Source: Chloroflexota bacterium (GTDB taxonomy: Bacteria; Chloroflexota; Limnocylindria; Limnocylindrales; CSP1-4). From it: a stretch of DNA of 33,178 nt. Positions 1 to 33,178 of this stretch are shown piece after piece. Both the position numbers and the translations under genes were made by a program. The first letter of the stretch is position 1. Each line of letters begins with the position of its first letter. The notes below the pieces were generated by a model. The model was not told where the DNA came from. It searched no databases and worked only from the letters and a program-made list of their open reading frames with translations. The DNA lies in contig PMIP01000098.1 in NCBI GenBank assembly GCA_003158295.1, forward strand, positions 1-33,178, read 5' to 3'.

Positions 1-663
1 GATCGCGACTCGATCGCACAGCCGCTCCGCCTCCTCCAGGCGGTGTGTCGTGAGGAAGATCGTCACGCCTTGCTTGCGCAGCCCCTCGATCAGCTCGTAT
101 ACCTCGCGGGCCGCGACGGGATCCAGCCCGGCCGTAGGCTCGTCGAGGAAGAGGACCTCCGGATCGCTGAGGAGCGCGCGAGCCAGAGCGACACGCTGGC
201 GCAAGCCTTTCGACAACGTCCCGCACGTGTCGTGCCTTCGATCGGCGATGTTTGCCGCCGTAAGCGCGGCCGCGATTCGATCACCCGGATCGGGGACTTC
301 GTACAGGTCCGCGAAACACTCGAGGTTCTCGACAACGGTCAGCTTCAGGTAGAGACCCGGAGCCTCGGGCATGATCGCGATTCGGCGCCGAATCTCGACG
401 GCGTTCTCGGGAGCCAGCGGGAGCCCCGCCACTGTCGCCGAACCCGATGTCGGCGTGAGCAGCGTCCCAAGCGTCCGGACGGTCGTCGTCTTGCCGGCGC
501 CATTCGGGCCGAGAAAGCCGAAGACCTCGCCGCGGCCGATCTCGAAGGAGAGGTCCTGGAACGCCACTCGATCGCCGAACCGTTTGCTCAGACCTCGGAC
601 GGCCAGTGCGGGACCGGGTCGTCCCGCGGGCCCCGCTTCGAGTGCGCTCACTTGATCGAGCAC
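1..663 (-). CDS. ABC-2 type transporter ATP-binding protein (3' end outside window)
   Basis: This is the ATPase subunit of an ABC exporter. It binds and hydrolyses ATP on the cytoplasmic face to drive a separate permease. The 221 visible residues contain Walker A GPNGAGKT (about 52-59), signature LSKGLRQR (150-157), Walker B VLFLDEPT (170-177) and the H-loop histidine in TTHRLEEAE (207). The Q-loop position reads IMPEAP, with Glu instead of Gln, as I recall for some DrrA/CcmA-like subfamilies. The start is GTG at 663, preceded by GGAGG at 5-nt spacing; another in-frame GTG lies at 651. The ORF track misses the gene because its stop lies left of the window. The permease is expected beyond the left edge. 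The substrate cannot be told. Family identity is very secure. Confidence 0.95.
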   Translation of the reverse strand, partial: MLDQVSALEAGPAGRPGPALAVRGLSKRFGDRVAFQDLSFEIGRGEVFGFLGPNGAGKTTTVRTLGTLLTPTSGSATVAGLPLAPENAVEIRRRIAIMPEAPGLYLKLTVVENLECFADLYEVPDPGDRIAAALTAANIADRRHDTCGTLSKGLRQRVALARALLSDPEVLFLDEPTAGLDPVAAREVYELIEGLRKQGVTIFLTTHRLEEAERLCDRVAI

Positions 664-1129
664 CGACGCCTCCGTCCACCCACGGCTTCCACCGAGCCGT
701 TCTCTTCGCGGCAATATAAGCACGATGGGTTGGTCGGTGGAGCGCCGAGATGGGGCATTGCGATTCGCTCGTATGGACCTCGGTCGCCCGAGACGCGCAC
801 CGGCATCGCGGGCGCAGGCCCTGCCTCACCCCCGTCGATGGATGTGCGCTCGACCCCCGCCGCCCGACCTGAATGTCACGATTCGGCTCGTCAGCCCCCG
901 TTTGGTCGGCTCGTCATGAGCGACAGGATGGACCGGCCGAATCCCTGTACCGGGATCCTACGTATCCTCGTCGTTGAGGTCGCGGCTTCGCGACTGGAGC
1001 CGCGCGGCGCGTATTCGATGACCCGGGAGCGAATCCAGGATGGCCGCATATCGCCTCAGTCGCTACGTCCGGCTGCCTGAACTGCGGCCCGATCTCCGGT
1101 AGACCTGGACGTACAGAGAGGTGAGCACG
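664..1129. other. Intergenic region between ABC ATPase and cupin genes
   Basis: I see no convincing gene in these roughly 470 bases. The plus-strand ORFs in the track here have shadow-like composition (Arg/Pro-rich) and lack ribosome sites. An AT-rich element reading TTATATT on the minus strand lies near 711-717, about 50 bases upstream of the ABC ATPase start. It could be its -10 box, but no good -35 accompanies it. A short inverted repeat ATTCG/CGAAT lies near 1014-1035. Confidence 0.4.
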
Positions 1130-1474
1130 ATGAGCAACGAACAGGCGGCACCTGAGACGAAGGGTGTCACGGTCAAGTTGCTAGCAACGGTCGACCTTGG
1201 CCCGGAGATCGAGGGCATGGAACGGCGCCAATTTCGAATGCGAATGGTGACCATCGAGCCGGGAGGCATGATCGGCCCGATTCACGACCACAAAGACAGA
1301 CCGGGCATCGTTTACATCTTGCAGGGAACGATCACCGACCATCGGGACGGGGTCGACACGGACTACGGGCCGGGAGTGGGCTGGCCCGAGGACCGGCACA
1401 CGAACCACTGGATCGAGAACAGGGGGACCATTCCGGCGCTGGAGATCTCGGTCGATATCGTCAGGCAAGAGTGA
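1130..1474 (+). CDS. Small single-domain cupin protein
   Basis: This is a 114-residue protein with one cupin beta-barrel, probably a metal-binding cytoplasmic enzyme or sensor. Cupin motif 1 is visible as HDH (His52, His54) followed by a VYILQG strand. Motif 2 includes the histidines of DRHTNHW (90-93). The Glu usual in motif 1 is not in its normal place, so the metal set may be altered. The track starts at GTG 1121. ATG 1130 is preferred because GAGAGG lies about 8 nt before it. The gene stands alone, with gaps on both sides. Single-domain cupins have very varied functions, so no substrate is assigned. Confidence 0.85.
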   Translation: MSNEQAAPETKGVTVKLLATVDLGPEIEGMERRQFRMRMVTIEPGGMIGPIHDHKDRPGIVYILQGTITDHRDGVDTDYGPGVGWPEDRHTNHWIENRGTIPALEISVDIVRQE

Positions 1475-1653
1475 CTCGAGGCACTCCTGCCGGGTGTTAC
1501 GGGTGACCCGCCATATGCCGGTCCTCCTTGATCGTGGACGGTTCGTAGGGTTGACTCAGCGCCGGCGTCACTCCCGGACAGTACCGAAGGTCGCGCGGCC
1601 GGCCGGCCGATAGGTCAGCAGCGTCACGCCGGAGGGTCGCGCCGGTGCCGAGA

Positions 1654-2115
1654 TCAGTGCTCGCCCTTGATTACGAAGTACGAACCGCGGATGGTTCCGG
1701 CCAGCTTGGACTTCTGCCTTGCGAACTTGAACTTCCCGAGCTCGGCGGGAACCTCCATCCCGTCCGCGAGCTTGAACCCCACCGCGCGCTTGCCGGGGTC
1801 GTCGAGCTCGTACAGGACGTTGATCGACAGGCCGCTCTCATAGAAGACGTAGGCCCACTTGATGTTTTCGACCTGAAAGACCGTAGCCTCGAGCGGGCGA
1901 GATGAGATGACGAGGGCGCGCTCTTCCTGGAGGATGCGGTGGACCCAGTCGATGGTCTCCTTGGCCTCGCTCGCCGGCTGGACCGTGAAGTCGTGGCCGT
2001 ACTTGTTCTTGAAGTAGCGGGCCTCATTCGCCCGCAGGCCGGCGAGCGCGGGCGCCACGGGCGAGGACTCCAGCCCGATGGTCGAGACGTTGGTGAAATC
2101 TACGACGTAGGACAT
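1654..2115 (-). CDS. Conserved-looking hypothetical protein, 153 aa
   Basis: I do not recognise the family. The start is well supported, with AAGGAG six bases before the ATG. The protein is soluble, with no signal peptide or membrane segment, and looks like a mixed alpha/beta fold. The middle is helical (SEAKETIDWVHRILQEERAL). The rest alternates strands such as VFQVENIKWAYVFYESG and SINVLYELDD. A basic C-terminal part (KFKFARQKSKLAG) precedes a final strand ending in GSYFVIKGEH. Many charged and aromatic residues and ordinary codon use argue that it is translated. It lies between the cupin and the glycosyltransferase gene, which is on the same strand about 230 bases upstream. No function is proposed. 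Confidence 0.75.
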   Translation of the reverse strand: MSYVVDFTNVSTIGLESSPVAPALAGLRANEARYFKNKYGHDFTVQPASEAKETIDWVHRILQEERALVISSRPLEATVFQVENIKWAYVFYESGLSINVLYELDDPGKRAVGFKLADGMEVPAELGKFKFARQKSKLAGTIRGSYFVIKGEH

Positions 2116-2197
2116 GACTCGCTCCTTGCGCCTCTGGGAGGTCTCCGGCGTCGGGCACCGGTCGCGCGCTCACCGTGGTGATCGCGTGGACCGTCGT

Positions 2198-2239
2198 CAT
2201 TCCAGGTCCCGACGAGGGACCGCCGCATTGCGTGGAATG
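2198..2239 (-). terminator. Nested inverted repeat downstream of the glycosyltransferase gene
   Basis: Arms CATTCCA (2198-2204) and TGGAATG (2233-2239) enclose a perfect inner hairpin GGTCCC-gacga-GGGACC (2205-2221). It lies about 110 bases after the stop of the minus-strand glycosyltransferase gene and about 80 bases before the start of the 153-aa gene. It could be a terminator or a 5'-leader structure. There is no T-run, so a Rho-independent role is uncertain. Confidence 0.35.
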
Positions 2240-2347
2240 TACCGGTTGTCGCTGACAGGCGCCTCTCGATCCAGGCCCGGAGACGGAGGCCGCAACACTT
2301 CGGCCTCCGCGTGGGGCACGCCCTCGAATCGGCGGCTCAGGCGGCCT

Positions 2348-3853
2348 CTAGCTGATCGTCCGTAACCCCGGCCAGAGCGTAGTCCAGGGCGCTCGCAGGC
2401 CGGTACAGACGGTGACGGCCGTTCCCTGTTCTCCATTGGGGATGCCAAGCCCGTTGTCGATGTGGGCGACGTCATGGCAGCCGACGAAGAACTGGTTCGG
2501 GTCGGCGGGTCTCCAGTCGCCCACATGCACGACGACCGTCAGGTCGGGCGGCGGCGGTCCCCAGCTCCAGTACGAGTTGTGGCCAGAGTAGACCGGGGGC
2601 AACCCGGTCCCGAGCAAGATGAGCGGGCTCGCCTCGCTGTAGTCGTTGGTCAGGATCACGGCGTGGGCTCGCTCGTCGGCCGGTAGCGCCGCGACAACCC
2701 CCTCGACCGTGGCGACGTACTGCGGCCATCCGACCGTGTTCGCGACGTCGGGGACCGTCGCGGGCAACGTCGTCTTGGCATACGTCGCGAGCGGCAGGAT
2801 CGGCAGGGTCAGATACGCAATGAGAGCGCCTGAAAGCACCGCAGCCGTCGCGAACGTGACGCCTTTCACGCGCGTGTGGCCGCGGGCCAGCCAGCGGTCC
2901 AGGAGTATCGCCCCGGCCGCCATGAACATGGAGATGGTGCCGATCGCGTAGTAGGCCTTGCCGCCGCTGACAAGGACCAAGCCGAGTCCAACAAGAGCGG
3001 CGATCCCGATGGCCCGCCAGGGCGCCGCCGTCTTCGACCTCAGGACCCAGATCAGGCCCGCCGCGGTCACCGGGAAGAGGAAGGGGCCGCTGAACAACCA
3101 GAGCAGCGGCACGATCTGGCCACGATTGTCATCCGCGTATTGGGAGATCGCGTGCGCCATCGTGAGCTGCGGCCAGCCGTTCGCCGCCTGCCAGGCAAGG
3201 TTCGGCACCCACATCAGCAGCGCGATACCGATCGCCGCCCAGGCCCAGGGCGAGCGAACGACATCCCAGCGTCGAGTCAGGACGAGTCCGGCCGCCAACC
3301 CCGCGCCCAGGAACACGAGCGTGTCCTTGTTCTCCAGGCCGATCCCCGCCGTGACTCCGATTGCCAGCCAGAGGCGCCGATCGCCGCCCGCGAGCAGCTT
3401 CACCAGAAGCCACAGGATGATTGCCCAGGCGAGCAGGTCCGGCTCGGTCGTGGTGTCGAGATGCCCGGCTCCGAGATAGCCGGACAAGGCCGCCGTGATC
3501 GCCGCCAGGACCTGTGCCCGGCGCGATCCGCCCAGGTCGCCCGCGATCAGCGCGATGAGGACCACGATGAGCGACATCTCGAGCGCGGGCAGCAGCCGGA
3601 CGGCCGTGGGCGAGGTCCCAAACAAAGCCACCGAGGCGGCCGAGAGAAGTGGGGTCAGTGGCGGCTGGTCTACGTAGCCGAAAGCGGGATGCTGGCCCGC
3701 CACGACGAAGTACATCTCATCGCCGTGGAAGCCATATGCGCCCGCCACCGCCATCAGGCCAACGAACATCAGGCCCGCGATCAAGAGCCCGGGCCACGGA
3801 ACGGCCACCCAGGAGAAACGCTGTCTGACTGAGCCGGCGGTTGGGGCAGTCAT
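2348..3853 (-). CDS. GT39/ArnT-like membrane glycosyltransferase (PMT_2)
   Basis: This 501-residue integral membrane protein belongs to the GT-C superfamily of the dolichyl-phosphate-mannose mannosyltransferase/ArnT type. Such enzymes move a sugar from a polyprenyl-phosphate donor to lipid or protein on the outer face of the membrane. After the first membrane segment (about 20-40) comes the acidic loop HGDEMYF (43-49), then the typical YVDQPPLTP (60-68). About ten further hydrophobic segments run to about residue 365. A soluble C-terminal domain of roughly 130 residues follows. The gene overlaps the upstream TOPRIM gene by 4 bases (ATGA), so the two are probably translationally coupled. Acceptor and donor sugar cannot be predicted. 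Confidence 0.9.
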   Translation of the reverse strand: MTAPTAGSVRQRFSWVAVPWPGLLIAGLMFVGLMAVAGAYGFHGDEMYFVVAGQHPAFGYVDQPPLTPLLSAASVALFGTSPTAVRLLPALEMSLIVVLIALIAGDLGGSRRAQVLAAITAALSGYLGAGHLDTTTEPDLLAWAIILWLLVKLLAGGDRRLWLAIGVTAGIGLENKDTLVFLGAGLAAGLVLTRRWDVVRSPWAWAAIGIALLMWVPNLAWQAANGWPQLTMAHAISQYADDNRGQIVPLLWLFSGPFLFPVTAAGLIWVLRSKTAAPWRAIGIAALVGLGLVLVSGGKAYYAIGTISMFMAAGAILLDRWLARGHTRVKGVTFATAAVLSGALIAYLTLPILPLATYAKTTLPATVPDVANTVGWPQYVATVEGVVAALPADERAHAVILTNDYSEASPLILLGTGLPPVYSGHNSYWSWGPPPPDLTVVVHVGDWRPADPNQFFVGCHDVAHIDNGLGIPNGEQGTAVTVCTGLRAPWTTLWPGLRTIS

Positions 3854-4419
3854 GGTTCAGTTTCCATGCGGATGTATTCGAGCAGCAGGCGTAGAGGCCG
3901 CGGGAGCCTGGATGGATCGATCGTCTCGATGATCGCCCGAATGTATCGGCTGTTGCGGCCCGACTGGCTCCGGATGAAGCGGCGAAATTGATGCTCTACC
4001 GGGCGGCCCTGCCACGCGTGCTGCTTGCGGAACGTGTCCCACGGCTGGGCGTCGCCCTCCAGCTCGATCAGCCTTGAAACGACGGTCACCCCGGCGGCCC
4101 GAACCAGCTCGTCCTCCAGGTCGGCGCTGCAGGCAAAGAATCCCGCCCTTTCCAACCCGCTGTGATCAAGGCTTGGACCGTACCCAGCCCGCTCCAGCGC
4201 TGCTCGGATGACCTCCTCTTCGCCCACGTCATAGAGTCCGGCCAGATTCGCTAGCGGTTCCTCGGCGGCCAGCCGCAGCAAGAACCGGCTGATCGCGTGG
4301 ACGCCATTGAGCGGAACGACGGACACGCCTTCGGCCTCGAGATCGCGTCCCGATCGCCGGGCGGCCAGCGTCAGAGCGAGCTCGTCGGTCGCACCTTCAA
4401 CCAGGACGATCGTGCGCAC
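3850..4419 (-). CDS. Stand-alone TOPRIM nucleotidyl-transferase/hydrolase domain protein
   Basis: This 189-residue protein is nearly all one OLD-type TOPRIM domain. The N-terminus VRTIVLVEGATDELAL carries the TOPRIM glutamate (E8). LNGVHAISRF forms the next strand and loop. GLYDVGEEE (D64 onward) occupies the DxD position. The C-terminal half (ADLEDELVRA, then a basic SQSGRNSRYIRA segment) resembles small actinobacterial TOPRIM proteins that lack the OLD ATPase domain. Metal-dependent phosphoryl transfer on nucleic acid is expected but unproven. The track starts at TTG 4533. GTG 4419 is preferred because homologues, as I recall, begin at this strand, though its ribosome site (GAGGG at 12 nt) is weak. 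The gene is coupled to the downstream glycosyltransferase. Confidence 0.8.
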   Translation of the reverse strand: MRTIVLVEGATDELALTLAARRSGRDLEAEGVSVVPLNGVHAISRFLLRLAAEEPLANLAGLYDVGEEEVIRAALERAGYGPSLDHSGLERAGFFACSADLEDELVRAAGVTVVSRLIELEGDAQPWDTFRKQHAWQGRPVEHQFRRFIRSQSGRNSRYIRAIIETIDPSRLPRPLRLLLEYIRMETEP

Positions 4420-4564
4420 AGTGGAATACTGCCCTCGTCGATACGAACTCCACAACCCTGGTATCGGTGGTGTCGCCCGAGGCGGCCAGATCAACACTCC
4501 GGCTCGTGCCTCGCTAGTCGACATGGTCGCCAACTTCAGCTAGGGCGCCATCCGATTCGGCGGT

Positions 4565-4589
4565 GAACCCTTCTGTGCGGTCGCTCGTC
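4565..4589 (+). promoter_or_regulatory. Candidate ECF-sigma promoter before the sigma factor gene
   Basis: GAACC (4565-4569) and CGTC (4586-4589) are separated by 16 bases, the general -35/-10 arrangement of many ECF sigma promoters. Transcription would begin near 4596-4600. That would place ATG 4594 at or upstream of the transcript start and favour TTG 4615 or ATG 4645 as the real translation start. Self-activation of the following sigma gene is an inference. Confidence 0.5.
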
Positions 4590-4614
4590 TAGCATGGAGA
4601 GAGGGGTCCACGCT

Positions 4615-5178
4615 TTGGACAGCGAGCCTGCGGCGGAAGGGACGATGGAGATCGACGAACCCATCGAGCGGCTCGAGACCGAGCGCGACTCCTTCGACCG
4701 TCTGCTGAGGCCGGAGCTCGCAGGTGCCTACCGCCTGGCGGGTTACATGCTCTGCGATGCCAGCGCTGCCGAAGACGCGGCCCAGGAAGCGGTTCTGCGA
4801 GCCTGGCGGGCCTACCCGAGACTCCGGGACCACAGCCAGTTCGGGCCGTGGCTCCAGCGGATCGTGGCCAACGTCTGCCGCGACCAGCGGCGTCGCCGGC
4901 GCCTGGTCAGGTTCGTGCCACTCGACGGCGCAGCCGAGGAGCCCCAGCCTGGCGACCCGTTCCGCACTGCCCTGGATCGCGTGGCCATCGGTCGAGCCAT
5001 CGCCCAGCTCTCAGGCGAGCACCGCGAAGTCGTCGTCCTGCGCTACATGCTCGACCTCACCAACGAAGACATCGGCGAGCGGCTCGGAATCCCGGTCGGG
5101 ACGGTCAAGTCGCGCCTTCACTACGCCTTCACTGAGCTCAGGCGGGGCCTGGACCAAGACCCAGAGGTGGCTCGATGA
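4615..5178 (+). CDS. ECF-family RNA polymerase sigma factor
   Basis: This is an extracytoplasmic-function sigma-70 that directs RNA polymerase to a small regulon. In track numbering (start 4594), region 2 spans about residues 34-103 (AYRLAGYMLCDASAAEDAAQEAVLRAW, then WLQRIVANVCRDQRRRRR). Region 4 spans about 127-186, with the helix-turn-helix LTNEDIGERLGIPVGTVKSRL. It has the two-domain size typical of ECF factors. Start choice is open: ATG 4594 has no ribosome site and overlaps the predicted transcript start, TTG 4615 follows GAGAGAGGGG, and ATG 4645 follows GGAAGGGA. The stop overlaps the next gene's start in ATGA (5175-5178), so the following membrane protein is very likely its translationally coupled regulator. 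Confidence 0.93.
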   Translation: MDSEPAAEGTMEIDEPIERLETERDSFDRLLRPELAGAYRLAGYMLCDASAAEDAAQEAVLRAWRAYPRLRDHSQFGPWLQRIVANVCRDQRRRRRLVRFVPLDGAAEEPQPGDPFRTALDRVAIGRAIAQLSGEHREVVVLRYMLDLTNEDIGERLGIPVGTVKSRLHYAFTELRRGLDQDPEVAR

Positions 5179-6611
5179 GAAGCGACATGACTGGCTTCGA
5201 CCGCGACCTCGAGCCCGGGCTCGAACGGGACCTGGAGGCCCAGCTGCGGCTCTTCTTCCACCAGGCCGCTCGACCGGCCGTCCCTCCGGCTCTGGAGCTG
5301 GCGACCGAACGGCTGCCTGACCGCCTGTTCCGGGATCGGATCGGGCTTCCCGGAAGCCGGCTGTTTGTTCGACCCATGAAAGCTGCGCTCGTCGCCTTGT
5401 CCGTGGTCCTCGCGGTCGCGACCACCGTGGGCCTGCTGGAACTGCGGGGCGGACTGCAATCGGCGCCCGCGGGGCACGTGACACCGACGCGGATCCTCCT
5501 GGATCCCGTCTCGCGCAATCCGGCGATCGTGGCCATGGGTCGCTTCGACTCGAACACCGGCTGGGTGGAGATCAGCGCCCTGGACGCCGATGACACGGGC
5601 CACGCCTCTTCGTATCTGAGGTGGACGGAGGATGGCGGCAAGACCTGGTCGGAGCCGCGGCCGGTGCCGCTTCCGCTGACGGACATGGGAACGGGCAGGG
5701 TCCAGTTCGTCGACACGAGGCACGGCTGGACGACCACCTACGGGCCCCAAGGAAGTCCCACGCAGAGGGCCACCCTGTGGCGGACGTCCGATGGTGGCCT
5801 TACGTGGCAGACCTCGACCATCCCCTCTGACTCGGTGCCGAGTTCGGGCTTCTTCGGGGATACCGTCCAATTCCGAGACTCACTGAATGGCGAGGCGTTC
5901 GAGTTCCGCGCGGCCGGCTCCGGCTCGGACGCGGCAGCGGGCGCCACGTATTCAGATTGGGTCTGCAAGCAGTTCTCCACCTCAGACGGCGGCGTGACCT
6001 GGTCCGCGCCCAAGGCAATCCCCTGCATGAGCGGCGTCACGTTCGCGGACAACCTGCTCGGGTATTCCTACGACTCGCCTGGGCTGTACGTGACTCTGGA
6101 CGGAGGGCAGACCTGGACGGCCGGGACGCTGCCAGCCGAGGCCCAGGGGTCCAAATACCAGATCCCGATGCTGCTGGAGCGCCGTTCCGATGGAACCCTT
6201 CGCGCCTTCGTTTACTGGGTGAAGGACGACGGAACGAGCGTCAACGCGATCGTAGAAAGCAGAGACGCGGGCCAGACCTGGAGCGTCGCGGGGACGCCCT
6301 CCGCTGACGATACGACGACCAGGGATTACGGCCTGCCCTTCGGTATGCCGATGGCCGTCCGTGACGAAGACCACTGGCTGACCGCTCCCATCAAGCAAGG
6401 CAACAAGCCGGACCCGTGGTTCGGCACAAGCGATGGCGGCTTGACCTGGACGCAGGTCACCTACGCCGGCCTGACCGGCGACATCAAGGACTTCGACTTC
6501 CTGAGCGCGTCCGATGGCTGGGCAGCGACGGACACGTATGACACCGTCGCCGCCCTCTGGGCCACGACGGATGGCGGCGCTACCTGGACCCGCATCCTGT
6601 CGACGCCATAG
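5175..6611 (+). CDS. Membrane-anchored seven-Asp-box beta-propeller protein, putative anti-sigma factor/sensor
   Basis: This 478-residue protein has three parts. A roughly 65-residue charged N-terminal part lacks a signal peptide and is probably cytoplasmic. One membrane segment follows at about 68-92. The extracytoplasmic part of about 385 residues carries seven Asp-boxes of the form S/T-x-D-G-G-x-T-W, at about 151, 204, 269, 307, 362 (SRDAGQTW), 418 and 464. Seven such turns fit a seven-bladed propeller like Ycf48/HCF136 or sialidase-type BNR folds. The gene is coupled to the ECF sigma gene by a 4-base overlap. Position and topology suggest an anti-sigma factor that senses through the propeller. 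The N-terminus does not show an obvious zinc-binding anti-sigma motif, so the regulatory role is inferred from context. Confidence 0.8.
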   Translation: MRSDMTGFDRDLEPGLERDLEAQLRLFFHQAARPAVPPALELATERLPDRLFRDRIGLPGSRLFVRPMKAALVALSVVLAVATTVGLLELRGGLQSAPAGHVTPTRILLDPVSRNPAIVAMGRFDSNTGWVEISALDADDTGHASSYLRWTEDGGKTWSEPRPVPLPLTDMGTGRVQFVDTRHGWTTTYGPQGSPTQRATLWRTSDGGLTWQTSTIPSDSVPSSGFFGDTVQFRDSLNGEAFEFRAAGSGSDAAAGATYSDWVCKQFSTSDGGVTWSAPKAIPCMSGVTFADNLLGYSYDSPGLYVTLDGGQTWTAGTLPAEAQGSKYQIPMLLERRSDGTLRAFVYWVKDDGTSVNAIVESRDAGQTWSVAGTPSADDTTTRDYGLPFGMPMAVRDEDHWLTAPIKQGNKPDPWFGTSDGGLTWTQVTYAGLTGDIKDFDFLSASDGWAATDTYDTVAALWATTDGGATWTRILSTP

Positions 6612-6682
6612 CGGCAGCTGAGACCGGCGCCCTCAGGCCACGTCAAGCCGAGAGAGGTTGCCCGCATCCGGTCAACCCCGGA

Positions 6683-7333
6683 TCAGCCTGCGCTCTGCAT
6701 GAACGCCGCCGGCCCGCGACCAAAGAGCCCTCGGACCTGGCCCAGGTTCAGGTATGAAAGCACGCCCAATTGCACGACGATCCCGAGCAGGGCAAAGGGG
6801 TCGAGGCCCCACAGGACCACCGCCAGGAGCCCGAGACCGATCAGCGAGAAGCTCACGCGAACCGCCACCGGCCACGTCCAGGCTCGCATGGACCAGAGTC
6901 CCCTGATGATGGAGAAGCCGGTCAGCGAGGCGGAGGCGTAGGCCAGGGCGATGGCGCCGTCCACGAGGCCCCAGAACGACTCGTCATATGAGAAACGCCA
7001 GTTGGCCCAGTAGGCATAGTCAAGCGCCACGTACAACCCGATCACCGCGACGACGATCTCGACGATCACCAGGAAGGCGACGCCGGCGGGCCGGGCAGCC
7101 ATCGCCCCGGATCCGCCGATGGCGTTGCCGCCGGCCGGCGGGGAGCTATACGACCCGGCACCGCCGACCTGCGGCGCGCCCGGGACGCCCGACGGCGGAT
7201 ATGGCGCGGGAATCCGCCCCGGCAGTGCGGCGGCCTGCCCGGCCGGCACCAGCATCAGACCGCAGGCGGGACAGAACTGCGCACCATTCGGTGACCGGGT
7301 GCCGCAGCCCAAACACGCTCGTACGTCGGTCAA
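6683..7333 (-). CDS. Zinc-ribbon four-helix membrane protein
   Basis: This protein has about 216 residues. The N-terminus is a zinc ribbon (CLGCG...CPACG, Cys 7, 10, 21, 24). A Pro/Gly-rich linker of about 60 residues follows, then four predicted membrane helices starting at RPAGVAFLVIVEIVVAVIG. The helical part is clearly related to the protein at 14015-14455, which lacks the zinc ribbon. The shared pattern is EIVVAVIGLYVALDYAYWAN against EVVIAVAGLLVALEAAYWAN. The track start (7390) has no ribosome site. TTG 7333 follows GGAAGGGAG and puts the zinc ribbon at the very N-terminus, as is usual. The function is unknown. The gene is convergent with the propeller gene and has no operon partner. 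Confidence 0.8.
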   Translation of the reverse strand: MTDVRACLGCGTRSPNGAQFCPACGLMLVPAGQAAALPGRIPAPYPPSGVPGAPQVGGAGSYSSPPAGGNAIGGSGAMAARPAGVAFLVIVEIVVAVIGLYVALDYAYWANWRFSYDESFWGLVDGAIALAYASASLTGFSIIRGLWSMRAWTWPVAVRVSFSLIGLGLLAVVLWGLDPFALLGIVVQLGVLSYLNLGQVRGLFGRGPAAFMQSAG

Positions 7334-7720
7334 CGAAGCGGCTCCCTTCCAATCTGATGTAGGCCTTGAATCAGTGCGCCTGCCGTCCACGCCCCTCGCC
7401 TTCCCTGTGCCGGCGACCCCGGCTGCGAGTGGACGGCGTGAGGAGCTTCACCGATCCGGGCTTGAAGGCGACCGTACCCGCCAGAAGATGGCTGCCTCGA
7501 ATCCTAGCAGTCCGGAAATGCCCGGCTCACGCGGATCCGCCGTTGCGGCGTGGGACTCGCCCGGCCGGACGCGGCACTCGGCCATCCCCGCTCAGCGGCG
7601 CCCGGCGGAGCGCCCGGCGGGCCGCCGTCTGGCGGGCCTATACTCGGTCCGCCGGCTGCGTCCCGCCAACGCCGAGCTTCGTCGTGTCGCTCGGCCGTCG
7701 GCATAGGAGGAGGAGAGCAG
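7334..7720. other. Divergent intergenic region with a candidate promoter and a short GC repeat
   Basis: This stretch of about 390 bases separates two divergent genes and holds no supported ORF. TATACT at 7639-7644 is a good -10 hexamer about 75 bases before the 7721 gene, though no clear -35 is seen. Just upstream, GCGCCCGGCGG occurs twice with a 12-base period (7598-7608 and 7610-7620) and could form GC-rich secondary structure. Confidence 0.4.
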
Positions 7721-8083
7721 GTGGCGACAAGGACCGTCCGTGACTTCCAGGTTGGATTCGACGTCGCGCCGATCGTTGATGCGTGGGCGCAGTCCAATCA
7801 CTACGGCTTCCGCGGCGTTGGGCCGGACGGCTCCCGCGCCTACCAGCGCGGGAACGGAATCGTAACCGGTGCCATGCCGCTCACGATCCGTCAGAACGGT
7901 CCATCGGTTCACCTGGAAGCCTGGATCCATGCCACACTCGTGGCGCGGCTCTGTGCCCTCTTCCTGATTCCAACCGACATGAGCATCGAGTCGGGCGGCG
8001 TCAAGGGCGTCCTCCCGCGGACGATGGCTCGCAACGCCGTCAACAACCTGCTCGCGCAGCTCGGCCAGCCGCCCATCGGGTAG
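7721..8083 (+). CDS. Conserved-looking hypothetical protein, 120 aa
   Basis: The track extends this ORF back to 7550, but that part is Pro/Gly/Ala-rich shadow sequence. GTG 7721 follows AGGAGGAGAGCAG, a strong ribosome site, giving a 120-residue protein. It begins with a strand-rich region (FQVGFDVAPIVDAWAQSNHYGF), continues with a Tyr-Gln-Arg-Gly-Asn-Gly turn, and includes a hydrophobic stretch (HATLVARLCALFLIP). The end, GVLPRTMARNAVNNLLAQLGQPP, looks like an amphipathic helix. No signal peptide is seen. I cannot name a family with certainty; it resembles small uncharacterised proteins often found in Chloroflexota. The GH51 gene follows after about 100 bases. Confidence 0.75.
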   Translation: MATRTVRDFQVGFDVAPIVDAWAQSNHYGFRGVGPDGSRAYQRGNGIVTGAMPLTIRQNGPSVHLEAWIHATLVARLCALFLIPTDMSIESGGVKGVLPRTMARNAVNNLLAQLGQPPIG

Positions 8084-8184
8084 TTGCCGTCCATCGGAGC
8101 AGCTCCAGGGCCTGCTGGTTTCTACCCGCATCTCCGCCTGGCCTGGCAGCCTGGCGACATTCACTACGCCCAGCAAGGTGAGCA

Positions 8185-9702
8185 TTGATCCAGGTAACGG
8201 TGGCGGTCGATCGCGACCAGGCGATCGGTAGGATCGACCGGCGGCTTTTCGGCTCGTTCGTCGAGCATCTCGGCCGGTGCGTGTACGGAGGCATCTACGC
8301 GCCCGGTAGCCCGCTCTCGGACTCGAGCGGGTTCCGCGAGGACGTCGCGACGCTCATCCGCGATCTCGGCGTGACCACCGTCCGGTACCCGGGCGGCAAC
8401 TTCGTCTCCGGCTACCGCTGGGAAGACGGCGTGGGGCCACGAGAGGCCCGACCGAGCCGGCTCAACCTCGCCTGGCACCAGACCGACCCGAACAGCTTCG
8501 GCCTCCACGAGTTCGTCGACTGGAGCCGGAAGCTGGGCGTCGAGCCCATGCTGGCGGTCAACCTGGGCACGCGCGGCATCGCGGAGGCGCTCGACCTGCT
8601 CGAGTACTCGAACCATCCCGGCGGTACGACGCTTTCGGACCAGCGGATCGCGCACGGCGCCGCGAGCCCGTTCGGCGTGCGGATGTGGTGCCTGGGGAAT
8701 GAGCCCGACGGCCCCTGGCAGCTCGGCCACAAGACCGCGCTCGAGTATGGCCGGCTCGCGGCCGAAACGGCCCGCGGGTTCCGCCAGTTCGACCCGAAGC
8801 TGGAGCTGGTCGTCGCTGGTCAGACGGCGCCGTGGCTCCCGAGCTCGGTCGACTGGGACCGGATCGTGCTCGAGGAGACCGCCGAGTTCGCCGACTACGT
8901 CGCGGTCCACATCTACGTCGAGGAGCTCGAGCGCGACATCCAGACGTTCCTCGCCTCCGGTGTAGACCTCGACGGGGAGATCGAGCGGGCGATCGCGGCC
9001 GCGGACGCGGCGGCGGAGAAGCGTGGCGTAGGCCGCAAACTCGCGGTATCGGTCGACGAATGGGGCATCTGGCGCGGCCGCGACCCGAACCCATCCACTC
9101 CCGAGGATTGGCCGGTCGAGAGGCGGATCGGCGAGTCCGTCTACACGGCCGGCGACGCCGTCGTGACGGGAGCCCTCATCGTCTCGTTGCTCAACCACGC
9201 CGACCGAGTCACATGCGCCTGCCAGTCGCTGCTCGTCAACGCCGGTGCTCCGATCCGCGCGGAGGCGGACGGGGTGTGGCGCCAGTCGACCTACCACCCG
9301 TTCCAGCTGGCCGCGCGCCATGCCCGGGGAACGGCCCTCCGAGCGACCATCGAGGCGCCGGAGATGGATACCGGGAAGTACGGCCGCGTCTCCGCGATCG
9401 ACGTGGCCGCAACCCTCGACGAGGAAGGCGGCCAGCTCGTGCTGTTCCTGGTCAACCGCAGTGCCTCGGAGGTGGCGCGGACGAGCGTCCGCCTGGGATC
9501 CTGGCCGGACGCGCGGGTCGCGGAGGCGCTCGTCATCGGTGGGGGTGACCCGTGGGAGACGAACACGCGCGAGCACCCCGATCGCGTAATCCCACGAACG
9601 CTCTCCGAGGTTGCGCTCGAAGGCGACTCGCTGGAGGCGATCCTGCCCGCGGCCTCGTGGAGCGTCGTTCGGTTGGCCACCCCCTCGAGGCGACAGCCAT
9701 AG
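8185..9702 (+). CDS. Alpha-L-arabinofuranosidase, GH51
   Basis: This retaining glycosidase releases terminal L-arabinofuranose from arabino-oligosaccharides, and is probably cytoplasmic because no signal peptide is present. The 505-residue length fits GH51. The (beta/alpha)8 barrel carries the acid/base glutamate in CLGNEPDGPW (E173) and the nucleophile in SVDEWGIW (E292), almost the same positions as characterised Geobacillus enzymes. Other family signatures include RRLFGSFVEHLGRCVYGGIY near the N-terminus and VRYPGGNFVSGYRWEDGVGP (about 66-85). The C-terminal 120 residues form the usual beta-sandwich. The start is TTG 8185 with AAGGTG upstream. A sugar-binding lipoprotein gene follows at 9897, suggesting import and cleavage of arabinose-containing sugars. 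Confidence 0.95.
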   Translation: MIQVTVAVDRDQAIGRIDRRLFGSFVEHLGRCVYGGIYAPGSPLSDSSGFREDVATLIRDLGVTTVRYPGGNFVSGYRWEDGVGPREARPSRLNLAWHQTDPNSFGLHEFVDWSRKLGVEPMLAVNLGTRGIAEALDLLEYSNHPGGTTLSDQRIAHGAASPFGVRMWCLGNEPDGPWQLGHKTALEYGRLAAETARGFRQFDPKLELVVAGQTAPWLPSSVDWDRIVLEETAEFADYVAVHIYVEELERDIQTFLASGVDLDGEIERAIAAADAAAEKRGVGRKLAVSVDEWGIWRGRDPNPSTPEDWPVERRIGESVYTAGDAVVTGALIVSLLNHADRVTCACQSLLVNAGAPIRAEADGVWRQSTYHPFQLAARHARGTALRATIEAPEMDTGKYGRVSAIDVAATLDEEGGQLVLFLVNRSASEVARTSVRLGSWPDARVAEALVIGGGDPWETNTREHPDRVIPRTLSEVALEGDSLEAILPAASWSVVRLATPSRRQP

Positions 9703-9705
9703 CGG

Positions 9706-9727
9706 TCGAGGCTTTGCCGGGCCTCGA
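9706..9727 (+). terminator. Hairpin just after the GH51 stop codon
   Basis: TCGAGGC (9706-9712) pairs perfectly with GCCTCGA (9721-9727) across an 8-base loop, four bases after the GH51 stop. No T-run follows, so intrinsic termination is uncertain. It may only stabilise the transcript end. It would separate the enzyme gene from the solute-binding gene. Confidence 0.35.
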
Positions 9728-9896
9728 ACGGTCGCGTCCGTCACTGGCTCGTTGGCCCCAGAGGTTCCGGTCCTCGCCCCGGCCAACCCTCGGAGGGATC
9801 GCGGTTGATCTCGACGTGTTCGCCGGACGCACCGAGGTCTTCCTGGCTACGATGCACTCCTGGCAGGTCCAGGGATAGTTGCGAAGGGGGTTAGGA

Positions 9897-11339
9897 GTGG
9901 CTCAGCCGGATCAAGCGCCGGGCTCTGCCTGTGGTCTGCTCTCGAGGCGCGAGATCCTGAGACGGGGCGTGCTGGGCGCCGCCGGGTTGGCCGTTGGTCC
10001 GGCAGCGCTGGCCGCGCTGCCGGCGGTTCTCGCGGCCTGCGGTGAGAACACATCGACGCTCACCCCTCCGCCACTCGTGATCCCGAGTCTCGTCCCTGGT
10101 CTCACCGGTCAGCTGCGCGTCGGCGATCAGATCGACGTCCTCGGCACTCACTCGCTGGACATCGCGGCCGGCCTGCATGACGTAGATACTGCCTTCGCCG
10201 CCAAGACGGGGCTGGCTGTCACCGCGAACGACAAACCCGCGTACGACCCCCGGCAGTACCTGTCTTCCGAGCCGGACGACGTCAGCACGTCCACCTACTT
10301 CCACGGCTACCGGCTGAGGCTCTATGGCCCAGCGGGATTGCTCGCCCCGCTCGACGACGTCTGGGAAGGAGTGAAGGACAACTTCAGCGCGTGCGTGGCG
10401 GAGGCGGTCACCGGCCCCGACGGCCACGTCTACGGCATCCCGTTCGACTCCTCTCCGTGGGTCTTCTTCTATCGAAAGAGCCTCTGGGCATCGAAGGGCT
10501 ACGAGGTGCCGACCACCTGGACCGAGCTGCTCGCCCTGTGCGGACGGATGCAATCCGACAACGACATTCTGTCGACACCGATCGCCATGGGCGCCCGGGA
10601 CGGCTGGCCGCCCATGGGCACCTTCGACATGTTGAACCTGCGACTGAATGGCTACGACTTTCACATCGGCCTGCTGACCGGCAAGGAGAAGTGGACCGAC
10701 CAGCGGGTGATCGCCGTCTTCGAGGCCTGGCGCAAGCTGATCCCGTACTACAACCAACGCGGCGCTATTGGCGCGATACCCAACCAGACCTGGCTGGACG
10801 CCGCCGGCACCATGGAAGGTGGCACGGCCGGCATGTTCTACTCCAGCCTCTCTTTGACCGGGGAATTCGGCGGCCTCGACACGGCCATCGTCGACGACAT
10901 CGACTTCTTCGAGTTCCCCTACTTCGGCAACCAGTGGGACGCGGAGAGGGTGGTTGAAGCTCCCATCGACCTCTGGGTCATGCCCTCGAAGTCGCCGACT
11001 CTGCAGGCGAACCGAGCCAATGCGAAGGCCTATCTGGACTTCTGGGCGAGGGGCTCGACCCAGCTCCTCATGCACGGGCAGAGGCCGGGCTTCATCCCGA
11101 CGGCTCGCGACATCGACACCGCCCAACTGGATCGGCTGAGCAAGAAGGCCCTGGAGCTGGTGGGTGGTGCCCACCACCTCACCCAGGCATTCGATGGCGA
11201 CACACGGCCCGACTTCCCCGGCGCCGGCGGCATGCAGGGGTTCCTGCAGACCTTCCTCCACGACCCGACACGGGACCTGGCCGCCTTCACGCAACAAGTC
11301 CAGGACTTCTGGGATGCGTTGCCGCCCTTCGATGGTTGA
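9897..11339 (+). CDS. Tat-type lipoprotein, extracellular sugar-binding protein (SBP family 1)
   Basis: This is the ligand-binding component of a carbohydrate ABC importer, lipid-anchored outside the membrane. The N-terminus has a twin-arginine motif (SRREIL, Arg17-Arg18), a long hydrophobic stretch and lipobox LAAC (Cys48). The mature part shows family 1 features: VYGIPFDSSPWVFFYRKSLW, then PTTWTELLALCGRM, and a C-terminal region typical of sugar-binding proteins. The length of about 480 residues is normal. GTG 9897 is chosen over TTG 9879 because AGGGGG lies six bases before it. No permease or ATPase gene follows, so its membrane partners must be elsewhere. The GH51 gene upstream suggests an arabinoside ligand, which is only an inference. 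Confidence 0.9.
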   Translation: MAQPDQAPGSACGLLSRREILRRGVLGAAGLAVGPAALAALPAVLAACGENTSTLTPPPLVIPSLVPGLTGQLRVGDQIDVLGTHSLDIAAGLHDVDTAFAAKTGLAVTANDKPAYDPRQYLSSEPDDVSTSTYFHGYRLRLYGPAGLLAPLDDVWEGVKDNFSACVAEAVTGPDGHVYGIPFDSSPWVFFYRKSLWASKGYEVPTTWTELLALCGRMQSDNDILSTPIAMGARDGWPPMGTFDMLNLRLNGYDFHIGLLTGKEKWTDQRVIAVFEAWRKLIPYYNQRGAIGAIPNQTWLDAAGTMEGGTAGMFYSSLSLTGEFGGLDTAIVDDIDFFEFPYFGNQWDAERVVEAPIDLWVMPSKSPTLQANRANAKAYLDFWARGSTQLLMHGQRPGFIPTARDIDTAQLDRLSKKALELVGGAHHLTQAFDGDTRPDFPGAGGMQGFLQTFLHDPTRDLAAFTQQVQDFWDALPPFDG

Positions 11340-11359
11340 GGAGCTGACCCGCCTTCCCG

Positions 11360-11413
11360 CTACGGCACGAAGAAGCCCGTGACCTCGAAGATGGCGTGGG
11401 CGGTGGGACCCGA
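11360..11413 (-). pseudogene. Remnant of a VTGYF-type cell-surface repeat gene (3' end only)
   Basis: Read on the minus strand, the last 17 codons are SGPTAHAIFEVTGFFVP plus stop. They match the end of the protein at the right edge of the window (LGPTAQVIFDVTGYFAP plus stop), with clear DNA similarity as well. Upstream of these codons the similarity stops and no start is found, so only the tail of the gene survives. It sits 20 bases after the sugar-binding protein's stop, on the opposite strand. Confidence 0.6.
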
Positions 11414-11796
11414 GCCCTCTCTCCGCTCCCCCACGCCCCGCCCAGGTTGGCGAAACCGACCCCTGACAGCCCCCGATCTTCGGCCAAATCTGGGTCGTCC
11501 GCTCGTGTCGGCTTGCCAGAGTCTGCCACTATGTCACGGGCAGGATAGGGGGTCCGTCCGATACCTGATCTGGACCCCACCTTCACCCGCGGACCTGGGT
11601 AACTGCCACGAACACTGATCGAGCCTCCGCTCTCTCGGGTGCCGGCGAACCGGATCGGCCCGCGCCTAACACCCATCGTTTCGGACGCCTCCGCAGCCTC
11701 GGCCGCATCGGACGCATCGGACGCCTCGGCCGCATCGAGTCGCCTCTCGCCGCGTCGATCCTGTCCTGCCTGCTGCCCGGGCTCGGTCAGCTGGCC
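11414..11796. other. Region upstream of the LCP gene, partly its unannotated N-terminal coding part
   Basis: The LCP reading frame stays open from 11569 to 11797 without any ATG, GTG or TTG. The translation from about 11680 (repeated Gly-Arg-Ile/Leu triplets, then SPLAASILSCLLPGLGQLAMG) looks like the natural N-terminus of this protein type. The stretch 11414-11568 shows no recognisable gene. Confidence 0.45.
11683..11736 (+). repeat. Six-unit imperfect 9-bp tandem repeat
   Basis: The units are GGACGCCTC, CGCAGCCTC, GGCCGCATC, GGACGCATC, GGACGCCTC and GGCCGCATC. In the LCP frame they encode GRL-RSL-GRI-GRI-GRL-GRI, a basic stretch just before the first membrane segment. Unit number could vary between strains by slippage. 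Confidence 0.75.
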
Positions 11797-13131
11797 ATGG
11801 GTCGCGGCCGCTGGGCGCTGCTCTTCCTGGTGCCATCAGCGCTCGGCCTGGGCTGGATCGCCGTCCAGCTCAGCCAGGGTCTGGCCTGGTTCGGGCTCAG
11901 CCTCCTCGACGAGACCTTCGTCGCGCCGCTGATCGCGATCGTGGCCCTCCTGGCCGTCTTGCGGGTCCTCGCGGTCGGCCAAGCGTTCCTTACGGCACCC
12001 GGCCGGCGCCGCTGGCCCAGGCTCGAGCGGGCCATAGTGGCGACGCTGGTGATCGCCATCACGGCCACCCATGTCGTCGCGATCGCGGGAGCCTGGTCTG
12101 TCTATCGGACCGGTGTCGCGATCAACAGCAACAACATGCTGAGCGACAGCTCCCTGGCGGGCGGATCTCCTTCCGCCACCTCAGCCGCACCCAGCCAGTC
12201 CGCGACTCCTACGGCGACGCCTGAGGCATTTTCGTCTCTGCCGCCGTGGGCCTTCGCCTGGTCCACTGCCACGCCGGCGCCCACGTACCCGTCCAACCCT
12301 GACCGGATCACCTTCCTGCTGATCGGCGTTGACCTCATGACGGGCCGCTCTCACACCCTGACCGACTCCATGATCCTGGCCACCCTGGACGTTCGCACCA
12401 ACCAGGCAACCCTCATCAGCGTGCCCCGCGACACCGGGAGTTTCGATCTCTACTACGGCGGCGCGGTCACGGGAGGCTTCAAGCTGAATGAGCTGATGGA
12501 GGCGGCCTCTTCGCCGAGCTTCGGCTCGCCCGACTCGGGCGTCGAAACCCTCACCAAGGAGATTGGGTTCCTGGTGGGGCTGCCAATCGACTACTACGCC
12601 GCGGTGGACCTCGAAGGGTTCGTCAAGATGGTCCAGGCGATGGGCGGCGTCGATGTCAACGTCACGACCGCGGTCAACGACGCCTTCACGGGCACCTTCG
12701 TGCCGACCGGGCTGATCCACATGGACGGCCACCTCGCCCTCAAGTACGCCCGGTCTCGCATGAGCAGCAGCGACTACGCCCGCGCGAGCCGCCAGCAGGA
12801 CGTCCTCGTCGCCCTTGCTCGCAAGGTCGTCACGCCCGAGGTCGTCCCCCAGCTGCCGGACTTGCTCACGCTCGCCGGGACGACCATCGCCACCGACTTT
12901 CCAATGAAGAACGCCCGCAACTTCGTGACTGCCTTCAGGCGAGTCGACGCGCCGACCGAGTGCGTCCTGGGGCCGCCGTACAGCGTTCACCCCGACACAT
13001 CGACCACCGGGGGCACGTGGATCAGCCGTCTGGACATCGACCGCGTGGCCGGCCTCTCGGTCTACCTCTTCGGTCGTGAGAGCCTCTACTTCGACAGGCC
13101 GGGGGTGGTCCCCGCCCCCTGCCAGTCCTAG
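11797..13131 (+). CDS. LytR-CpsA-Psr (LCP) family protein
   Basis: LCP proteins transfer undecaprenyl-linked glycopolymers to the cell wall, or act on related envelope polymers, outside the membrane. The N-terminal part has several membrane segments (to about residue 110), then a Ser/Thr/Pro/Ala-rich linker, then the LCP domain from about 165. Hallmarks include FLLIGVD, TDSMILATLDVRTNQATLISVPRDT, the YYAAVDLEGF segment, and MDGHLALKYARSR followed by DYARASRQQ, with the conserved Arg and Asp residues present. ATG 11797 lacks a ribosome site and would cut the PGLGQLAMGRGRW hairpin. The true start is therefore probably upstream at a non-standard codon or beyond an indel. There is no clear operon partner. 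Confidence 0.9.
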   Translation: MGRGRWALLFLVPSALGLGWIAVQLSQGLAWFGLSLLDETFVAPLIAIVALLAVLRVLAVGQAFLTAPGRRRWPRLERAIVATLVIAITATHVVAIAGAWSVYRTGVAINSNNMLSDSSLAGGSPSATSAAPSQSATPTATPEAFSSLPPWAFAWSTATPAPTYPSNPDRITFLLIGVDLMTGRSHTLTDSMILATLDVRTNQATLISVPRDTGSFDLYYGGAVTGGFKLNELMEAASSPSFGSPDSGVETLTKEIGFLVGLPIDYYAAVDLEGFVKMVQAMGGVDVNVTTAVNDAFTGTFVPTGLIHMDGHLALKYARSRMSSSDYARASRQQDVLVALARKVVTPEVVPQLPDLLTLAGTTIATDFPMKNARNFVTAFRRVDAPTECVLGPPYSVHPDTSTTGGTWISRLDIDRVAGLSVYLFGRESLYFDRPGVVPAPCQS

Positions 13132-13312
13132 CCTCCGCAACCGCAATACGGCTGCAGCGTCGACTCGCCGCCCGTTACTTCCGTGAGATGGCGCCCACTC
13201 TACGGTCGCCGTGCCCGCTGCGGCGACGACTTGTGGGTAGCACGGCCTACTAGGACGCCTCCGCGGCGCAACGAACCCAACCCAAGGACCGGATCGCTGG
13301 AGGGACAACCAG

Positions 13313-13879
13313 ATGCAGGTCGCAGTTCGCCCCGCCACCACTTCGCCCGCCGTAGACACCAGGGTCCTGGCGGCGGGCTTCTTCGGACTCCAGTTCTTCG
13401 TCGGCTACGAATGGGTCATGTCGGGCCTGTCCAAGGCGCTCAGCGGCAACTTCGCGAGCAGCCTGGCCGGGACGCTGGCCGACATGACGAAGGATCAATC
13501 CGGCCTGTACAAGTCGTTCATAGACAGCGTCGCCATCCCGAACGGGACGCTGTTCGGATACCTCGTGATGGCCGGCGAACTGTCGGTGGGTGCGGTCCTG
13601 CTGACGACGTCGCTCGTCGCCCTCGTCAGGTGGCCGGTCCTCGGACTGAAGAGCCGCTACGCCGTGCTGGGCTTCGTCGCTGCCGCCGCGCTGATCGGCA
13701 CCTTCATGAGTCTGAACTTCCACATGGCCATGGGAGCGACGGCGCCCTGGGCGATCTCGCCCGACCCCAACGACCAGGGTGTCGATCTCGACAGCCTCAT
13801 GATGATCATGCAGCTCGTCCTGGTTTCGGTCAGCGTGGGCGCCATCTGGTGGCTTCGCCGAGACGCACGCACATCCTGA
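13313..13879 (+). CDS. DoxX/DoxD-like four-helix membrane protein
   Basis: This 188-residue integral membrane protein begins with the DoxX-like segment FFGLQFFVGYEWVMSGLSKAL, followed by three more hydrophobic helices. A loop reading MSLNFHMAMGATAPWAISPDPNDQG precedes the last helix. DoxX/DoxD relatives occur as subunits of thiosulfate:quinone oxidoreductase or as uncharacterised redox-associated membrane proteins. No DoxA or sulfur gene is nearby, so a specific role is not assigned. ATG 13313 follows GGAGGG at 8 nt. About 180 bases without a gene precede it, and it appears to be a single transcription unit. Confidence 0.75.
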   Translation: MQVAVRPATTSPAVDTRVLAAGFFGLQFFVGYEWVMSGLSKALSGNFASSLAGTLADMTKDQSGLYKSFIDSVAIPNGTLFGYLVMAGELSVGAVLLTTSLVALVRWPVLGLKSRYAVLGFVAAAALIGTFMSLNFHMAMGATAPWAISPDPNDQGVDLDSLMMIMQLVLVSVSVGAIWWLRRDARTS

Positions 13880-14014
13880 GGACATCACAGTTGCTCGGGT
13901 GACCGCCCGCGGAAGTTCGGCCTCCGGAGAATGCTAGGATCTGGCGGCGTCGTCACGCGCCGGCGGGATGCGTCCTGCTGAACGCTCGAACCGTGTTGGA
14001 ACGGAGGGTTCACG

Positions 14015-14455
14015 TTGGTCGCTCCGCAGGTCGGTCCGCAGATCGCTCCGCCGGTCGCCGCGCGCGTCCGGCCCACCGGGATCACGCTCCTGGCCATCTT
14101 CGAGGTCGTCATCGCTGTGGCCGGGCTCCTGGTGGCCCTGGAAGCGGCTTACTGGGCCAACGACGACTTCTCCAATGCCAATCCGGGCTGGGGCGTCGTG
14201 GAAGTGGCCCTGGGGACGGCCTACCTTCTCACGGCGACAACCGGCTTCCTGGTTGCCTCTCGGCTGTGGTCCCTGCGACCTTCGGCGTGGTCGGCTGCCA
14301 TCGTCCTGTGTGGGGCATTGATGAGCCTCAATCTCCTGTCGGCGGCCATATGGGGCCTCACCGCTGCAGACCTCATCGGCGTCGTCCTGGAGTTGAGCCT
14401 GATCTGGTACTTGAATCGGGAACACGTCCGAGAGCTCTTCCTGGGTGTCCGCTGA
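14015..14455 (+). CDS. Four-helix membrane protein, paralogue of the zinc-ribbon protein
   Basis: This 146-residue protein has four predicted membrane helices covering almost its full length. It aligns with the membrane part of the protein at 6683-7333: RPTGITLLAIFEVVIAVAGLLVALEAAYWAN against RPAGVAFLVIVEIVVAVIG, and SLIWYLNREHVRELF against SYLNLGQVRGLF near the end. It lacks the zinc ribbon; only a short Pro/Val-rich N-terminus precedes helix 1. The start is TTG 14015 with GGAGGG six bases upstream. The gene overlaps metF by 11 bases, implying cotranscription. The function is unknown. Confidence 0.8.
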   Translation: MVAPQVGPQIAPPVAARVRPTGITLLAIFEVVIAVAGLLVALEAAYWANDDFSNANPGWGVVEVALGTAYLLTATTGFLVASRLWSLRPSAWSAAIVLCGALMSLNLLSAAIWGLTAADLIGVVLELSLIWYLNREHVRELFLGVR

Positions 14456-15341
14456 TACGCCCATGCAGCCCGACAGGCCGATCTCCGAGCTATTCGCCCA
14501 GCAGCGTCCCCTGCGCTCGCTGGAGTTCTTCCCGCCCAAGGACGAGGCCGGCGTCGAGGCGTTGCGGGAGACCGCCGCGGCGCTGCGTCGGATAGCGCCG
14601 GACTTCGTGTCGGTGACCTACGGTGCGGGGGGCAGCACGCGGGAACGCACCGCCCAGGTGTCTTCCTTGCTCAAGGACGACTTCGGCTTCACGGTCATGC
14701 CTCACCTGACCGCGGTCAACCACACCCGAGCGGAGCTTGCGGCCACCGCACAGGCGCACTACGCGAGGGGCATCCGCAACATCATGGCCCTGCGTGGCGA
14801 TCTCCCCAGCGGCTTGCTCGCGGCCACGGCGTTCAAGGACGACCTCCGCTTCGGCTGCGACGTCGTAGCACTGCTGAAGGAGCTCCATCCCGATCTATGC
14901 CTCGGCGTGGCCGGGTATCCCGAGAAACACCTCGAGGCGCCCACGTTCGAAGCCGATCTCGCCAACCTGAAGCGCAAGGTCGATGCCGGGGCATCCTTCA
15001 TCACCACGCAGCTCTTCTTCGACAACGTGGCCTACTACCGCTTCGTGGATCGATGCCGGGCGGCCGGCATCGGCGTGCCCATCGTCCCGGGCATCATGCC
15101 CATGCTCTCGCTCAGGCAGGTCACACGGATCACGAACCTGTGTGGCGCCTCGCTGCCGGACCGGCTGATCAGGCGAGTCGAGGCGGCCGGCGACCAGCCC
15201 GAGATCGTCGAAGCCCTGGGCATCGATTGGGCGCTCGCCCAGATCCGCGACCTGCTCGCTTCCGGAGCGCCCGGCTATCACCTCTACATCCTGAACCGGG
15301 CCCGGAGCGCCCTCACCCTGGCGGCCGGTCTGGCGGCCTGA
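14445..15341 (+). CDS. metF: 5,10-methylenetetrahydrofolate reductase
   Basis: MetF is a cytoplasmic FAD enzyme that reduces 5,10-methylene-THF to 5-methyl-THF, which supplies the methyl group for methionine synthesis. The 298-residue barrel shows the family marks in order: SLEFFPPK with catalytic Glu27, FVSVTYGAGGSTRERT, MPHLTAVNHT, IMALRGDLP with the flavin-contacting Asp, GVAGYPEKH, and SFITTQLFFDN. The C-terminal IVPGIMPM is also typical. The start GTG 14445 lies inside the preceding gene. ATG 14463 is a possible alternative; neither has a strong ribosome site, so translational coupling is likely. Downstream, the convergent MMPL gene ends only three bases away. Confidence 0.96.
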   Translation: MSADTPMQPDRPISELFAQQRPLRSLEFFPPKDEAGVEALRETAAALRRIAPDFVSVTYGAGGSTRERTAQVSSLLKDDFGFTVMPHLTAVNHTRAELAATAQAHYARGIRNIMALRGDLPSGLLAATAFKDDLRFGCDVVALLKELHPDLCLGVAGYPEKHLEAPTFEADLANLKRKVDAGASFITTQLFFDNVAYYRFVDRCRAAGIGVPIVPGIMPMLSLRQVTRITNLCGASLPDRLIRRVEAAGDQPEIVEALGIDWALAQIRDLLASGAPGYHLYILNRARSALTLAAGLAA

Positions 15342-15344
15342 GCC

Positions 15345-17663
15345 CTACAAGGCCGGGCCGTCGAGCGGGATAGCGTGGGGGTCATCGACGCGCGGGCCCG
15401 AGGCAGGCGCGTCGACCCCGAGTTTGGTCGGCCACCAGTTCCAGCGGCCGAGCAGCACGACCACCGACGGCACGAGCAGCGAGCGAACGAAGAACGTGTC
15501 CATCAGCACGCCGGCCGCGATGCCGTACCCGATCTGCTGGATCTGGGAGGCGCCGGCCGTGCCGCCGACCGAGATGGCGAGAACCCCGAAGCTTCCGCCG
15601 AGGATCACGCCCGCGGTCGTGACCGTGCTGCCCGTCTTGCCGATGGCTTTGGCCACCGCGTCGCGCAAGGGCAGGTGATGAGCCTCCTCTCGGATGCGAC
15701 TCATGACCAGGATGTTGTAGTCGGAGCCCAGCGCCATCAGGAAGACGAACATCAAGAAGGGCAGGACGAAGTTGAGACCGGCCTGGCCCCCGAGCCGCAC
15801 GAAGATGATCCCGGTCAGGCCGAGCGCACCCAGATAGGAGATGACCACGCTCGCCACGAGATACAGGGGCGCAACCATGCTCCGCATGACCGCGGCGAGC
15901 AAGATCGCGATCAGGATCGCCACGATCGGGATGATCCGCTCCAGGTCCGACGCCGAGATCTGGCGGATGTCGTACGAGAACTCGACGTTTCCGAGCAACC
16001 CGATTGAGGTTGCGCCGGCAGCGGCACCCACCCGGTTTACCTCGGCACGCAGGCCGGGGACGGCGTCCAGCGCGGCCGGGCTGGACAGATCTCCGCTTCC
16101 GACCTCGGCCGAGTACTCGACCGTGAGGCCGTCCGGGCTGATGAGCTGTCCTTCGGCCCGGTAGGCGTTGTACAGCTCGACGGGCACCGCCGAAGTGGCC
16201 GGCACGGGCGGCAGCTGACGCGGGGCGCCGAGAGTCGCGTGGAGCTGAGTCAGCTGGTCGGGCGTGAGAGGGATGCCGTTCGGGTTGAGGGGCCCGACGA
16301 CGCTCTTGAACTCGGGCAGCGCCGAGAGTCCGGTCTGGGCCGTCGCCAGTGGCGTCGCGTCCTGCCACACCGGGCGACCGAACTGGAGCAGTACCAGCGT
16401 CCGGACGATCTTGGAGGATGGGAAGTGGGCGTCTATGGCGGCGGCCCCGGCCGCGGAATCGGAGCCGGCGGTGGTGCTACTCGAGTCGCCGAAGCCGGCG
16501 ACGCCGGTTGTAAGCAGCGTCACTGCCATTCCGCCGAACAGGATTGCCCCGAAGAGCAGGGTTGCGGCCGGACGCCGGGTGACGATGACACCGACGCGGT
16601 CCCAGAACCCGGCTCGTTCCACTTCCTTGTGGCGGATGTCACTCGGCCAGAAGACCGCCCGACCGAAGATGGCCAGCAGGGCCGGCAGAAGCGTCAGGCC
16701 CGCGGCCAGCATGATGGCGATGCCGATGGCAAGCGCGGGACCCATGCTCTGGTACAGCCCGAACTCGGCCAGGGCCACGCTGGACAGGGCGGCGATCACG
16801 GTAAACGCGGAGAAGGTGATCGACTCGCCGACCCGCGTCACGGCGCGCTTGACGGCGTCCGCTCCGGAGAGGCCGCCGCGCAGTTCTTCGCGGACACGGA
16901 ACACCAGGAAGACCCCGTAGTCCGTCCCGGCGCCCAGGATCAGGACGATGAGCATGAACTGGGTGATCGAGGAAACCTGGATTCCCGCGCTGGCCGCCTG
17001 GGCGATGACCGGTCCGGAGACGGTGAGGACGATCACGGCCGGAATGAGAGTCAGGAAAGGTGCGAGCAGAGCCCGGTACGCGAGCACGAGCAAGGCGAGT
17101 ATGAAGAGCAGCGAGAAGATCTGGGTTCGATCCTGTGAGGATCCGGACGCCTTGGCGTTGTCTACGAGGTCGGGGATCTCACCGGCGAGATGAACCTGGA
17201 GCCCTACCGGCGCAGCCGTGGCAGCGGCTCTTCGGATGGTGTCAACCAGTGTTTGGGCTCCGCTGACGTCGGTGAACGAAACGACCGCCGCCTCCACGAG
17301 AACCTGCCTGGCCGCACCGTCGCCGGATATGCCGAGGTCCGCCACGACCTTGACCGTATCGATCCCCTTGATCGTCGTTTCGAGGCCGTCTATGGCGGCG
17401 TTGTCCGCGGCGGTCAGGCCGCCGTCTCGGACCGCCACCAGGTTGGCTGTGGCGAGGTTGACGTCGACGAAGGGCGACGCCATGTTCGAAGCCTTGATGC
17501 TCGCCACATTGGCCGGAAGGAACCCGCTCGTCGTGTTCTTGGCGACGCTGCCCAGCGTTGGCAGGGACCGAACCGTTACGACGGTGATGACGATCCAAGC
17601 GAGGACGATCAAGTATCGGAAGCGAACGCTCGCGGCGCCGATCAGGGCGAAGATGCGGTTCAT
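15345..17663 (-). CDS. MMPL/RND family transporter
   Basis: This roughly 772-residue membrane exporter of the RND superfamily (MmpL-like, proton-driven) is probably for lipids or hydrophobic compounds. It has the usual two-fold layout: one helix (about 10-30), a large extracytoplasmic loop, five helices, then the same again. Two repeated transmembrane signatures are visible, GAGTDYGVFLVFRVREEL in the first half and GSDYNILVMSRIREEA in the second, each containing the conserved Asp-Tyr pair thought to relay protons. The track start at 17786 adds a leader without membrane character. ATG 17663 (MNRIFALIG) follows GAGAGA and is preferred. It is divergent from the DUF3105 gene. The substrate is unknown. 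Confidence 0.93.
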   Translation of the reverse strand: MNRIFALIGAASVRFRYLIVLAWIVITVVTVRSLPTLGSVAKNTTSGFLPANVASIKASNMASPFVDVNLATANLVAVRDGGLTAADNAAIDGLETTIKGIDTVKVVADLGISGDGAARQVLVEAAVVSFTDVSGAQTLVDTIRRAAATAAPVGLQVHLAGEIPDLVDNAKASGSSQDRTQIFSLLFILALLVLAYRALLAPFLTLIPAVIVLTVSGPVIAQAASAGIQVSSITQFMLIVLILGAGTDYGVFLVFRVREELRGGLSGADAVKRAVTRVGESITFSAFTVIAALSSVALAEFGLYQSMGPALAIGIAIMLAAGLTLLPALLAIFGRAVFWPSDIRHKEVERAGFWDRVGVIVTRRPAATLLFGAILFGGMAVTLLTTGVAGFGDSSSTTAGSDSAAGAAAIDAHFPSSKIVRTLVLLQFGRPVWQDATPLATAQTGLSALPEFKSVVGPLNPNGIPLTPDQLTQLHATLGAPRQLPPVPATSAVPVELYNAYRAEGQLISPDGLTVEYSAEVGSGDLSSPAALDAVPGLRAEVNRVGAAAGATSIGLLGNVEFSYDIRQISASDLERIIPIVAILIAILLAAVMRSMVAPLYLVASVVISYLGALGLTGIIFVRLGGQAGLNFVLPFLMFVFLMALGSDYNILVMSRIREEAHHLPLRDAVAKAIGKTGSTVTTAGVILGGSFGVLAISVGGTAGASQIQQIGYGIAAGVLMDTFFVRSLLVPSVVVLLGRWNWWPTKLGVDAPASGPRVDDPHAIPLDGPAL

Positions 17664-17991
17664 GGGTCTCTCGTACGTCCAAGGATGATCAGGGTTGAGA
17701 GCGTGAGGATCACACTCGGGGCAGAAGTGCCCGTGATTTCGCGAAGCCGATTGCGCTCTGCGAGCCGCGGGCCGCGTCCGAGCCACCGGCCGATCAACTG
17801 GCCCAGGTCGACAGAGCGGCGCGTTCCGAGCTGCGGCACGCTCCGAGACGAGCCTGCCGATTCGGGGAGTGCCAACGACTCTTCAACTAGACTCACGCAG
17901 CTTCTTCATCGGGTCGGGCCGGCTGCCCAGGTCGAGACTCCCCAGGCCGGGTCGCCTCGTAGTGGAGAGCGACGCATCGGAGCAAGGGCAC
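17664..17991. other. Divergent intergenic region between MMPL and DUF3105 genes
   Basis: About 330 bases contain only extensions of the flanking ORFs upstream of their likely starts. These extensions (to 17786 on the minus strand and 17869 on the plus strand) have no ribosome sites and shadow-like composition. Promoters for both genes should lie here, but I could not identify convincing boxes. Confidence 0.4.
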
Positions 17992-18630
17992 ATGGCCAAG
18001 CACGCCCGGAACAGCCGGAGGCTGAGCCCTCGACCGGCAACGAAGCCGCAGACGACCGAACGCGATCGACGCTTCTGGCTGATCGTCGCCGGTCTCGCTA
18101 CGGTTCTGTCCGTCGTTGCCGTGGCCACGATCTTCGCCGTCACGGGCGCCTTCGCGACCGGCGGCTCGGGCTCGCTGCCGCCCGGCACCCAATCGTTCGC
18201 CGAGACCGACCATTCCCACGTCACGACAACCGTCACCTACGACCATGTCCCGCCGGCCGGCGGCGCCCACAACCCGACCCAGCTGAACTGCGGCGTCTAC
18301 GCCCAGCCGGTGCAGAATGAGAACGCGGTCCATTCACTCGAGCATGGGGCGGTGTGGATCACTTACCTGCCCACCCTCTCGGCCGACCAGGTCGGAGCCC
18401 TCCAGCGCCTGGTCACCTCCAGCTACGTTGGGACCGAGCGGTACCTGATCCTGAGCCCCTACGTCGGCCTGCCTTCGCCGATCGTGGCGAGTGCGTGGGG
18501 CTATCAGCTCCGCGTCGACCAGGCTTCGGACTCCCGCCTCTCCGACTTCATCCACCAATTCGCCGGGGGCGGGCAGGGCGGCGAGCAGGGCGGTCCCTGC
18601 ACCGGAGGCGTAGGCAGCCCCATCGAGTGA
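17992..18630 (+). CDS. DUF3105 membrane-anchored protein
   Basis: This 212-residue protein has a basic N-terminus, one membrane segment (about 28-53, FWLIVAGLATVLSVVAVATIFAV) and an extracytoplasmic DUF3105 domain. The domain shows its usual pattern: DHVPPAGGAHNPTQLNCGVY, then HSLEHGAVWITYLP, then SPYVGLPSPIVASAWG. The histidines and cysteine in these motifs are conserved in the family, whose function is not known. ATG 17992 (MAKHAR) follows AAGGG. The longer track start at 17869 is not supported. A glycine-rich tail with one cysteine ends the protein. A serpin remnant lies just downstream. Confidence 0.88.
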   Translation: MAKHARNSRRLSPRPATKPQTTERDRRFWLIVAGLATVLSVVAVATIFAVTGAFATGGSGSLPPGTQSFAETDHSHVTTTVTYDHVPPAGGAHNPTQLNCGVYAQPVQNENAVHSLEHGAVWITYLPTLSADQVGALQRLVTSSYVGTERYLILSPYVGLPSPIVASAWGYQLRVDQASDSRLSDFIHQFAGGGQGGEQGGPCTGGVGSPIE

Positions 18631-18739
18631 GGCTGGCTGGTTCGCCTGCCACCCAGCCGCAGCCCCGCCGCTGAGAGAACCGATCCGGCAGGTCGCCTGG
18701 ACCGTATGACTGGTGGGCGCTGCCGCACAGGCAACCTGA

Positions 18740-18880
18740 GCCGGCCGGGCGGCGGAGAAGGGGTCCGTGGGTCGACTTCAGGTGACGCTGCACGTCGATC
18801 GGCCCTTCCTCTTTGCCCTGCGGGACACCAGGACCGGCGCGATCCTATTCCTGGGCCGGGTGGTCGACCCCTCCGCGTAG
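18740..18880 (+). pseudogene. Serpin C-terminal remnant
   Basis: An open stretch of 46 codons ends in LHVDRPFLFALRDTRTG and AILFLGRVVDPSA, unmistakably the last strands of a serpin (consensus DRPFLFLIRD..TG.ILFMGRVV.P). It opens after a TGA at 18737-18739. Nothing serpin-like, such as the hinge of the reactive-centre loop, could be found upstream in any frame, and the DUF3105 stop lies only about 110 bases away. The fragment lacks the inhibitory core, so it is best read as the leftover 3' end of a deleted serpin gene. Confidence 0.7.
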
Positions 18881-18888
18881 GGGATCCG

Positions 18889-19326
18889 CTACTCCATCGG
18901 GTCGAGCACGAAGACCGGGATCTGGCGATCGGTCTTCTTCTGGTAGTTCGCGTAGTCGGGCCAGGTTTCTACCGCACGCTCCCACCACAGGGCCTTCTCG
19001 TCGCCCGTGACCTCGCGGGCCAGGTAGTCGCGCTTGATCGCGCCGTCCTGCAGCTCGACGTGCGGGTTCTTCTTGAGGTTGTAGTACCAGACCGGATGCT
19101 TCGGGGCGCCGCCGAGTGAGGCGACGACCGCGTAGACGCCCTCGTGTTCGACGCGCATGAGGGCGATCTTGCGGAGCTTGCCCGTCTTCGCCCCAACCGA
19201 AGTCAGCACGATCACGGGTCGGCCGCGGAGGTCGCCGGCCTTCTCGCCGTTGGTCGCCTCGTATAGCTCGACCTGCTGGCGGGACCAGGTGGACGTACCG
19301 GGCTCGTATTCTCCGATCAGTGGCAT
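18889..19326 (-). CDS. DDN-like nitroreductase family deazaflavin-dependent oxidoreductase
   Basis: This 145-residue protein of the Ddn/Rv3547 family is a split-barrel enzyme that uses reduced F420 to reduce quinones or nitro compounds, usually at the membrane. Family features are [48 protein letters not shown] in the first half and [22 protein letters not shown] in the second. The end, [32 protein letters not shown], is also typical. ATG 19326 follows GAGAGA at about 8 nt; the longer track start is not supported. It is divergent from the response regulator gene. Its presence suggests that the host makes F420, but no F420 synthesis gene is in the window. Confidence 0.92.
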
Positions 19327-19435
19327 GAGCCTATTCTCTCGCTTCTGGCCTGAAAGCTCCTGGTTTCCCCAGGTGAGCGCGCCGCCGGTCCGGCGTGGCG
19401 CCATCGGCTCCCCTCAGGATCTTGCGAACTGCTGA

Positions 19436-19441
19436 GATAAT
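19436..19441 (+). promoter_or_regulatory. Candidate -10 box of the response-regulator gene
   Basis: GATAAT lies 26 bases before the GTG start, which would give a leader of about 20 bases. No good -35 hexamer is seen at the right distance. The ribosome site GAGGGTGAGT follows. Confidence 0.35.
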
Positions 19442-19467
19442 GCGGTCGTTTGCTGCGAGGGTGAGTC

Positions 19468-20250
19468 GTGACGGAAGATCTGGCGAAAGCACTGCCGGTG
19501 GAAGCTCACCGCGCCCTGGTGCTCCACGATCGTCGGCTCGTCGTGGACCTGATCGAGCTGACGCTCAATCACGGACTGTTCGTCGTTCGGGCCGCGCGCA
19601 ACCTCTCAGAAGCAGAGGCCATCCTGGCCGAGTGGCAGCCCCACATCACCGTTGTCGACATGGACCACGACGACAGCACCGCCTTGCTCCAGCTGCTCGG
19701 CGCGTCGAACACGCTGACGCGGAGCGTGACGCCGGTCCTGGGCCTGACTCAGCGCGGCGACCTGCAAACGAAGCTCAAGGCTTTCGACCTCGGGGTCGAC
19801 GACATTCTGACCGTGCCCTTCTCGCCCGAAGAGCTGCTGGCGCGCTCGATCGTAATCACACGGCGGGCGACAGGCGCCGATCGACCGATCGTGCCCACGA
19901 TCAGTCTCGGCGAGATCGAGATCGACATTCTCAACCGCCAGGTGCGGGCGGGCCAGTCGGTCGTGCACCTGAGCGGCATCGAGCAGAGCCTCTTGTATCT
20001 GCTCGCCAGTCGGTGCGGGCGGGTCGTCAACAGAGACGAGATCCTCGACGCCATCTGGGGCACCGACTTCGTGGCCGAAAGCAACATCGTGGATCGCCAC
20101 ATCCGGAGCCTGCGCATCAAGCTGCAGAACGGCTATCGACATCCGCGCTTCATAGCCACCGTCCCCGGCAAGGGCTATCGATTCATCCCCACGTTCTCGA
20201 ATCGGGGATGGGACGACGAGCCGGATCGGGACGAATCCTCCACGCGCTGA
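19468..20250 (+). CDS. OmpR/PhoB-type response regulator with degenerate receiver
   Basis: This 260-residue DNA-binding transcription regulator has a receiver domain (about 15-130) with the phospho-acceptor position Asp64 in TVVDMDHDD. The switch Thr is in VLGLTQRGD. The acidic pair at the N-terminus is reduced to LHD. The almost invariant Lys of the KPF motif is replaced: TVPFSPEELLAR has Val116. The C-terminal winged helix (about 145-245) is complete, with LSGIEQSLLYLLASRCGRVVNRDEILDAIWG, VDRHIRSLRIKL and the wing VPGKGYRFIP. The start is GTG 19468 with GAGGGTGAGT upstream. No histidine kinase gene is adjacent. The altered pocket suggests control without ordinary phosphorylation. Confidence 0.92.
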   Translation: MTEDLAKALPVEAHRALVLHDRRLVVDLIELTLNHGLFVVRAARNLSEAEAILAEWQPHITVVDMDHDDSTALLQLLGASNTLTRSVTPVLGLTQRGDLQTKLKAFDLGVDDILTVPFSPEELLARSIVITRRATGADRPIVPTISLGEIEIDILNRQVRAGQSVVHLSGIEQSLLYLLASRCGRVVNRDEILDAIWGTDFVAESNIVDRHIRSLRIKLQNGYRHPRFIATVPGKGYRFIPTFSNRGWDDEPDRDESSTR

Positions 20251-20319
20251 GAGTCGCCCAACCCGACGCCGGATCGGCTTCTCCTGCCGGCCGCGGCCGC
20301 GGAAGCCCCGTATTACGGA

Positions 20320-20331
20320 GCGTCATGACGC
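20320..20331. promoter_or_regulatory. Perfect 12-bp palindrome GCGTCATGACGC
   Basis: This sequence is identical to its reverse complement and lies in the gap between the response regulator and the 20410 gene. The second arm overlaps a wider AGCGTC/GACGCT pair, and a smaller CCGTA-t-TACGG pair lies at 20308-20318. It could be an operator for the 20410 gene. This is a sequence observation only. Confidence 0.3.
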
Positions 20332-20409
20332 GAGGACGCTCCAGGCCCAGAGTTGCCGGCGCAAGCACGAGTGGCTTCATGGAGGAATGAAGTCCAGAGG
20401 AGGACGCCG

Positions 20410-20763
20410 ATGGCCGGTAGCAGAGCGGTGCAACCGTATGCTCGCACGTGGGTCTGGGGCCTGGAAAGTGATCGCGGGGCCCGCGCCGGGCTCAGGCTGA
20501 TCAGTTCTGACCGGAAGTTCGTGTTGCGCTGCTATCCAAGGGATGACGCGCAGTTCGAGGCTGATGTACGGAGGGTAGTCGCGGAGCTGCAGCAGGTGGC
20601 CTGGGGCTGGAGGACATTCCTGGAGCAGGCCAGGAACCGGGTGAAGCGACTCTATCCCGACGTCACGATCCAGCCACGCGATCGCCTTGCGGCGGGCGAT
20701 GCCCCGGATGAGCTGTGGTATTGCTACCGCGACGGCGGATTCCTGGGCGCGCGCTCAACCTAG
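20410..20763 (+). CDS. Hypothetical small soluble protein, 117 aa
   Basis: I do not recognise this family. The start is strong, with GAGGAGG six bases before ATG 20410; the track start at 20353 lacks such a site. The protein is charged, soluble, and rich in Arg and Trp. A strand-rich N-terminus (RTWVWGLESDRGARAGLRLISSDRKFVLRCYP) is followed by a long helix (DDAQFEADVRRVVAELQQVAWGWRTFLEQARNRVKRLYP). A C-terminal segment with DELWYCYRDGG ends it. There is no signal peptide or membrane segment. It follows the response regulator on the same strand after about 160 bases and could be one of its targets, which is a guess. Confidence 0.7.
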   Translation: MAGSRAVQPYARTWVWGLESDRGARAGLRLISSDRKFVLRCYPRDDAQFEADVRRVVAELQQVAWGWRTFLEQARNRVKRLYPDVTIQPRDRLAAGDAPDELWYCYRDGGFLGARST

Positions 20764-20919
20764 CCCGGCACGCGACCGCGCGCTGCAGGCCGGATCCTCG
20801 CGGATTCTTGCGGCGATCAAGCCAAACGGGGGATTGACCGCGCGACAAGAGTACCTACCCTAATGGCGCCCATCGGGCCCGGCCCCGTCATCGACCGCCC
20901 GAGGCGAAAGGGAGATCCC

Positions 20920-21162
20920 GTGAGCCCGCTCGACCTGATCCTATGGTCGCTGGCTGGGGCTGGCGCGATCGTGGCCATCGGCCTCGCCTTAGCCGTGGCC
21001 ACCGTAGCTCTGGCCAGAGCCCTGGCCATTGTTCGCTCAGCGCTCCAGTCGAGCCCGCACAACGAGATGGGGCAGAGTCTGGCGGCACTGGCCGAGAACC
21101 TCAGCCAGGGCGCCGCCGGGGCAAGCCGCAGCTTGATCAACCGGCTGGATTCCGCACCCTAG
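20920..21162 (+). CDS. Small single-helix membrane protein, copy 1 of a tandem pair
   Basis: This is an 80-residue protein. The N-terminus (SPLDLILWSLAGAGAIVAIGLALAVATVALARAL) makes one long membrane helix, and the rest is a short polar tail. The start is GTG 20920 after AAAGGGAGATCCC; the track start at 20863 is not supported. The DNA around the ribosome site and the first dozen codons is nearly repeated at 21221, so the two genes arose by duplication. They share PLDLILWSLA and the Ile/Val/Ala-rich helix, but the tails differ. Function unknown. Tiny paralogous membrane peptides like these can be stress proteins, regulatory subunits or toxins, but nothing here decides. Confidence 0.7.
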   Translation: MSPLDLILWSLAGAGAIVAIGLALAVATVALARALAIVRSALQSSPHNEMGQSLAALAENLSQGAAGASRSLINRLDSAP

Positions 21163-21220
21163 AGGCACGCACCGGGCTCGGTCTCGAGTCAAGGGACCGC
21201 CCAGAACGAAGGGAGACCCC

Positions 21221-21400
21221 GTGAACCCGCTCGATCTGATCCTTTGGTCGCTCGCCAGCGGAGGCGCGATCGTGGTGGTCGCGATCGCCCTCTCCATCGC
21301 CCTCGTCGCTCTCGCCATGGCGACCATCGTCGTCCGCTCGGCGTTCGGCAGCGAGTCCAAGAGAGCTCTCGGTAGCGACTGGATCGCCTCGCCGAAGTAG
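21221..21400 (+). CDS. Small single-helix membrane protein, copy 2 of a tandem pair (too short for the ORF track)
   Basis: This 59-residue protein starts at GTG 21221, preceded by GAAGGGAGACCCC. The sequence begins NPLDLILWSLASGGAIVVVAIALSIALVALAMATIVV, a long membrane helix, followed by a short tail (SAFGSESKRALGSDWIASPK). It is clearly homologous to the gene at 20920, and most base changes in the first codons are silent (GAC/GAT, CTA/CTT), which indicates selection for the protein. The spacing between the two genes is about 60 bases, so they are probably cotranscribed. Function unknown. Confidence 0.68.
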   Translation: MNPLDLILWSLASGGAIVVVAIALSIALVALAMATIVVRSAFGSESKRALGSDWIASPK

Positions 21401-21624
21401 GCGGGAATCCATCGAGAGCCGCGAGTCAAGCCAGACAGCGGCGTAGTAGCCCAAGGGGGCGCCCGCAGCCGGCCCAGTTTCGCTGCGGGCCCGAGACATG
21501 TACTCGGATCAGTGGGACTACCGCACTTGCCCGGCGGAGCCCGAGCGCGTCGATTCGTCCGGGCCGTCCCGTCACCGGTTCCGCGTGCCAGAATGACGTT
21601 TTCCGGACCGTGGTGGAGGGTTCC

Positions 21625-22128
21625 GTGAGGATGAGCCTGTCTATTCGAAAGTCAGCTGCCCTTCTCTGCGCCGTGCCGCTGTTGCTGGCAGGCTGCTCGT
21701 CGTCGAGCGCTACGCTGCCACCCCTCGCGCCCGCCTCGGGATCCGTGCCCACCTCGGGATCCGTCACGGCACAGGCGCCGGCGGCGCCGACCGATTTCAC
21801 TGCCCTGGTGGAGAACGGAACGGTTCCATGCCCGAGCCCCGATCCCAGCTTCCCCGACGTCCCCTGCAAGCAGACCAACCTCGCATGGACGTACGGCTCC
21901 GCGCCGGGAACCCGGTTTCGCATCTACCGGGTCTGGATAGGCGAAGATCCAAACGCCACATGCGCGACCTCCGACGCTCAGGCATCGGTGGTGCTCGAAA
22001 CGGAGCCCGGTATCACGAGCGGCCACCTCTTCGACGAAGTCTCCGTGGGCGGAGGACCTCTGTGTTTGTGGGTCACGGCCGTGAACGCGGCGGGTGAGTC
22101 TCAGAAGGTCCCAGCCCAGGGCCAATAG
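21625..22128 (+). CDS. Lipoprotein with a fibronectin-III-like domain
   Basis: This 167-residue protein has a clear lipoprotein signal: basic start, hydrophobic SAALLCAVPLLLAGC, lipid-modified Cys24. A low-complexity spacer follows (Ser/Pro/Ala, with GSVPTSGSVT), containing a small duplicated segment. The remaining ~110 residues look like one beta-sandwich of fibronectin type III style: APAAPTDFTALVENGTVPC, LAWTYGSAPGTRFRIYRVWIG and LCLWVTAVNAAGESQ. Four cysteines could form disulfides. Starts GTG 21625 and ATG 21631 both suit the GGAGGG site. It probably sits on the outer face of the membrane and binds a ligand or partner, which is unknown. It is convergent with pcm. Confidence 0.78.
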   Translation: MRMSLSIRKSAALLCAVPLLLAGCSSSSATLPPLAPASGSVPTSGSVTAQAPAAPTDFTALVENGTVPCPSPDPSFPDVPCKQTNLAWTYGSAPGTRFRIYRVWIGEDPNATCATSDAQASVVLETEPGITSGHLFDEVSVGGGPLCLWVTAVNAAGESQKVPAQGQ

Positions 22129-22150
22129 ACCGCCTCGTCGCCTCGCGCAG

Positions 22151-22846
22151 CTACAGCCGCAGCCTTCCGAAGAACGGGCGCCGGCGCACCTGACCATCCC
22201 CGAAGCCTCCGGCGCCGACGAGTGGCACGAAGACGCACGCCCCGGCCGGGGACTCCTCGAAATCTGCTCCGTGGCGGACAACGAGCACCATCTCCTGCAG
22301 CTCGGGCGTCCCGACCGGGACCACGAGGCGGCCGCCCTCGGCCAGCTGTTCCCGCAGAGCGACGGGCACGGCCGGCGCGGCGGCGGTGACCACGATGGCC
22401 TCGAACGGGGCCTCGTCGGGGCGGCCCAGGCTGCCGTCCCCCACCTCGACTCGGACGAGATCCAGAAGGTCCAGCTGCGCCAGCCTGGCCACGGCGGTGG
22501 CCGCCAGTTCGGCATGGCGCTCGATGGTGATTACGCGGCAGCCGATCGCGGCCAGGACGGCGGCCTGGTAGCCGGAGCCCGTCCCCACCTCCAGGACGCG
22601 CATCCCCGGCCGGGGCTCCAGCATCTCGGTCATCTGGGCCACGATGTACGGCTGGCTGATCGCTTGTCCGACCTCGATCGGCAGGGCCTCGTCGCCGTAG
22701 GCGTGCCTGGAGAGATCGCTCGGAACGAACAGCTCGCGCGGCACCGCGGCCATCGCCGCCAGAACGGCCTCGTCGCGAATGCCGCGGCCGCGGAGCTGGC
22801 GCTCGACCATCTCCGCCCGGAGCCGTGCGGCCGTATCCGAATCCAC
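22151..22846 (-). CDS. pcm: Protein-L-isoaspartate O-methyltransferase
   Basis: This cytoplasmic repair enzyme methylates isoaspartyl residues in aged proteins using S-adenosylmethionine. The 231-residue sequence shows the N-terminal helix MVERQLRGRGIRDEAVLAAMAAVPRELFVP and the active-site region YGDEALPIEVGQAISQPYIVAQMTEML. The SAM-binding motif VLEVGTGSGYQAAVLA is followed by ITIERH, the acidic end of the next strand. IVVTAAAPAVP and LAEGGRLVVPVG are also standard. The start GTG 22846 has no strong ribosome site; ATG 22810 (MVERQL) is possible. It is divergent from the lipoprotein gene at 23015. Confidence 0.95.
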   Translation of the reverse strand: MDSDTAARLRAEMVERQLRGRGIRDEAVLAAMAAVPRELFVPSDLSRHAYGDEALPIEVGQAISQPYIVAQMTEMLEPRPGMRVLEVGTGSGYQAAVLAAIGCRVITIERHAELAATAVARLAQLDLLDLVRVEVGDGSLGRPDEAPFEAIVVTAAAPAVPVALREQLAEGGRLVVPVGTPELQEMVLVVRHGADFEESPAGACVFVPLVGAGGFGDGQVRRRPFFGRLRL

Positions 22847-23014
22847 GCGTGGAAGATACGCCTGCGTGGAGACGAGAGGAGCGACGAGCGGTGGTGCGGA
22901 GACGCCGATGGCGGAATCTGGGCGAGATCACCGCTCGCCGCCCCCGTCCGTCAGTAGACTGTCGCTGCGACGTCGGAGCCGAGGGCGCAGAACCACTCGC
23001 CGGGGGACCGAGCC

Positions 23015-24370
23015 ATGGACGCCATCGCCTCTCACCACCGAGCATGGGCGGGACGGCTCAGAGGCCCGATAGCCGTACTCGCGGTCGGATGTCTGGTAGC
23101 CGGGTGCACCGCGGCTGCGGCCTCGCCTTCGCCAACCACCACACCTGAGTTCTCTCCTGCAGCGAGCGCATCGGCCCAGCTCACAATCGGCCCGACTTCG
23201 AATCCAACCCCGACGACGCTCCCGAGCGTTGGCACGGCTCCGGCGGGCAGATGGACCGGTATCCGATGGATCGCCGCCGGCCCGGTCTTCCCGCAAACCC
23301 CGGTCCCGGACGCCGGCGAAGGATCATCCGTCCAGATCAGTGTGTTCGGCTGGAGCCGAGGTTATGTAGGTTTCCGGACCGCGGTTTCCACGATCTCCTC
23401 AATGACGGAACCGCTCGCCGAGAAATGGGCCATGGTCTCAACCGCGTCGGCAGATGGACTTCGCTGGACGCCGGGCAAGGCCCTAGACGCCGGGGACGTG
23501 ATGAACTCCTGGGTCTACATGAGCGAGGTCGCGGAGGGTCCGGCCGGGCTGCTGGCCGTGGGCCGAAATCCGGCGGCAATGTGCGGCGGGCCTCCCACGG
23601 TGAAGGCCCTGTGGACCTCACCCGACGGGCAGACCTGGACTCGCGTCCAGCTACCGGCCGACTTCGCTTCGGCTCGCGTCTACACGGTGGACGCCGGCTC
23701 CGCCGGCTACATCGCCACGGGGACCCTCAAGGACGAGGTGACGCCCGCGGTGTGGGTCTCGGCAGACGGCAGGTCGTGGCACCGGGCCGCTCTCCCCAAG
23801 CCATCTACCGGCGTGATCGTGGATGGAGCCACCGCCTTTGCCGGCGGGTACGTGATCTCGGGCGCTCATCCTTTCGAGGCCGGCTGCGGTGAGTCCGAGT
23901 ACGTTCCCTCGCTGTGGTGGTCCGCCGACGGCAACAGCTGGACGCAGACCAAGCCGCCCGGAGCCATGCCTGCGGACTCCGTCTCCGTGACCGTCAACCG
24001 GATCAGCGACCGCGCCCTGGTAGCCATCGCGCAGCAGTGGAACGCGACCAGCCTGGTCACTTCGCAGCAAGTCTGGGTCAGCGGCGACGGTCGCACCTGG
24101 AACTCGATCAAGTCGCCCTCGAGCCTGCTCAGCGACCGCATCCTCACTAACGGGCAGCGTGGCGTCGTGGTCGTCCAGGCTGCCGGCGGCGGTCCCCCGA
24201 CCATCGCGACCGTCGATGACGACCTTACGGTGACGACGCTCGGCCAGTCAGGTCAGGGCCCGGTCGACTCGGACACGTCCACTGAATGGACGTCCGCGCT
24301 CGGGCCTACCGGAGTCTTGGTCGTGAGCGTCGACGGCCTCAACCTGTGGCTGGGCGTGCCGACGGGCTAG
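23015..24370 (+). CDS. Asp-box/BNR-like lipoprotein
   Basis: This 451-residue exported protein has a lipoprotein signal ending in LVAGC (Cys31) and a Ser/Thr/Pro-rich linker to about residue 75. A beta-propeller-like body follows with at least five Asp-box variants: SADGLRW, SPDGQTW, SADGRSW, SADGNSW and SGDGRTW. They miss the second Gly of the standard motif, so they are diverged from those in the protein at 5175. Such propellers bind ligands or act as glycosidases; no catalytic residues can be recognised. Anchored outside the membrane, it is likely a binding or sensing protein. It is convergent with the 24367 gene; both stop codons share the tetranucleotide CTAG. Confidence 0.82.
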   Translation: MDAIASHHRAWAGRLRGPIAVLAVGCLVAGCTAAAASPSPTTTPEFSPAASASAQLTIGPTSNPTPTTLPSVGTAPAGRWTGIRWIAAGPVFPQTPVPDAGEGSSVQISVFGWSRGYVGFRTAVSTISSMTEPLAEKWAMVSTASADGLRWTPGKALDAGDVMNSWVYMSEVAEGPAGLLAVGRNPAAMCGGPPTVKALWTSPDGQTWTRVQLPADFASARVYTVDAGSAGYIATGTLKDEVTPAVWVSADGRSWHRAALPKPSTGVIVDGATAFAGGYVISGAHPFEAGCGESEYVPSLWWSADGNSWTQTKPPGAMPADSVSVTVNRISDRALVAIAQQWNATSLVTSQQVWVSGDGRTWNSIKSPSSLLSDRILTNGQRGVVVVQAAGGGPPTIATVDDDLTVTTLGQSGQGPVDSDTSTEWTSALGPTGVLVVSVDGLNLWLGVPTG

Positions 24371-24879
24371 CTCGCGCTGGGAGACGCGACCGGAGACGGA
24401 GTCGGGGCGGGTGTCGGCGTTGCCACAGGCGACGCGGACGGCGCGACCGAGACGGACGGTCCCGCACTCGGCGGAAGAGTACCGTTGAAGGTCGGCACGA
24501 CGAGCGGCGGAGCCGTGGGGACGGCCGGCTGCGGAACGTAGTTCCCGGCCAGGGCAATGGCCAGGACGCCGATCAGGACGACGGCGGCGAGCAGGGCGTA
24601 GATGGCCGAGGCTCGATCGTCGATGTGGACTCGCTCATGAGATTCGCGGACCGATCCCGTCACCCGATGGCCGGTATCCTCGGTCTGCCCGCCGCGGCCA
24701 AGGCCGAACCGGCGACCCGATGGCGCGCCGACCGGGGGGCGACCCTCGTCCTCGTCCGACTCTTCTGGCTCGCCTTCGCCCTCGAAACCCTCTTCGGGGC
24801 TCTCTTCGAACTCGTCTTCGCCCGGCACCAGCCCGTTGGGCGAAAGCTCCTCTTCTGTGTCCTTATCGCGGTCCGACAT
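24367..24879 (-). CDS. Acidic single-pass membrane protein with Pro/Ser/Thr-rich tail
   Basis: This protein has 170 residues. The first ~90 are very acidic (Glu/Asp-rich, EFEESPEEGFEGEGEPEESDEDEG) and probably cytoplasmic and unstructured, then comes a Gly/Arg patch. One membrane helix lies at about 92-112 (AIYALLAAVVLIGVLAIALAG). The last ~55 residues are Pro/Ser/Ala/Thr-rich (SPVATPTPAPTPSP), typical of a cell-surface spacer that may be glycosylated. No family is recognised. The composition is biased, but ATG 24879 with GAGGG nearby and the clear membrane topology support a real gene. It follows the MFS gene on the same strand after about 200 bases. Confidence 0.65.
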   Translation of the reverse strand: MSDRDKDTEEELSPNGLVPGEDEFEESPEEGFEGEGEPEESDEDEGRPPVGAPSGRRFGLGRGGQTEDTGHRVTGSVRESHERVHIDDRASAIYALLAAVVLIGVLAIALAGNYVPQPAVPTAPPLVVPTFNGTLPPSAGPSVSVAPSASPVATPTPAPTPSPVASPSAS

Positions 24880-25066
24880 GCCCTCGCGTCACTCCTGTGC
24901 TGGCGGCCGCCGAGTCCGGCCCACCCGGGATGGGCACCGCTGGTGCCTTGAATGCGTCGTTGGCCGGTGCGAGTTGCCCGCCGGTGTTGGCGGACTTGGA
25001 CGCACCGCTGTTCGGCAGTTTAGCCGACGTGTTCCGTTGCCGCGCGCCGCAGGCACCGGACCCCAT

Positions 25067-25079
25067 CCCCTTCGAGGGG
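25067..25079 (-). terminator. Short hairpin right after the MFS stop
   Basis: On the minus strand CCCCT-CGA-AGGGG begins directly after the TAA stop. The stem is only five base pairs and no T-run follows, so this is a weak candidate for the end of the HD-GYP/MFS transcript. Confidence 0.25.
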
Positions 25080-27089
25080 TTACGCGCGGCGGATCGGGCG
25101 GACCAACAGCCCGGCGAGACCGGCGGCAGCCGTCAGGATCCCGCAAATGGCGATGACGGGACGGAAGCCAACGAGCTGGGCGAGCGCTCCGCTGCTGACC
25201 ATGGCCACGGCCAGGACTCCGTTGACGACGGCCAGGCGGATCGCGACAACGCGCCCGAGCATCTCGTCCGGGGTGCGCTGCTGGAAGAGGGTCTGGCTCG
25301 GGATCACGAACGTGACGTTCGCCAGGCCGATCGCCAGCGCCAGGATCAGGGCGAGTGGCAGGTTCTGGGTCGCGGCCAGGGCCGTCATCGCCACGCCCAG
25401 CGCCGTGAACGCGGCGATGATGCTCGGCCCCTTGGGGATGCGCGTGGCCAGGCCGCCCAGGACGATGCCGCCGCCGAGCAGGCCCACGCCCATCGACATC
25501 TCGAAGAGGCCGTATGCGGTGGGCGCATCCGTACCGGCGAGCGCCAGAGAGGCGATGAGGAGCGGCGCGAGCGCGTCCAGGGCGCCTGTCCCTAACTCGG
25601 CCACGGCGGCCTGGACGGTGGTGGCGAAGAGCACGGTCTCGGAGCGAAGGAAGCGCCAGCCGGCCAGGAGGTCCGCGAGGATGGAGGCCGGCACGGACGT
25701 GGCCTCGCGGGCCAAGGCGGCGCCCGCCCCCGCGGCGGCCGACTCCCCCGCTCCCGCCGCGGCCGACTCCCTCGCGGCACCTTCCCGCCCGGCCCCTTCC
25801 CGCGCCCCCACGCCGCTCCGAACGAATGGCGGTATCGCAATGGCCGCGACCAGCGCCGCCGACGCCAGGTAGCTCGCCCCGTCCAGCCAGAACGCCAGCG
25901 CCAGCGAGGAGCCCAGGAACGCCACGAAGAGCCCGCCCAGGCCGTAGCCCACCAGGTCCGTGGCCGTATCCGCGACCCACATGGCCGAGTTGGCGGTCAG
26001 CAGATCCTCAGCCGGAACCACCCGCGGCAGCGCCGCCGCCCGGGCCGGCCGGAAGAACGACGAGACGGCCGCGAGCAGGAAGACCAGCGCCACCACCAGG
26101 CCCACGTGCACGCCGGACGCCACGGGGATGATCCCCACGATCGCCGCCCGCAGCAGGTCAGAACCCACCATCACGTGCTTGCGGTCCCAGCGATCCACCA
26201 GGGCCCCGGCCACCGGACCAACCAGGAAGCTCGGGACCGTCATCGCGGCGAAGACCAGGCCCAGCGCCAGCGGTGACGAGTCCGTGGCCCGTGCCACCAG
26301 GAAGACCAGCGCGACCTGGTGGATCCGATCCCCCAGCGAGCTGACCACCTGGCTCAGCCACATGGCGGAGAAGGCGCCGTTGCCGGCAAGCCGCACGTAC
26401 GGATGGCCGAGCGGCCCACGCACCGCCGCCTTCGCGGCCACTTCCGCCTCCGCGACCACTCCCGCGGACGGATACGTGGGCGCGTACGAAAGCGCGCTCG
26501 CCGGCGAGATGCGCTCCACGAGCTGCGCCGGGTAGAGGGCCGGGGATCGAACCGCGGCGGCGAAGACGAAGAAGGCCAGGCCGGCCCCCAGGAGCAGGTC
26601 ACCGAAGGAGGCGACCGACTGGATCATCGGGATCGGGATCGGAATCGGGATGATGTCGACGAGCGGTCCGCCGTGGGCGAAGAAGGCGGTGTCCACCGGT
26701 CCGGTCAGCAGCGTGTGGAAGCTCGAATGCACCGCGGTCGAGTCCAGTCCGGCGGCCCGCAGGCTGGGCTGCCAGACCGGCATCCAGCCTCCGTTGGCCA
26801 CGATGGCGATGCCGTTTGCCGCGGTCCCCAACGCGGCCGCGGCCATGCCGGGCAGGCTCCGGTTCGTCAGGAACATCGCGGTGAGCAGCACGTAGATAAC
26901 CAGGACGAACCACATCCGCAGGACATCCGGGATGTCGCCGGCGGCGAGCAAGCCGTCCAGCGCAAAGCGCGCAACCACGGCCGTAACCAGGGCGGGCAGG
27001 TAGCGGAGTCGAACGTCCGCGAAGTTGTCTATGCGCCCGCCGGCGAGCAAGCCCAGCCCAAGCCCCAGGAAGATGCCGAGGGTGGGCAC
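25080..27089 (-). CDS. DUF5317-MFS transporter fusion
   Basis: This protein has 669 residues. The first ~190 resemble a complete DUF5317 membrane domain: GLLAGGRIDNFADVRLRYLPALVTAVVARF, then NGGWMPVW, then the Ile/Pro run PIPIPIPM and IQSVASFGDLLLGAGLAFFVF. After a linker, residues ~230-669 are an MFS_3-type exporter (EntS-like), with SLGDRIHQVALVFLVARATDSSPLALGLVF, the inter-helix motif GALVDRWDRKHVM, and FQQRTPDEMLGRVVAIR. A Gly/Ala/Glu-rich loop lies between the two transporter halves. DUF5317 proteins normally occur alone, so the fusion is notable. It starts three bases after the HD-GYP gene ends, so both share a transcript. Substrate unknown. Confidence 0.88.
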   Translation of the reverse strand: MPTLGIFLGLGLGLLAGGRIDNFADVRLRYLPALVTAVVARFALDGLLAAGDIPDVLRMWFVLVIYVLLTAMFLTNRSLPGMAAAALGTAANGIAIVANGGWMPVWQPSLRAAGLDSTAVHSSFHTLLTGPVDTAFFAHGGPLVDIIPIPIPIPMIQSVASFGDLLLGAGLAFFVFAAAVRSPALYPAQLVERISPASALSYAPTYPSAGVVAEAEVAAKAAVRGPLGHPYVRLAGNGAFSAMWLSQVVSSLGDRIHQVALVFLVARATDSSPLALGLVFAAMTVPSFLVGPVAGALVDRWDRKHVMVGSDLLRAAIVGIIPVASGVHVGLVVALVFLLAAVSSFFRPARAAALPRVVPAEDLLTANSAMWVADTATDLVGYGLGGLFVAFLGSSLALAFWLDGASYLASAALVAAIAIPPFVRSGVGAREGAGREGAARESAAAGAGESAAAGAGAALAREATSVPASILADLLAGWRFLRSETVLFATTVQAAVAELGTGALDALAPLLIASLALAGTDAPTAYGLFEMSMGVGLLGGGIVLGGLATRIPKGPSIIAAFTALGVAMTALAATQNLPLALILALAIGLANVTFVIPSQTLFQQRTPDEMLGRVVAIRLAVVNGVLAVAMVSSGALAQLVGFRPVIAICGILTAAAGLAGLLVRPIRRA
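25724..25771 (-). repeat. Two-copy 24-bp in-frame repeat in the MFS central loop
   Basis: GCGGCCGACTCCC recurs with a 24-base period at 25735-25747 and 25759-25771. It encodes the octapeptide ESAAAGAG twice in the cytoplasmic loop of the transporter. Neighbouring codons are also Gly/Ala/Glu/Arg-rich. The boundaries are approximate. Confidence 0.65.
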
Positions 27090-27092
27090 GGT

Positions 27093-28442
27093 TTAGGCGG
27101 CGCCCGGATTCCGGCCAGGCCCGGTCAGCGACCCCGCCTTCTGGCCTATCAGCGGCACGTCACGAACCTCATCGCCCCCCGAATCGGAGAGAGGTTGCGC
27201 CCATTTGGTCTTGAAGAAGGCGTCCACCACGTCCGGATCGAACTGGACCCCGCCGAACTTGCGCAGCTCAGCCAGGGCCTGTTCGGTCGTGAGGGGAATC
27301 ATGCGGTACGGGCGTGCCGCCGTCATCGCTTCAAAGGCGTCGGCCACGTGGAGGATGCGGGCCAGCAACGGGATCTCGTCCCCCACCATGCGGTCCGGAT
27401 AGCCCGATCCGTTGAACCACTCGTGGTGGTGGCGGATGATCGGCAGCTCCGCGGCCAGGTGCAGGACCGGAGCGACGATCTCCGCGCCCAGGGCCGGGTG
27501 CGAGTTCATGATCGCCCGCTCCTCGCGCGTGAGCCGCTCCTGCTTGAGCAGGACCGAGTCCGGCACGCCGATCTTGCCGATGTCATGGAGGAGGCCGCCC
27601 CACTCCAGGGCCTCCAGGTCGCTGTCGCTGACCTTCATGACCCGCCCGATGTCCATGGCGATGGACTGGACCCGGTGACTGTGGCCGCTGGTGAACGTGT
27701 CGCGCTTGTCAACCGCCTCCGCCAGGCTGCGCACGGTTTCGGTGAACATCTCTCGGACTTCCACGAACCGGCTGTACGCCAGGCGCGTCGTGTACAGCGG
27801 CACGGCGAAGAGCAGTACAGCCCACCAGCCGGCGACGATGTAGATCTGCGCCATCAGCCACGCCACGGGCGCCAGGGCGATGAGGCTGACATAGGCACCC
27901 GCGTCGGCTCGCAGGGGTGTCCAGAGGCGCTCTCCGGTTCGCAGCGACGTGAACACTGCGGACACCAGCGTGTTGAGAGAGAAGCAGACGACGGCGGCAA
28001 GGACTGTCGCGGCGAAGTCTACGGCCGCGTGAGACCGGAAGGGGATGCTCTGCAGGATAACGGCAGCCAGGATGGCCGGGCCGGCGATCACACAGTGGTT
28101 GGCGATCACTCCGTACCAGGGAACCTGCCCTTTTATCTCCCTCGCTTGGGTACTGCCGATGATGCCTACCCATGCAGCTGCCGCCGGGCCTCCCAGGCTC
28201 AGGGCCGCGACCAGCGGGGCGAACCCAACGTCGACCACGCCGCCGTCGAACATGCGAACGGCCAGAGAAGAGCCTACGAGCGAGATCCCGATCCAGAACA
28301 GCACACCCGCCGGGATTCCGGCGGGTGCGAGCCTGTCTACCGAGATCGGGGTCTGCAGAGGGCACAGCAAGACAGCGCCGACGAACAGTACCGCAGTCGC
28401 CAGCGCGACGAACGCGACCACTAGCCCCAACCGGCGGTTCAT
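27093..28442 (-). CDS. Membrane-bound HD-GYP domain phosphodiesterase
   Basis: HD-GYP proteins hydrolyse cyclic di-GMP, or act on related nucleotides. This 449-residue protein has seven or eight membrane helices (about 5-225) that form a sensor-like domain. A short coiled linker (SRFVEVREMFTETVRSLAEAVDKRD) follows, then the HD-GYP domain. Catalytic landmarks are SGHSHRV, LLHDIGKIGVPD (HD about 286), the HHHEWFNGSGYPD signature with Gly-Tyr-Pro, and LARILHVADAFEAMTAARPYR. All metal ligands appear intact, so it is predicted to be active. ATG 28442 follows GAGGAGT; the track adds a GTG two codons earlier. It precedes the DUF5317-MFS gene by three bases. Confidence 0.94.
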   Translation of the reverse strand: MNRRLGLVVAFVALATAVLFVGAVLLCPLQTPISVDRLAPAGIPAGVLFWIGISLVGSSLAVRMFDGGVVDVGFAPLVAALSLGGPAAAAWVGIIGSTQAREIKGQVPWYGVIANHCVIAGPAILAAVILQSIPFRSHAAVDFAATVLAAVVCFSLNTLVSAVFTSLRTGERLWTPLRADAGAYVSLIALAPVAWLMAQIYIVAGWWAVLLFAVPLYTTRLAYSRFVEVREMFTETVRSLAEAVDKRDTFTSGHSHRVQSIAMDIGRVMKVSDSDLEALEWGGLLHDIGKIGVPDSVLLKQERLTREERAIMNSHPALGAEIVAPVLHLAAELPIIRHHHEWFNGSGYPDRMVGDEIPLLARILHVADAFEAMTAARPYRMIPLTTEQALAELRKFGGVQFDPDVVDAFFKTKWAQPLSDSGGDEVRDVPLIGQKAGSLTGPGRNPGAA

Positions 28443-28510
28443 CGCCACTCCTCGCTCAGGCGCGGGAATCTAGCCGGAGAGAGAACCGCCCGGCTATGGG
28501 GCAGAGGTAC

Positions 28511-28609
28511 CTAGAACGCCCTGTAGCTCGCACCGCCGCCGATGGCGGCCAGGAGTGCGGCGCTCAGGACAATCATCATTGAGCGGACTCGATGGGCCAC
28601 GGTGATCAC
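28511..28609 (-). CDS. Possible 32-aa membrane peptide upstream of the HD-GYP gene
   Basis: A short frame starting GTG 28609 reads through a basic start (AHRVRS), a hydrophobic stretch MMIVLSAALLAAIGGG and a final ASYRAF. This is a plausible tiny membrane peptide about 70 bases before the HD-GYP start. No ribosome site is evident, so it may be chance. Confidence 0.22.
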   Translation of the reverse strand: MITVAHRVRSMMIVLSAALLAAIGGGASYRAF

Positions 28610-28782
28610 CAGGGTCGGACGTTGGATTCGGGGGACACGGGAGCCCTCCTCAAGAAACGACAGGCAACGCACGGCGGGTTGCACCGGTGGCTTGGTACCA
28701 GCTCAAGTGCCCGAATTCGGCTGGGCCCGCAAAGCATCCGAGCGTTCTCGTCCGGAGGTGTGACGTGTAGTAGGCTCCGAAC

Positions 28783-28840
28783 ATAGGGACCCTATTGGCC
28801 CGAAAGTACCGCGGTCAATACGGTACCTGGCCTACCGCGG
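28783..28840. promoter_or_regulatory. Cluster of palindromes in the long gap
   Basis: ATAGGG-a-CCCTAT (28783-28795) is a perfect inverted repeat with one central base. GTACCG and CGGTAC (28806-28811, 28821-28826) form a second one. TACCGCGG occurs twice (28807-28814, 28833-28840). They could be repressor sites or an integration site; no protein partner can be assigned. Confidence 0.35.
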
Positions 28841-28960
28841 ACTTTGGAACTCGGCGGGTCACCCTCGATCGCTGACCGGCAGTGCTTCCGGAAGTCGAAC
28901 ACTATCGCTGGATCGCGACAGCCAATTCAGCGAAGCCATGAGCGACGCACTGCCGAGCGG

Positions 28961-29716
28961 TTACCCTCCCACCCACTCGTCACCGTCGAAGCGAGGATCC
29001 GACGGTGTCCTGCCCTTCAGGCAATCCCCAAGTTGTCGACGGACGTAGGCCATGCCAGAGACTTCGACCATCACTCTCGTGAGGTAGGCGTACCGGGCCG
29101 TCTCCGTCAGGACTTCCCTATGCGCGCGCCTTCGGTGCCCTCGGTCCCTCCGACGCAGCTCGCCTTTCGCCAACGCCTCGACGTACTCGTGTTGCTCTTC
29201 CTTCTCATCATAGGGCTCAGACCTCCCCTCAACTGCCGCGTGCGTAGCGGCAACCAAGTCCGCCAGAGTCTTGTATCTACAGCGAACAGCAGGTAAGAGG
29301 TCGTCGTAGATCGCGTTGATGGCCGCATCCATCTCGCGCCTGAACAGCTTCGCATACACCTCATGGAGGAAGGTGAGTTCAAAGGAGAGGCTACCCAGGT
29401 CGGGTGTATCCCATTGCCCATCGTTCATAGCCCGCCCAAGACTGAATCGGCTCTGGGTCAGCGCTGGCAGACCGAACGCCCATAAGGGCCCAGCAGACCA
29501 CGAGGGCGCCGGTGACAATCTCCAGTAGGCTGTCAGAGCAACTGCCGCGATCGTCAAGTTGATGACGTAGAGACCGTAGGTCGCGGGGACCTTGTGTATC
29601 TCAACTTCAAGTCCTTGGTACGTCCGAACGACCTGACTCAGGGTCAGGACCACGGTGACCGTGACGAGGAGCGCTAATGCGAGCGAGTACGGGAAGTACT
29701 CCGACAGGTCAGGCAC
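28961..29716 (-). CDS. Hypothetical membrane protein, second gene of the membrane pair
   Basis: This 251-residue protein has three predicted hydrophobic helices in the first ~90 residues (ALALLVTVTVVLTLSQVV, YVINLTIAAVALTAYW, PLWAFGLPAL). A mostly helical, charged cytoplasmic domain follows, including FELTFLHEVYAKLFRREMDAAINAIYDDLLPAV and a very basic run (RRRDRGHRRRAHREVL). No family is recognised. It overlaps the upstream gene by 8 bases, so the two are translated together. No catalytic motif is seen. It may be a membrane effector or structural subunit, but that is inferred only from shape and neighbours. Confidence 0.7.
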   Translation of the reverse strand: MPDLSEYFPYSLALALLVTVTVVLTLSQVVRTYQGLEVEIHKVPATYGLYVINLTIAAVALTAYWRLSPAPSWSAGPLWAFGLPALTQSRFSLGRAMNDGQWDTPDLGSLSFELTFLHEVYAKLFRREMDAAINAIYDDLLPAVRCRYKTLADLVAATHAAVEGRSEPYDEKEEQHEYVEALAKGELRRRDRGHRRRAHREVLTETARYAYLTRVMVEVSGMAYVRRQLGDCLKGRTPSDPRFDGDEWVGG

Positions 29717-30287
29717 CCGTCGGCATTTCCCGATTCGCTCGAGATGCCGTTCTAGACTCAGCAGAGAGCCATTCGCTGGCGGCGCGGACCCCCTCTGCCG
29801 TCGGCGAATAGAAGACTTGGCGACGCTGAGAATAGCGCCTAGCCCGTTTGGTCCTCGACAAGTGCGTCAGAAGAAGCGAGATGGAGAGACCCAACGCTAC
29901 CGCCGCCACGCTGTCCGCAACAACAGTGACAATCAAGACAACGTTGGCGTCCCAGTCGCGGGCCCACCCGTAGAAGAGCAGCCCCAGGAACGCAAGCGCG
30001 AGCATGGAGAACACGCCCGCCAAGGCCATGGCCAGCTCCTTCTGCCTGCGTCGATCGCGAAGCTGCTCGTTGAGTGACTCGAATTGCGGCGTCCCCTTGC
30101 GCACGTAGCCCCGCTCCTGTAGCCGCGCCAGTGCAGATCGTGCGTCTCCAGGAAGGAGCATCGCTTGGACCGAGACGCTCGCGAGGGTTTCCTGCTGCGA
30201 GGTCCACAGCGCCCGCAACACCCTGAGCTCATCGTTGCTAATCGCGGCGGAAGGAGAAGAGCCATCCGCGGGATGTTGCAGGATCAT
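29709..30287 (-). CDS. Winged-helix membrane protein, first gene of the membrane pair
   Basis: This is a 192-residue protein. The N-terminal ~60 residues look like a winged helix (NDELRVLRALWTSQQETLASVSVQAMLLPGDARSALARLQERGYVRKG), similar to PadR/MarR-like DNA-binding folds. Two membrane helices follow (LAMALAGVFSMLALAFLGLLFYGW and NVVLIVTVVADSVAAVALGLSISLLL), then a C-terminal part with RQVFYSPTAEGVRAASEWL that could be a second wing. ATG 30287 follows GGGGGAAA; the track start 30326 is not preferred. It is divergent from the GmrSD-like gene across a 270-base gap and overlaps the next gene by 8 bases. A membrane-tethered regulator or sensor is plausible but unproven. Confidence 0.72.
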   Translation of the reverse strand: MILQHPADGSSPSAAISNDELRVLRALWTSQQETLASVSVQAMLLPGDARSALARLQERGYVRKGTPQFESLNEQLRDRRRQKELAMALAGVFSMLALAFLGLLFYGWARDWDANVVLIVTVVADSVAAVALGLSISLLLTHLSRTKRARRYSQRRQVFYSPTAEGVRAASEWLSAESRTASRANREMPTGA

Positions 30288-30556
30288 CGTTTCCCCCAAC
30301 CGAAGCCAATTGGCCGATCGCGGCAAGATTACCGCTTTTGCGGCCGCGCGCGTGTGGCATCGGAGCCATTCTTCGCTTCCTGATCGACCATGCCGGCTCC
30401 CGATCTGCTCATCGCGTTTGTCCGAGGCCGCGAGCGGCAGTCGCCGATTCCCCGCTTCTTGCGCCTTGGCATGGTCGGTGATTGCACGACCCTTCTAAGC
30501 TTCAGGACAGTGGCGACACGTTTCTTTGAGCGCCGCTTCTAGGGGGAGTCGCTCCA

Positions 30557-32275
30557 ATGCCCGACTCGTACATGGATGCCCGCACGCAAGGCATAGGTGA
30601 GCTCATCGAACAGCGTCAGCTGTTCAGGGTGCCCGACCATCAACGGGACTTCGCGTGGGATCACGACGACGAGGTGGCGACGTTCCTAGACGATGTCGAA
30701 CGAGCCCTGCACGATGGCGCGCCTGAGTACTTCCTCGGCCTGATCGTTCTTGTGAAACCTCGGGAATCCAACCCATGGGAAGTGCTGGACGGTCAACAGA
30801 GGCTCGCCACAACGACCATGGTCTACGCCGGCATTCGGGAGTGGCTGCATGCCGCCGGGTTGTCCAGCGAAGGGATCAAGGTGCAGGATCGCTTCATTGG
30901 CATGAGCGCGCTTGGCGAACGGGAAGACCGTGCCCGACTCACTCTCAACGTCAACGACCGAAAGGCCTTTCACGACCTCGTCGTCAACCGCTGCAACGAG
31001 GAGACTCTCAGGCTGCGCCGGGACGCGGCGGGCCGCAACTCTTCGGTTCGACGGCTGATTGAGGCGGCGCTGACCTGTCGGGAGAAGGTGGCCAAGTTCG
31101 CTGCCGACGCGGGGCCCGAGCCGCCCCAGCAGGCACAGTCTCTCTACGCACTCGCCAACTACCTGCGAGACAAGACGACCGTTGTCGTGATGAACGTTGC
31201 GTCAACTGCTAACGCCTACGTGATATTCGAATCGCTCAACGACCGAGGTCTCGATCTGTCGGTGCTCGATCTAGTGAAGAACCATCTGTTTGGTCGGGCA
31301 GGCGGCCACCTCGCCGAGGTTCAAGCGAACTGGATGAGAATGGCCGCCAACCTTGGCGACAGACCCGCAGACGACTTCTTGAAGGTTTTCTGGACGTCGA
31401 AGTACGGGCGAATTCAGCGCGGGCGGCTATTCGAGGAGTGGCGTCTCAAGTACGGCACAACTGACGTGGTTGCCTTGTCAGACGAGCTGGCCACGAGCGC
31501 CGACCTATTCTCAGCGCTCGACGTCCCTGACCACGAGATCTGGTCCGGGCACTCCAACCAAACCAGGCGGTTAGTGAGGGCGTTGGGTCTCCTCGGCAAT
31601 CAGCAGGTCCGCCCGGTGATGCTAGCGGCCGTCCGTTCGTACACCCCCGAACGAATGGAACGCCTGCTGGAGCATTTGGCGACGCTGACCGTTCGCTATC
31701 AGACTGTGGGAAAGGGGCGGACGGGGCTCTTGGAAATCGCATGCGCCAGGCTTGCTCGCGGAATCGCAGACGGCAGTCTGAAGTCCCCCGAGCGAGTGTG
31801 GTCTGAGATTTCTCCTCTCGTCCAGGGCGACGACGAATTCCGACAGGCCTTCCGTCGCTACACGGAGAGCAATGCATCCAGGGCCCGCTACATCTTGACT
31901 GAGCTTGAGCGCACGGCTTACCGCGTCGCCAATGGCAGTGACCGCGACGTGGCCCCAACTGAGGACCTCAGCCTTGAACACATCCTGCCGCGCAACCCAG
32001 GCTCTGAATGGTCAGCGGAGATGCAAGCCGACCGGGACCTTCGCGAGTTAGCTTCGAGGATCGGCAACATGTGTCTCCTCGGAGAAGACACGAACCGACA
32101 ACTGGGCAGCAAGGGTTTTGCCTCCAAGCGCGAGAGGCTCAAGGCTTCTGGCGAGCTTGTGCTCACGGCAGAAGTAGCTGCCTTTCAGCAGTGGGATCGA
32201 ACAGCGATCGAAACCAGACAGGAGCGCATGGCCGATTTGGCGGTCAAGACCTGGCCTCTGCCATCACGCAGCTGA
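30557..32275 (+). CDS. GmrSD-like protein, DUF262-DUF1524 (putative type IV restriction nuclease)
   Basis: This 572-residue protein has the DUF262 (GmrS-type, ParB/Srx-fold) domain first and DUF1524 (GmrD-type HNH nuclease) last. DUF262 shows FRVPDHQRDFAWD, YFLGLIVLV and the nucleotide-binding VLDGQQRLATT (Asp-Gly-Gln-Gln-Arg at 78-82), then VIFESLNDRGLDLSVLDLVKN. DUF1524 shows LEHILPRNPGS (His475), IGNMCLLGEDTNRQLGSKGFASKR with the conserved Asn and Lys. In characterised relatives this nuclease cuts glucosylated or otherwise modified phage DNA with NTP help. ATG 30557 follows GGGGGAG at 8 nt. Neighbours are not modification enzymes, so it probably acts alone. It is the strongest defence-type gene in the window. 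Confidence 0.9.
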   Translation: MPDSYMDARTQGIGELIEQRQLFRVPDHQRDFAWDHDDEVATFLDDVERALHDGAPEYFLGLIVLVKPRESNPWEVLDGQQRLATTTMVYAGIREWLHAAGLSSEGIKVQDRFIGMSALGEREDRARLTLNVNDRKAFHDLVVNRCNEETLRLRRDAAGRNSSVRRLIEAALTCREKVAKFAADAGPEPPQQAQSLYALANYLRDKTTVVVMNVASTANAYVIFESLNDRGLDLSVLDLVKNHLFGRAGGHLAEVQANWMRMAANLGDRPADDFLKVFWTSKYGRIQRGRLFEEWRLKYGTTDVVALSDELATSADLFSALDVPDHEIWSGHSNQTRRLVRALGLLGNQQVRPVMLAAVRSYTPERMERLLEHLATLTVRYQTVGKGRTGLLEIACARLARGIADGSLKSPERVWSEISPLVQGDDEFRQAFRRYTESNASRARYILTELERTAYRVANGSDRDVAPTEDLSLEHILPRNPGSEWSAEMQADRDLRELASRIGNMCLLGEDTNRQLGSKGFASKRERLKASGELVLTAEVAAFQQWDRTAIETRQERMADLAVKTWPLPSRS

Positions 32276-32381
32276 CGAGGACGTTTGCGATCCGCCGGGT
32301 GCGGTCGTGGCGTGTCCAGGCACTACGCTCCCGCGGACCTACTCGGGCTAACTTCAGATCAGACGCTGGGCCCGAATCCCC

Positions 32382-32585
32382 CTACGCCTCGTACTCGAAG
32401 CTCAGCTTCATCTGGACCCGGTACTCCACGATCTCGTCGTTCTCGACTCGGGCCGTGGACTGGACCACCTCTATGGTGCGGATGTTCCGCACCGTCTTGG
32501 AGGCGATCGCGACGGCCTGGCGGGCCGCGTCGCTCCACGAGTGCTGGCTGGTTCCGACCATCTCCCGGACGATTAGCACGCCCAT
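32382..32585 (-). CDS. Dodecin-family protein
   Basis: This 67-residue protein belongs to the dodecin family, which forms hollow dodecamers that store flavin or bind other small ligands. The pattern REMVGTSQHSWSDAARQAVAIASKTVRNIR, then IEVVQSTARVENDEIVEYRVQMKLSFEYE, matches the beta-alpha-beta-beta fold. The Trp usual after the helix (LRW-x-EV), which stacks on flavin, is replaced by Thr (IRTIEVV). In that it resembles the mycobacterial Rv0379/calcium-dodecin type. ATG 32585 follows GGGAGGAG, a very strong ribosome site. It lies convergent to the GmrSD-like gene and downstream of a fragment. Flavin binding is therefore uncertain. Confidence 0.9.
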   Translation of the reverse strand: MGVLIVREMVGTSQHSWSDAARQAVAIASKTVRNIRTIEVVQSTARVENDEIVEYRVQMKLSFEYEA

Positions 32586-32634
32586 CTGACTCCTCCCTTG
32601 GCGGGCGGGGGTATGCCGCCCGATCGAACGAAGT

Positions 32635-32770
32635 CTAGACGGCCTCGGCGTAACGCTCGGCGGCGGCGAGCGCGACGAAGCGGATCCGGCTCTTCTCGAA
32701 CCGGAGCTCTAGATAGGCGGCGGGGCCGTTGCGGTGCCCGGCCGGGTGCGGGCCGGCCCGGCCATTCGCT
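32635..32770 (-). pseudogene. Unidentified gene tail without a start codon
   Basis: The frame ending at the TAG at 32635-32637 is open for 52 codons back to 32790. It ends in HRNGPAAYLELRFEKSRIRF and VALAAAERYAEAV, which looks like ordinary protein. No ATG, GTG or TTG lies in frame, and the 5' part overlaps the end of the surface-repeat gene. This could be the 3' remnant of a deleted gene or a chance open frame. Confidence 0.3.
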
Positions 32771-33178
32771 CTACGGCGCGAAGTAGCCGGTCACGTCGAA
32801 GATCACCTGGGCGGTCGGACCCAGGGTCGCGGCGGCATAGGTGACCGATAGCGTCCCTCCGGTACCGAGAGCCACCGTGACCGCGTTGGCTCGGTCGTCG
32901 GCGAGTGGGAAGTTGAGAGTCGAGCTGGTCGGGTTGTTAGCCGCCACAGGACCAACGGAGAGGAACCCGGCGCTGGATTGCTGAGTGACCGTGAGGTTGC
33001 CGGTTACTGCAGTGGCGCCGGAGGCGACTCCACCATGCCCCGTCACCGCGAAGCTCTGGGCCACATGGGAGCCAAAGATGCCTAGGCCACCGGTGTGATC
33101 GCGAGTGTCGAGGATGCGGGCCGGAGTGAGTGGTACGTATGCGGCGCCGGTCAGATCGGGCGTGAAGTAGCCGGTGAC
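32771..33178 (-). CDS. Cell-surface repeat protein, C-terminal part (5' end outside window)
   Basis: The last 135 codons of a larger exported protein are seen. They form one repeat of the type found in actinobacterial wall hydrolases and surface proteins. The repeat runs PARILDTRDHTGG, then FAVTGHGGVASGATAVTGNLTVTQ, GFLSVGP, SSTLNFPLADDRANAVTV, and IFDVTGYFAP at the stop. The residues visible at the window edge (VTGYFTPDLTG) end the previous copy, so the protein has at least two. The repeats are thought to bind cell-surface carbohydrate. The track starts at 33064, but the frame is open to the edge. A broken copy of the same end lies at 11360. Confidence 0.85.
   Translation of the reverse strand, partial: VTGYFTPDLTGAAYVPLTPARILDTRDHTGGLGIFGSHVAQSFAVTGHGGVASGATAVTGNLTVTQQSSAGFLSVGPVAANNPTSSTLNFPLADDRANAVTVALGTGGTLSVTYAAATLGPTAQVIFDVTGYFAP

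Follow-up and report, generated by a model that had tools for sequence, protein, structure and literature searches.

The gene downstream of the ECF sigma factor gene in the window (the whole 33,178-nucleotide stretch of DNA analyzed here) probably encodes a single-pass transmembrane anti-sigma receptor. The two genes would form an autoregulated cassette that is one of a large family. Transmembrane anti-sigma receptors with outer sensors are already known, as in RsgI (PMC6056542) and RsiV (PMC4183432, PMC5014341). What is apparently undescribed is a large family of interchangeable surface sensors that join the same tail to varied outer domains. We found no paper on separate ECF partners with propeller ectodomains or on this tail family; the ECF reclassification lay outside the search. 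The preliminary description had called a propeller sensor an unusual design, but within this lineage it is common and not an isolated case.

The sigma ORF (4594-5178, forward strand) encodes 194 amino acids and matches the Pfam domains Sigma70_r2 (8e-15, 54.8 bits) and Sigma70_r4 (2e-14, 53.2 bits). Both scores exceed the Pfam cut-off, giving sigma2 plus sigma4 and no further sigma domain. The product also scores above the cut-off of the NCBIfam superfamily TIGR02937, and it reaches 117.4 bits against the SigE family TIGR02983, below the curated cut-off of 141.6. Because an ECF-type promoter occupies positions 4565-4589, the more likely start of the sigma factor, judging by the sequence, is the ATG at 4645, preceded by GGAAGGGA, rather than 4594. 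Position 4565, where the preliminary description begins, is not a start codon; it is the first base of this promoter, GAACCC-N15-CGTC, which is of the AAC/CGTC type typical of ECF factors. The sigma ORF and the partner ORF (5175-6611, 478 amino acids) overlap by ATGA, as originally noticed. The layout first described for the partner, a short cytoplasmic part, one membrane helix, and seven Asp-boxes, also held, with a charged N terminus, a tail of about 67 residues, and boxes from residue 153 to 466. The helix (about residues 70-88) is the single strong hydrophobic one in the protein, with four K/R residues before it and one after. Coordinates are collected in Table 1.

Table 1. Positions of the cassette and its parts in the window.
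Feature	Position	Strand	Details and basis
Whole conserved cassette	4549..6629	+	84% DNA identity with same-genus relative G012
ECF-type promoter of the operon, GAACCC-N15-CGTC	4565..4589	+	Motif, enriched upstream of coupled ECF genes
ECF sigma gene (regions 2 and 4)	4594..5178	+	Start 4594 or ATG 4645; Pfam, TIGR02937, start-site sequence
Shine-Dalgarno-like GAGGTGG of second gene, within sigma gene	5164..5170	+	Sequence; 4 bases before second start
ATGA stop/start overlap (probable translational coupling)	5175..5178	+	Sequence; same -3 offset in 114/129 ECF/partner pairs
Transmembrane anti-sigma-like receptor, Asp-box propeller ectodomain, 478 aa	5175..6611	+	Sequence, Pfam, AlphaFold2
Cytoplasmic N-terminal domain, residues 1-67, proposed anti-sigma domain	5175..5375	+	Family profile, predicted helices 14-31 and 38-44
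Membrane helix (residues 70-88), N terminus inside by charge	5382..5438	+	Hydrophobicity; AlphaFold2 helix 65-91
Extracytoplasmic Asp-box (BNR) beta-propeller, residues 111-478	5505..6608	+	Pfam BNR_2, AlphaFold2, Foldseek
Asp-box 1, DGGKTW	5631..5648	+	Motif
Asp-box 2, DGGLTW	5790..5807	+	Motif
Asp-box 3, DGGVTW	5985..6002	+	Motif
Asp-box 4, DGGQTW	6099..6116	+	Motif
Asp-box 5, DAGQTW	6264..6281	+	Motif
Asp-box 6, DGGLTW	6432..6449	+	Motif
Asp-box 7, DGGATW	6570..6587	+	Motif

The ectodomain carries seven D-x-G-x-[TSA]-W boxes, at residues 153, 206, 271, 309, 364, 420, and 466, compared with a mean of 0.06 and a maximum of 3 in 20,000 shuffles of the window ectodomain. Pfam recognized BNR_2 (49.4 bits, cut-off 31.4) and BNR (38.1 bits, cut-off 27). 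From 27 distant alignment rows, AlphaFold2 gave no more than a fair model of the full-length partner (pTM 0.67, with Foldseek TM reaching 0.46 at most), so the propeller was modeled alone, with a pLDDT of 77 and a pTM of 0.77. Foldseek matched this model to sortilin Vps10, GH74, Ycf48, PL25 lyase, and sialidases, and sequence profiles agreed. Among single small propellers, the best whole-fold agreement was with Ycf48 (TM 0.5-0.6; 0.61 by target length for 5ojp), and TM was lower for most others. Structure prediction of the partner alone, which had been proposed as a check, returned a propeller-like fold. The seven boxes, originally read as the number for a complete seven-bladed propeller, stand; that they close into a seven-bladed ring is no more than likely at this pTM and this agreement with Ycf48. 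The FRIP-like catalytic motif of sialidases, [FYW]R[ILV]P, is absent from the window protein.

We collected Asp-box proteins across the class by a profile search with the window protein and then inspected the upstream DNA. An ECF gene lies directly upstream of 49 of the 64 Asp-box ORFs in this set, at the -3 (ATGA) offset in 46. The remaining 15 include five that are cut by a contig end and one (L243) that is overlapped by an ECF gene. Most other uncoupled ORFs open with a secretion signal, either a signal peptide or one of lipoprotein type, and hence have no inner tail. In L240, also uncoupled, no membrane helix stands out clearly, and L239 reads as a lipoprotein when the internal Met is taken as its start. 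Tailed forms were coupled in 49 cases and uncoupled in none, compared with none and eight for secreted forms (Fisher 6e-10), with the classes assigned from helix position in a sample that leans toward tailed forms, as the query profile included the tail. The pair is therefore conserved, the outcome for which the preliminary description had proposed a neighborhood search. It had also named homologs never found beside an ECF gene as evidence to the contrary, and the opposite was found: tailed homologs with upstream DNA present are coupled to an ECF gene almost without exception.

Outside the class, other members of the phylum follow the same division: L421, L439, L441, and L444 are tailed and coupled, and secreted ones lack an ECF gene. 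A scan of named genomes gave 80 Asp-box loci in many phyla, only three of them with a nearby gene of this ECF type. A tailed Asp-box protein stands beside an ECF gene in an actinobacterial MAG (L099) and in an acidobacterial MAG (L133); at L100 the ECF gene is paired with a different partner. No coupled relative was found in the plasmid records searched.

From the side of the sigma factor, the arrangement is broader than the propellers. A search with the window sigma factor gave 29 matches in its own genome, of which 14 were strong; across the 21 genomes searched in the genus, strong matches number 3 to 22 per genome. A coupled one-span partner lies downstream of 129 of 134 distinct ECF genes, which were chosen by similarity to the window sigma factor or as Asp-box neighbors and are not a random ECF sample; 114 pairs have the ATGA offset. 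The membrane helix of the 129 partners begins after 33 to 109 residues (median 62). Natural fusions of sigma factor and tail were found in none of 135 sigma ORFs. Partner ectodomains fall into 28 clusters, in which Pfam recognized Asp-box propellers (BNR), kelch propellers, NfeD, PepSY, and the SecDF P1 head; zf-HC2 matched weakly in one partner. Asp-box counts are either 5 to 7 or 11 to 14, which suggests from the repeat number that these partners carry one or two propellers. The window sigma factor is 67% identical to that of L061, whose partner has a related tail and a PepSY ectodomain. As judged by sequence comparison, a sigma-plus-tail unit is shown to carry exchanged ectodomains in a large family.

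Several of these partners deserve separate mention. L080, L082, L084, and L085 encode partners with 14 Asp-boxes, probably a tandem pair of propellers. At L066, L311, L327, and 17 more loci, all in one ectodomain cluster, an NfeD protein follows the same anti-sigma-like tail, with an NfeD1b N-terminal domain, a membrane domain, and a C-terminal domain by Pfam, in a conserved neighborhood. For the partner at L074:987-2189, Pfam assigns the ectodomain to the SecDF P1 head subdomain (2e-16), an unexpected sensor module. Coupled partners at L302, L324, L352, L300, L072, L073, and other loci have ectodomains without any Pfam match, a pool of surface domains outside Pfam.

The tails themselves align around D-x-[ED]-L-E-x-R-L-R, followed by P-x-x-P-x-x-L and then an Arg-rich stretch before the membrane. 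A tail profile trained on non-propeller partners only, with the membrane helix excluded, recognized the tails of 19 of 51 propeller partners at E<1e-3 but no reversed tail and not one of 3589 background ORFs. The same profile found the window tail at E=2e-4, or at 5e-5 after removal of the nearest paralogs, L061 and L294 (3600 sequences), and scored the reversed window tail at E=18 or more. On this profile evidence, the partner tails are one family. Over 5596 pairs without ectodomain similarity, sigma similarity tracks tail similarity (rho 0.244; permutations gave a mean of 0, a standard deviation of 0.044, and a maximum of 0.139). This covariation of sequences shows sigma factor and tail traveling as a unit, which fits binding and is also expected from common descent of the operon. 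Positive charge is greater before than after the membrane helix in 123 of 129 partners, and the tail is therefore placed inside.

We compared the tail with known anti-sigma domains. A zinc anti-sigma domain was ruled out by the absence of its motif, with Hx3Cx2C occurring in only 1 of 129 partner tails. The preliminary description had taken ECF partners to be normally short zinc-binding or similar proteins, but zinc binding is less uniform among them: the motif is missing from about 44% of class I domains (PMC7406223). Nothing in Pfam, NCBIfam, or PDB matches the window tail significantly. Class I anti-sigma profiles of Pfam and NCBIfam did not match the tails, with RsrA at no better than E=0.036 in 2 of 35. 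The window tail had no Pfam match at E<=1, and thus none to the RsgI N-terminal domain, and a PDB search with the tail profile did not return CnrY at E<=10. The best score against the CU044_5270 family (NF038083) in 31 genomes was 29.6 bits, compared with a cut-off of 100. AlphaFold2 predicted helices at residues 14-31, 38-44, and 65-91 of the window partner, with tail pLDDT mostly below 70; the low-confidence tail model consists of one long and one short helix only. Because CnrY is built in this way, with a pair of helices ahead of a single membrane helix, we infer by analogy with this predicted structure that the tail may work like a class II (CnrY-type) domain, although we do not assign it to class II.

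The promoter points to autoregulation. The motif GAAC-N15..18-CGTC precedes 19 of the 38 coupled ECF genes examined, compared with 74 of 1520 random 300-bp stretches (4.9%). In its strict form, the window promoter has seven sites in the genome (control, 0), five of them before ECF genes and two inside predicted ORFs with no ECF gene behind. A second form, GAACGAAAC-N12..13-CGTC, has 16 sites in 21 genomes (control, 1), 10 of them before ECF genes. Because both forms mostly precede ECF genes, autoregulation of the sigma operon is, as a reading of motif positions, well supported. Searching the whole genus for a variant of the window promoter gave a mixed result (11 of 30 loci before ECF genes, own-genome sites included), and a looser regulon search returned mainly background (107 places, compared with 30 in the reversed control). 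The promoter searches found no target beyond the cassette's own operon, with looser sites drowning in background.

The cassette is also bounded as a unit. Similarity to its nearest relative, in G012, runs from 16 bp ahead of the promoter to 18 bp past the stop codon of the second gene, with nothing similar in the flanks. Some further pairs end equally sharply at the partner stop, and NfeD-type pairs lie in longer conserved stretches. At L382, L384, L388, L392, and L393, the CGTC box always ends 9 bases upstream of the earliest possible sigma start codon, a spacing that suggests leaderless or nearly leaderless transcripts. Elsewhere in the window, the ORF at 3850-4533 (reverse strand, 227 amino acids) is divergent from the sigma gene and has an OLD-like TOPRIM domain as its sole match (Pfam 4e-9). 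At 8185-11339 (forward strand), an alpha-L-arabinofuranosidase gene adjoins that of an ABC solute-binding protein, probably a locus for arabinoside uptake, where the strict ECF promoter does not occur.

In the mechanism that we favor, the two-helix cytoplasmic tail would bind and hold the ECF sigma factor translated from their shared mRNA, and the observed ATGA overlap may keep sigma factor and receptor in step. The outer propeller would sense a ligand by binding it, probably a peptide, a protein, or a glycan, since the proteins matched by fold bind such ligands. Once the ligand is bound, the tail would be lost; the most likely route is regulated intramembrane proteolysis and then cytoplasmic degradation, as for RsgI, RsiV, and RseA. 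The freed sigma factor would then transcribe from GAACC-type promoters, identified by conservation, its own first. Of the 129 membrane segments, 59 contain the tripeptide LAA, compared with 31 +/- 4.6 in shuffles. In the RsgI membrane helix, XAA sites are recognized by ClpXP after RseP cleavage (PMC12203970); by analogy, the LAA excess may be a hint of release by regulated intramembrane proteolysis. The idea of an ECF partner that senses the outside through a propeller is thus supported by the coupling of tailed homologs to ECF genes and by a tail common to unrelated ectodomains.

Other readings of the same evidence differ in how well they survive. One goes further than the receptor itself: the cassettes may be portable, combinatorial receptors, in which promoter, sigma factor, and tail are constant, ectodomains are swapped, the two-gene blocks are mobile, and the output of the sigma factor is chiefly its own receptor. 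We regard this as tentative and on balance doubtful. If it is true, it would give self-amplifying, possibly bistable display of one propeller among a dozen or more per genome. Less probable still is that the propeller is an effector rather than a regulator, a surface protein (an adhesin, or an assembly or binding factor like Ycf48) under its own sigma factor with the tail as a mere anchor. The strict promoter stands chiefly before ECF operons, so that the main output of the sigma factor may indeed be the surface protein, and the window cassette and its close relative G012 have only the promoter and the two genes in common. A mere anchor, however, would not form a conserved family across unrelated ectodomains or track the sigma factor, and secreted homologs with an ordinary signal peptide lack an ECF gene.

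We consider it improbable that the tail is instead a co-activator that activates the sigma factor or recruits it to membrane and polymerase. Conservation and covariation are equally expected of such a positive partner, but we know of no example of an activating rather than inhibiting partner in this layout. Inhibition is by far the commonest role of a membrane-bound, ECF-adjacent partner (PMC8999054, PMC7406223). Adjacency by chance or operon packing is most improbable of all: Asp-box genes are common and only 3 of 80 loci in named genomes have a nearby ECF gene, one of these with another partner, but those 80 are mostly secreted forms, whereas tailed forms are nearly always coupled at a fixed -3 offset.

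The anti-sigma receptor family would bear on ECF regulation more widely. The most extensive published count places a recognized class I anti-sigma domain next to only about one in three ECF sigma factors (PMC7406223). The tail family described here is short and zinc-free, has no match in Pfam or NCBIfam, and accounts for nearly all ECF genes examined in the lineage. It suggests a search rule for ECF receptors, namely, a tail of 45 to 80 amino acids, one membrane helix, and an ATGA overlap. A set of surface propellers, many of which bear no label beyond BNR, kelch, or unknown, would then be likely sensors. That one sigma-binding tail may serve many unrelated sensor folds is made testable, and such units are candidate orthogonal switches.

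Among known systems, the partner resembles CnrY in layout: a very short cytoplasmic domain, two helices (predicted with low confidence in the partner), one membrane helix, and no zinc motif, although profile searches detect no sequence relation. CnrY is not known to carry a propeller, and its sensor is a separate protein. In CnrY, a class II anti-sigma factor, helix 1 lies on sigma4 and helix 2 on sigma2 (PMC7406223). As in class I systems (RseA, RskA, RsiW, ChrR, and RsrA), a membrane-bound ECF partner is encoded beside the sigma gene. Class I domains, however, average about 101 amino acids, with three helices plus a fourth (PMC7406223), whereas the tails described here have a median of 62 residues before the membrane, almost never carry Hx3Cx2C, and match no class I profile. 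CU044_5270 is weakly similar to the N-terminal part of several partners, always below cut-off.

SigI/RsgI of Clostridium thermocellum shares paralogous autoregulated operons, one membrane helix, and exchanged outer sensors (PMC6056542, PMC12203970). Of the sigma70 domains, however, SigI carries sigma2 alone, and it does not belong to the ECF factors; RsgI sensors are carbohydrate-binding modules and the like, on an N-terminal domain that the tail described here does not match. SigV/RsiV of Bacillus subtilis likewise has a transmembrane anti-sigma receptor with an outer sensor domain; the RsiV ectodomain binds a protein ligand directly, and regulated intramembrane proteolysis then cuts RsiV (PMC4183432, PMC5014341). 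It differs in ectodomain fold and ligand, and RsiV is not a multimember family with swapped ectodomains. ECF57, with WD40-like repeats, and ECF52, with a carbohydrate-binding outer domain, have these domains fused to the sigma factor itself (PMC8999054), whereas the outer domains here are on a separate partner. Ycf48, sortilin Vps10, GH74 xyloglucanase, and sialidases share the Asp-box propeller fold but are not ECF partners.
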